Assembly (NCBI GenBank): GCA_950295325.1
Contig: OX485807.1
Span: 11,745,001-11,809,000 of the forward strand
DNA length: 64,000 bases
Direction: 5' to 3'
Source: Polytrichum commune
Lineage: Eukaryota > Streptophyta > Polytrichopsida > Polytrichales > Polytrichaceae
How positions within the stretch are numbered: the stretch's first letter is position 1; each line of letters opens with the position of its first letter. Below the pieces are notes generated by a model. The model was given only the letters and a program-made list of their open reading frames with translations. It had not been told where the DNA came from and made no database searches. Made by a program: the position numbers and the translations under genes. Shown one piece after another: positions 1 to 64,000 of the stretch.

Positions 1-1082
1 TCTTTAGTTGCAGTCTCTATAGGTACTCTATTATGATTTTCTTTGTTCTCTGCTACCAAGACACACATGCCATGTTGGACAACCACAATATGGTCTCAAA
101 ACCCAATGTACTTGAAGATTTGATTGGGTTGTATAGTGGTTTATGAGCAAAAACTATGATATTAAAACCCAACTTGCATTTGGACTTGGCATGGGACCTA
201 AGATTGAAATTCCTTTCTCACACCAAGTTTTTTTCTTCTTTAAGTTTAGACCCACATTATCTCTAGGAAAAATGGTGCCACCCAAAAGTTCCCCCACTTT
301 GTTATGCCTAGTAGTACCTTTGCCCAAGGTACAAACAAAAGGGTCAAGTTTCATGGAGCGAACTAGGCACCATGGTTCAAAATGCTTGTTTGACTTCATG
401 ATGTGACTATCAAGGTTCATTGAAGGCTTAAAGTCTTAACACCCCCCCCCCCTTGCTTAGGACATAAAGGTCCCAAATAATGACATTTGTTGTTACCATG
501 AAATGAAGAATTTTGATTGGAGGATAACTTAGAGGTTAAACAAAAAGTCAACGAACCATATTGTATGAATAGGGAAAAATGACAAGAAAGTGCACATTGC
601 ACACATTCTCACCCTTCATGGAAACGTACCAAGAGTTTGTGAGGGCATGGATTTTATTTTTTTATTTATTTTTATTTTTTGGGGGGGGGTGTTGCATGAT
701 GGAAGGGAGCATTTGTAGGCATACAAAAATGCTTGCCACCCCCTCCCATGGAGTTGACCCTAAGTTCATCATGCAATGGAGGTCCTTGAGGTCGAGGGCT
801 ACCGGGCCACCCATAAAAATGGCATCAATGAATGGCCTAATAAACCCTTCATGGACATGGACCCCCACCTCCATCTTATATGGCACCATTTAAAAAAAAA
901 ACCATTAGTCCTAACTTAAGATTACTCAAATGGAGGGTTTACATTAGAGTCCGAACCCAAGGAGTCCAGTGTCCACAAAATTTGATTTAACCCAACTTTT
1001 GGACTTAAGTGGTCTATAATGTATCATTATTGAATGTTGGTGTTTGACCTCATTGATGGATTGAAAATGATGGTTGAAAGGC
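1..1082. other. Intergenic, no gene recognised
   Basis: Only short overlapping reading frames on both strands are present, with no domain, splice pattern or codon signal I trust. Homopolymer runs of C near 443-452 and G near 680-689 are visible. It ends at the outer edge of the long terminal inverted repeat that begins near 1,083. Confidence 0.5.
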
Positions 1083-1590
1083 CCTAACATTACCGAGCCC
1101 AATGGTGTTTACTGCGAAGTGGAAATCGAGGCCCGTCAGAACCATCTCAGTAAGTTAGGGCCTTGGGAGCCGCGACATGGCCTTGCCCGGGATGGAGCGC
1201 CACGTTGTTGGGCTCAACTGCCCGGTCACCCACCAAGGCCACGTCTGCCCCCATCATCACGCCCATTCCCTTGTTACAGGGCACATCATATCAGCGTCCA
1301 TGCCTTCCATCATTGCATCCTATTGCCATGAGGATCATGTGGACCATGGCCGACATCCATCCACCGCCTAATCACCCTCGGGGATTGCGTTTTCCCTTCC
1401 TCTTTGAAAGAACTCCATCTAGCCATGGTTGTTGAATCATTGTAACTACACATTTCGGATTTCTGCCCCGATGGAGTGCCTTGCATCAAGTGATGCGATT
1501 GCAACAATGATGCGGTGAAGGGTCTATGGCCAAGATTAGCGACTGGAGCGTTTCTTTTCAAACATGGTGGAACCACGCTTCATTCTGATT
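1083..1590 (+). repeat. Left long terminal inverted repeat
   Basis: Pairs in reverse orientation with 8,100-8,602. Long shared blocks include the stretch around 1,262-1,345 (matched at 8,340-8,425) and the block with TTTCGGATTTCTGCCCC at about 1,455. Further in, GATGYGATTGCAACAATGATG-type blocks recur near 1,490, 1,640 and 1,860, which looks like subterminal tandem repetition. Confidence 0.85.
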
Positions 1591-2202
1591 GAAACCTAGG
1601 CAGTTAGCAAACAGTCCAGATTCCTGCCACAATGGGGTGTCTTGCATTTAGTGAAGTGAATGCAACATCGATGTAGTGAAATTATACACAAAAAATCATT
1701 TTGTGGAGCGCTTAGTCCACAGACCGTGGTTACAATCACCCTTTATGACTGCGTTTTTCATATATGTATTTGTAGACATGCATTCAACCTTCGCTTATGA
1801 TTGATCGGAATGTACTCATTTAGTGCAGAGTTTGCATTTAAACCGCACTCCAGTGTTTGCAATCAGGTGATGTGACTGTAACAATGATGCAATGACGCTA
1901 TGCAGAAAATATATTGTTATAATGATTATCGTGCTATGAATGTTCAACCTTCTTGAGTTTTGCAATGATGTTAGTCATGTTACACATGACATAATCACAC
2001 TCCCTAACTTCCGATTGGTGCATTAGGTTGATTGAGCCCCTCATTTATGTTTCTCCATTGCCAACACAAGCCCTTGGAGGTCCTTTTAGCTGCCCAGGAT
2101 ATGTGCGCAGTGTTTTGAACGGTAATTGAAAGCTACCACTTTAACCTTAAAGCCATCTTGCGTGCCTCAAAAGGTAGAGTGTCTAGATGTCGTTTGGACT
2201 AG

Positions 2203-2952
2203 GTGATATACGAGTTGACAGAGGAAATTCTCTCCCATTATTGGTACCATGCAATGACAAAACAACATGGGTTTGTCCTCAACTTGAAACAAGAGCAATT
2301 CGTTATCAACGCAATGTTGAAAGCCAAAGAAATTCTCGACATTTGTGTCATTTTTCCCATTGCAAATGATGGTCCAACATCAGTAATATCCAAGAGCAAT
2401 GCAGCAAAAGTGTACTCTATGTACAACCCATATTGTAAATGGGGTTCTTGTGATTGGATGTGGCCACTAAAGGGAAACATAGGCAAACATCATATTAAAG
2501 TCCTCATGATACTCCATCCTAGCCTTGCAGAAGGAACAATTACACATTATTGTGGATCCCTTGTAGGTACAGCCAAGGGAGGCCATGGTAACATGTTAGA
2601 TCATGTTGTGCATTTCCCATATGATTGTTATGATATTGGACCACCCGGCCCTACCTCTACGGGGATGTGTGCTAGTGGCAGCCAATGTCTTACACCATCT
2701 AGGGAGGACATGGAAAAACATGTTTGTTCCCTTGTAATAGAGTTCACGGACATTGCCACATGCGACATTTTCTTGCTTAAACACCTCCTCGCGGACTTGC
2801 ATGTTGTCCGAGGGAAACAACATACCTTGTTGGCTCAAATCAAACATGGATTGATGGAGCCATCACAAGCAGAGCTGCATTTTCGACCCAACGACGATGG
2901 CAGTAACATGTCCCTCAAGCGTAGGAAGGACTTCTTGGAGCGTTGGTGGTAG
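2203..2952 (+). CDS. Transposon-internal ORF, 249 codons, function unknown
   Basis: This is the longest open frame on the plus strand inside the long-TIR element. It begins just inside the left TIR and points inward. The product is rich in His and Cys (for example CKWGSCDWMW at about residues 77-86 and HYCGSLVG at about 115-122) and ends in a basic stretch, SLKRRKDFLERWW. I recognise no catalytic domain. There is no signal peptide and no clear membrane segment. Its place and length suggest an element-encoded protein or one exon of a larger gene, since weak coding-like frames continue to about 3,700. The true start is uncertain because the ORF may begin at a splice acceptor. It could be a transposase fragment of a family I do not recognise. 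Confidence 0.45.
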   Translation: MIYELTEEILSHYWYHAMTKQHGFVLNLKQEQFVINAMLKAKEILDICVIFPIANDGPTSVISKSNAAKVYSMYNPYCKWGSCDWMWPLKGNIGKHHIKVLMILHPSLAEGTITHYCGSLVGTAKGGHGNMLDHVVHFPYDCYDIGPPGPTSTGMCASGSQCLTPSREDMEKHVCSLVIEFTDIATCDIFLLKHLLADLHVVRGKQHTLLAQIKHGLMEPSQAELHFRPNDDGSNMSLKRRKDFLERWW

Positions 2953-4149
2953 ATGTATACTAACGCTCAACATTGTTTGTAACTTGCACATGCTACAAGC
3001 CCTTGCACATGTTACCATCCTTCCCACATGCGGGACGAGCTTTTGATGTTGCCCATATAAGGGCTTGACCTTTTCGATGTCCACAATTCCACCCTACCTT
3101 GTCTCACTCTTCTGTTTAAAGTGTGTAGTTATGTGCATTGCGATGCACTAGCGGTTGCCTGTTGGATGGAATTTTGCCTCGTACTTCTTTTTCCCTCACC
3201 ATGGCGCATTCTCACATTGCACGTGTAAGTGCAACTGTTTGGAAGTGGTTTTGCAGATGCCCTAATGCCATTGGACCAGTTCATGGCATGTTTAGTGATG
3301 AGAAGTTCTACACGCCTCCAACAACTCCTCTGCATGCTGCTAAAGAGCAATATGTGGCCACAATTTATGCCTCCACTTCTATCTTGATGCTCCAAACACT
3401 TGCCCTACATAGGCCGCTATCACCAACACAGAGTGCTCGACTCATGTGACGACATGCTCATGTTGTTTGGTAGCTCACAACCCCACCTCTTATCGTCACG
3501 CCTCCCCCACCCGGTCCACTTAAGGCATACCAGCGACCCATTAAGGTGTATAGGCCAAGTTGGGCTCCTTAGTGTCATACCGTCTAATTTCAACAACTCC
3601 ATGATGTTACATTGTCAACAATGTTTTCAAATGAATGATACATCTTCCCTATTTTTGGATATTGGTTTTGGTATTTCGTGTGTATTGGGGAATTCTCTTC
3701 ATTTGCTCGTTGTATCATTTTGTTAATTCATTTGTTTATGGGTGTTGGAATGTGCATTGCACTGAAAACATTTTTGCCATTACCTGCATTGTTTCAAACA
3801 ACGCTTGCCATAATTCACTTTACATGCACGAGAGTGATTGGGAGCCATGGTTCCGCCACAAGCACCACATGCACTTATTTTCCAACTATGTGAACATAAT
3901 GGGTTCATATTATACATGATACATATCTTTAAGTTCAATCTGGGTGTGCGTGGCATGATAACAGTTTGTTAGTCACAAAAAAAAACACCTTGCGCTCTTT
4001 CTATTGAAACTCCACCCAATCATTATTTTCCTACAAATTCATGAACGCACTACTAAATTTTAGCCTTTGTAAAGTATCTAGCTTGTAACCTTCCAAACAA
4101 CGCTAGTGACCTTCTAGTTTTTGCTTCAAAGGTGTGTAACTTAGGCAGG

Positions 4150-7100
4150 TGGTTGTTAAGTGGCATCTATAACTGCCTCTTGTGCAATTTGGGATACCTC
4201 AACAAATGTGTTCACAGCCACGACCATGGCCAGTAGGGCAATTTGGGATGTGCCAACCATGTCAAGTCCCACGTCCACATTTCGAGTTGTGCCATGTGAA
4301 AGTATGGGAGTGGGAGACACCGAATCTTGCCAATCAAAATCTAGTTGACTGGGCAAGTCTTGCAAAGTCCTCTTTTGGGTCATGAGTATGTAAAATGCGG
4401 GTCCAATATGTACGTCTCCATATGTGGAAAGAAACTTCGTTGCATCGTCTTTGGAATGTGGCTCCACTGGGGGTTGCACATCCTTGGACGCCTATGATTT
4501 GCCCAAATTGCATATGTTATCGACGTTGTCAGCAAAGGCATCCTCCACCTCACAGCAATGAACATCCGCTTCATGGTGATTGTGTGCTGGTAGATGCACT
4601 TCGGAATGCTTGCAACACTCTTTGACAACATTCTCTGCAACATATCAAAGTTTGTACATGCAGTCACTTGGCTCCTGCGGTGGAACCATCACATTTAGCA
4701 ACCAATACAAACCAATACATTGTTATGTTGGTAGCCTTGGAAAGGGATGTTAAAAACAAAACATCATGTTACAAAACGGAATGTGTAAAATTACCAGGGT
4801 TGGCAAAGACATATCCGATGTCCAATTTCTCTCGATATTGTAGCCACCGTGCATAACATACAAGGGGGACGAAAAGGCAATGGGACGATCCCGAATCACC
4901 CAAACGTTAAGCCAAAACTGCTTGTTATGGAAGGTCATGTCTTAAACTGCTCTACATTGGGTTGAATTGCACCACATACGCAACTCTGCCCACCATTTAG
5001 GGGTGGCATTTCTTAGATCCCTCCAACCGCCTTCCACATCTGCAACCCCTTGGTGATGCGAATCCACTAGCTTGGCGCATACAAACGAGAGGAATTGTTT
5101 TTCCTTCAAGTACCTCAGTGCTAAGTGCCAAGCATGCGAACCATCTCCATCGACAACTTTGGCGAGCTTCAACCATTTCGTAATGTTAGCAGTAATGAGG
5201 CCATTCAAAGGGTGCAAAAACAAAGGGAGAAATAAACTATAATATTTAAGGAAACAACGAAGAAGGAGAACGGACCAAAGTACAAGGTAAACCTTTTTCA
5301 CATGTAATTGTTGCAAAAACATAGTTGCACATCCCAACCCTCACCAACTGAATGAGACAAAGGGTATGTGCGATTGAAATTGGCGCAAAGAGGATTAACT
5401 ACAAAAGAGAGATAGAAAAGGTGCCAACCCCAAGTAGCTTACAACAAACGTGGGTAATGTTTGTCATCCCATTGTTTCATGGCCTTGACAATGGCTTTGC
5501 TAACATTTTTTCTGACGGCCATCCTCCCATTGCTTACGTTGTTTCACCACCTCCCGCATTACGAATATGTGCTCAACATAAGTGAGTAGAACACTAATCT
5601 CTACGACTACAGTGGACGTATCATAAACGTTGTTGAGCATTCCCACGACAGTTTGCGTGATTGGTGGTGTTACCTCTCATTTGGCCTGCATCACCATGAA
5701 AGTCACATGTTATGAAGACATTATCATTCCTAAACACATGTTATAAATATAAAATGCAAAGAGAAGACGAATGGTAGGATGATTGCAGTTCACAATGTCT
5801 CACATTGTCCAGTGTTAGAAAAGTAATCGCAGAATATCATAAATTGCAAAGAATGCATGAATGCATGGGGAAAAAAATGTAGCTTGTACATGATGTGAAA
5901 GAGATTAAAATTTGTCATAGGCTGCAAACAACCTATCCATGAACAATGGATTGTTCTTCCATTTCTGAACCTCATCCTAGAAGGCATGATACTCGCCGTG
6001 CTCCAAATCAAATGTCAACAAACCACATGACAACAAATAGAACAAGTTGGGGGTTGTATTGGGGGCCTCATAGTTGGTTTGGGTATGTCCATCTTCACGG
6101 ACCCACGTGTTGCACTTGCGGCTTTCATGTAGAAAGTTTGCCGATCCTTTCGGAGCCCCAATGTCATATCATGCGAACATGTTGAGGTCTCCATGTGAGT
6201 CACATGGGTAACAAGTGGCATAGGGGTAACGGGCGGCACATGCCCAACAGGAATGGGAGGAGCCAAAATGGCAACCCGGCCTATCTGGTGAGGGGTTGTG
6301 AGATTGTATAGGCATCACACAAATGGGGTGGGGAGGAGTTTCTACGGAGGCAACACTCAATGGACACACAATTCGTGTTTTGTTGGGTGTTTGCCGATCA
6401 CCACCAACAGTTTGTCGCAAATGCAAAGGGCTTTGTTTCCTGTGCAAATTAATGAATTGTCGGCTTGAATGAAAAACGCCATGCCCATCCGCTATCTAGG
6501 CATGAGTACGTTTCTTGGGGCGGGCAGGGGGCGCTACAGGCTCATCATCGTTGTTATCTTCAAGGTCGACGAAATTTGGTGGTGCAGGCGAGGCAACACA
6601 TTGTTTGGGAGGGAGTTGTGCTCTGGGTTTCCTTTACACCCGGACCTTTGTTGTTGGGGTTGGGCAGGCTTTCAATGTGTCGAGTGTGGGCTCCATGAAT
6701 CGGCGCTCCTACACTCTGGCTCCGGGGGGAGGGTAAATGACGTCTTTAAGTGCATGGTTAAGATCTAGCCATATTGAATTGTCGTGGAGGTTGTCCCATA
6801 TGGAGCCATCATCGCGCTGCAAAACAAGTTTTAGGTCCTTACGTTGTTTTGTTGTCTTGAGATTGGGGTAGACAGGGAGCTCCCACTTTGAGCCACTTGA
6901 ATCCACAGGTCCACATGGGCAACCCCCGACTCGGTGATCTGTCAGCCGCAACTTGCTAGGAAAAAATCCTCTGCAATAGATGCATAATCAATCATCCCTA
7001 GCCTTGTGGACATTTTGAGAACAGTTGCGAGTACAGTCTAATTTTAGCTCAATGTATACACGCCTCCTCACGTCTTGTTCCACCCACCTAGCAGAGTCCT

Positions 7101-7161
7101 TGTTGACGTAGTATGTCACCTCGTCCTCTTCGGGCAGGGGTGTCTGTGGCTTGCGATCCAT
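4150..7161 (-). pseudogene. Element-encoded CCHC zinc-finger gene, decayed
   Basis: From an ATG at 7,161 the minus strand holds one reading frame to about 6,160 broken by a few stops, of a kind C-to-T decay would give (TGA after KARDD, then TAG, TAA, TAG). It encodes an acidic N-terminus (PLPEEDEV), a CCHC finger (CIYCRGFF, then LTDHRVGGC) and a conserved-looking block (WDNLHDNSIWLDLN, YPPPGARV). It then has an acidic spacer and a basic nuclear-signal-like patch (PARPKKR). Further coding-like pieces in shifted frames follow: WKNNPLFMDRLFAAYDKF near 5,910-5,970, KAIVKAMKQWDDKHYPRLL near 5,450-5,510 ending at a GTAAG donor, and a Trp-rich segment (GGWRDLRNATPKWWAEL) near 4,975-5,040. The C-terminal piece covers 4,156-4,479. 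The finger suggests DNA binding, perhaps of the element's ends. I cannot place it in a named family. Confidence 0.6.
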
Positions 7162-8099
7162 ATTCTACAAACGACAATGGAAGTCAACGGCTAGAAACAA
7201 AAACAAAGATCGAGGGGGAATCACTGTCTGTGCCATGGGAAATGTGGCCCAACATGCGGGGTTGAGGGTTGTTGAAGCCCTCCATGGGAGGGTACACATC
7301 GATAGTCATGCCCACAAATGTCTCTAAGCGCATCCAAAATAACATCCTAAACCCTAAATAGTGAAAGGATATGAGTGCAATGCCTCCAAGAGGAGCAAGT
7401 GGCCAAAAAACAAAGAATGCCTAAGCATACAAAAAAATGCAATCTGCACTGCCACAAATGAGGAGGAAATACAATAATAAAAATGCAGCAAGAATAATGG
7501 GAGATGTGACATGTTACAAGACTGACCACTCCTGGGATGCCACACGCTCGTTGTAACCACCATCTATGGATGTTGCACTCGTGCGGCGATTAGAGTACTG
7601 CACAAAAATGTCAACCCTTGCTGTTGTGGTGGTAATTAAGCCATAAACTTGCACAAAATGAAGATGTCAATCACAAGTATGGACGCCAATCACAAGTTAG
7701 GGATTACAATTATGTGATGTGTAATATGATTGTCATGATTACATATCTTAAAAAGGAAGTACATTGACTAAATGGCAATCGTCATAACAACATTTTGCTT
7801 GTCATGATTCAACACGTCATTGTTGCATTCCCATCACTTCGTGGAAGAGACTGCAGTGTAGGATAAATCTAGGTTATAGTCAATCAAAGAACAATGGTTG
7901 ATAGGACGTTTGCAAAGAAACGTGAAAAATGATGTCACGCTTCAGCGCATCATTGTTGCAATCCCATCACTTCGTGGAAGAGACTGCACTCTAAACCCTA
8001 AATTTAGGTTGTGAGGCAAATGATTAGGTTACACTCAATTAGAAGTGAAGGTTGATTGGACATTTGCAAAGAAGTATGAAAAGCAGTATCACTCACCTT

Positions 8100-8602
8100 A
8101 ATTGTAACCACCATGTTTGAAAAGAAACGCTCGAGCCATTGATCTTGGTTGTAGACCTTTCACCACATCAGTGTTGCAATCGCATCACTTGATGCAAGGC
8201 ACTCCATTGGGGCAGAAATCCGAAATGTGCAAGTTACAATGCTTCAACAACCATGGCTAGATGGAGGTCTTTCAAAGAGGAAGGGAAAACGTAGTCCCCG
8301 AGGGTGTTTAGGTTACCTCGGTGGATGGATGTCCGCCATGGTCCACATAGTCCTCATGGCAATAGGATGCAACGATGGAAGGCATGGACGCTGATATGAT
8401 GTGCCCTGTAACAAGGGAATGGGCATGATGATGGGGGTCGACGTGGCCTCGGTGGGTGACCCGGTAGCCGAGCCCGACAGGGTAGCGCTCCAGCCCGAAC
8501 AAGGCCAAGTCACGGCTCTCGAGGCCCTGACTTACTGAGATGGTTCTAACGGGCCTCGATTTCTGCTTCACAGTAAACATGGTTGGGTTCGGTAATGTTA
8601 GG
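8100..8602 (-). repeat. Right long terminal inverted repeat
   Basis: Reverse complement of the left TIR. Near 7,808-8,220 the subterminal part carries about three copies of a block of about 120 bp containing CTTCGTGGAAGAGACTGCA and a GCATCATTGTTGCAAT-type core. The near-duplicate of the left target site, GTTGAGAG, follows immediately outside. Confidence 0.85.
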
Positions 8603-8984
8603 AGTTGAGAGGAGGTTGGGAACATTCATGAAGTTGATTGTCACAATGAGATTGATATTATATTGTGTTGAGCATTGGTCCCAATTTTGGGGTGGAGAAT
8701 ATGTTTTTGTGAGTTGGAACCATGAGAATTTCCCGTCAAAATGGTGGCATATAGGTGTCAATTAAGTTTCTCACATACTTTGGACTCAATACTAATGTAA
8801 ACAAATTTGGTCTAATTTTGACATGTTGTCCAAGAGGATTGCTCAATGTGTGGATTTTCTCTAGAGCTAGGCCTTGATGTAAACTGATGCTTAACCCCTA
8901 AACATTGACCCCTGACATTATGTGATCAAACTTCACTTTCAATAAATTTGACGCCCAAATTTCATTTATATATATATATATGGA

Positions 8985-9194
8985 ATGTTTTTGAAAGATT
9001 CTTCTTATGACATGAACAAACATACTTATCTATCGACACTTAGATTTTCAAAAATCTTGTTCAATAAGAATGGACTCAAAGAACTTGACTTCATTGATTG
9101 GACTTACACTATAAACTCCGTATCATCACACTTGGGGCAACCAAAGTGTGTGTGTGATATTAAGGAGTTATGTTGTGTTGGCATGGATGCGTGA
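8985..9194 (+). mobile_element. Possible Ty1/copia gag fossil fragment
   Basis: A short frame carries KNGLKELDFIDW, which resembles the N-terminal gag motif of plant Ty1/copia elements (an N-K-L-x-G-x-N-[FY]-x-x-W pattern). No LTR, protease, integrase or reverse transcriptase is seen nearby, so at most this is a small, old fragment. Low confidence. Confidence 0.25.
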
Positions 9195-9559
9195 TAAAAG
9201 AAAATCAATGTAGCATGTGGCATTATGGAATGACACAATGTCAACATGACAATAATGACAATGTGACACGTGCAAGTGCGTGGTTTGAATTCTTTGATGG
9301 CTCCCATGATATATGGAATGGAAAGGTGACAATAAGAAGTGAGATTTAATTGAGAACATTCAATTCCTAGGGTTTCGGGATATAAGAGTAGGTGTGACAT
9401 TAAGAAGGTTGATATTACGGAGTTTAGAGTGTTAGATTCAAGTTAAAAAATATTTAATAAGATAAGTGGCATTTAGGGGAACCAAACCCCAAGTCTTAAA
9501 ACAAGGGTATATGGGATTTAGACTTGATGGAAGCAAATTGGTAAGTTGACATGTGAGTG

Positions 9560-9867
9560 GAGGAAGACCCAATACACACACACACACGCACACTCTCTTT
9601 CTCTCACATCGATCAATCTTTCACCCGATCCTTCCGCATTAGGGCTTGCTCACTCTTCCCATTTCGCATTAGGTGAGGAGCTTTCGCTATTACCTGTGGA
9701 AGGATCGTGGCAATGTTCTTTTTCTAGGGAAGCAAGCAGGCGCTAAAGCTACGACGAGTGGAGTGGCGATGATGGAAGCGAAGGATCTGTGTGGTTAGGG
9801 TTTAGGGTTTAGGTCGATCGACCTTGGTGTGTGTGTATGTGCGTGCGCTGTTTTCAGTCGTGCTACA
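9560..9867 (+). promoter_or_regulatory. NUP133 promoter / 5' leader
   Basis: A CA-repeat (about 9,574-9,595) followed by a CT-rich tract (about 9,595-9,607) precedes the leader. A double telo-box-like GTTTAGGGTTTAGG lies at about 9,798-9,811. CT tracts and telo-boxes are frequent in plant 5' leaders of housekeeping genes. The transcription start itself cannot be placed from sequence. Confidence 0.5.
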
Positions 9868-12800
9868 ATGTTCACCCCGGGTCGCGCGAAGAAGCAAACT
9901 CCGAGTAGAGTGCGAGGAGAGAGCTACGGGGGTGAGATTGTGGGGACGCCAACGTCCGTGCCGTCTTCTGTTGCTGCGTCGCGCCCGTCGCTGTCGCCAT
10001 GGCCATCTCCTGCTCCCACTGCCAATGTTCCCAGGTAATCTTCGAGGTTGATTGAAATGCTTGCTGTGTGGGTAGAGGTTTTAGTTGTCCAGCAATAGCT
10101 CTTCGGGAGCATATGGAGTGAAATAGTCTGATGAATTGGGCAATGTAAGTAACGTGAGTGACGTTTTGAGCATTTCAGGATATGGAGGGGTTGGATAACA
10201 AAAGAAAAATTGTATGATCATGTTAAGGTGAGCGGGTCTTAAATGAATGCTTTTAACTCTGCACCCACTTCTCGTAGGATATGAAATACGCAATTAGTGC
10301 AAGATGACTAGCAAATCCACATCGTGCCTGTGGACACCTTCCTTATAATTTTCGGAGCTCATATGAATATCTCATTCATTATCAAATGAAGATTCTCTCA
10401 TCAATTGATCATTTTGGTGTCCCCGATTATGTTGACTATCGAGTTTAGAATGGTTAACAGAATTTGCGCACTTCGTCCAATTTTTTTCAAACACATGTCA
10501 TTTTGGTGCCCATCTTTGATCTACAGATCATACACACCATTCAAGTGTAGGTGTCCGTTTAAGATGAGTAATCGAATTAGGCCCACTTACCTTAATTGAA
10601 TCCAAATCAGGAACATGAAATTTGAGCTTGCTAAGTCTGGAGTCCATGTGAACATATTATGAATTCTTGAAGTGAAACTCAAAGATGACCTATCATGGTT
10701 TTCTTTCAAATATATGTATTTCAGACTTGCATATATGCAAATGCATTGGAAACCATTGTAGGTCACTCCAGATTATGTGCACCCACCTTACTCCTTCGTT
10801 GTGGATATCAGACATAAGCACTGAAGTTCTTTCAACGGTGTATTTTAAAGGGGTACCCGTTTTCATGGGTCTTATTGAAATGGCAATTTTGATGAGATAG
10901 TTATCCCCCAGTTTAGAGGATACGAGGTCTCGAATACTCTCTTGTAATCGACCAGTAGAGGGCCCAAGTTGCTTCTGGGGGTATGTTTTCACATTTATAA
11001 TATAACCAAGCAACTATGCAGAATAAATCTACTGCAATTCTTCGTGCTGTTTTCTAAGTTAGCTCAATCTCCATGGGAAAAAAAAATTCTCATGTTGTAA
11101 ACCTGAAAGGTGTAAGGATGAGAATCTCGGGCACTAAAAGTTGGACATCCTTCATAGTTTTAAAGTCTTACAGAAAAGACAGTTTGCAGCAGTGTAGACT
11201 ACAGTAATTACTGTTAGCCATATTTGTTGTAACCTAATTGACAGAATGACCTGGAGTGTGGTACCCCTTAATTCTGCTCGGTAATCCCCAATTGAACGTG
11301 ATGGTTGCTTTTGAATGATGCCCTCATAATGGGTTTTCGATACAGTGTGAAAATGCCTGTGAAACTTCTGAAGGCTGTCTATGACTAATTGGGTATTGAG
11401 CAGGACATTCTTATGTAGAAATATGATCATCTATGGGCATAAGGAGCAGTTTTTCCTAATCTAGATTGCATTTCACAAAGATCTGATTGGATTCCATGAG
11501 CAATTCTGAGGTGTGGCTCTTATGAACTGGTCATGAATCATGAGTTGGGGACTTGGCCAACCACTTGATGGGCAATGAGTTGGCGCTTCTCACTTGTATT
11601 ATAACCTACATGCATGTCCTTCATAATTTCTACATGTTTTCTTGGAGCAGTTGGAAGAGCTTCGTAAACTTTATACTTTTCTTGTGTTGTTGTTTGTCAG
11701 CTCAAGGAATTAGGGTTGACAGGCCACATCTCATCTAGGTGCTCTCAATTGCATCTAACTAAATTTTTTTCTGGAAAGCAGAATCTGGAAATTGTCATTC
11801 ACGTTATTTTGAATTTTTTTTGATACTAAACTTGGTGCTAGCAATGAGTTCTGACTGTCAACATTTAGCAGTTCTTAAGTTCTATACAAATTGTTGGGGT
11901 CATATTAGATATTACATTTCAAGCCCTGAAATTGGACTGCAAATGTGGCAGGACAAGCATTGTGAATCGAACTGGGGATAAAGGAGGTGGTACAGATGGA
12001 AACCAACCTGTATTTGTGTGCGATCTACCTCAACAGCTTCGTGCTCTCCACAGTGATTCTGCACTTTCCTCTCAACCAGGTATGGTGGACATATGAATTG
12101 AGTATTGCCAGAACTGTTTTATTCTGGAACTAAAAGGTCAAAATCATATACTGCTTATTCTTGACGGCCTTCTCAGTAATTTGGAGAACTGTTAGTTTTT
12201 CTAGTGCTTGAAGAAATATCTTCAATGCTTATGCAGATGGAGCAGGACTACAAGGTGGCATGGATGGTAGGAGTGGGTTATCCTGGGTACTACAAGGAAA
12301 TCAGTTGTATGTGTGGAGCCACCTACGGAGTAGGAGCTGCGTCCTCAATATGCCTCGGTTGGGAAGGTTAAACAAAGATGATACATGGCTAGTCAGCCTT
12401 GTGCCACATCAACTTGATGAAGATGTGGAGTCCTCTTATATCAAGGGCTGTGACTCAGTGAGTGTTGTGATGTGCTCCAGCAAAACTCTAGCAGTTGTTT
12501 ACTGGCCTGATGCCTTCTCAAATGGTGATAAGGAGGCACTCACAAGCATGGAATCTGAGGACACTGCAACAGCGTCTCCCTTGAATGATGAGAAGCGTAT
12601 TACCCGCAGGTTGTCTGGCTGGACAGGAGCCACAGGAACCCCAATAGTCACATCAATACAAGCGACGGCAACCAGCACTCCAGGCAACTGTGTAGCTATT
12701 GTGGGGCGGTCTGATGGGGAGCTGTGGAGATTCAATTGTACCGCAGAGAATATCTCCCGGGAAAGCATTGTGCGCGAGGTTACAGTGGCTGAGGTAGGCT

Positions 12801-15800
12801 ACAGCATTTTTGTGGCAGATAGTAGCAGTGCAAGATCTATTGTATGGCTGGGCCCTGCTCAGGGATCTTCTCGGGAGTTTCTGCTACTAACAGCACAAAG
12901 CATAGAGTGCTGGGAGGTAGAGCTCACACCGAACGGAAAGGTTTCAAAAGTGTGGACATACGAAATTTCAAATGACAAGGATGTTATGTATGACTTGTCT
13001 GGACAGAAGCAGGTATGGTTACTGGATTTACAGCTAGATGAATCAGGAAAAGAGTTCACTATGTTGGTTGCCTCCTTCAGCAAGGACAGAATAACCAGCT
13101 CAAGCTACATGCAGTATGTTCTCCATTATTTTAGCCATTATAGCAAAGGAGAAGTCAAGCGCAAAGCACCCCCACAAGTGATTTTGCCCAAGGCTCGTGT
13201 AGAAGAGGAATCCTTCTTATACTCAATGCGATTGCGGGTAGGTGGGCAGCCAGCAGGCTCTGCTCTAATTCTTGCTGCAGATGGGACAGCCACCATTGCA
13301 CATGTGGGTCATGGTGGGAATGTCAGGTTGTATAAGTTTGAGTTGGCCTGGGGAGCTGGGAAGGTGTTGGATGCCTGTGTCATTCCTGCTGATGAACCGG
13401 GTGCTTGGTTAGTGCTCACGGAGCAGGCAGGGGTCTGGGCTATTCCAGCCAAGGCAGTCTTCACAGGCGGAGTTGAGCCCCCAGAGCGTAGTTTATCTCG
13501 CCGTGGGAGTAACAATGAGGAGACAAGTAAAGAGAACCGGACCCAAATGGTGGTTGATGAAGATCTGGCATTGGAACGGACAAGTTCAGAGCCTGGTATG
13601 GGATCGTGCCCTAGTTTTTAAGAGAATGTGAAAATTTGATTTGTATGAGAGACCCCTTGACTCTCTGTAGACACAGAGATACGTATTGAGGTTCTTGGTG
13701 TCTACTAGTTTATCACAGAAAATATGGTATTTTGATTTTCAGTCCTGAAGTTATGATCCCCTGGCCTTGGATGTGATGATTGTGAGAATTACACTGCAAT
13801 CCTGTACCACCATGATATGTATATGGACATGTAAATACAATAAAATCATACAGTAATGAAATTTCCAATCAAGTCTTACTTCCATACAATGAATGTCTGA
13901 GCATTCCATTCTGGAGATATTGTAGGTGAGACGAGCATGGACCTTGCTGTAGTCCCACACCCTTCACAGGATGAGGAAGCAGAAGCCATTGTGGGGAGAC
14001 TATTTCAGCAGTATTTGAGTTCTGGACATGCAAACTCAGCATTGAACAAACTGCAACGTGCGGGGGCCTTTGAGAGAGATGGTGATAGGAATGTGTTTGC
14101 ACGTACCAGTCGTGCCCTGGTGGATACATTTGCAAAGCATTGGGCATCTGGGGGTGGATCTGGGTTGGCTGTTATTGCAACTGTCTCGTCACAGCTTGCA
14201 GAGAAGCAGCGGAGACACCAGCAGTATCTAAACTTTCTTGCTGCCACGAAGTGCCATGAAGAACTTCAAAACAACCAGAGTATGTATTTCTGATCTGCTT
14301 ATGCTTGCTTGGAGTGTAAAATGGTACCATTTTGTACCAACGACACTATGTGTGGATTCCAAAACCGACAAGAATATGTGCAAGGGCATGACTTTTGTAG
14401 TGCTTCTAGGGTGATGTTTGTATCACTGAATTGAGCTTGTGAAGATGTTGAAAACTTACCAATTTGAGAAGCTGGATCTTGAATTGCAGGAGCTGCATTG
14501 AATGAAATCATGGAGCACGGAGAGAAGCTGGCAGGCATGGTGGCACTTCGAGAGTTGAATAATAGTCGTGCACAGGCTAGTCCTACATCCCCCACCCTTG
14601 TGCAATACAATCCTGGAGAATTAAGTGGAGCACAGTGGGACATGGTTCAACTTGTGGGAGACAAGGCACGCAGAAATAATGTCGTACTGATGGACCGGGA
14701 CAAAGTGGAGGTCTTCTACACACGGGTGTCTGAATTAGAAGAGCTTTTTGCCTGCATACAACAACATGCCGCTGTACTTGTCCAACGAGACCAGTCTGTG
14801 CGCATCCAGATTGAACGAGCGTGTGAGCTTGCTTCTGTCTGTAGCACCGTGTTGCAAGTGGCCATATCTTACCGTGACACACAACAGGGATGGTATCCAT
14901 CACCCGAAGGCCTGACCCCATGGTTCTGTAAACAGACAGTGCGTGCTGGTGTATGGAAGGTTGCAACGATGCTACTAGAACTGAAGGTTGAGGCAAATAT
15001 GAGTGAACCAACATTGACAGAAGAGGTGATGAGACAGGTAGAAGAGATGGCAGACCTCCTGTTGGAATCCTATGCAGGGGCTATCACTGCCAAAGTAGAA
15101 CGGGAAGAAGAGTACAGGGGTTTGCAGATGGAGTACTGGACTCGAAGGGACTTTCTTCTATCTTCTCTTCAGCAGCATGCTTATGAAGTTGCTGGACAGG
15201 TTCCTACGTGCCTGTTCACTTGTTCCAGGATCTTGCTTGTCTTCTTTCTGCCCCATATCCTGCTACTGTCATATACCTGCAATGTTGTTTGTATCTTGAT
15301 ACTGGTTTGTATAGATTAATGACATGATCAATTGACGAGTCTTGTAGAAACTAGTGATTAGGCTGAATTGCTGTGAATGGATATTATTGCAGAACATCAG
15401 AAGGGGTGATGGAGCTGAACGGCAAAGGTTAAGCATACTACAGAAGCTCTATGCCCCACTGATTGCACTGGCACGGCGCCATGCAGCTTTCCCCAGTCTT
15501 CTTCAGATGTGTAGAGACCTTGATGACGAGAAGCGCTTGCGCAGCTTGATGGTGTGTGTACCCTCAACCTGCAATATTTCTGGGCACTTTCTTTATTGGA
15601 ACCCAAGGTCCTCTGTGTCTCTCCCTGTCATTGTGTCTTCATTCATGAAATCGGAGTCTGTATAGATATTTTCCTACTGGTCCACCTGTACTTCTTAGCT
15701 ATAATTGCATTAGGATATGGGTTCTAATCTGCCTAAATGAAATTGCTGAGTATGAAATTACCTGGGTGACATTATGGTTTCCCCGTTTAGCTTCCATTAA

Positions 15801-17387
15801 TCCTTTATTTTATGGGACCTGGTTGGTTACACGAGAGAAGTTACACCAGAGAGGAGAGACAACCTTGATGTTTATTTTCCCAGAGGTCTGTACGTTGTGG
15901 AGAGGGCAGAGTGACGCACAGACTTTACACACATTTTAGGCTTCTGTGATGGATTTTCCAGTGATTGTGTTCATTGGGGTGACCTGGTATAATGCAGAAA
16001 GAAAGCATGGGACTGAAAGAGGGACGATTCAGTCGCTTTGTGTTTGATCGACACTACCAAGAAGGCCAATTTGCTTGCCTCCTCCGATTTGGGGAGGATT
16101 TCGGGGAGGAGGTGGCATCTTACCTTGAACAACACCCCCCACTCCTATGGCTGCATCAGTTGCACCTCCGCCGATTCACACGAGCAGCTTCCACTTTGCA
16201 TGCTTTGGCCTTCTCTCAAAAATCTTCTGCATCATTAGATATTAGGCACCGCAGACGAATGTTGCACCTGGCCAAGCTCTCAGCTCTCGCAGGTAACTGT
16301 CTAAGCATCTCTACAATCTATAATGGCTATTTGAATCATCTACAATTTTTACATTGCTTAATGAGATTCTAAGAAGTCAGTTGATTGTTTAAATTGGTTA
16401 GTTATTCTGTAAGGCAAAATTTCCTGATACTGATCATGTTTATTATTGTCAAGTTGTCAAGTTGTGTCTCTGGACTGCTATTCAACTCTTGGCATAGGTT
16501 TCTAGGTGCCAAATCAGGTGATAATGGTAGTTATTATTTGTGACACATGTTGTTTCTTATGCAGGAGGGGCAGCAGGGGTAGAGGAAGTGTATCGAGTGG
16601 AAGCAGATGTAGATATCTTGGCAGTACAGGTACCCTTTAACATCAAGTTTGCAGCTACACATGTGATATATTGAGTATTGCTGGTTCTCGCATGTTCTGA
16701 TCACATTGAGAATAATTACCTTGAAGGGTAGCAGAAGAATAATCTCTGTTTCTTCATGCTTTTGGTTTTTTTGTTCTTTCTGATGTAACTCGCAGTAGCT
16801 GGTCCCATTCCTTGTGTATCCGCTAGATTTCAAGCCTGATGCATCATTGTGAAAAATTTCAGGAAGCAGCGGCAAGTTTAGGGGTAATCGGGAGGGGAGT
16901 TGTTACACCAGGCCAATTAGTTGAGGCTTGCTTGAACAGCGGCAACAGAGACTTGATACTTGGGGCATTCCAAGTTTTCACCAGTGCTGGGTCAAAGTTC
17001 TGTAGCGGCAACCACAGCCTACTGGAAGAAGCATGGTTACGCGCCGTAGATCAAGATGATTGGTTGGACATGAAGCGAACCTCTGAAGAAGAGGGGTGGA
17101 CTGAGGAGCATGTCATGCAAGTTTTGCATGAGTCACTTCTCTATCAGGTTTCGAGACACTGCTATCAAGAGTGTCGAAGACTTTGTATGTCACTGGACCA
17201 AGAAGTTGCAGACAGGAATGTCAGCACTTTTGCTAAAGATTTCAGTCCTGATGAAGTCGAGAGTGTGATTGCAAAGCACCCAAATTTCTCAGAGGCAGGT
17301 CATGCCATGCTTACAGCGTTTCGGTTGGGTTTTGGTATGGAAAGTGTTCCACTGGAGAAGGAGATTGAGGAGATGGTTGAGGTCTAA
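9868..17387 (+). CDS. NUP133: Nuclear pore complex protein Nup133 (nine exons, complete)
   Basis: Scaffold nucleoporin of the Nup107-160 (Y) complex, which builds the nuclear pore. Exons by GT-AG and phase: 9,868-10,034; 11,952-12,079; 12,237-13,595; 13,926-14,279; 14,490-15,199; 15,393-15,551; 15,998-16,292; 16,565-16,629; 16,863-17,387. Together they give 3,762 nt, or 1,253 residues, close to the usual plant length. The start matches plant Nup133 (MFTPGRAKKQTP, then a disordered Ser/Pro tail). QPVFVCDLPQQLRAL precedes the beta-propeller (LSWVLQGNQLYVWS to about residue 550). The rest is alpha-solenoid, with conserved features such as the HYQEGQFACLLRFGEDF segment in exon 7. All phases join without a stop, so the gene looks intact. 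Intron 1 (1.9 kb) has picked up a repeat. Start chosen for fit to the family N-terminus. Confidence 0.95.
10390..10605 (+). repeat. Dispersed repeat copy in NUP133 intron 1
   Basis: Shares an ordered set of blocks (GTTGACTATCGAGT, a GTGTCCGTTTAAGA-type block, then CTTACCTTAATTG-like) with the repeats at about 40,000-41,750, corresponding to the second half of that unit. It links the intron to the gene-poor region 30 kb away as independent copies of one family. Confidence 0.65.
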
Positions 17388-18986
17388 ACAAGCCATTTGG
17401 TACAAGGTTGACTGCCACAATATTGTGGATAACTTTTTCCCAACAAATTGTGCGGTTTCCTTCATGCTCTAGTAGATGACATCAAAGTGGGAGGCAAAAA
17501 ACTATTTTTGGAATTCCTATTCCAGCAAACAAGCGCACTGTCACATTATTGTCAAGAATGCCATGACTCCAGGGGAGATGTCTAGCATAGGTTCCAGGTG
17601 CACCAACCAGAACTATATTCTTTTGACTCCCGACAGACTAAATGTCATTTTAGAATGGGGCTAAAGCATTGTTCACTTCATACCAAGATGGGTGTTGATT
17701 TACTGACTACTGGAGCTCCAGACAACGGACGAAGGATCAGCAGGGGTACTGGTGATAAAACTTGACTGAGGTGGAGATTTAAAATATCGAATGTGGGGTG
17801 GTGTTTGTAGAGCTTGTGCTAATACAAATTATCAAAGAGGCATACCTACTATGAGTGGTAGTAAATTGCAATCATAGTGGGTGGGTCCATGTACTATGAC
17901 TCTTTTATGCTTACCACAACCATGTGATACCACCAAGTCATTAGTCTACCAGAGCATGGAGATATAGTTCCTGCATGGCAAGAATGTAAGTTAAGACGTT
18001 TTTGATACTGCTCAAGGACAGCAAGGAAGTTTATACTTGCTCCTTCCACAAGATTTGTAGAGCACTTGCCTCCCATTGCTCAAGATTGTTCCTTCCCGTC
18101 CTTGTACATCTGATCCTTCCAGACGACTTTCTGAACAGGGAATGCATTCTTGATGTACTTTATTGTGATTGTCTTTCCTTTGTATTAGTCTTGGATAGAA
18201 TTATATTACGCTCTTCTCATTTTAGGATTCCATGAAGAATATATTTAGGGCTGTCAGTGACGCAAGGCATGTGGGCCTTACATGGTCTTGACACCTATAT
18301 TTGAGTCGTATATGAACTGGCTAACTTAGCAATTAAAATTGGACACCACAAAGACACATGTTATGATGAGATTGGACTATATAGTCAAAATGCAGCCGCC
18401 ATTCTTTCCACCTCTGGCAGCAAGAATCCAGTATACACAAATTTTCAACAATGGAACAAGCCTTTATTCAATCTTGAAATATCACAGGCTACATTCTTCT
18501 ATCTAGTGCGGGCTTCAACATTTCAAAGCTTTGTCATTGATTTTGTTATCTGGAATTTATGTGCCACATTATTATGCAAAATAAAGATATTGATGTAGTG
18601 CAAGATATTACATTTCACAATTTAATGTGGTTCGGAGCTTGCAATCACACTGAACTGCCAAAAAAGTCTAAAACACATTATTCATGTCAAGGAATGGTGA
18701 CCTCAAGGCATGAGAAACTGTCTTTAGATTTTGAAGTTGTTGTGACTAGTGGTGACCATTTGCAAGGAGTGATGACCATGTGCAAGGAGTGGTCACCAAA
18801 CAATGATGGCGGAAAGCCCACGCAATGACTCATGTGGATAAAAATTATTCCTCTTGAGCAACTTCATTTCACAAAAAAACTTCAATGAAGGTGGGCCACC
18901 CTAATTTGATGGCATGCTATTTAGGAGCCCACACTAGATAGAAGAGTGTAGACTTTAACATCATTGCCATGTAAAGCCTTCTTAAA
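17388..18986. other. NUP133 3' flank and intergenic DNA
   Basis: This holds the presumed NUP133 3' UTR followed by AT-rich intergenic sequence. Short frames are present, but none shows a recognisable domain or splice context. Confidence 0.5.
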
Positions 18987-19481
18987 CACTACATTACACA
19001 TTTTATGGTATTTAGAGTCACATGCATAATATTGTCACTTACCCTATTTTGAGGCATATGCTAGGTTACACTAATGATCAACAACTTAATCATTAGTGCC
19101 ATCTCATGACACTTGGCATTCAAAGTGCGCTTACTAATATTCATGTGCCATGAGTATGTTCAACAATGTTGTGAGGTGTATGCCTATGTTACACAATAGT
19201 CGTCAAGTCGACAAAAGGTGTACACAAACAACACTTGGCATTAGTATGCTCAAAAATATCTTCTCAAGTACTAGTATTAGTATTAGGGCATACTAAAACA
19301 CAAAACTATCATCTCAAGTATCCCAATGTGCTATGTTAAACATCCTAATGTGAATATTCTCACTTTAAAAGTTACTCATGTTGACAATTAGCCAACATAA
19401 CACTTTTGAGACCTCTAGGCATCTAATTTAGACTGTTCGCCAATAGTGTGCATGACACTAGATACCGTAAACAGTGTAGTG
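18987..19481. mobile_element. Non-autonomous mini-CACTA element, copy 1
   Basis: Begins CACTACATTACACATTTTAT and ends, on the opposite strand, CACTACACTGTTTACGG. The interior aligns along its length with 47,958-48,504, sharing blocks such as GAGGCATATGCTAGGTTA and GAGACCTCTAGGCATCTA. CACTAC/GTAGTG termini and short size without coding capacity fit a deletion derivative of the CACTA superfamily. No clear 3-bp target duplication remains (AAA against GAG), so it is probably old. Confidence 0.8.
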
Positions 19482-19831
19482 GAGACATGGCATCTTATTG
19501 TGTCATATGTAACATTCTGCATAAGTTCACAAAGACTACTTTCAAGAACTTGTTGCAGCTTCTTTGGAAAGAGAAAGCTCCTTAGCCTTTTCAACCTAAA
19601 TCAGATAACAAGAAAATACTAATAATGCAATGCCGTCCTATGTAAAGAAAGAGCTGATGAATATCTCCTGCATTATCCACTCTTGAATACCTACTGCCTG
19701 TACAAAAACAAATATTGATGCAGTGCAGAGGTGGTCTTCATGAGATGTAACAATCATACTAAACAGGGAAGAAGAATCCACAACCACCTGAAATATTGAA
19801 AGAATATTGATTTATTGATAAATTACCTAAT

Positions 19832-22134
19832 TCAAAATTCAAGTGCTATGCAACTCTGTTCAGTAACCCTATCTCCAAGACTTGGATCTTGCAACTCCAA
19901 ACTAATGTCACTTTCTTCTATCCTTAGCTGTCCTATGGACAGGTTGGAGGCAGTGTTATCACCCCAATCCTCATCATGCACTAAGTTACATTCATAAGTA
20001 CCAGCTGTTGGATAGAGATTTAGCACATTTGCTAATGGTATTCTGATTAAACTTCCAGTTCTCACAAAATTGTCAAGTCCAATAAGAATACGGTGCCTGC
20101 GGCCAAGAAGTGCTGCCACTCGATCCATGTCGCCCTTTGCGAGGGCTTTGCGGATGCGAGTGGTTGAGACCTGACCTTTCTCTCGGCTGCTGTCGTCGAT
20201 CAAAACAGGAAAGCTCAGATTCAAGGCATCCATGACGGGATCCACTATTGCTGATTGCAATCCATACTCTTGACACAATCTGACCAAGTCGGATGCGTCG
20301 CCTGCGGCTTTGTAGCCAAAGCGATAATTAGCTCCTGCACCCACATAGACCTTTCAAAACACTGAAGATAGACACATACCCTTAGATGTCCACAGACAGA
20401 TGGTCATGTCTTAATGTGCAGCACACTTTCTGTGAATTTACAGGTAAAATTCAGAGGATGAATCAAATAGCAAGATATGATCTTAAGCACAACATCAGAA
20501 ACCTCTAGATGCATATATCAGCTCAATCACATCAAACTGCAACATTGAATCAATGCCTACTAAACATAGGGTCGCAAATTTAATCTTTTGTTTCTATGAT
20601 TGATAGGTGCAACATCTAAAAGCATGAAATGTGTGTTGATATACATTAGGTGATTTATTTAGCTAAATGTATAATTAGCTCTGTGAAGATATTAAACCCT
20701 GATGAGGTATGTAGCAACATTGATTCAATATTAAATGTGTGCTACTCACAATTTTTGATGGATGCACCTACCTACTACCGTCATCATGCACGAAATTGAA
20801 GGTATGCCACCAAATTCTTGATGACATGCTTGGGGGCATAGCAAATCAATGAAACAGGGGATATTGAGAGAGCCACCAGGAAAATGCCAAGACATTTATA
20901 TTTTGGGGGATGGATTGGCTTAAGAGCATACCTGCCACAACGCCTGTCACATTCAGTTCAGTAGCCAGTTTCTCCACAAACTGTTCTGGGCTCAGTGAAC
21001 GCACTTTGGCAAAATCGAGAGCGTATTCTTGAGGAATCATATGTCTACAGTGCTTGGCCCAAAGTCCCATCACTCGTGGCCTGTCACACCTGGCCACCAC
21101 CGGCAACCTGCAACCCTTTCTCCCAAATATTCAGCGCCTATCAATCTTGCTGCCATGATGACGTGATTTCAAGTGACACATGACCTAATCTTTGATCCAA
21201 GAATACCCTCGTAAGTGTTGAAGTTACAGGTAAAGGTGATGAGTAAACCATAAAACAAGAATCACGAGAGATAGTAATTCCAAAGCTTTTGAATTTACAT
21301 ACTCAATACAAGACAATCAAAAACTAGAATGATAGAGAAAAAAAATCACACGGGAATAGCCAAGTGGTGGCAAGCCATTTGACCAGGGGCCATCCACAAC
21401 AATCTGCATGGAAGAAGCCACCATCCACGACATCCCCACTGATGAAGCCTCGTCAATTCCCTCTGACAGTTAATCCTTGTCTTGATTTTCTCCAGAGAGG
21501 TAGAGGGACGACCCAAGCAAATTGCTGTATAGCACGTGTCCTAAGACCTCAATTTCAACACAAGATAACCAGGAGAGATAAGACAAAGCCATGAAGTAGG
21601 ACAAAGAAACACCAAGAGTTTAGTTTATTCAAGAAAATGCCCTTTTTTGCTGCTAAGAAGGCTTGGACAAGGCTCAAGCTGCCCTGTTAGGAACCCTCCA
21701 ACGCCTTGATAATTGCTTGAAACACTCTAATTGCAGGGGTTCCAACAACAGAGAGAAGGCCTCTAGTTCTACTAATGTTCATTTCAGAAATACTAGTAAA
21801 ACCCTCGATCCAGGAATAGCAAAACTCGAACTAACCATGCTCACCCTGCTATTCAGACCCTCATCTCAAATTGCTTCCCGTTCTCGACACTTCATGATCC
21901 CTTGTTGCGCCCAACATTGGGAACCTTAAGTGTAGGAGGTTTATCTTAGTTGCACGTGGAAATGCGAGAGCATACATACCGGGCCTCCCAGCCGAGAACC
22001 TCTGCCATTCCGGCGAACGAGAGTAAGAACGGTGTCCCAAGCTCAGCTGCTCGCTCGGCCAGCGCACGGTGCCCCACGTGCAACGCATCGAATTTTCCCA
22101 AGGCCACCACGCCTCCTGCCACTGCGTCCCCACC
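19832..22134 (-). CDS. FAD synthetase, chloroplastic RibF type (5' exon unresolved)
   Basis: Adenylates FMN with ATP to make FAD in the plastid. Three conserved minus-strand exons fit by phase and GT-AG: 22,134-21,980, 21,107-20,932 and 20,334-19,832, giving 278 codons. Seen in order are the nucleotidyl-transferase motif [27 protein letters not shown], the [17 protein letters not shown] block, [19 protein letters not shown], and [14 protein letters not shown] near the active site, then a C-terminal beta domain ending CIALEF. Plant FAD synthetases of this kind (Arabidopsis RIBF1/RIBF2) lack the riboflavin kinase half, as here. The first exon with transit peptide should lie upstream. The best candidate is the Arg-rich frame starting near 22,880, but no in-phase donor is convincing. 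All conserved motifs are present, so the gene is probably functional. Confidence 0.92.
20490..20760 (-). repeat. Dispersed repeat in FAD synthetase intron
   Basis: Reverse complement of blocks found twice at 38,140-38,480 and 38,930-39,480. For example, the rc of 20,500-20,580 matches GGCATTGATTCAATGTTG and TTTGATGTGATTGA at 38,380-38,420. The part near 20,700 matches the ACATACCCTTCAGG block. It is a small interspersed repeat of unknown family. Confidence 0.65.
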
Positions 22135-22364
22135 CTGTTTGTTACCTCCACATCAATACTCGTGACACACAAAGTCCATCCAGAACCTAAACTCAACAAG
22201 AACAAGAACAAGAACAAGAAAACTATCCAACCAATACACTCAAATATAATCCCCCAAGCATCCTTGAGCATGTAAGAAAATTCTCATTCTATTCTAGTAT
22301 GATATCCAAGAATCATAGTCCTTGAATACATGTGTGAATACCAAGAATTGTCAAGTGGCATTAA

Positions 22365-22698
22365 GCTCTCATTAGTGGACACCTCATCGTTACCTATCTT
22401 CTTTGGACAAAATTCAATCTCAAAGACCTTGCCAAAAGAATCTCACCGAATGTTACTCTCCAAGATGCTTATCTACGGAGAACACCCGCTACACCACTTA
22501 CGAATGCTATTCCCTCCGCAACCTCATCCACTACTACTACTGCTACTACCACCACTCCACAACCCCAAATTGGAGTCCAGATGAACATTCGAACCCTAAC
22601 CCCCGTAGAAGTAGAAAAAGAAGAGGAACCCTATCCAAGCATGCTCATCACTCCATCCACTCCCAGAAAAAGGAGGCACGAGCAAGCTGCAGAAAGGT
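22365..22698 (+). other. Unassigned open frame, possible orphan exon
   Basis: A 112-codon open frame runs without a stop to an AG|GTGAATC donor at 22,696, antisense to the presumed first intron of the FAD synthetase gene. The product looks non-random: NLKDLAKRISPNVTLQDAY, then a Thr-rich tract, then VEVEKEEEPYPSML and a basic TPSTPRKRRHEQ patch like a nuclear signal. No in-frame ATG opens it, so it would need an upstream exon, and I do not recognise the family. It may be a chance open frame in a codon-biased stretch. Confidence 0.25.
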
Positions 22699-23046
22699 GA
22701 ATCAATTTTAAAGAAAAGAGATTTAAAAGCTATACAAGATTTAGGCGGAGAGGGTCCATGGCGGCCACCAACATTGGAGGTATGATGTGTCTGGCGCTGC
22801 CGAAACGCCTTGAGCAGTGGTGCTGCCCCCCAGCTGCTCCACCCTCTTCGCCGTGCAGCAGCCCAGCATGGTAGAGTCATCCTGGCGCCGCGTGCGGCTG
22901 GCGGGCGAGGCGTGGCATGGGAGTTGTGGCGGGTGATTGATACTCATTTTGGCTATGGCCGCTTAGCTCCGGAATCTCTCGCAATGTGAATATCTTTAGG
23001 CTACAGACTGACGGATAGACAAATAGACAGACTCGACAGTGAGAAA

Positions 23047-24215
23047 TCTTAAGCTTAAGTAACAAGGCTGATGAGCGGAGCCAGCCCAAGGCTCACGCGC
23101 GCCTGCCTGCCGCACTTTACAGTCTATTATACAACAGCCAAAGTCATGGTGAGGCCGTCCTCCAACCGTTCCCAAAACGGTGGAGGGAAACGGTGAGGTT
23201 GCAGGGTTGGATGATTATGTATTTGCGTCCTTGAGCCACTATGAATGGGCTTAAGTAACAAGGCCGATGAGCGGAGCCAGCCCAAAGCTCACGCGCACCT
23301 GCCTACCGCACTTCACAGTCTATTATACAACGGACAAAGTCATGGTGAGGCCGTCATCCAACCTTTCCCAAAACGGTGGAGGGAAATGGTGAGGTTGCAG
23401 GTTTGGATCACTATGTATTTGCGTCCTTGAGGCACTATGGATGGGCCTTGTGTGGTTGCAGGTAGGGTGGATTTGCAATGAGAAAACTTAAGCTTAAGTG
23501 ACAAGGCTGACGAGCGGAGCCAACCCAAGGCTCACGCGCGCCTGCCTGCCACGCTTCACTGTCTATTATACAACAAACAAAGTCATGGTGAGGTTGTCCT
23601 CCAACCGTTCCCATAACGGTGGAGGGAAACGGTGAGGTTGTAGGTTTGGATGATCATGTATCCGCGTCCTTGAGCCACTATGAATGTGCCCTATGTGGTC
23701 GCAGACAGACTCGAGAGTGAGGAAACTTAAGCTTAAGTAAAAACGTTGATGAGCGGAGCCAGTCCAAAGCTCACGCGCGCCTGCCTGCCGCACTTTACAG
23801 TCTATTATACAACGGACAAAGTCATGGTGAGGCCGTCCTCCAACCTTTCCCAAAACGGTGGAGGGAAACGGTGAGGTTGTAGGTTTGGATCACTATGTAT
23901 CCGCGTCCTTGAGCCACTATGAATGGGCTTTGTGTGGTCACGGGCAGGTTTGGATTTGCAGTGAAAAAACTTAAGCTTAAGTAACAAGACTAGCGAGTGG
24001 AGCCAGCCCAAGGCTCACGCGCGCCTGCTTGCCGCACTTCACAGTCTATTATACAACGAACAAAGTCATGGTGAGGTCGTCGTCCAACCGTTCCTAGAAC
24101 GGTGGAGGGAAACAATGAGGTCGCAGGCTTGGACCATTGTGTATCCATGTGCGTCCCTAAGGCGCTGTGAATGGGCTTTGTGTGGTCGCGGGCAGGGTGG
24201 ATTTGCACCGTTGAT
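23047..24215. repeat. Five tandem repeats, about 196-244 bp each
   Basis: The block AACTTAAGCTTAAGT followed by a GAGCGGAGCC core recurs with the core at 23,071, 23,267, 23,510, 23,749 and 23,993 (spacings 196, 243, 239 and 244). Each unit contains an imperfect hairpin, CCTCC-aa-CCGTT...ACGG-t-GGAGG. The array lies upstream of the minus-strand FAD synthetase gene, so it may overlap its promoter. It has satellite-like structure and no coding signal. Confidence 0.9.
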
Positions 24216-24439
24216 CCACACAAGCACATATGGAGGCCTCAGTTAACCTATGTGGTGACTACCATTATGGAGTCCACCGCCACCAAGGCAATAGAACAAA
24301 GCAAGCACTTGGGAACACGGTTGCCTAGGAATATGGTTGGTGTTAGGACCTGATTTCATGCTTTGTAAGTTTACTAGCATGTAGCAACTAGGTAGGTAGT
24401 TGGGCTTACTATGTAGCTCGGTAGGTTGGTCTTGCTTAC

Positions 24440-24840
24440 TAGTGGGAGTAGCCAATCAGTTAACACTTAACACTTAACGTTATTGTAGTCTCCCCAAGTA
24501 GGGAGTAGAAAAAATGTTAACACTTATGGAATTTTAACACTTATAGAGGTAACACTTATAGAGGGTGGACTGTAGGTGGATAGGTTAGTGGCTTACTAGG
24601 CACCTATTGGTCCCTTCTCACACTTGGACTTAAACTACGTTGGGCCATTGAACGGGGAGAACCGACCACTACTTACAAATGAACCGGTTGAGTTTGAGAA
24701 ATTTTGTTTGAAGTTCAAGACTTCAAGAAAAATTACCCATCAATTTAGAGGAATCTAGAGGATGTATCCCAATTTTAGAAGAAAAAACAACCGAAAAATC
24801 ACCACATGTAACCAGTTGGACTTGGAAACACATGGACTTT
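24440..24840 (+). repeat. Dispersed repeat with TAACACTTA motifs and AACCGGTTGAG block
   Basis: Several TTAACACTTA/TAACACTTAT motifs (about 24,460-24,560) are followed by a block with GAACCGGTTGAGTTTGAG (24,684) and ACCAGTTGGACTTGGAAACA (about 24,810). The latter two also occur at 47,520 and 49,020, where they are split by about 1.3 kb of other sequence. Confidence 0.6.
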
Positions 24841-26936
24841 GATGTCATGGTTCTATTGTGTGGGTTGCTAGTATGTCTTATGGTATGATGTGTTTGGGTG
24901 GGTGAGTGTGCTAGTGAGTTTTTGTGATTTTAGGGAGTTAGTGATGTGTGTAGATGTTGTGTAATGTTATTGAGTAGTATTATGAGGAAAAGTATTAATT
25001 TGAGGATGTGGAGCATGTGATGTTGTTGAATTGTTGGTGTGTTTTGAGTGTGGTTTGAGTGCAATCGGTCTACTCTAGTAGGGTGCATTTTTGTGTGGTT
25101 ATGCTTAATCATATGTATTGTGGGAGAATGAATAGTATCCATATTAGAATCTCTTGTTGGTTTTTGAGGAAAGAACTATCCATTGAGTTTTGACCTTGGT
25201 GTTGTGAAAGCCCCCACGGGGTGGGGGGGTTGGAATTGGAGAGGTGGGCCACCATTGTGCATGGAAGTGCTCGGGCCGCGTGGGAGGGGGTCTTGGTGTT
25301 CTACAATGAGAGGGATGGCTAGGTGGTGGATGATACCTTGCATCCTTTTATTGGACATTTAAAATTCTTTGTTATAAATCTTATAATTGCTTGGAGGTTC
25401 ATCACTTCAGTTTTGAGTGTGTCGGTGACGCTCTTTACATGGCAATTGATGTTGAGGTTGATTGTAAAGAGCATGGCAACAAACTAACCGTTTATTTTGT
25501 CTTCCCAATCTTACATGGTTTGGTCAAAGTACTCAACGGTGACCATAGGATGGGCAACCACTACATTGGTCATGGCTTGAATCTTTTGAGCGATTTCTTC
25601 ACAAGTTACGGCTTGAGCAAGGTGAATGATGGTTTTGTTTGGCTCTGACTGATCAATCCTCCCTTTATGCGTTATGAAGTCAGTTTGCCGCCCTAGTATG
25701 TACGTGGATTTGTTCAACCATTTAGTGCAGACCATGGCATTTAAGCATTGAATGTGACACCATCATGATCGTTTATCCCCTTTGTGTAATTGCGTGTCTG
25801 AAGCTTACACCCACAATGTTGTCATCTCCAGGCAAAACTTTTTTGATCCTCTTCATAATGGTCAATTATGACTTCTTCTGTAGCGCACCTCTCCATGAGG
25901 AGTGCCTGAAACACCATGGGACAAAGGGGGACTCCGGAGTGACACCCAGGACTTGTGGCGCCGTTGGTGACAAGGCCCAAGTGATCCTAATGTGGGTGAG
26001 GGCCCCGGACGTTGGGAACACCTCCCACCCAGAGATTAAGAGTCACGAGGGTAAGGACTTTCCAACAATCCACAATTTCTATTTCAATGAATCTTGTTAA
26101 AACAATGGATATGTAATTCAGTGATCTCTATGTGTCTGGATTTGATGGCGCCTGACAACTTCTCTTTGTGATAGTTCTCAAAGATTGTTGGGAAGGTACT
26201 TTCATAACACATAATGTGCAACACCCACTTGCCCTATAAGGGTTAAAATGGACTTGAGGTAATTAGCATTTACAATATGATTCAAGTAGGTAGAATGAGC
26301 ATTTGAAGGTGCTCAAGGTTAGGCAGCTGCATCAATGTTGGCAGAAGATGAAAAATTTAAACCTTTAAAACTCACAGAAGTTGTCCAACAATTGGTTCAG
26401 CTCCTAAGCATATCCTTTACCTCACATACTTGAACAGTGGTTGCAAGATTCTCAACCATTTCACATCCATCGACCAAAGGATGTTTCAAAATGTCGTTTT
26501 GAAAACCAAGAATTCTCAATAGTGCAAAATTTCATGCGTGATAAATTCTCTCCAGATTGGAGACTTTCTGTTTATTGGGTCAATTGGGAACTAGAACTAT
26601 GTCCATAAAATATCTGACCCTTCCACATGGGTGGAATCAATGCATCTCTACTTTCCAAATTCCTTACTGCAAGCACTGACATTTCTCGAGAACCACTTGC
26701 ATCAATTGAAACGCTACCCCTAAACTAATGCTTTAAAAAATAGAAATATCATCACTACAACTAAGAGTACATATAATGCTATCAATATAGACATGAAGCA
26801 AGGAAGAATTGCTGGTATCTACTCCAGAAGAAGAAAAGAAGCCAGTAGCAGCCAGAAGTGCCAGAGACTTGCATTGGATTTAGGACTAGCTTACAGTATT
26901 ACATCGCTCAGATTGATAAAAAGGCTGGAGAATCTG
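24841..26936. other. Intergenic, weak coding remnants only
   Basis: A minus-strand frame at 25,511-25,735 (PNKTIIHLAQAVTCEEIA) with neighbouring pieces up to about 25,870 reads like a remnant of an unidentified mobile-element protein, but no domain is diagnostic. The rest up to the golgin stop codon is AT-rich and includes its presumed 3' UTR. Confidence 0.35.
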
Positions 26937-28979
26937 TCAGACTTGAGAAGCTCTTTCATCAGAATTAGTAGGGCTTTGACCAATACTACTTTGAAAATCG
27001 TTATTGGCATCATTCCGTGAGCCTCCACTTGAATTCAACATCAAATCAGATGTTGATGGAACCCTGTATGGCTTTGGTGGTAGTGGAGAAGTAGAGATAT
27101 ATCCAGAGAAATCACTGCTCCTTGACCTCTGATGACCCCCAACTGGTGATGATGGTGTTGATCGAGTAGTCAGTGATATAAGGTGAGGGTTGGCTGCCTT
27201 GCCACCTCCCTCTTCCCTCTCTCTTCTCTCCCTCTCTTTGGATTCCTTGAGCAGGAAGTTTATCCACAGATCTGCAAAGGATTCGTTCTCCACAGAAGCA
27301 GGTGGAGGAAGAGATTCAGAATCCTCACTAATTGTACTGGTCCCAATAAAGCGACTGGGAATATTAAATAACCCCCGCACCATTCCACCTCTAGCACTCT
27401 GTTGTGCCAACCCCACCCGTTTCTTGTCATCCTCTGTAAATCCCAGCATGCGCACCATAAGATCCAATACTTCCCTACTGTGATGTCTTTGGATGTAGGT
27501 TACCAGAAGCTTGATGACAATGCGCCTATCTACATAGAAATCAGAGTCAGAGGACATGCGGTTGAGACTGGTAATAGATTGCTCAAGTGCACCACGAAGT
27601 TGTAGTACATCCTCTTCCAGCTTTCTGATGATTTGCTCCAATTCCTGCTTGCGAAGCTCAACATTCATTAGCTTCTTCACAACTGTCTCCATGTCCTGGA
27701 CTTTTAGGTCAATAGTTGCATTCGCAATTCGCAAGTCTTCAGTTAGTCTGGCATTCGACTCCCTGACCTCACGTAGCTCCAGCTCTAGGCGCTCCTGAGC
27801 ATCACTCTCTGCATAATACTGCCCAAGAGCACTTTGAAGATTTGAAAGTTCCATGTCCTTCGACTCTAGAGCCACTAAGCAGGTTTCCAACTTTTGCTTC
27901 AAAAGCTCCATCTCTTCATTTGTGTATTTCGACAATGAAGCATTGCTCTTATTTGCCGCAGCCAACTCCTCAAGTGCTTTACTTAAGGCTTGCTGCAACT
28001 GCATGACAGATCGCTCACTGGTCTGCAGCCGTGATTCGAGATTTGAAATCAAAAGACCATCACTCTCCATCTTCTCTGCAGTTGAGGCCTCCATATCCAA
28101 AAGATTTTGCCTCAACCTTCCCAGATTTAGACGTGCTTTGTCTCGCTCAACCGAAACTTCTTCCACTTTCAGCAAAGCTTCTTCTAGTTTCTTTTCAAAC
28201 TCTTCTGTGTGGAGTAAGCAGGCATCCTCCATAGTTTTTAATTTTTCAGACAGCAACATCACCTGCTCAGGTTCAGCACTTGATGTGTGTAGATGCTCCT
28301 CACTGATACCATTACAAGCGGGTTTGTCTTCACCATACTCAGAGTTGGTGGCATCCAGTAAAAGAGGTGCTGATAACTCCTGTGTTTCCTTTACTCCTTG
28401 GGATCCTGTCTTCAACATATTTGATTCATCAAATGCAGCATTGTCATGTTCAGAAGTCCCCTCAAGATCTGTCTCCACTGTCACCACCATGGCCTCCTCA
28501 TCTTTAAATTGCTCTGTTGCTGGCAGTGTTGCAATTTCTTTCTCCATTGCTTGCCCCTTGAAAATCTGGTCATCCTCTTGAAGGTTTTGGTCAGTCTTGT
28601 TATTTCCATCATCTGACAAGGTCACAGCTTGCCTTGTACTAATCATCAACAATTGTGCTTTGAGCACTTCATTTTCTTCCCGCAGAATCGAAACCTCCTC
28701 CTCTTTCTCTTTCAGGATAGCAGCATATTTTGCCGATGCAGCTTCCATATCACTCTGTGAGCAAAAATCTCTGTCCCTTTGATACTCCAGCTCTGAAGGG
28801 AGATGTGTTTCAAGATCATATTGGGGATGTGAAAACTGAGAGTGCCCATTGCTAGTGCTATAGTGACCCTCTGAACCATCAAGTGACACTCCATCAAGAT
28901 CTTGCTGGTCCAACACATCAGAAGCAATCTGTGTTATGTTGTCCTTCAGCTCCTTGAATTTCTCAAACGTGCTCCACAT
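26937..28979 (-). CDS. Golgin candidate 3/4-like protein with GRAB domain
   Basis: Golgi-associated coiled-coil tether. Plant golgin candidates 3 and 4 bind ARF1-type GTPases through a C-terminal GRAB (GRIP-related ARF-binding) domain. One open frame of 680 codons starts MWSTFEKFKELKDNITQIASD, like the MWxSI...KENL...IA start of the family. Heptad-rich coiled coil covers about residues 80-115 and 235-490. The conserved block LGQYYAESDAQERLE (about 390) is followed by the GRAB region LNRMSSDSDFYVDRRI and KLLVTYIQRHHSREVLDLMV (about 480-530). The tail has FADLWINFLLKESKERERRE and ends Ser/Pro-rich. Length is near the Arabidopsis proteins (about 700). No intron interrupts the coding region, which is unexpected. 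Any introns would be in the 5' leader. Confidence 0.92.
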   Translation of the reverse strand: MWSTFEKFKELKDNITQIASDVLDQQDLDGVSLDGSEGHYSTSNGHSQFSHPQYDLETHLPSELEYQRDRDFCSQSDMEAASAKYAAILKEKEEEVSILREENEVLKAQLLMISTRQAVTLSDDGNNKTDQNLQEDDQIFKGQAMEKEIATLPATEQFKDEEAMVVTVETDLEGTSEHDNAAFDESNMLKTGSQGVKETQELSAPLLLDATNSEYGEDKPACNGISEEHLHTSSAEPEQVMLLSEKLKTMEDACLLHTEEFEKKLEEALLKVEEVSVERDKARLNLGRLRQNLLDMEASTAEKMESDGLLISNLESRLQTSERSVMQLQQALSKALEELAAANKSNASLSKYTNEEMELLKQKLETCLVALESKDMELSNLQSALGQYYAESDAQERLELELREVRESNARLTEDLRIANATIDLKVQDMETVVKKLMNVELRKQELEQIIRKLEEDVLQLRGALEQSITSLNRMSSDSDFYVDRRIVIKLLVTYIQRHHSREVLDLMVRMLGFTEDDKKRVGLAQQSARGGMVRGLFNIPSRFIGTSTISEDSESLPPPASVENESFADLWINFLLKESKERERREREEGGGKAANPHLISLTTRSTPSSPVGGHQRSRSSDFSGYISTSPLPPKPYRVPSTSDLMLNSSGGSRNDANNDFQSSIGQSPTNSDERASQV

Positions 28980-31099
28980 TGTGACCGGCTTTTGATAAAC
29001 TTCCCAATCTGCTATTCCTCCAACAAGAAATAGCTCTTGATGATCTCACTACCCCAGAAATTCCAGACTCCAGAAACTTTACAATTACAAATTCCTCAAA
29101 GGCACTGAAACCAAACAAATGATTGTCATTTCAGTGGAGGAGGTTGTCGAGGTTGGGAAACTCTGTATCCAAGGTCCCAGGCACACATGATGAATAACCA
29201 ATCCAGGGCTTAAGTATGGGATGATTAAGGACCAGACATGCATCCAGGCAGCCAAATGCTCCTCCCAGACACGTACCTGAGAGTTATCTGCTCCCAAACA
29301 ATATGAGCTTGTAGAGACTAAGTGAGCAACAAACGTCCTGCCCAGTGCTCAGAAAGTTGAAGATTTCTTGGTAAGCCAGTAGTAAGCAAGTGGTCTGAAC
29401 AGGCCAAGCATGCTACCCATTTGCAGATTTTGACGATGCAAGTTCAGAACATACTTCAATTGAAGTATATACTCAGTGCAGTTGCACAATCAAGCTGGTT
29501 ATAGGCCCACACAGCCAGATGATTGTGGATATTTGAATGCAACATGAGTGGCGGGAGCTGCACCGTGCAATAAGCACAAAGTTCAGGTTGAAATATCCCC
29601 AAAGATCTATATCTATGCCTCTTACAAACAACTGCAATGTGCACTGGCTTTAGATTTATTCATTTGCCCCACACACATGATATGCCTCTCTATCAAAACT
29701 AGACGGCCATGTTCTGCTACTACTTTCTCACAAACTGACGTCAACTAAGGCTACCCTTGTAGAGGAGTCAAATCCTTCAAAAGGAACTAAGGAAGCATGA
29801 GAGGAAAGCAAAGATCAACCTCACCGACTTAATGGCTTTCTTATTTTGCAAACTACGGAAGTAGCAAGTCTTCTAGAACAATGGACAAAGTGTTTACAAA
29901 AATCTCTAAGGAAAGTACTTCAGATGTCGTGATTTGCATCTATACCAGAAGATATGAATCCTAAGAGGCAAAAGAGGACACAATTGTGAATAGATCAAAC
30001 ACAAAAAGTCAATCATCTCAACGTGAAGCCTTGAATTATAAATATGATGCCAAGGAAACTCAGCAAATCACATTGTGATTTAGTGCTTGGCCTGCCAAAA
30101 TGCTATGTCTAATTTAGTGTTAGGTTTCGCACAAACTTTGATTTCACCAACTTAATGCACTTACCACATGTCTTGATGCTGGTGTGATTCTCCACATCAT
30201 CCAAAATTGGCTGGCACGATTCCGTCCATCCTACAATCATAAGTCACTTCAGTAAAGTCATTCTTGAATCATATGTTCTTACCTGCATATCAGTCGGTCA
30301 ATTAGAATGAGTGTTCACCTTTTGATAAAGGTCAAACAGTATGAAATCCTCCTTGACGTGTAATTCGTGTGTGTTTTGGTCAAACTACACAGCTGTTTGT
30401 GCAATCGTAGGTTTGGGAGTCCAATTGTTAAAACCGTTTTGGTTGCAATGGCAAGTGAGGGAACAGAGATGGCAAAAGAGATAAGAGAATTAAACGGCTT
30501 GATGTTTGAACTTTTATAATTCCATATTGTGGAGCTTGGCAGCAGCATTTGGTGGGAAGATAAGCTTTGCTACCAGTAAGGAAATGCTCAAGGTATTCCA
30601 GCACTGAAAACTACAGTTCCAGAGCAAGAACAGGACAATTAGGTGGAACTAAAAATTCTAGGCCACAGAACGCATCCTTAATAACAAGCTCGTTAAAAAG
30701 AGATCAAGGAATGACTTCCAAATTCCATATATTACTCAATGCTACACCACAAACAGTTCACATAATTAAATCCAAAGCTCCTCACACTAATCTTCATCTC
30801 TTTGTACAAGATCCTCTCTTCTGATGCATACACCAAGAGGAGATTTCATAATAACTTGATGAATCCCGCAATCAATCACATAAATCTTGCACACTCAGAT
30901 TTAAAAACCCTCACTCGAGTCACCAATGGTTGGAACATTGATCTCCAAGAACAAAAGACAAAGCGCGCTCCCCGACGTAAGGAAGGATCTGGAACAGCAC
31001 AGCACATCAAAACCTAGAAGAGACCCACAGCTTATGCAAATTCTGGAACTAGAAATCCAACACTCAGAAAATAAACTGCCTAAATTCGACGGTATAAAG
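28980..31099. other. Upstream region of the golgin gene
   Basis: Probably 5' UTR with intron(s) on the minus strand plus intergenic DNA. No other gene could be supported. Short frames on both strands lack domain signals. Confidence 0.4.
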
Positions 31100-31560
31100 T
31101 GTAATGGGTTCATTATCAAGAAAAATCGTACATTCAGCTCCCCCACCCCAGGGCAGAAACCGCCCGTCGAGTCGCCAATGCTGAAACCAAGGAAACAGGC
31201 TTCAAATGCTCAGCACTGGCTCAAAATGATCCGCGAGAAAACATGGTATAGGGAAATCCGCCACTGCGAGGAGTGACCAACATGAAGGAGTGCACAGCGA
31301 GAAGCAAAATGCCGATCTCTGAAGTCGACAGGGGTCCCCCATATGTCGAGAGTGCAACACTAACAACACCATGGCCACAATGTTAGGGCTTGGAGCTTCG
31401 GGAGAGACGATGTTCCCATACATACGCTCCCAGAGTTCCCCATGGCCGCGAACGAAGTCCTCGCCAACCTGGCCTCTCGGAGCACTCGCATTGGTTGGCT
31501 AGAGTTCATGGTCCATCTGGCGCCTCTAGCACCGCTGAGGTGGCTCACTGTGATTGGTCC
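31100..31560 (-). promoter_or_regulatory. Candidate golgin promoter / 5' leader, CpG-rich
   Basis: A local rise in GC and CpG content in otherwise AT-rich DNA. On the minus strand two CCAAT boxes (ACCAATCAC at about 31,550 and AACCAATGC at about 31,490) face toward the golgin gene. The leader would span about 2.4 kb to the ATG, so at least one leader intron would be needed. This is inferred from composition and motif placement only. Confidence 0.35.
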
Positions 31561-32159
31561 GGAACAGGGGGCCCAAGAGCAATGGGTCCCTCAGGTGTGA
31601 CCCACCTTGTCCTTCATTATTGTCACTACTAATAGGAGTTATGGGATGCTATAACTTTTACTTCGGAGGTAAAAATTTAGTACCGAGAAAAGTCTTCTAT
31701 GATTTTGTGAAGTCTAATTCATACATCATGTGTACTTTTGTTTGTACAAAAGGGAGGCTATCCTTAGGCATAATAACATGTAGATTTTTATTTCTTATTT
31801 TTCAATTTAGGCAGAAGGGTATCGTTTTCAAGATAGCACAAAAATTGAACATAATTTTTCTAGTGGGGTTGTCCAAGGTTGGCAGGCTGCAAGTCCCTTG
31901 CCGTATCTAGTCAATAGACCATGCCCTGCAAATGTTCGTAAGGGCAAACCCACAAATGATCTTAAATCATTTGTTGTATTCTTGGCAATTCTCATACCTT
32001 TAAAAATTCAAAGAGAACATATGTTATAAGAAGGTATAACATACTCATGTAGATTGTATTGACCTATCATTTGAAACCATATTATGGTGTTATTTTTAAG
32101 GATACAAAACCTAATAATATGTAATGCATAATCACTAATATTTTACATGGTTATTAGAA

Positions 32160-34600
32160 ATTGAATGTTAGATAACATCCATCATCCTAAAAACAAAGAA
32201 ATCCCCAATCAAAGTATTCCTAAGACAATTTCATCGTTCTTGGGAATGGTGGATAATTTGTTTGATGGAGTGCTTTTAGAGAAAGAAAAATAAATAAACC
32301 AAATGAAGACGGTTTCTTCCTTATTGTGAGACCAAGCCATCTCTAGTGGACTTGGGTTAAGATTGATAATGAGGAGACCAACAAAGGCCTAGTGGAAACA
32401 TGGTCTAAGTTCAAAGACTTGTTCTTAGAATATTCTTTACCATGTGACCATATTTGGGTTTGAAAGAACATTTGAAAGACTTCAAACATGGTGCATTGTC
32501 AATTTAAAAGTACAAAGACAAGTTCGATGAGTTGGTCGAATGTTTCCCAGTTTTGTTTGACAAAGACAACAAATATTCTTTGTTACATGTCTATAGTTTA
32601 ATCAAATGTGATGTCAAGGCTTTGAAGCTTTACACACTCAAAAAAGCCTATAGCATGGCTTTAACATTTGAGGCTAAGAATGTTGAGTTAGCCAGAGAGA
32701 AGAAGTCTTACTTTTATATTTCTCGTACATAGATTATAACAGTGGGGAAAAACTTGAAAATTGGAAGAGGTCCCAAAGATTTCCACGTCCAGAAGGACAA
32801 ACAATGTCCGACATGGGGGGAAACTCAACTACAAAGACCAAGCATAACACTCAAAAGAAGACAAAAAAAAAATGTGTTACAATTGCCACAAGTCAAGATA
32901 TCTTACTAAATGTTGTTTGCAACCAACTAGAAAACATTCTAAGTAATCGACATCATTGGTAGTGAAGGTAGAAACACCAATTGCTACCAAGGACAAAGAA
33001 GTAGTTTGTGTGTCTACTACACTTTGTGAGGAGTGGGTTGTGAATGAACCTAGAGTGTTTCATGTTCAATGTACCATTGGTAATTGATCAATTTCCACGT
33101 TGATTGATTCATGATAAATCCATAACTTGATGTTATAAGAGTTTACATCAAACTTAAGATTGTATGTAAATAAAATCTTGTTAAGTTTATTTTTCCCAAT
33201 GGTGAGTTGAGCTCATTTGAAAGTTGATTATTGGAAGTCCTTGTGGTGTTTGCAAGAAACACGTACCATTGCAAATTTTGAAGTTTGAACATGGAGGCAA
33301 TACAATGTCATATTGGAAATGTCATGGCTCAATGTTGTGGACACAAAGATTGCTTGCAAGCATGGAGAGGTTCACAGTAGGCTTTCCAATGGCAAACTAT
33401 TCAAGATCAAAGGTGAAAGAGCTCAGCCCAAGGTACCTTTGATTTATGTGACACAAATAAAAAGGAGTTTAAGAAAGAAACAAGAAGTCATGAATGTTGC
33501 AACCATTGGCAATTTCTAATAGGAAACATGACTCTATTTGTATGGATTTCAATGTAGATATTCCTAGGATTTAAAGAGGCTTTGATAGCATCTTTACGGT
33601 CCTTGATAGATTGACTAAGGTGGCTCAATTTATACCTACAATGACAAATGTGATAGCTTCGGGGGTAGCTAAGTTGTTTGTTATAGAAATATTTGTGAAT
33701 TATGGATTACCATGAGAAATACTTTGTGACAGAGTTAGAAATTCATGGGTGAATTTTGGAAATCTTTGTTCAAATTGTGTGGTACAAAATCAATATGAGT
33801 TCTACATATCATGTGGAAACAAATAGACAAACTAAGAGAACCAATAGAAGTCTTGAGGATATGCTTACAATGTATGTTGGGAAAAGACGATAGTCTTGGG
33901 ATAAATTATAATTGATCACCAATGAGACCATAGCAGCATAGGAATAAGTCCAATTTACTTTTTGAATCACCAAGAATGTTGAAACCCTATACCTCTAGCA
34001 ACTCATAACTCTAAAATTGAGAGTTTGAATCAAATGATTCAAGAAATGCATGATATCTTATGATGTGCTAAGCAATGTATACGCGGAGCACAAGAGAGAT
34101 CCAAGTTTTATGTCAATCAAAAAATGAGTTTGAGAGAATTTGAAGTCGGCTAGAAGGTAATTTTGAAAGTCACACCTAGACACTTGGAGTTAAAACTTGG
34201 ACGGTCTTGAAAATTGTCTCCTAGATTTGCAATCCATTTCAATTTCTCAAGAAAATTGGTCAAGTGGTGTATGCGTTAGACTTGACCGAGGACTAAAAAA
34301 TTCATAATGTTTTTCTTATAAATTTGTTGAGAAGATACATGTCCAATCCAAATCATGTACTCACAAGTTTACCTCATGTAGCTCACGAGGGTGAGTTATT
34401 GATTGAACATGAAAAAAATTGAAGGTGGATTTGCAACACCTCATGAATAGGTCATTCAAGAGATTTCTTATTAAGTGGAAAGACTATCATGAGGAGAGGC
34501 ATCATTGGATTAGAGAAACTTGCCAAAATTTTGTCATTGAGGATAACGACTTAATTGGAGAGGGGAGGAGTGAAATGGATTAATTAGGGAATGGAATATT
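32160..34600 (+). mobile_element. Ty3/gypsy (chromovirus-like) LTR retrotransposon fossil
   Basis: Recognisable parts in order are a gag region with a zinc-knuckle-like CYNCHKSRYLTKC (about 32,876-32,915), an integrase-core stretch with TVLDRLTKVAQFIP (about 33,600-33,645), and a C-terminal chromodomain-like end with FLIKWKDYHEE (about 34,460-34,495). Most of reverse transcriptase and RNase H is absent. The copy is broken by many (tens of) lesions and has no identifiable paired LTRs, so it is an ancient insertion. Confidence 0.8.
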
Positions 34601-35237
34601 GAGGATGATGAAAATTGCAAGTTTGGATGTCCAAGGCTAAGGAGTGTGGATGAAAACAAGTTGATGGATGAGAGTGAGATTAGTATCATTTATATAAAAG
34701 ATAGAGGATCATATGGTGAAATGATCCATGTATAGATATAAGGCAACTCCATTCTATATCAAATAAGACTTGAGACTTCTAAAAATACATATTAAATACT
34801 ATGAATAAATAGATATAAGACACAGAGGAAGGAGAACACATGTCTTATATTATGTTTTATGTGTATCTGAAAGTTAGAAGGTTAAATTGGAAATTGTGAA
34901 CAATTTAACGTGCTTGAATATAGAGGGGTATATTTCACAAACCTATACGGGTCAAGTTTTTATGTTGGATGGATGAGAGGTACCGTGCCTCGTATGCGAT
35001 AATTGCCTCTCTTCATGAAACTGAGTTGTAAAGAAAGAGTTTGCTTTTTTCAGGCCTGCCCAACCGCCTCCTTGGCATATATTGGGCCTTTTGGTTTTTT
35101 TTTTTTTTTGCCCCAGCTGCCCAGCCCAGTCCTCCGCTGTATGTTCTGAATTCCCAAAGAACACAATCTCTAGACTCCGGAGACTCCTCGAAGTTAGCAT
35201 TGTTGGGTTTGGAGGGCTTGGAGGTAAAGTGGTGGCT
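34601..35237. other. Retroelement flank and promoter of the next gene
   Basis: 34,600-34,930 is AT-rich and may be remnant LTR sequence. From about 35,040, GC content rises (CCCAGCTGCCCAGCCCAG, after a T-run at 35,096-35,110), consistent with promoter and leader of the plus-strand gene starting at 35,238. Confidence 0.4.
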
Positions 35238-38200
35238 ATGGCGTTGCTGCATTCAGGAATTAGGATATGCTGCACACCGCCTGCAATTGGGCGCCGACGA
35301 CCTCAATTCGATGGCACCGCACTGCCCTGCTGTTCCCGCAACTCACCCATCCGCTCGTTCTCAGGTTTGAATTTGAGTTTTTCTTTTCAAAGCCTATCCG
35401 TTGCTTCTGCAATTGGAAGTGGTGAGCAAGTTTCGGCTTAGCTAATCCAAGTTTACAGCCGGCAGATTTTCTCCCCGATTTTCTCATTCTCGAGTTTTGA
35501 GTTTACATATTACCACCTGTCGTTCTTTCTGAATTGAGAGCGGGGTGAAAGTTTTACTCAGCTGGAGGGAATATGTGCGGATGGGGTTTTTCCTGGCAAT
35601 GTCTGGTTGCTGGTGACGTGGAGTGGGTAGAGAGTGAAGTTTAATCCAGGAACCTGAATGGAGGAGAAGATTGGGAAATGCGAGAGTTGGAGAAGGTTTA
35701 AGTTCTCACATTGGCTATGGTTGCTTCTGAAATTGGAGGTGGTAAGCAAAGTTTCAAACTTCCCTACTCCATGTCAGAAACACCCAGACTTGCTCCCCAA
35801 TCTGCTCATTCTCAAGTGTTGAGTGCACACATCGACTCTGGTGATTAGGCCTCCTGAAGTGAGAGTGGGGAGAAAAGTTTTGCCTCAGCTGGAGGCAATT
35901 TGTGGGGTTGCTTTTCGTGGGTAGCATGCATGTGCGGTTGCTGGTGACGTGGAGTAATTGAGAATGGAGTTTACTCCAGGAACCTGAACATTTCACACAT
36001 GTGCAATGTGTGAAAGTTTCACACATTGGCTACGCTTGCTTCTGCAATTGGAGGTGGTGAGAAAGTTTCAAACTTCCCTACTCCAAGTCAACAACAGCCA
36101 CACTTGCTCCAATTTGCTCATTCTCAAGTTTTGAGTTCGCACTATTGCCTCTCTTTTTTCGCTTCTGAATTGAGAGGGGGGGAGGAAGTTTCACTTCACC
36201 TGGAGGCAATTTGTGGGAATGGCTTTTGCTGGGTGCTTTTCGTTGGTAGCAGGTATGTCTGAGTACGTTGAGTGTGGATTTGTAGAGAGTGGAGCTTAGT
36301 CCAGGCACCTAAATGTGGAGATTCTGAGGATTGAAAAAAGTTTGAGTTCACACATTGGCTATGTTCTGCTTCTGCAATTCGAGGGTGGTAAGAAAGTTGC
36401 AGAATTCCCTACTCCATGTCAACAGCAGCCAAGACTTGCTCCCCAGTTTGTTCATTCTAAAGTGTTGAGTTCACACATGGTTTTTTTTTTTTTAAAATTA
36501 ATATATTTTTAAAATCATTACTATTATTTTTATTGATTTTTCCCTTTTTTTTCTTTCTCTTTCTGAACTGAGAGTGAGGAGGAAGTTTCACATCAGCTAG
36601 AAGCAGTTTCTGGGAATGGATTTTCCTGCCATATTTCGTTGCTGGTGACGTGGAGTAGGTTGAGTCTGAATTTGTAGAGAGTGGAGCTTAGTCCGTGAAC
36701 CTGAATGGGGGAGGAGATTGGAAATTTTGGCTGCGAGATGGGCTTGTATCATGGCTAAAGGTTCCTGGTGAACTTGGAAATGTAACAGAACTATGTAGGT
36801 AGAGTCTCATTGAATGGTTCTCCGAGATTTTGAGCAAATTGTCAGGGTAGGTGGTATTCACGTTTTATATACATAGGAGCTGATGCCTTAATTTAGTTGA
36901 CGATTTGGGCTCAAAGACACGACCTAGATGCCCTTGGATGCAAATACATACATAGGATATTGACCATCAATGTCACATATGACTGTATTCCTAATTTCTC
37001 GACAGAAGATATTGTACCAAATACAGTTTCAAACCCATAAACAACAAAATAATTTTCAAAGACTTGGTGAGGACTAGTAGAAATTGTATGTACAGGTCGT
37101 ACATTAAGCCCCTTAAACCTCTAAGGTTAACATACTTCAAAGGATACCTCTATGTGGTACCTAGCGGGTGCAACTCAGTGCAAAGGGCGTTTGGCTTGGG
37201 GGTTCTTAGGCATGCTCTGAGCCAATTGCAACACAACACATTGGCAAGACCTGTCCCAAAAGCGGCTGTTTTAACATACTAAGTAAACGTATCGATACTG
37301 TATTTGGCATGTAAGGGCATTAATCTTCCAAAAAGAGTAGGCAAGTTGAAATGTCTTAAATGCAAGGGCGAGGGTGAGATTCCCATGAATCGAAAAGGTA
37401 TTTGGTGAAGAGTGTACAACATAATATGTCATTGCATACTGACACTTTATGAGCTGAGGGGAACCAATCATTTTTCCTGGCTGGATTCTCATAGTTGCAT
37501 AAAATGTGTTTTTATTTTGTTGGCAGGTAATGTAGAGTCAAGGAGGAGGAATTCTGTGAAGGTGAATGTTGGAGGTGGAGGTAGTGCACCTGGGTCTTTT
37601 TTGACCATAGAAGAAGCTGGCCTCGTGGATATGTCAAGCCTTGACATACATGAAAAATTTCTTTGCCGACTCACCGTAAGATCATGGCCCTTGGTCCCAC
37701 ATTTTGTGGTTTAATCTTCAACATGGAATTTAGTCTGTATCTGATGATTGAATGACCTTCAAATAGTGCTCAGACTTTCATTTCGCGTTTCTGTGCTTGA
37801 ATCTAGGTCAGTCCCCAGTGAATTAGAACGTGAATCATTCAAAAGGCTGAGTTGGGTGAAATACAAGAAATATTCCACCAGCATGTGTGCGAAGAATTGG
37901 TTGAAACAACATCATAAATTTAGATCAGTGCCTAGGTTGTTGATGAAGTGCTTTCTGAGCTATCAGGTCCATTGTCATGCTTTATGAATGTGAGGGTTTG
38001 CAAAGAGGAGAACCAAAATAATTGGCGTACAGAAAGGTCTGGGATGGAACATCAGGGGCAATTTTTTTGCACAATGGGGATATGGCTTGCGCATTTTATG
38101 CTCATCAATAGTAAATTTATGACCTCGTCATGAGAGACTTGTCACCTACACCTGAAAATGCAAGTGACCAGCATTTAATGCTGAGTGATTGTTGATACAT

Positions 38201-38741
38201 ACCCTTCAGGCTTCAATATCTGTTAACTCAACAATAAACTAATGATTCGTTCAACATTTATTCGACTCATTATTTAACTCATAATTTATCTTGTCAGGTC
38301 TTGCAACTATAAAATACAGACACACAATGTTAAAGTTGCAACCTCAATACGATAACGTTAATATATGATATGTGTTACATAGGCATTGATTCAATGTTGT
38401 AGTTTGATGTGATTGAATGAATGTGAAATCAGTGTTAATGATATATGAATTTAGAGGTTTGTGATGTATGTCTAGAAGAAGGACTTCTGATTTGCTAATG
38501 AGGCTGGGAATCTATCTGCTAAAAAAAAAATACAACTTATCAGATATGTAAGTGGTTGTCATGTGCTGGATGATTCCAGGTTTCTTCATTGAACCTCCTC
38601 AGGGTTATAGCAGAGCAAGAAGGTGTGCCCATTGAGGAGTTAAACGCAGGTAGGTTATGTGATTGGTTCCAAAGAGATAAGGCAAAACGAGAGACCGACT
38701 TTGAGTCAGCCACATTGAAGTGGGAGAGCTCTGATTGGTAA
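35238..38741 (+). CDS. Small conserved plant protein, probably plastid-targeted (145 aa, three exons)
   Basis: Exons 35,238-35,364, 37,527-37,675 and 38,580-38,741 join in phase (127 + 149 + 162 = 438 nt) with standard GT-AG sites and end at TAA. Residues 1 to about 45 look like a transit peptide: many Arg and Ser, no acidic residues before Asp-24 (MALLHSGIRICCTPPAIGRR). The mature part carries FLTIEEAGLVDMSSLDIHEK, then SSLNLLRVIAEQEGVPIEEL, then NAGRLCDWFQRDKAKRE, and ends KWESSDW. The dense, gap-free conserved look and correct splicing argue for a real gene. I recall similar short proteins in plant genomes; a small chloroplast NDH-complex subunit such as NdhV is one possibility, which I cannot confirm. 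No membrane segment is seen. Intron 1 is 2.2 kb because of internal duplications. Confidence 0.8.
35340..36760 (+). repeat. Four tandem repeats of about 320 bp in intron 1, derived from exon 1 donor region
   Basis: The block GCTTCTGCAATTGG recurs at about 35,403, 35,723, 36,038 and 36,368 (spacings 320, 315 and 330). Each unit also includes GGTGACGTGGAGT and a CTCATTCTCaAGTtTTGAG block that matches the exon 1 end and donor, CTCGTTCTCAGgttTGAA (35,353-35,370). The array therefore began by duplicating the exon/intron boundary and following intron. A 60-bp AT-rich insert interrupts it near 36,480-36,555. Confidence 0.85.
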
Positions 38742-39480
38742 CCTCTTGCAAACATTTCTGAAGAGATTTGTAATTTTCAAAGCAATTGTAACGTAATGCA
38801 ATGTAATGCTGGTGCTTCATTCGAACAGGTTTATATATATTCTCGATAATGTGGCAAGGGATAGATGAGATCTGTGATATTATTAGTGAGGCTACATAGT
38901 AGTGTCTTGCTGGAGGTTCTGGTCGTCACACATGTCCAAATTGCAAGGGACCAGCGTTTAATGTTGAGTTAGTGTTGATACATACCCTTCAGGGTTTAAT
39001 ACCTTTTCAGTGCTAACTCAACATGGAGGTCATGATTCATCCAACATTGGCTCAACTCATATTTCACTTTTTAGGTCTTGTATTGATTAAAAAAATAGAA
39101 AGAAAAGATAAAAAGTGCAACCCTATCTTTGGTAGGCATTGTGTCAATGTTGTAGTCTGGGCGGTAACTCCCTTGTAGGGATATGAACCACATGCAATAA
39201 AGAAGTATCTTCAAGGGGTCTATGAAGTAATGCGCATATTCATGGGATATTCTATATATTAATGAATATCCTTGGAAATTATCTATTATATCTTCAAAAC
39301 AAATTTATAGTGCCCTGTATATAAGTTAATTGGTCCAAAAATTTACTTCCCATTATTTTATTCCACCCTATATACTCTCAATATCTCATAAAAAAATGAC
39401 CTCCTCAGGTGCTGTAGTTCAATGTGATTGCATCTTTGATAGCAGTGTTGATGTATGCATTTAGAGTTTTCGGATGAACA
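38140..39480 (+). repeat. Dispersed repeat, two direct copies flanking and following exon 3
   Basis: Copy 1 (about 38,140-38,480, within intron 2) and copy 2 (about 38,930-39,480) share CAGCRTTTAATGYTGAGT, GTTGATACATACCCTTCAGG, CTTGTCAGGTCTTG-like and GGCATTG.TTCAATGTTGTAGT blocks in the same order. A reverse copy is at 20,490-20,760. No coding capacity and family unknown. Confidence 0.7.
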
Positions 39481-39999
39481 ACATGGGCAATGGAATTCTG
39501 GATCAAAACTGAAGAGAAGGTAGAATTATCCAACCTCTACTTTGCTAGTTCAGAATTAGAGCTTCAGATTCTTCTAAGATCGGATAGCCTACACCTGTTT
39601 AATTACATCACCTGAGTCTTCTGAAAGTCATCAATTACTGTTAAGGTATATGGCCCTGTTGTGGGTACTTTCAACTCCATGGACAATTTTGACTGGTGGA
39701 TTCAATTGGGAATCGTGTCACGCAAATCAAGCAGATTTACATTTCAAGTTTCAGAATTGGAGTTGAAATGTGAAATTTACAGAAGGTCAAATGAAGAGTC
39801 TCTTTTCTCTTTAAGTGATCACTTTGGCCCTCATAGTTTTGTTCATGATTAAACTTAACATAGCTAATATATTTTGTTCGATACTTGTGGGTACCAAGGG
39901 GCTTGGCAAGCCTAGTAGGGGAGGAACAATGAGCGTTAAAGGTAAATATAATGCATGCTACTAGTGTGGCAAGCAAAAAGGCATGTGGGTGTTATTCCG

Positions 40000-41750
40000 T
40001 TCATTTTCCATGTTCTCCCAACTTCTACTCGTTAGGTTTACGCAAAGAAATTTGTGTTGCATTTAGCAAATCCATGATGAAGCATCAACAAAAATCGCAT
40101 TGAAATCGGACCTCCCTTAATTTAGTTAGGGTTATTGAAAGTGCATGTTTGTTGATTCCTTAACTAAATACATAGGTCCTCTGAATCGTGTTCACTATTG
40201 AGTGTGGAGTGGTTAATTATGTTCAAAGAGGTAGTCTGTTCTCTTTTAAACATGTGTCTTAATGGTGTTTGTTTTTTATCCTCATCTAACCACACACCAA
40301 TCAAATATGGGTGTCCGATTAAGAAGAAGAATTGAATAACACCTACATACCTTAGGATTTATCCTTCTTTCTAACCCTTTCTATATTTTGTTCGTTTAGT
40401 CCAAACCCATTGTAACACGTGTCTTTTTAGTGTTTGTCCTCAACTACAATCCATGCCATATAATACTCAAATAAATGTAGGGTTTCGATTAAGAAGAGTG
40501 ACCACAAAAGGTCCACAAACTTTATGAGAAACATGTGACATGATTGGGTGTACTTCGACTTCAAACATGGGCATGTTATGAAGGATCGTTTCTTTGTTGG
40601 TAGGGAAGAACTTGGCCTCATTCGGATACTCATCTTGATTAGACACCAGATCAGGTGTTATTTCGTTCGTTTTTCTTCTTCTCGAGCTTCTATGGATCAA
40701 ATCAATGTCCTGAATGTTGTGTTGCATTAGCAAATCTCCAATGAAAAGTCAACAAAAATTGGATTGAAAATTGGACTTCGTTTGACTTAGTTCTAGTTGT
40801 TGGAAGTGCATGTGTGTTGCTTCTTTAAATGGATACATAGATCTGTTCAATGGTGTTGACTATTGAGCGTAGAGTGGTTAATAAAAAATTGAATACATAG
40901 TGCAATCTATTTTAAATGTGTGCCAAGTTTATGGTGATTGTTCTTGTATTTACACCTAAACGCACACCCATTCAGATATGGATGTCCAATCAAGAAGAGC
41001 CGCCAAATAACACATGCATACCTTACGGGTTCAATAGTCAATATAATTGGGGGCTCCTACATGATCATTTAAGATGAAAGGGGATATTGACTTTGATAAC
41101 GAATAGGATATTTGTGTGAGCTCCAACAATTGTGAGGAGAATGGCAACAACCTTACTTTGTATATGCTACATTGAAATTACTTAGAATGAATTGGTCCTT
41201 AATCTTGTATGGGACTGGTTTTTACTACATCCATGATGGATGAGTTTACATAGATGCCACGAATCCCCAACTATGGGGGTGGGGGTGGAATATGCATGTG
41301 TAGAAAAAGTGTTCATTCTATTGAATATCTTCCTCTATTGCCCGGTTCAACAAGTTCTCAACCCCTCAACAAAATTGGTTCTCAAATCCATGAATTAGTC
41401 TTTGTGGGTACACAACGAAACTTGTGTTGTATTAACAAATCCTCAATGGAGCATCAACAAAAACCAAATTCAAAATACAAAACTCTCTTGATTGAGTTAT
41501 GCTCATCAGAAGTGCGTGATTGTTGATTCTTTCATTGAACACATAGATTCTCCTTATTGTTTACATTATAGGGTGTGGAGTGTTTAATAAAAGTCGAAAA
41601 CATAGTCCACTGTCTTTCAAAAACACGTCTTTATGTTGTTTGTTCTTTGATCCTCACCAAATCACACACCAATCGAAATATAGGTGTCCAATAAGAAAAG
41701 TTCTAACCGAATAACACCTGCATACCCTAGATCATGTCATTTGAGATGAA
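40000..41750 (+). repeat. Three to four direct copies of a repeat, about 670-700 bp apart
   Basis: Anchors TGTGTTGCATTtAGCAAAT at about 40,052, 40,718 and 41,421 are each followed by a CATCAACAAAAA-type block, an ATACATAGRTC block and a GGTGTCC(G)ATTAAGAAGA block ending near a CCTTA/CCCTAG. A partial extra copy of the second half lies at 40,390-40,510, and a further one in NUP133 intron 1. It looks like a diverged tandem array with no gene. Confidence 0.75.
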
Positions 41751-42793
41751 TCCGCTGTAAACCGATAAGGGATCAAACTTGTATGTTGAATGGATGCGAG
41801 AGGTATGCTCATACCATAGTTTTCTAGCAGCTTGGGCGCCTTTCTGCCTAATAATTAATTAAAGTGTGAAAGTAAGTTAGTCAACCCGTAGTAAAATATT
41901 ATGAAAGTGGACAAATTTAAGAAGTAATTTAAAATAAGTCATACATTCATCCAATTCATTTTCTATAATTCATGGCTAGTTTTCCTAATTTCATTTGTGG
42001 AGGCTACGATTAACCTAAACATGTCCCTCAACTGACATTCCTTACCCTAAAGTTTGTCTTGTACTTGTATGACAGGGTTTTGCTTGGCAGTAGATGTTGC
42101 TTCCATTTGATGCTACTATGTTAGATTCCAGTGAATGTCACTTGCATTATTATGATTTTAAGCACTCTTTGAAATGCTTTTTTCTTAACGAAATTAATTT
42201 CCCAAAAATCCAGGCACCTTTAAAAATTAGTTATTTTCTGCCCAAGCTGCTAGAGAGCTACGGGTACAAAATCTCCAATTAATTCCCTCTTTCGGTTGGA
42301 ATGCACTTGATTGCTTCCGAAGTATATTAAGGACGGACTCTTAAGGGGGTGGGTACTCTTACACTCTGACCACTATCTTGATTGGAAATTTGTCTTGCCT
42401 TCATACGTATGCCTAAGCTATTACTTATGTCCGTTCTATAGTTGCGCTAGCCTTTTGCAACACACAAGCCGTGCAAGGTAACAATATGTGTGCGCCTCTA
42501 TATTTAGTCCCACAAGCCTTGTGGCCCTTCCCCGGACTTTAAGATCAATTTCATCTCATTTCGTTTCATCGTGGAAAGTGGTTCGTAGTTATCGGTAGCT
42601 CAATCAATCAAGTTCTCCTTTTGGCCTTTTTAGAAATCATAATTGTTCATGTGTAAAAGCGAATTGTTATCATTACCGAAGTTTGGAATTGGTGTGTGAA
42701 ATGCTATTTAAAGTGATCTTTGTGACTTGTCATGTAGTATTGAGTGTCAAACGACACCCTCTCCAGTTGCCATCTAAAGTGATTGCATGACAA
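41751..42793. other. Intergenic, nothing recognised
   Basis: AT-rich sequence with short frames only. No RNA gene, TIR or domain found by eye. Confidence 0.45.
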
Positions 42794-42796
42794 TTA

Positions 42797-43235
42797 GAGC
42801 AAGCCCAGTCACTGCCTGCATCTGCATCCGCATCCGCATCTGGAAACAGAAAGTGGCCTCTGTCATGTTTGCAGATGCAGGTGAGTCTGCCACTCATGCC
42901 GAACTTTGTGGGCCTGCATTCCCACAGATAGACTAAAGTAATTCAGTAGTAGGCGGAGAATAACTAAACCCTATCTACCCATGTAGCTACGAAAGGCCTG
43001 CAGAGACCTTGTCTTATCTGACGAGGTTGCATAATGAGGTTTGACTTATACTGATAGCAACCTCCCTGCATAAGTTGATGTTATGCAGGGAGGGCGTCCC
43101 ACCCTGCAACGTTTTACATCCAAAGTTATAATTATGCGGGACCACTAGGGCCTGCACCTGCACCTGCATCTGCATCCACATAACGGATGATAAAGAGCAT
43201 ATACAAATGCAGGTGCAGGGCGACTGGGCTTGCCC
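42797..43235. mobile_element. Tourist-like (PIF/Harbinger) MITE, 439 bp, TTA target duplication
   Basis: Left end GAGCAAGCCCAGTC and right end (rc) GGGCAAGCCCAGTC form a 14-bp TIR with one mismatch. TTA directly flanks both sides (42,794-42,796 and 43,236-43,238), the TWA duplication typical of PIF/Harbinger. Both subterminal zones carry CTGCATCYGCATCC-type hexamer runs in inverse orientation. An internal perfect 13-bp hairpin, CCTCCCTGCATAA with loop GTTGATG, lies at 43,061-43,093. No ORF. The clean ends suggest a fairly young insertion. Confidence 0.9.
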
Positions 43236-43238
43236 TTA

Positions 43239-46200
43239 ATGTGGGTCGATGATGAATATTGTGAGCCAAACTAAAACATATGGTTTAGTACAATGATCCA
43301 TATTTGACACTATACTTCGAGATTTACACCCATTATATTATACTAAGGGCCAACATGCAACCGATTGGTTGAGAGAGACAACAAATCAATGCTCAACAAT
43401 GTTTGTTTTTGGGGCCTATGGAATCGTTTTAGGCTGCAAATTCCAAACCTTGATTTTTATAGTTTTTATGTAAATCACACAATGTCCCATATCTCATGAA
43501 AATGTTCATGAAACCTTTGAACCTATTGACCTTTAATGTCCTATGCGACCATAATATGGTTGCGAACAATTTGTTGTAACCCCTTTCACACTAGTTCGAA
43601 TGGTTTCTGGATTGTTTCAACTACTCCTCTCATTCATGTTCATGTTTATTATGTCATGTCGTGTGGATGATCTTGATTCAACAGAGTTAGCTATAATTGT
43701 AGTAATTCAAATATGGGAGTGTGTTCTCAACTGGTTTATAATGGAACTATTCCACGAATCCCTTCTTGACATTTGTCACCTCGGCAGTTTAAGGGCATCA
43801 TATCCTAAACATGTTTTTGTGTTGATCCTTATGTGCAATCGATTCCCAATTGAATTGAAAACTTGCATAACACTCAAACATAGCATGTCCTAAACATGTG
43901 TTGTTGGAATATTTAGTTGGACATGTGTTGGTGGGTGTAAATCCATATGGAAGGTGCGCATTTGTGGCACCGTTGCCTCCGATTGCAAGACTTCCCAAAA
44001 AATTACAAAAATGGTTTCAAGATTTGGGAACCACTTTGAGTGAGTAAATTGCCCTTCTTTTGAACGAGGGCAACATCTTGCCATTTGGAGACGATTTGAG
44101 TGGAGGTTTGATAAAAAATCCAACCCCGATTTAATTTCTAAATTGTTGCCCCTCAAGACCACTATCAACACTCCTATTATAATGTCCTACTTACCAAAAA
44201 TTCAACCATTCAAATTTGGATTGTGAGTATTTATCTTTAACCTCCAAACATCTATAAGGTTATATTTGTCAAAAAAGTTCTAGATCTTCAGTTACGGTTG
44301 TTAAAATTGAAGTCACATTTTTTGTGCAGATTTGAGGGAAATTTGGCGTGGGAATTGAGGGGTTAAGAGTCTCAAGTGCTCAAAGTGTTTTTTATACATG
44401 CTTCTACCTTTAAATATTTTTCAATTTAATTCAATTTCTTAGTTAGGCAAAGTTACAATATATTGGGATGTGTTTAACCCCCTTAGGACCACACATAAAG
44501 CAATGTAGAATTTACAACAATTTTCACGTTTCCAAATAGGGGTGTAAAAAAGGATGTTAGTTTAGGTTTTTCCTCACATCATCTCACGCTTTGAATATAG
44601 TAGTAATGAGGACATATTGTAATTTATTTTTATAGCATTTGGGAACATTTGACCATTGAGAGTAGGATGTGAAAACCCAAGCATGGAATAGTCAAAGGGT
44701 TGCCCTAATCAAGTTTTCGGCTTACATTGCCTTCTTTATGGTTGCATTTATTTTAACAAGGTAACATTTTTCCTTCTCAACCTCCGCATGTGAGTTTCAC
44801 CCGTGGACAAATCCAAATCTCAATTACCAAGTTTACTTAATATGGGTCCCTAGGATCCAAATGATAGATAAGAATATGCATTTATAAAGAAACAACTTCT
44901 TCATGTATCATATCTTTAAGTTTTTGGGCTCATTTCAATTCTAATTGGACCTATCGAGAAGTACTTGCCTCGATGCCAAAACACATCCAAAATGTCAAAA
45001 AAAATCTAAATGTCATCTACCATTTTCATTGGAATCATAAACCAACTTAAAATTAACTTTCAACCAATTTCATTACATGTTGCAAACAATTTCATGATTT
45101 GGTGCCCATATTCACAGCTTCACAAAATGAATTTCACGAATTTTATATTAACTTTATTTCACAAAGAATGATACATCATGTATAAGATTCTCCTAATGAC
45201 TCCCCACGACTAGCTCATCAAAAGTTCAATTGACCTTTCTTATCCAACCTTGAATCATGTTTGCAATAATTGCTTGTACATCATCGTGAATGTGCTGACT
45301 CATGCAGCCAACACTCTTCCCACAATCTAATCCACAACCTCACTTCACTCTCCAATCCACGAGATTGGCACTCCCACAACATTGGGTTTGTGTTACTTGC
45401 TTCGATGTAAAATGATCAAAGACCAAAGATGAACCGGCATTGCTTGCTTCCAACATTAGGTATTGTAATGAAACACCAAAGAAAAACCAATGTCAAGGCT
45501 AGAGGCTTCCAAGTAAACACATAACAAGGAGGAACCAATGAACAACGAGAAGGCAAAGAATGTGAAACGAGAAGGCGAGAAGTTGAGAATTCAAAAGCCA
45601 TGGAGTGCAAAAATATTTATGAATTGGTTTGGAAGATTCATGAAGTGGCTAGAGGTAAATGTCCATTATCATGAAATTGAGGTGTGCCACATAGCAAGTC
45701 AATTTAGGAGATCATGAACTAATTTAGAAGGTTCATGAAGTTGGTAGAACACTATGGTAATATTGGTTGGAAGGTTCATGATCTAGCTTGGAACCTTCAA
45801 GAAATTTTGTGAAGATCACTTACCAAAGGAGTATTAACACATCAGTTGTGGTTTCACTTGAGGAAGTTGGTGTCTCTCCAAATTATAGTGGGAATAAAGA
45901 CAAACTCACCCAAATGTAGATGGAATTTGGTTGGGTAGGGTTTATATGTGCTAATTAACTACGCTCATCTTCTCAAATCTAGGCCCACTTATTAACCTCC
46001 TCATCCTAAAACCAGTCTTTAACCCTTTGGTGATTGGCGCTTGTAGGTTAAAAGGTGCTTCAATGGGCACATGGAAGTCTAGCGGCCCGTGTCCATAGTC
46101 CTCCACATAAACCATCATAATGCGGTTGGTTGGCGGCTTGTGCTAATCTACATGTGAACACCTCTAATCCACTATTATCTAGAATCTAGTGGGTGGGTGG

Positions 46201-47499
46201 CCTACATGGAAACTCACCCTTAGCCCACACCATCTAGCTTATCATGTAAGATGAATACACTATTCCGAGTGGCTTCTCACATGAAAGTATAAAGTTTATG
46301 AATGATGGAGCCTTGGAATACCGCATGAATGGCATGGTCGTACCATTTGATCTCTTCCACTCGATGATTATAGAACATCCAAACATGGGTTAAGAATCTT
46401 TCAAACTCATAGACCATATAATTACCTAGGGTAAGAGATTGTCATCTTAATTTACATATGATTTAGTGTGGCCCACACTATTCATCATGAACCCCCATAT
46501 AAATGATCTCGCATTTATTGGGTGCCAACCGAGGAGTTGGCATGCCATGGCAATTGTTGCTAGATGACAAACCCATGACAACTTTTGGCCTTTTATCTCA
46601 AATAAAAAGAAAGAAAGACAAGAAAGAAAAAGACAAGCCCATGACAAGTCATGGAAAAGACTCTAATTAATATGGCACATTAATTATATTGCATCACTAA
46701 ATCAAATTTATAGTTTAATACATTGATTATCCCAATCAATGCGTGTTGCTATTTGGAGTTGCACAATGCAATAATGTCTTACTTAGGAGTTCACTTTCTA
46801 TTAACAAAAGTTGAATAGGTTGTTTAGACATTATAGAACATACACGACTTTGCAAGCTTGGTAATATATTATATTCTCATTAAATAGTTATAGCACACAC
46901 GGTAACTCCAAAACATAGACTAATTGGGATAATTAGTGTAGTAAAAAGTCAACGGTCATCACGATTGTCGGGAATAGTTGAAGTTTGAGGAGGGGAATTT
47001 GACCAACTCTCTTAACAAAATACCATAAATTGATTTTCATATGAGTGGGAAAAAACTTCATATCGATAAACTTGTTGGTGTGAACCCAAGATTTTCAAAA
47101 TTTACACAATTTTTTTCATGGTGCCATATTCTTTTTATTTAAACCTTCACCAAAATTGCATAAAAAATTCATTTATTTCCATTTTTCTAGCATCTTAAGA
47201 TATAAAGTTCAATCAATCCAGTCATGCAATATCAAAATGGGTAAGTGTGAGGACGCTCACATATCAACTTGCATGTGTAAAATTAGACAAATATGCTCTC
47301 TCATATGTTGTCCCCTACTCTACATGGAAGTGTTTGACTATCAAGATGCTTGAAGATATTGGCGAAAGCTTCATCGATTTTGGCAAACGTTATTTTGCTT
47401 TGTCAAAACTAATAGGACAATTGGAAATATGCCCTAATAACTTTACAAAGCTAAGTTTAGTTGGTCAACTTTGTAGCAATCTTGCAATATTTACAAACA
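43239..47499. other. Gene-poor AT-rich intergenic region
   Basis: Open frames up to about 97 codons occur (for example 43,600-43,893 plus and 43,890-44,171 minus), but none has a recognisable domain, start context or splice partner. No TIR pair or tandem array seen. Confidence 0.45.
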
Positions 47500-49060
47500 A
47501 TGAATGGGGGAGAACCAACCGCTAGTTAGAGATGAACAGGTTGAGTTTGAGAAATAACCGGTTGAAGTTCAAGACTTCGGGAATCATTTTATAATCTATT
47601 AACACTTACAATCAATATTTTGTAACACTTTGGAGCAAGGAAACTTGTCACACATACGTAGTGTTAACACTTTAGCACTTACTGGGGGTAGCACAAACAC
47701 TTTGTAACACTTACATGAATAGCACTAGCGTGACTTTGATTTCTTAAATTTTTTTAACTCACTCATATAAATAAAGGATGAAAATACACAAGATATGAAT
47801 GTCTTCGTATATCTAAGCATAATTGAAGAACGAATCTAAAGTAAATTGATGAGATTCTTGTGCACACCAAGATCTTATTTCCTTTTGAAGTGTTTCATCG
47901 CTCTAGATGAGAGGTGTAACATTAGTAGGTTACTGTTCAAAAAAATTGTTTCAAGATCACTACGCAATTTATGGTATTCAGTGTCATATGCTTAATAGTG
48001 TCACTAACCCTATTTTGAGGCATATGCTAGGTTATACTGATGATTGACAACTTTGCCATAAGTGTCATCTCATGACACTCGGCATTCAAACGCATTTACT
48101 GATATCTTTGCATGAGTATGTTCAATAATGTTATGAGGTGCATGCCTATGTTACACAATGGTCTACAAGTTGTTTAGAGTGCACACAAATGACACTTGGC
48201 ATTAGTATGCTCAAGAATATCTTCCTCTTGCATATTGAAATGTAAACACTTGACACTTGCCATTAGTATGCTAAAAACATCTTCCCCTTGCATACTAAAA
48301 ACACAAGACTATCATCTAAGATATCCCAATGTGCTACTCTACATGTCATAATGTAGAAAAAATGTCACTTAAAGAAGTTACTTATGTTGACAAATGGAAC
48401 CATATCAGCAATTAGCGAGCATGACGCTTTGAGACCTCTAGGCATCTAGTTTAGGCCCTTTGCAAATAGTGTGTGTGACACTAAATATCATAAACAATGT
48501 AGTGCACTTTCACCATCCTTGAATCCCACTTTATCTACCACCACATCACCAATTTGCACATTTTCAACTTCTTCAACATGTTCATTATCAGTTGCATCGT
48601 CTATTTCATCAAGCACACCTATAACTTCCTCCTCAATAAGTATGTAGGGAATGTTTAGATCAAATTCTAGTTCATAGTTGAGGAACTCTTGTGCATTCAT
48701 AGTGGGTCCAACTTCACTCTTTGCAAATGTCAAATACATGATGGATTTAAATGAATTTCATCCAAATTAGCACTTATCCAAGTGACTTCATTGAAGAAGG
48801 GAGCATAATTTCTATAAATTCTCTCAACAATTAACAACTAACACTTACTAGTGTATTTTTTTTGGGTTCTTTTTGGGGGGTGCAAGTTTCCTTAACACAT
48901 AGGCGATTTCAACACTTATTAGCGTATCACATATCGAGGGTGGAATGTACCGATCAATTTAGAGAAATTTGTGAAATATACTTCAAATCAATAAATAAAT
49001 GCCGAAATATGACAACATGTAACCGGTTGGACTTGGAAACATGTACACTAAGATTTTGAC
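47500..49060 (+). repeat. Second copy of the AACCGGTTG repeat, split by an insertion
   Basis: 47,500-47,580 matches 24,650-24,740, and 48,950-49,050 matches 24,740-24,830, which are contiguous at 24 kb. The intervening about 1.37 kb is therefore an insertion. Its two ends are rich in AACACTTA motifs (about 47,600-47,730 and 48,835-48,920), like the subterminal repeats of a non-autonomous DNA transposon. Confidence 0.6.
47958..48504. mobile_element. Non-autonomous mini-CACTA element, copy 2
   Basis: Starts CACTACGCAATTTATGG and ends, on the opposite strand, CACTACATTGTTTATGATA, giving TIRs of about 30 bp with several mismatches, extending to AGTGTCA. It aligns with 18,987-19,481 along its length but is about 50 bp longer. 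It sits inside the insertion that splits the AACCGGTTG repeat, so it is nested. No ORF of its own. Confidence 0.85.
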
Positions 49061-49673
49061 AAAATTATGCCCCAAAATATCCCCGGGCACTGTTTCTAGA
49101 TGCCGAGGTAGTTTGCTCCATTGAGATTCAATTTGTGCATTTTTGCATTAAGTTATAAACATCAAAGCTTCAAAAGTTATACATAAAGCTGATTATAACA
49201 ACCATCCCAAGTAATGCATGTCATAACTCAATGGTTAGGGTTTGGTGAAGCTTGGTGAAAACTCAATGAAACTTCCAGTTTAGTACGAAAAAGAGTTACA
49301 CTAAGTATGATATTTAATATCACTATGATAACTTTTTGGATCGCACTTCTTATGACTAAGTTTACAAATACGGTCATGGATGATGGATGAGTTCATCCAT
49401 CGGCCAAAACTCTTGTCAGCAACCTGTGATCTAATCTTCTCATGGATGACTGAAATTTGGATGAAAAATCACTTGGTAAGTGATAGTGATTGCAACACTA
49501 TCACTCTATAATCCTGCAAAAAATTTACAAGAAATGACAAATGATGTTGGGTTGACAATTAGTGTTGGTGACACCACACCGCGGTTTACAATTAGTACTG
49601 AGTTTTTTTTTTCAAAGGTTAAGAGGTTTGCAAACCAACTAATTCCCTGGAGCGGTGGAGTGTAATAGCCTTC

Positions 49674-50938
49674 GTGGCTCAAAGACTTGAAGGAGCGAGG
49701 ATGAGCCGCTTCGAAGTCCACAGCGAAGCTCACAGCAGCAAATCGCAAACAACACACCCAGCGCACACACCCTCTCAGAGCAGCAACCTCTCCTGGAAGC
49801 GGCGAAACCAAGAAACTGCTAACCCTAATGGAAGCACACAGCAGCGCCGGCTGCTGCAACACAATGGACGAGCCAAGAACAACAGAGACATTGACCAGAT
49901 CGAGCATCACAGGAGGTCACCGAACTCCGCAAGTACCAGGCGACAACAAAGACAAAGCAAATGGGAGTCAAAAACTGCCGCTTTATTATGGATCTGCACA
50001 CTGCTTAGTCTCAACTGCACTAGAACCCTCTACCTCCCCCAACAATCTGGGCACAAGGCCAATCTCGCCCCCTCTACACCAGATCTAAAGCCTAGGAGCT
50101 CCTCCCCCAACTGGCGCGAAGGCGACCTAGCACTGAGAAGAAGATGGCGACATCGATCCGCTCCAGCCGCGACCTCCACAGCAACCCTGAAGCTACTGAA
50201 CTCAAACGGCCGCGGACATCCTCCCTCGGAGCACCTGCCACAACGAAAGCGGAAACCACACGACAGGAGAGGAATCAACACCACCGGACTGCCTCAGCCC
50301 TCCCCGCATCAAGCCAACCCACCACAAGCACACGCCCGCCCAACATCAACCACCGCCTCCCACACCACAACCAAGTATCACAAACCCCACCACACCACCT
50401 CCCTACTACTCCTCACTTCGCACCTCCCCACTCCGACTCATACTCACACAAAAATCACACAAACCATCCACACAAAGCATCATACCAGGGACACTTCACA
50501 CACAGATTCTACAAACCTAAACAAAAAATCCAAAAAGAATCTTACCGTGGTGAGATCTGAGCTGTTTCGCGAAACCAATCGCTCCTCCAATGTCGCACAA
50601 CACATAACACAGCCACCCAAGCTCACACAATGCAACAACACGCATACAGAAACCCCCATCACAAGATACACAATCTCAGCTAACGGAAACAACATCAATA
50701 CACCGCAACGGCACCCCAACCCCCCCCAGGATACCCAATCCCAGCCGATCGAACCCGCACCCATACACCTCAACGGAACCTCACAGACAAAAAAACCCAC
50801 CCACCTACATCCCCAATCAAAAACGGCCCCGCAACACAACGACGCAAGGAAGCCAGAGAACATCCCGCAGCCCCCAGACTCGATAGCCAATCCCCGAACT
50901 TCAATACAAACTCCATCGATACTACATCACAAAACCCC
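49674..50938 (+). other. C/A-rich, stop-poor block (432-codon frame), nature unknown
   Basis: About 1.26 kb with extreme strand asymmetry: the plus strand is C- and A-rich and poor in T and G. A frame of over 420 codons stays open mainly because of composition. Its product is low-complexity (Thr, Pro, His, Asn, Ser) with no domain. It ends exactly where the CACTA terminus at 50,939 begins, so it may be the truncated 5' part of an older element such as a non-LTR retrotransposon leader. On the minus strand a possible donor (CACGGTAAGATTC) lies near 50,545. I do not claim a protein. Confidence 0.4.
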
Positions 50939-52099
50939 CACTAGTAGAAAACATGGTAAAAAAAAACCGTAATCGTTTTTCTATTGCGGTTCTTTTGACC
51001 ACAGTTTGCACATGTGTTCCACCAAATCCCAATTTATGTCGCAGTTGACGTTTCCAATGACTGCCGCACCAAAATGCGTACACCAAAAAAAATAAAAAAT
51101 ACAATAAGTACATATATAGGCATACATATATATATGTCTTCCACGCGCGTGCAGAGTGGCCATTGCTTCATTCAATGCCGGATGTGAAAAACTGCCACTT
51201 GTACGCGTATTCATGCGGATTATACACATCCAAAATTCCTTCATGTGATGTGAGTTTAGCAACTTCCCTTACTGGCTTGTACACTTTCACGCGGTGATTA
51301 CATTAATTACTTCTCTGAAGCCAACTCGCTTGAATGCCAGGATTCTGAATTGCACACAAGGCGCTGGCCTGCTCACCGCGCTGAGTCTGAGAAATAACCG
51401 GTTGCTGTGAGACATCACTGCAGTTAACCATGTAGCCAGTGCATGTGGAACTTTAGAAACATGATGTTATCGAGCGAATACGCCTCGAAATTTCCAAATT
51501 CATTGACATATTCTGACGCCTCCTAAAGTGTTGTTTTTTTAAGAAGTCATGTACCCCGTGATCGATGTTCTCCATAGATCACAATGTGAACCAAGTAGTG
51601 CCTTAGAATTTGGCAGGACTTGTGACCTTCATTTGCAAAAGGGCTTGCAGGGGATGTGAATGGTCGACATTCAGTGGATGACCACCACAATGACATGGTT
51701 TCAGGGACATGAACAACAATAACACGAGATTTAAATGACAGCCAATTTGCCAATTTCTACGCACAAGTGGAGTGCAAAAAGGATTGCATTAATGTTGCTT
51801 GAAGCAATAACTAGCACATACAATGTTGTGTTCACAACGAACTCTTGCAACAAAAACTGGGTAAAATTTCAGTTGGATATGCAGGCCACAAGGTCTACAA
51901 TGCATACATGTCCTAGTTGCCATCAAGTCTCTACAGTGTAGTACTCCATGCCAAGTGGCAGAGGCACTATTCCACATACTCCACTCACGTCCAACTTCCA
52001 GCTTCTTTCTACAAAAACAAGTCCATATTGGTACTGTGACACACACATCATCTATGGAATCAGTTCATGGAACTATGGAATTCCTACACGTGTCTATTC

Positions 52100-52600
52100 T
52101 GAAATCCATATCTCCTAGTTACACTGTCAACTCATGATCTCCTCCGACGGCAGCGAAATACAACATCGTGTCAAGCGCTCCCAACAACTTAATCGCTCAA
52201 CCTTCCACAACGTCCAGTATGTGCTCGAGAGCATTGTTGAGCTCCATACGTTGAGGCATTATTCCCGAAGCAGTCCAATTTTGTATCCTCGCAGTCATCC
52301 ATGCACGCATCCTGCATCAATTGCACATGTCCAACTCATAAACATATTGCGATAACATCCCTCAAGCTACAAACAAGTATCATCCTCGTTAAAATTCATG
52401 CAAAAGACTGAGTGGTCGGGGCTCCAAACACGTCGCTGCGGTTGGGTGGATAACACAACAAGCCATTTCAATTGCCAATTATCAACATTTCTGTGTGTCC
52501 AAGGAATACCCAACAACTTAAGGTTTGACACGCCTGAATTACAATGCATTGATAAACGATAGCTTGCATGGTTTAGCACAACATACTATTCTTCAAAGGA
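52100..52600 (-). pseudogene. Decayed coding segments of CACTA element 1
   Basis: Minus-strand frames read like protein in pieces: LLGIPWTHRNVDNWQLKW with VWSPDHSVFCMNF (about 52,380-52,540), and MELNNALEHILDVVEG with LLGALDTMLYFAAVGG (about 52,145-52,240). Breaks between them may be introns or lesions. I could not assign a domain. A Ulp1-type or TNP1-type protein would be usual at such a place, but no catalytic motif is visible. Confidence 0.35.
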
Positions 52601-53229
52601 TATAGGTGTTCTCACAAATATCGTGCACATCTTTGGTGGAGCCCTACCTTGAAATTAACCATATTTGATGTCCGAACAGGAGTCCTCAGGAACTCATTAA
52701 TGGGAGCATCCTACATAAATAAACTCTAGTAATAAAAACACATTATTAAAGGTGAAGTTGGAGGAAGGGGGGGGGGGAACCCGTTGCGTGCAATATATCG
52801 CCATTCGTGTGCATTCAAGAGTTTAGAGCTGCCGCACAACTGTCAGGGACTTCGATGTCAGTGCCTGTCGCACGCCATGAGTGCAACAAATTCTTGTTCT
52901 TCACTCCGTTTTGCAAGATGAAAATTGGGGCAATTTCTGCTGACCTTAATTACTGAAGGTTCAATACTTTGCTTGCAAGGAGACTCCACCTCCAACTACA
53001 CGTATGGGGCACAACTGCACATTTCGAATATTCTTTCCATACATGGATGAGGGTCAACAAATACATGGCTCAATTGGGTCTATGATTCTACAACTTGTCA
53101 TAGACCAACCCGCCAAATCATTGTGTAGAGAGTGAAGATCAGTGGCTCCATGGAATGATGGTTTCATGTCAGGAACATTGTGATGGAATTGGGGAGTTGT
53201 GTGACCCTACCAATCACGCGAGATGGCAT

Positions 53230-54636
53230 TTACGTAGCCTTCTTGATGAAAGCTCTAGTCTGCTCAGTCTTCTTCCTCATTTGCACGGATTCGCGCAGCT
53301 TGGCATCATCCAAAGATTCGGTTTTGTTGCATAATGAGCTCGTTCTTTTCCCTTTCGGCCCTTCTTCGATGGCATTAGAGGACGCCCTGCCACAAACAGC
53401 TGAGGTAACGTTACCCATCATGCGAGTTATTTCTTCCATGCTCGGAATCTGCATAATCCAACATACACCCCACAATATGGGGCTATTGGGCAGTCCCTCC
53501 GCTTGGTCGAGGTAGGCGATGTGCTTTGGATAACGCCCATCCTTCTTGAACATCACTGGAGTGTCCTTGTAGAACACTCTGATTACAGAAATCATTTGTT
53601 CCCCTTTCTTGCACAAATCTTGCTCATCGTTTATGCACCTAGACTTGTGGTTGATTCCAGCATAGGCCTCCGCCACAACCTTCCCTTCGAACTTTGGATG
53701 CAAAACCCATACCTTAACTCTTACTCTGATTGGACTTTGCAACACAAATAGCGAAAAACACAATTACATCAAATCCCTGGCATTCATGTACTTGCGGGGC
53801 CAGCTGCGGAAGAATTTACTTGCATCAATGATACTACGAAACATAATCACAGTCAGGAGCTTCGAACACTCACACAATTCTGGGGTCGCCTGCCAAATTC
53901 AAGTTTTGTGATGACAGAAGCATCAATCTGCGGTGTTCTCTGTTTCTTTGTCTGAGGACTTCCACTTTTTGTTCTGCCTCTTTGGTTCCTTCTCTCGCAG
54001 ACTCTTGGCTCAGCAAGCACCTTCCGCTTCACAGGAACCTTGGGTAGCACCGGCAGCTCTTCGCCATCTGATTCTGTTGGTATTGGATTGCGTCCAGTAT
54101 CCTCGCCATTAGATTCATCATCTTCTCCCACGCTGATATCCACATCGTCGTGCTTTCTTTCATGCCTGTTTTGGGTCTCTGTGTGACAATGTACATCATT
54201 ATTGTCAAGTTTCTTCCCTGCCCCTCCATGTTCATGTGAGCCCCCTTTGTCCACGGGCCATCTCAACTTCGGAAACGTCGTATCTCCACATGGACTTGTC
54301 CCGCCAATGCTTGGAAAGTCCTCCTCATAGCTATAGTCCATTGAATGTGAGCTCTCGGGAGACCCGGAAGGGCTTCTTGTCTCCATCCTTCTTGACCTCC
54401 CTTGTGATTGTGAGGCTCTACCCTTTGTGGCAGGTTGAGTTCCTAGACTTCTCGGCGAGCATTTTGCACGTGGACGAGGGCAATCATCGGAAGCACTGTC
54501 GGATGACAATAGCTCAACTGCCTGGTTGAGTCTCCCTTTCGCCGCCATGCGCATTGTGCTGCTCGGACGATTTTCTTCATCCCTCGACAAAATGTCCTCA
54601 ATATCGGTGTTCACACACTTTACATGATCTAGGTCG
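53230..54636 (-). pseudogene. CACTA element 1 protein, TNP1/En-Spm-like, 5' end cut by insertion
   Basis: Two minus-strand parts. 54,636-53,853 encodes a Ser/Asp/Glu/Arg-rich, disordered protein (SSDSASDDCPRPRAK, VPVKRKVLAEPRV, TKKQRTPQ) with nuclear-signal-like basic patches. Its frame is open right up to the CACTA end at 54,637 (DLDHVKCVNTDIEDILS). About 53,850-53,230 encodes KFFRSWPRKYMNARDLM, a stop, then a segment with FEGKVVAEAYAGINHK and VIRVFYKDTPVMFKKDGR. This resembles the TNP1/En-Spm domain of DNA-binding CACTA proteins, and ends KKTEQTRAFIKKA. The likely role was binding the element's subterminal repeats. The domain match is by memory of its pattern and is moderate at best. Confidence 0.5.
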
Positions 54637-54930
54637 CACTACAACAGATTGGGTATTTTGTGACTAGGGAAATATGACTGGGGATGACTGGTGACTACAT
54701 GCAGTCACATTTTTCCAGGCCTCGACCTTTGGGGTGTACGAAATTCAAAAATATGACTCGCAGTCATATTTTACTGTCGTATTCGGAAAATGTACTGTAT
54801 ACGGCATATGGGAACGCCGACTGCCTTTATAGGGAACGACGGGGAATGTGTATGGTGGACGCCCAGTCATATGTGGCAGTCATATTTTTCTGCGAGTCAT
54901 ATTCTTCAGTCACATTCTGACTAAGACCAT
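54637..54930. repeat. CACTA element 2 terminus with subterminal TATGACT repeats
   Basis: The terminal CACTACAACAG is followed by at least eight direct and inverted copies of TATGACTG/CAGTCATA or close variants. Such clusters are the known binding targets of CACTA TnpA-type proteins. Confidence 0.85.
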
Positions 54931-55291
54931 TTTTTTGCTTTTTTTGGGCAGCCCTTGATAATTCAGGCTGCCCAAGACGGGCCTTTTGTGTTTTTGCCCC
55001 ATGACTCATTATCTAGTATTATGGTTTGGATTATTGGTTTAATAATGAAAGATTTTGGTCAAAATTAAGTACTTTGTGTGTTATAGTATGAACGGCAATG
55101 AAAATTGGGAATGGCCTATGTTTATTTATTGAATAATTAACTGATTGATGTTTTAGGGAGTATAGGGGGGAAATTGGGGAGGAAATTTGATTCTTACTAT
55201 TGCCAAAAGACTAATTGAACATGTATATAATTGAACTTAAATATATACCCACCTAAGTTTCAATTATACAACTTCTTGCTCGGACGGGAAG

Positions 55292-58200
55292 TCAATCACC
55301 GTCCGAGTCGCAAAGCTCGGAGTCATCTACCGATGCGTCGTCCGGTCCCTCTAGACATTCTAATGCCTTAGCAACCACTCCTGGCCCCACTTCCACTGCA
55401 TCGCCCAATATGGGTGTCTTCGGTACGATATCGTCATGTAAAGCCGTCACTTGTAATCCGGGAAAATCAGAAGTCCTACCTAGTGCTATGCATTGTACTT
55501 CATCCGTTCTTTGTTGTTTGGAGAATACCCGAACCCCTCTCGGTTCCTTACGCAAAACAACTTCCCATCCACTCTTCGCGACGTTAGGTGCAAAAAAAAC
55601 TTGTTCGATATGGAGAGGAAAGGCAAATGATTGTGCTGAGTAAGGAATCAATCTGTCAAAGTTTACAATGGTGAAACCATAGTCGTCGCGCTTCATCGTC
55701 GCCCCATCTCCCTTCATGTTTGCAACGACCCAATTGCAATAGAGGACCACCACCTCGAAGAATCCATAGTCCACAGAGAGGATTTCCTCAACCCAACCCA
55801 CATACTCCAACTCCGCTGCCTTTGGATTTGTGTCATTCAGGCCCGAGCGACATAATTGTTGAAATGTGGCGGCCACCCCAGAGTCCATCGTTGTCAATTG
55901 CGCCTGTGCGCTTCGGACACGGATGTGGTTTCCAAACGCATACATGGATCGATACGACTTCGCTGCATCCGATGGAGGTAACATCAAGGCCCTAACGTCT
56001 TCTTGAACCTCCTCAGACCCTTCTTCTATGGCGCGCACCACTGCTTTTGGAAACCAAATGTGGAAATCCTCGTCGCGCAACTCCGCTGGGTACATTACCC
56101 GCGCCTTCCGTTTCTTGCGCCTGTATTCGTACCGCTCACATTCCCGCCGTGACATGTCATCCTCGTGTTTCCTGCATTTTGGTTACAGCCCAACACATCA
56201 TTACCCGTGACATGCTGAAATCACTAATGGCAGTCATATTATGCATACAACATTAGTCGTACTGTGTCGCGATAACTACAACGAAATGCATATTTTACGA
56301 CTACATTTTGTGATTGTACTCAGTCATATATCCCAAAATATGACTGAGTGCAGTCATGAATTTTGGTCATGTGAGATGAGTTTTGTGGAAGTTCGTATGG
56401 ACTGGACTGTTGTTCTAAGAGAGGTGGTGCATTTAAGGTCTTTCCACTAAAATCAGAACTCACCTCCTCCACTCTTCCAGTGGTGCCGCATTGTTCACCA
56501 CGAACTCATGTATCCATTGTCGAAGGTCGGATGGGAGATGACGCATCCGCCCGCCACCTTCGAGGATCTCATCATACATTGATGGGTCTTCTTTGTCATC
56601 CCACACTCTTCGAGTGGTGACTGTATATTCTTGCATATACTCCGTGCAGAATCCCAATGCCTCTACTATGGCGTAGCCTTCAGCCATGCAACCCTCTGGT
56701 CGAGTACGGTTTCGGACATACCCTTTGAGAGTCTTCAGGTACCTCTCTATAGGGTACATCCAACGTGTATGTACGGGTCCACAAATTTCCACTTCCTCCA
56801 CGATATGCATGACCAAATGGCTCATGATGTCAAAAAATGATGGTGGGAATTTTTTTTCCAACATGCATAGTGTTATGGCCGCTTCACACCTCATCTCATG
56901 TATTGTTGCGGGATCAATGGACTTAGCACACACCCTCCTGAATACACGGCTCAACATTATTATTGATGTCCGCACTTCCTTTTCCATTGTGCAGCGCACA
57001 CATAGTGCCAACACTTGCTACATGAGGACATGGTAGTCATGGGATTTCAGGCCTTTCATTGTCCCATCCACGTTTACGCGCTTCTTCAATTGTCCCACAT
57101 AGTGAGTGGGGGTTCGCAGTGCACGCACTTGCTCCACAAAGACTTCACGCTCTTCTTTCGTCATAACGTAAGAGGAGCGAGGTAGAATCACGCTACCGGG
57201 TTTTGTTTCTGCTACGGGCCAAAGATGCGGGCGTATGCCCGCCTCCTTCATGTCTAGACGAACTCCAATTGTATCCTTCTCTCCAAATATGGTTTTCATC
57301 ACATTCTCAACGATGTTTTTCTCACAGTGCATAACATCCAGTGTGTGTCGAATTAGAAGATCCTGCACAGTGACTCCAGCCAGTGAGAAATTTGCCGATG
57401 CGAATCACAATATCACTGCGTGCAATCATGTGACTGTACATGACTACACCCACTCACATAATACTCATAAACAATATTACTATATGCAATCATGTGACTA
57501 CGTCCAGTCACTTATCACAGCTAATAATATACACGTACTTTCCAGTATGGAAGGTCATATAGACATGTCCTCCTCTTCATTCCATGATTGTGTACGGGGT
57601 CTGTCGTCTGCCCAGTTTGGTTTCTGTAGTGTTTTTGAGACCACTCTTCTCGCTCGTTCGCATATCACAATTGCTCTCGACCACTCATCCTTCTTGGCGG
57701 TGGTCTCATCTCCGGCTGCCCATCAAAATTGGACCTCTGTCGTCTCCATTGGTGGGTCATTGGTAGTTGTCGTCTATGTCCAAGGTAAACATTCTTTTTC
57801 AACGCTTTGGAACGCCGTGTTGCCACGTTGGGGCCACACACGGGGCACGCCCTATGTCCTTTTGTTACTTGCCCGGAAATCAAACCGTACGCCGGGAAGT
57901 CATTCACCGTCCACAAAAGCAAGCCATGTAGCTTAAATGTTTTATCTTTGGAGTTTCCTTGCGATCCGTCCAAGCAGTCGATCCCTTTCCAAAGCTCTTG
58001 GAGCTCCTCAATCAAAGGTGCCATGTACACATCCACATTCTTGTCCTTCACACTCTCTTTTCCTGGTATGATTAGCGCAAGCATCATGAAGAAGTTTTTG
58101 GTCATTAACCAAGGGGGGAGATTGTAGTTCAGCATGACCACGGGCCAAGTAGAGTGGCTGAGGCTTTGGTTCCTAAATGGATTTACGCCATCCAGTGCAA

Positions 58201-60517
58201 GGCCAAGCCTAACGTTCCGTTCATCTTCCGCAAACCACGGCCACCTATTATTTACGTGGTCCCAAGCCTTCGAGTCCACCACGGACCTCATCACCTTGTC
58301 CTTACTTTTCCCTCCTACATGCCACTTCATTAGCTCCGCGATCCGTGTGCAGCTGTACATCCTTCGCAAACGAGGAATCAGAGGAAAATGTCTCAAAACT
58401 TTGACTGGAATTGTACTGGAGTTCTCTACAAAGCGCGATTTGTGGCATGTTGGGCACTCCGTTGCATTCTCCAACTCTTTCCGAAACAAACAACATCCAT
58501 CTCTACACGAATGTATTGAGTTGTAGGACAACCCCAACTTCATCAATAAGTCTTTCGCCTCGTTGAATGATTTCGGTAGTGTGTTGTCCTTGGGTAAAAT
58601 TGTCTCCTTCAACAACTTCAACAACTCATCCACAAAGTTGTTTGGTACGGCGAAGGTGGTGCAACACAATAGTATCAAGAGTGTCGATGTGAGACGATTC
58701 GAGGGGCTTCCCTCATACAGTGGAGTTCCAGCTTCGTTTAAGAGAATTTGGTGGTCTACCCCACTGGGGTCCTCACTGTTCATGGTACTCCCTCTTGTTT
58801 CCATGGGATCATGCATTTCTTCCCTTTCCCCCTCGCTACCATCACTGTCCCTCGTTGTGAAACCATCCTCCCCTTCATCGTCTTCAACCCATGCATCCCC
58901 GAGTCCCTCATGTATGGTGGCTTCGGTTTCGTGTCCGTCATAATTGAGGCCATCGTACTTGCCGAAGCACTCTGCCACCATACGTAGAACCTCAACTTCT
59001 CCATCATGTCCATCGTTTGTGTTAGGGTATGTCTGGCTTCTTTGCCCAGTCCGTGGTGCATGGGAGAACAAGTCAATCGGGCTGTACTCGTCCTGCAGAG
59101 AGTGATAAATTTGTGCGCACGTTATATATTTTCGCTTTGGCAGAAACATATGACAAGGACTCATAACAATGACAAACATAGACCACGGATTGTATATAAC
59201 ATGGACCTAATATATACAAATGTATGAACACGACAAAGAGCAATCCCAAGTAGTGTTGTATCACAAGGACGAGTCATAAATTTGTGACTTCTGTGTTACA
59301 TGGTTCTGTCATAAAATGCGCGCTGTATCTAACGAGGGGCAATCATGAAACGCCGAATATAACATGAACGTGTAACATGCGTGGGGGGGGTGTTCATCGA
59401 TTATGAAGACAAGAGTGTGTCAGGTAAAAGAAATTTCATGCAACATACAACGGAAAAACAATGGATGTAAAAAATTGGTCATGTTCCACGTACACATTTA
59501 TACCGTGGTGTGGACATGTATACAAAATTTTGTCAAAACAAAACATGACTTGGTGTAGTCATGTTAGTGAGCACATGGCACACTTACTCATTCCTAATAT
59601 GGACTAATGAGTGCCAGCCTACAATGCGGTGTGCGGGTTCAAAGAGTAGTGTGCATACAACTCTTCTCCGACCAAAATGTTCTTTGTGGCTAAAGTGATT
59701 ACATACCCCCATTCATGTTTGTTCCAGGGTTTTGGCAACATGCGAAATTCCCACACCACATTTCCTATTTCTTTGCGTCCTATGGAACTATTTATGAAGC
59801 CAGCGACATTCCCCTTCATTACATCTCCATCGATGTACAAGTCCGGCTCAACTTGCATCGCATATGACTTCACTCGAGGTTGTGCCTTCTTCAAAGCTCT
59901 GTATTCTCCCAAGGTGTATTGTGGTCCTACAAATGGAAGCAGTTCCTCTCCCTCTTTGGCGGGTTGAAGTGCAACGAGACCCCAACCCATGAATGGGAAG
60001 TTGGACACCCTTACTTCCCATTCTCTATTCCAGTATGAAAACTTTATAAGTTTTGGGATGGGCCCGTCACACTACTATCCGTCATACACGTTTGACCCCC
60101 ATGTCTGCAAGGCTCGTACTCTTGCAGACGTTGTGTTTGGCATCGACTGTGAAGGCGTTTCGTATCCTCCTAGAAACTTTCTCAGGGATGTCTTGCAAGC
60201 AGCTTTTACAATGGGTCTCCATCGGGCCTATAAAATTCATGTACACAAGGATGAAAACTCGCTCATAGCATGACCACCCGCTTACGCTCATTCAAAAGTC
60301 GTTTCATGGAATGACTCACCAAGATAGACGCTGTAAATACAGGGTCCCTTTTTTTGCTACGAAGATGCTTTCGGATTGTGGCTCGATCGAGGACTTTCCC
60401 TCCTGCACACTCCATGCATGGGCATGGGTACTTGGATAGCCGCATTGCGTCTGCTTGGACCTCTTCTTCTTGCCATAACTGTAGATGCTTCAAGCTTTCG
60501 ACCTCCCCTCCTGCCAT
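55292..60517 (-). CDS. CACTA transposase TNP2 (Transposase_21 family), two internal stops
   Basis: DDE-type transposase of the CACTA (En/Spm) superfamily. Exons by GT-AG and phase: 60,517-60,320, 59,092-57,539, 57,362-56,464 and 56,171-55,292, giving 3,531 nt or 1,177 codons including the terminal stop. Exon 1 has the Transpos_assoc-like finger (CPCMECAGGKV, then IRKHLRS). Exon 2 has an acidic spacer and then the classic blocks LLKLLKETILPKDN, LMKLGLSYNSIHSCRDGC, KVLRHFPLIPRLRRM, NVRLGLALDGVNPF, LLWTVNDFPAYGLISG and RACPVCG, ending LYDLPYWK. Exon 3 has RHTLDVMHCEKN, KKFPPSFFDIMSHLV and RWMYPIERYLKTLKGYVRN (DUF4218). Exon 4 has the DUF4216-like VGWVEEILSVDYGFFEVV and an acidic tail. A TGA in exon 2 (after SGREQL) and a TAG in exon 3 (after HDYHVLM, where the family has Gln) make this copy defective unless read through. 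Confidence 0.93.
59619..60227 (-). CDS. SET-domain exon inside the CACTA transposase gene
   Basis: Putative lysine methyltransferase-like domain. After an acceptor (TTTTATAG|GCCCGA) the frame reads ARWRPIVKAACKTSLRKFL and RVRALQTWGSNVYDG, meets two adjacent TAG codons (60,077-60,072), then stays open for 151 codons: KLIKFSYWNREWEVRVSNF, then MGWGLVALQPAKEGEELLPF (the G-x-G start of SET), YAMQVEPDLYIDG, GNVAGFINSSIG (the position of the NHxxxPN pseudoknot motif), NVVWEF, and VGEELYAHYS (the GE-E-L-xx-Y motif), ending at TAG 59,619. The order and spacing match a SET core of normal size. The pre-SET and post-SET Cys clusters are absent and NHSC is replaced by NSSI, so activity is uncertain. It shares TNP2's first exon in phase, or could be its own gene. 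Confidence 0.85.
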
Positions 60518-60650
60518 CCTGTGATGTGCACGGCATACGGGGCGGGTCAATTTGTGATATCGGGATACCTTACAAGGAGTGAGTGCTCACATGCGCGCAG
60601 TCACTTGAATATTTGGATACATACGAAAGGGTGGTCAAATAACCCAAGGC

Positions 60651-60812
60651 AGTCATATAACACACGGGAGTCATATAACACATGGGAGGCATATAACACA
60701 CAGGAGTCATATAACACATGGCAGTCATATAACACACGGGAGTCATATAACCCATGGCAGTCATATAACACACGGGAGTCATATAACACATGGCAGTCAT
60801 ATAACACACGGG
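60651..60812. repeat. 18-bp minisatellite, nine copies
   Basis: Nine contiguous units of AGTCATATAACACACGGG with CATGGC/CATGGG variants start every 18 bp from 60,651. The unit core AGTCATA is the same as the motif of the element's subterminal repeats. It lies just upstream of the TNP2 start at 60,517, on the promoter side. Confidence 0.95.
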
Positions 60813-60829
60813 AGTCAGTCATTGATGGT

Positions 60830-61900
60830 AATTGAATAATTATTTATGATGTTCCTAAGTTTACACGGAATTCAAGGAAATTCAAAAAGTTAATGCCCAC
60901 ACTATATTGGGTTATGAAACTTACGCCCATAACCAGATTTACCCTCTTTTCTTTTGAGCATTAAATTTAGGGATAACTTTTCATAATCTCATTTAGATAT
61001 TCTAAATTTGAGTACTTAACAAATATTCCGATTCAACCCGAGCTGACTTTTCGCCCTGTTTGCCTAATTTTAAGCGGCCCCTAAATATATCGTAATCGAT
61101 TCGGCATGATTCATATACCCCAGTTATACGTAAGTGTGGTGAAGCCCATACTTTTTTTTTCTAAAAGTAATTTCAACGGGGCCCTAAGTAGATCCACAAT
61201 CGTCCCTTTTTACCCTGTTCTTGAAATCGAGCTGACTTTTCACACTGTTTGCCTCTTTTTAAGCGGCCCCTAAATATATCGTGATCGATGAGGCCTGATT
61301 ACATTAAATCACATTACATTAAATTCTGGCCCCGCCCGGATTTTTTCCAAACCCTAAAAAAAAATAGCTGCCCGCCCCACCCGAAATCGAAAAAAACATT
61401 GCTCTTCCATTCTTGAAGGCCGCTTGACTACAAATCCCATATTGAGTGCACTTCACCTTCAATGTCTCAAATCCAATATATATGTGTACTTCCACCTAGT
61501 AATTAAGGCATTAAATGGGATTTCATCCCGGAAGTGAAACCATCAACCAAGACTGTAATTAACTTGGAAGTCAAAAAATTAGAAAATCCTCATCAACATT
61601 GAGGTTATAATTTTTATGACTTACCATTTGAAATTGTCTTCGTCATTCTTAAATGTCACTTAAATTTAGTGTGCTGATGTGGTTGGTATATTTTATAATA
61701 TTTTAGATAATTATGGCTACTTTCAAGAATATTCATACGCACTTAAGTATAAAATATACTTAATGGAACTAATTAATCAAATATTTTAATTACCGGTTTT
61801 AATTGGAGTCACGCTTCCATTAATTAAAAGTTAGGGTTAATTAGGCTTACTGGATATAAAAATTGGGTACATGTAACTACTGAAATTCCATTTTTATAAG
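60830..61900. other. Divergent intergenic region between TNP2/SET and the plus-strand gene
   Basis: AT-rich sequence about 1.1 kb long with no ORF of note. Two related blocks around TAAGCGGCCCCTAAATATATCG occur at about 61,070 and 61,260, each preceded by a GAGCTGACTTTTC block (about 61,040 and 61,220), a direct duplication about 190 bp apart. It probably contains promoter sequence for one or both flanking genes. Confidence 0.5.
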
Positions 61901-61908
61901 TCATGATA

Positions 61909-62260
61909 ATCTCTCTCTCTCTCTCCCCCCCTCCCTTCATCTCTCTCTCCCTCCCTCCCTCCCTCCCTCCCTCCCTCCCTCCCTCCCTCCCCCTCTCCCT
62001 CTCCCTCTCTCCCCCTCTGCCTCCCTCCCTCCCCCTCTGCCTCCCTCTCTCTCCCTCTCCCTCTCCCTCTCTCCCTCTCTCCCCCTCTGCCTCCCTCCCT
62101 TCCCCTCTGCCTCCCTCTCTCTCCCTCTCCCTCTCCCTCTCTCCCCCTCTGCCTCCTTCCCCTCCCTCCCCGCGCCTCTCCCTTCCTCGGACATCTGTCC
62201 CCGACTCTGTCTCTGTCTCTCCTTCCCTCCCCCCCACCTCCCCGCGCTCTCTCCTCGCCA
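61909..62260 (+). repeat. CT-rich polypyrimidine tract (CCCT/CT microsatellite)
   Basis: About 350 bp consisting almost wholly of C and T on the plus strand, mostly CTCTCTC, CCCT and CCCCCTCTGCC units, with a longer CTCCCTCTCTCTCCCTCTCC-type unit repeating about every 65 bp. Long translated frames here (Arg/Glu/Gly or Ser/Pro/Leu runs) are artefacts of composition. Its place suits the transcribed leader of the gene at 63,504. Confidence 0.9.
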
Positions 62261-62449
62261 TCTAACCTGTATCGCCGAACCCTCCCTCCCCGCGCTCTCT
62301 CCCTTCTACCTCGGCCATCTAACCTGTATCGGCGACCACCTAAGCCACAACCTTCTACCATCCCCTCCCGCCTCCCCTGCCTCCCCGCGCCCTGTCCCTT
62401 CCTCCTCGGCCATCTAACCTCCTCGCCATCTAACCTAAAGCCACAGCCT

Positions 62450-63300
62450 TCTACATTCGGAGCACTCGGAGCATTCGGAACATTCGGAGCATCAGGTAAG
62501 TGTAGGGTTCGGAGCATCAGAGCCATGTAGGGTTCGGTGCTGCTTGAATAGTTCGAAGAAGTTTTTGGTTCGGTGCTTGCAGGATTCGGTTGACTTTTTG
62601 GGTTCGGTGCTTGAAGGATTGCCTCCAAGGAATGGTTCGGAGCATCAGAATGATGCTGGGTTCGGTGCTGCTTTTCCGATTCGGTGCCACAGCCAAGTAG
62701 TCTTCGCATCAGATAATTGCTGGGTCCCTATCTAAGTTGAAGGATTCGGTGCAGTGCTCACAAGGAGCATCAGACAAGTGTTGGGTCTCATTCAAAGGTG
62801 ATTATGCAGTGCTCACAAGGAGATTCAGTGGAGTGTTGGGTTCGGTGCTCTATTCGGACAGTGGTTACTCGGTGCTGTATCGGTGTGTGGGTGCCCCTGT
62901 GAGACTGCATGAAGTGTGCTAAGTTCGGCCACAGCTAAGTTCGGCCACAGCTAAGTTCGGACACAGCTACTTCCATCCTTTGCTCTGATCGGTGTGTGGA
63001 TACTTCGGTGCCTTTCAACTTTTTGGGTTGAGGGTACCCCCAATTCGGACACTAAATCGCTCTCATTTTCGGCGACTCTCGCTCTTCAAGATTGAGAGGG
63101 AGGGCTCTCCCTCTGACTACCCTTTTCTCTCACTCTCAAAGGTTGTGCACTCTCTCATCTCCAAGGCTAAGATTTTAGGTTAAATATTAATACTTCAAAA
63201 TTCTCAAAACTTGTACTTTGAAAGACGACATGTAAATTGTCCAATGATCAATCCTAATTCGGACACTAAATCTGCATTCGGAGTGGATTCCTCTAGATGT
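62450..63300 (+). repeat. TTCGG-rich leader / intron region
   Basis: TTCGGTGC, TTCGGAGCATCAG and TTCGGACA/TTCGGCCACAGC motifs recur more than 20 times in about 800 bp. An excellent donor (CATCAG|GTAAGTG) occurs at about 62,493, and an acceptor (ATTGTAG|AATC) at 63,499 sits just before an ATG. Much of this stretch could therefore be a leader intron of the downstream gene. Confidence 0.6.
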
Positions 63301-63503
63301 CTCATACTAATACCCCACACACACAAAGTAATACGAAGAGGAGAAAGGTGAGCTCACTTGAATTCGCACCTTTCGCGTCGTTCAGTTGTGGAGGTGATGG
63401 TTGTACGACACCTCCTCCGCTCACATGTAGCTGGAACAACAGCAATGGGGACAACCTTATTGTCCTCAATTAACACTAATGTGCATTTGGGTATTGTAGA
63501 ATC

Positions 63504-63631
63504 ATGGAGGAGGAAATTCCGGAGTATGAGAGGATGCGGAAGAAAAACATCGAGGCCAACAACCAGAAGCTGCGGGAACTGGGTCTGTCACCGATTGGGA
63601 CTTCTCATTTCAAGAGGCCTGAGGACCTCGG
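63504..63631 (+). CDS. First coding exon of a CACTA-associated protein (partial)
   Basis: After an acceptor at 63,499 an ATG opens 42 codons (MEEEIPEYERMRKKNIEANN, then LRELGLSPIGTSHFK) ending at a CTCGG|GTATGTATG donor in phase 2. The pattern YExxRxxNIxxNxxxLxxLGL is a short helix found at the start of many plant proteins, several of them carried by transposons. The rest of the gene lies beyond the window or in exons not seen by 64,000. It runs opposite to TNP2, behind a CT-rich leader. Whether it belongs to CACTA element 2 (its likely TnpA-like partner) or to the host depends on where the right terminus is. Confidence 0.6.
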
Positions 63632-63689
63632 GTATGTATGACCAAACCCTAATACAACGGACCCGCTACTGCTAGGGTTGCTTCTGAAT

Positions 63690-63960
63690 TTTGAAACATT
63701 TATGAGTCCTTGTAGTCATAAAGTGCATACAACTCGCTGAAGACATGACTGTTTGCAGTCATAGTTCAAATTATTATGACTCCCTGTAGTCATAGTGCAA
63801 ATTATTATGACTCCCTGTAGTCATACTTTAAGGTCATTATGACACAGTCCAGTCACATTTGCTTGATTATGACTCCTCCTAGTCATAAACATATTGTAAC
63901 TTCTTCCCACCCCTTTGTTGTTGTGCATCACATGTGGCTTCTATTGGTTTTCTATGATCA
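63690..63960. repeat. TATGACT/AGTCATA repeat cluster, right side
   Basis: About ten copies of TATGACTCC, GTAGTCATA or CAGTCACA variants, including a near-exact tandem ATTATGACTCCCTGTAGTCAT pair at about 63,770-63,830. It is the same motif as at the left terminus, so either it announces the right end of the element just beyond 64,000 or it lies in an intron of the plus-strand gene. Confidence 0.85.
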
Positions 63961-64000
63961 AGCAGTTATGATCATGTGTATGAACAATGTTCTTGTTTGT

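Follow-up and report, generated by a model that had tools for sequence, protein, structure and literature searches.

A lineage of CACTA/EnSpm transposons in Polytrichum commune carries, between the first exon and the main exon of the transposase gene, an exon encoding a SET domain, which is present and conserved over at least four subfamilies and open in many copies. From its frame and splice sites we strongly infer that this exon serves as an alternative last exon of the transposase gene, giving a product, TAD-SET, that would share its beginning with the transposase. The fuller reading, that the SET ending is a permanent second ending of the gene and that TAD-SET acts as an anti-silencing methyltransferase, is given here a probability of about one in two. 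Chromatin marks keep plant transposons silent, and to our knowledge few counter-measures encoded by the elements themselves have been recognized; if the reading is true, a SET enzyme retained by CACTA elements over long evolutionary times would show directly that a transposon can write histone marks. SET domains in DNA transposons are already known, but their presence in a CACTA element appears to be new within the literature searched.

The SET Exon and the Element Around It

In the 64,000-nucleotide stretch of DNA analysed (the window), a minus-strand open reading frame at 59622-60071 matches the Pfam SET profile (PF00856) with 35.6 bits, against a cut-off of 22.4 (E 1.4e-8), the domain being near-complete, with profile positions 1-104 of 105 aligned. 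All of the peptides that the first-pass annotation quoted for a recognisable SET core are present, and with the profile match significant, the possibility that there is no SET domain at all, which that annotation had left standing, falls away. The neighbours of the SET exon are on the minus strand as well, exon 1 on one side and the TNP2 exon on the other (Table 1), and the position and orientation claimed for it amid transposase exons thus hold. The exon has its own stop, however, and therefore it cannot be the internal transposase exon that it had been taken for. The gene of the window copy is broken, its SET frame being split by stop codons and its DUF4218 exon by a second lesion, an in-frame TAG at 57020-57018; the 20 copies compared with it below were picked for open frames.

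Table 1. Features of the CACTA element that carries the SET exon, in window coordinates.
Feature	Position	Strand	Remarks
CACTA element	54637..64000, on to 70251 (window numbering, beyond window)	-	15,615 bp, complete
3' terminal inverted repeat	54637..54660	-	
Last transposase frame, DUF4216-like	55295..56182	-	PF13952 27.3 bits, below cut-off 30.6
Next transposase exon, DUF4218	56463..57362 (ends approximate, by eye)	-	PF13960 130 bits
Main transposase exon	57668..59092	-	TNP2 domain 57674-58300, PF02992 246 bits
ATGACT-N6-AGTCAT palindrome soon after SET stop	59545..59562	.	
SET exon	59622..60227	-	202 codons in L022 and L024; stop TAG 59621-59619
SET domain core	59646..59987	-	PF00856, residues 29-142 of frame 59622-60071
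Two adjacent in-frame TAG codons	60072..60077	-	SET frame split in window copy
Intron between exon 1 and SET exon, gtgagt...tatag	60228..60319	-	92 bp; from splice-site homology
Exon 1, coding part, ends ...FTASIL	60320..60517	-	partial Transpos_assoc (TAD)
Short tandem repeats with ATGACT, just upstream of exon 1	60651..60822	-	9 ATGACT matches

The element that hosts the SET exon is a CACTA/EnSpm transposon by its terminal inverted repeats (TIRs), target site duplication (TSD) and TNP2 transposase. The TIRs of the window element read CACTACAACA(A/G)ATTGGGTATTTT at both ends and are flanked by CGA/CGA, and its 3' end at 54637 lies where the similarity to two further copies, L022 and L024, stops. 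TIRs starting with CACTA are found at both ends of all three elements traced (CACTACAACA... in the window element, CACTACTACA... in L026 and L017). The 3-bp TSD is exact in two of the three, the window element and L026 (17,753 bp, TIRs CACTACTACAAAACACGTCTTTTA, TSD TCT/TCT), and carries one mismatch in L017 (AAA/GAA). In their CACTA TIRs, 3-bp TSD, large size and domain order, putatively TAD-TNP2-DUF4218-DUF4216, these elements are like the CACTA/EnSpm elements described in the available text of a domain survey (PMC8978399).

Exon 1 matches the Transpos_assoc (TAD) profile (PF13963) with 19.8-24.2 bits in five of five pieces, all below the cut-off of 27.7 (20.2 bits, partial, in the window copy), and with TAD below its cut-off, DNA binding by this exon is a guess. 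A U-box match exceeds its cut-off over window positions 60263-60586 of exon 1 (22.9 versus 21.4 bits); it is below the cut-off in four other copies tested and is probably a chance likeness. The upstream half of the element holds a divergent gene common to the window, L026 and L028 elements (34-39% identity over about 150 residues), for which no Pfam family was found in five pieces, a single 12-bit match being far below cut-off; judged by its place, this gene could be TnpA-like.

Copies Across the Genome and Their Descent

The genome was searched with PF00856 over 407.8 Mb in 64 contigs, nearly all bases being in seven contigs (C1-C7, 42 to 78 Mb). The profile matches at least 119 places, a lower bound, as 150 of 155 candidates were scored. 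Ninety matches, the window's own included, have the length typical of the transposon SET (327-357 bp); no stop is present within the SET in 69 of them, and 21 do have stops. In 49 of the 90 the SET is stop-free and lies in a frame that stays open for 195 codons or more, and with so many open frames in one genome, tests of expression, activity and chromatin become feasible. Twenty of the better copies, with open frames of 198-203 codons, were fetched, six rows in the same score range being passed over as broken, short or of other length. Exon 1, SET and TNP2 follow in that order and orientation in all 20, and all six blocks are recognized in 18, L010 being without a DUF4216 match and L019 being truncated (the exon 1 query for these block searches carries one intron codon). 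The TNP2 frame has 494-573 codons in 13 of these copies and 71-321 in the other seven. Six weak matches, again SET stretches without stops, were added to offset the choice of the best copies. In five of them SET is followed by TNP2, with exon 1 also present in four of the five, and the sixth (L044), a 180-bp partial match not of transposon length, is without any block. The same-genome search for TNP2 genes with SET at the same place, which the first-pass annotation had proposed, thus finds TNP2 directly downstream, in the same orientation, in 25 of the 25 transposon-length matches fetched from the 90, each of these 25 having a stop-free SET.

By SET identity to the window copy, the fetched copies fall at about 92% (L022 and L024), at 53-60% (15 copies) and at 44-45% (three). 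We refer to the window copy, L022 and L024 as subfamily A, to the 15 as subfamilies B and C, and to L014, L019 and L028 as subfamily D; the low-ranked copies add further branches. In the subfamily B copies L017, L018, L020 and L026, the intron that follows the TNP2 exon contains a repeat array with matching blocks about 65 to 360 bp long, and the arrangement of this array varies between elements.

The SET exon has descended together with TNP2 and under purifying selection between subfamilies. SET and TNP2 give congruent trees (Mantel r 0.98, p 0.0001, for 20 copies, i.e., 19 plus the window, with L019 left out; the copies are related, and the p value is a guide only). The comparison of dN/dS in the SET and transposase parts, also proposed at the outset, gives between B and C 0.17-0.22 for SET (95% limits 0.10-0.35, five pairs) and 0.15-0.17 for TNP2, and within C 0.18 for SET (two pairs) and 0.27-0.28 for TNP2. 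In three close pairs within B the values for SET (0.37-0.80) exceed those for TNP2 (0.17-0.32), SET being under weaker constraint than TNP2 in these pairs. The first 42 SET codons are weakly constrained (0.37-0.69 in four B-B and B-C pairs); beyond codon 42, dN/dS is 0.13-0.16 between B and C and 0.37 within B. Values of dS against A and D are mostly saturated.

Two origins had been considered for the exon, a stable part of the family and the capture of a host exon in one copy. The former is borne out by its presence in at least four subfamilies, by the agreeing trees and by the purifying selection between subfamilies, and the latter is at odds with 90 matches across the genome in several subfamilies. 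A chance capture or a misread, to which the window copy, taken alone and broken, would lend itself, has a negligible probability, being ruled out by the genome-wide copies, the conserved order with TNP2, the tree agreement and the dN/dS values.

A Probable Second Ending of the Transposase Gene

A homologous phase-0 GT donor after exon 1 and a tag/ acceptor are present in 21 of 21 copies (the 20 plus the window), and in each of these the SET frame begins right after the TAG, which serves as both the acceptor and an in-frame stop. Between these two sites, the intron spans about 88-117 bp in 18 of the copies, while in L010-L012 its length is 256 bp, the sizes for the four copies of subfamily C being measured from a donor a few bases too late. 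The SET exon has 198-203 codons in the 20 fetched copies, which are open by choice, and its stop codon in eight copies inspected is TAG, TAA or TGA. The first Met of the SET frame varies by copy, standing at residue 11, 15, 24, 29 or 42, and the residues ahead of it are alike, mostly xxxRPxV, with L019 and L021 deviating by one residue. As there is no common start Met and the upstream residues are kept, translation of the SET protein most probably begins in exon 1, and an internal start appears unlikely. The acceptor of the main transposase exon (ctgcag/GACGAG in the window) is in phase with exon 1 as well, and in the eight copies inspected, which represent subfamilies A-D, the TNP2 acceptors, ctgcag/GAC, catacag/GAG, atgtag/GAG and tggcag/GGA, are all phase 0, as judged by eye. 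With both acceptors in phase 0, exon 1 can thus be joined in frame to either SET or TNP2. When L026 (subfamily B) is compared with L013 (subfamily C), DNA similarity extends from exon 1 to a few bp from the SET stop, is interrupted for about 550 bp after it and resumes about 50 bp before the TNP2 acceptor.

It is very improbable, on the same observations, that SET forms an independent nested gene, using a promoter and a start of its own and unspliced to exon 1. Gene calls in databases do begin at a Met in SET's own frame, but this start Met is not common to the copies, residues are conserved upstream of the first Met, and the acceptor is conserved and in phase with exon 1 in all 21. An alternative last exon, giving TAD-SET, remains the preferred reading, and it has a counterpart in En/Spm (tnpA/tnpD) and in the soybean element Tgmt*, where, according to the available text, two proteins also come from one unit by alternative splicing; there, however, a TnpA-like protein that binds DNA, and not a SET protein, is the second of the two (PMC2613891).

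The gene would then work as follows. Exon 1, a TAD-like and putatively zinc- or DNA-binding piece, would be spliced to the nearby SET exon, yielding a TAD-SET protein of about 265 amino acids, or alternatively past SET to TNP2, yielding the transposase. TAD-SET would act as a lysine methyltransferase, its most probable substrate being the histones at copies of the element itself, and the resulting mark would keep the promoter and the ends of the element open, counteracting silencing. Its aim would come from the common exon 1 or from the other, divergent gene of the element. In its most specific form, with one gene making through alternative splicing both a mover and a self-aimed minimal histone methyltransferase that keeps the copies open, the proposal is a tentative one, with the odds somewhat against it.

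Possible Activity of the SET Product

In an alignment of seven divergent SET sequences from these elements, four features are constant throughout: MGWGL, NVAxxINS, a distal Asn and the last Tyr. We take MGWGL to be the GxG-type N motif and the last Tyr of ELxxxY to be the catalytic one. The NHxCxPN motif is absent from all seven, NSSxGR or NSSTDR with the distal N being found instead, Gly (in five), Cys or Ser takes the place of the Arg ahead of this site, and H, Y, S, F or E that of the Asp in ELxxDY, with ELxxxY and its last Tyr present in each of the seven. No pre-SET or post-SET was found in the element SETs. With NHxCxPN, the Arg and the Asp altered, and without pre-SET and post-SET, catalysis is therefore not certain. 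PRDM proteins are without the NHxC motif, yet PRDM9 is active, and PRDM9 and the small viral vSET are both active without some of these parts of SET.

The changes at His, Arg and Asp in the canonical motifs and the missing post-SET would also suit a SET fold that is kept without being an enzyme, TAD-SET serving in this case for binding or assembly, as a TnpA-like helper where the element ends. Such a role is doubtful, as the four features kept in 7/7 are those expected of a protein in which SAM binding and catalysis count, and as the example of PRDM9 speaks against it. We favour the reading of TAD-SET as a putative lysine methyltransferase that would act at the element's own chromatin.

The nearest solved structures in PDB are of Set1/COMPASS, NSD2 and ASH1L (19-26 bits, all weak), types that methylate H3K4 or H3K36; below them come SETD2, EZH2 and MLL-type chains, with EZH2, a repressive enzyme, at 16.9 bits over a longer stretch (profile 34-154). 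These matches bear on two further readings. Methylation of a protein other than a histone, for instance the transposase of the element or what the divergent gene encodes, would be in keeping with SET and TNP2 having diverged together, and such substrates are frequent for SET enzymes, but the nearest solved relatives are histone enzymes, even if the best of these matches reach only 19-26 bits, and we consider this target improbable. Still less probable is a SET protein that lays a repressive mark, the element thereby limiting its own activity. EZH2 is among the weaker matches, and the TnpA of Spm can regulate both negatively and positively, as stated in the available text (PMC2613891); the top matches, all weak, are nevertheless of the Set1, NSD2 and ASH1L types.

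Histones at the element's own copies remain the favoured target of TAD-SET, and the element contains candidate landmarks for self-targeting. ATGACT or AGTCAT occurs 96 times in the window's element, versus 8.7 expected from a base-composition shuffle. Six copies of the palindrome ATGACT-N6-AGTCAT are present in the window, none of them outside the element, versus 0.01 expected, and the whole of the element has 17. Elsewhere, one to four palindromes are found in four subfamily C copies (in the stretch examined), one in L022 and two in L024, and none in the B and D copies within the stretches examined. The motif arrays are mostly in non-coding parts of the window's element, and they were also noted in L029 and L035. 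VANC proteins bind motif repeats in VANDAL elements and induce the loss of silent marks (PMC10398659). The likeness lies in an element protein that acts on its own family and in short-motif repeats located in non-coding parts; VANC, however, is a DNA binder, for which the available text does not mention an enzyme role (PMC10398659), and the palindrome here is seen in A and C and not in the B and D stretches examined. The arrays would fit self-targeting in part, with VANC as a parallel and not a demonstration.

Relatives and Host SET Genes

At E 0.01 or better, a SET profile search returned 102 proteins. The weakest, at the end of the list, is a chytrid protein, and the final two (P0101 and P0102) are ordinary NHSC-type SETs; the sequences of 22 of the 102 were inspected. 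When 57 of these proteins are compared with the element SETs of this genome, the latter fall at several places among them. In one relative, P0096, an exon 1-like stretch runs in one frame into the N-terminal part of the SET exon, the SET core itself being off frame and without a Pfam match. Four pairs of SET and TNP2 proteins come from the same source with a longest contig of identical length (598,999; 23,147; 4,725; 2,846), which suggests that SET and TNP2 are linked in other sources too; a fifth equal value, 3,705, belongs to two different sources, and so chance matches do occur.

A TNP2 relative from the liverwort Riccia sorocarpa is among the 120 of 672 TNP2 matches listed. In a tree of 122 TNP2 proteins, 15 have TAD and TNP2 in one frame, and therefore leave no room for SET in between. 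Fourteen of these are part of a separate branch, and the fifteenth, from Riccia, stands just outside a branch of 69 rows that holds all nine SET-bearing copies used, the presence of SET being known for only part of these rows. In labelling the tree for SET linkage, P0105 and P0133 were not counted, and P0112 and P0173, which are truly paired, were dropped as short. As the proteins with TAD and TNP2 in one frame lie outside the SET-bearing branch, SET looks like a gain within a CACTA lineage. No close host ancestor of the element SET was identified among the 102 proteins. Patterns were also matched to IMG/VR and GTDB contigs, with 60 matches each, none of which was confirmed; the collections are viral and prokaryotic, so this result carries little weight.

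The SET exon was also considered as a host SET gene, and this was rejected: the clear host genes of this genome (L001-L004), which read from their sequence as ATX-like, SUVH-like and E(z)-like, carry the NHS motif, unlike the element SETs. Among the classes that one survey sets up for plant SET proteins is an Orphan class, made up of divergent SETs, and the available text of that survey contains no words beginning with 'transpos' (PMC5725981).

Precedents

Domain types 1-4 of CACTA elements are TAD, Transposase_21, DUF4218 and DUF4216, and the extra domains described in the available text of the survey are Peptidase_C48 and Transposase_24, both in ORF 2, the extra domain being SET in the elements described here instead; the word 'SET' has 0 occurrences in the main text of that survey (PMC8978399). 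No CACTA element with a SET was found among the matches listed in the full-text literature, with subscription papers and Repbase Reports lying outside this search. SETMAR, or Metnase, which the first-pass annotation offered as the precedent, does have SET and a transposase in one gene, as here, but it is described as a host fusion gene and not a mobile family (PMC2874221, available text). Nearer cases are provided by Phytophthora. HarbingerS and MuDR have a SET gene inside a DNA transposon, as here, but by the descriptions available, on which alone they are compared, they belong to other transposase superfamilies and to an oomycete host (PMC12730594). Proto-Helentron-Pi of Phytophthora infestans is a mobile element with a small SET ORF of about 153 amino acids; in the available description it is a rolling-circle element, and its SET is a separate intronless ORF likened to Clr4 (PMC4067079). 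The transposase of the elements described here is TNP2, and not of the superfamilies of HarbingerS, MuDR or proto-Helentron.

Two further observations concern the window outside the element. A 702-codon open frame on the minus strand (26940-29045) is without a Pfam match at E 0.01, and a likely piece of a host gene, with a domain like the N-terminal domain of Nup133, lies on the plus strand at 12212-13618 (76 bits).
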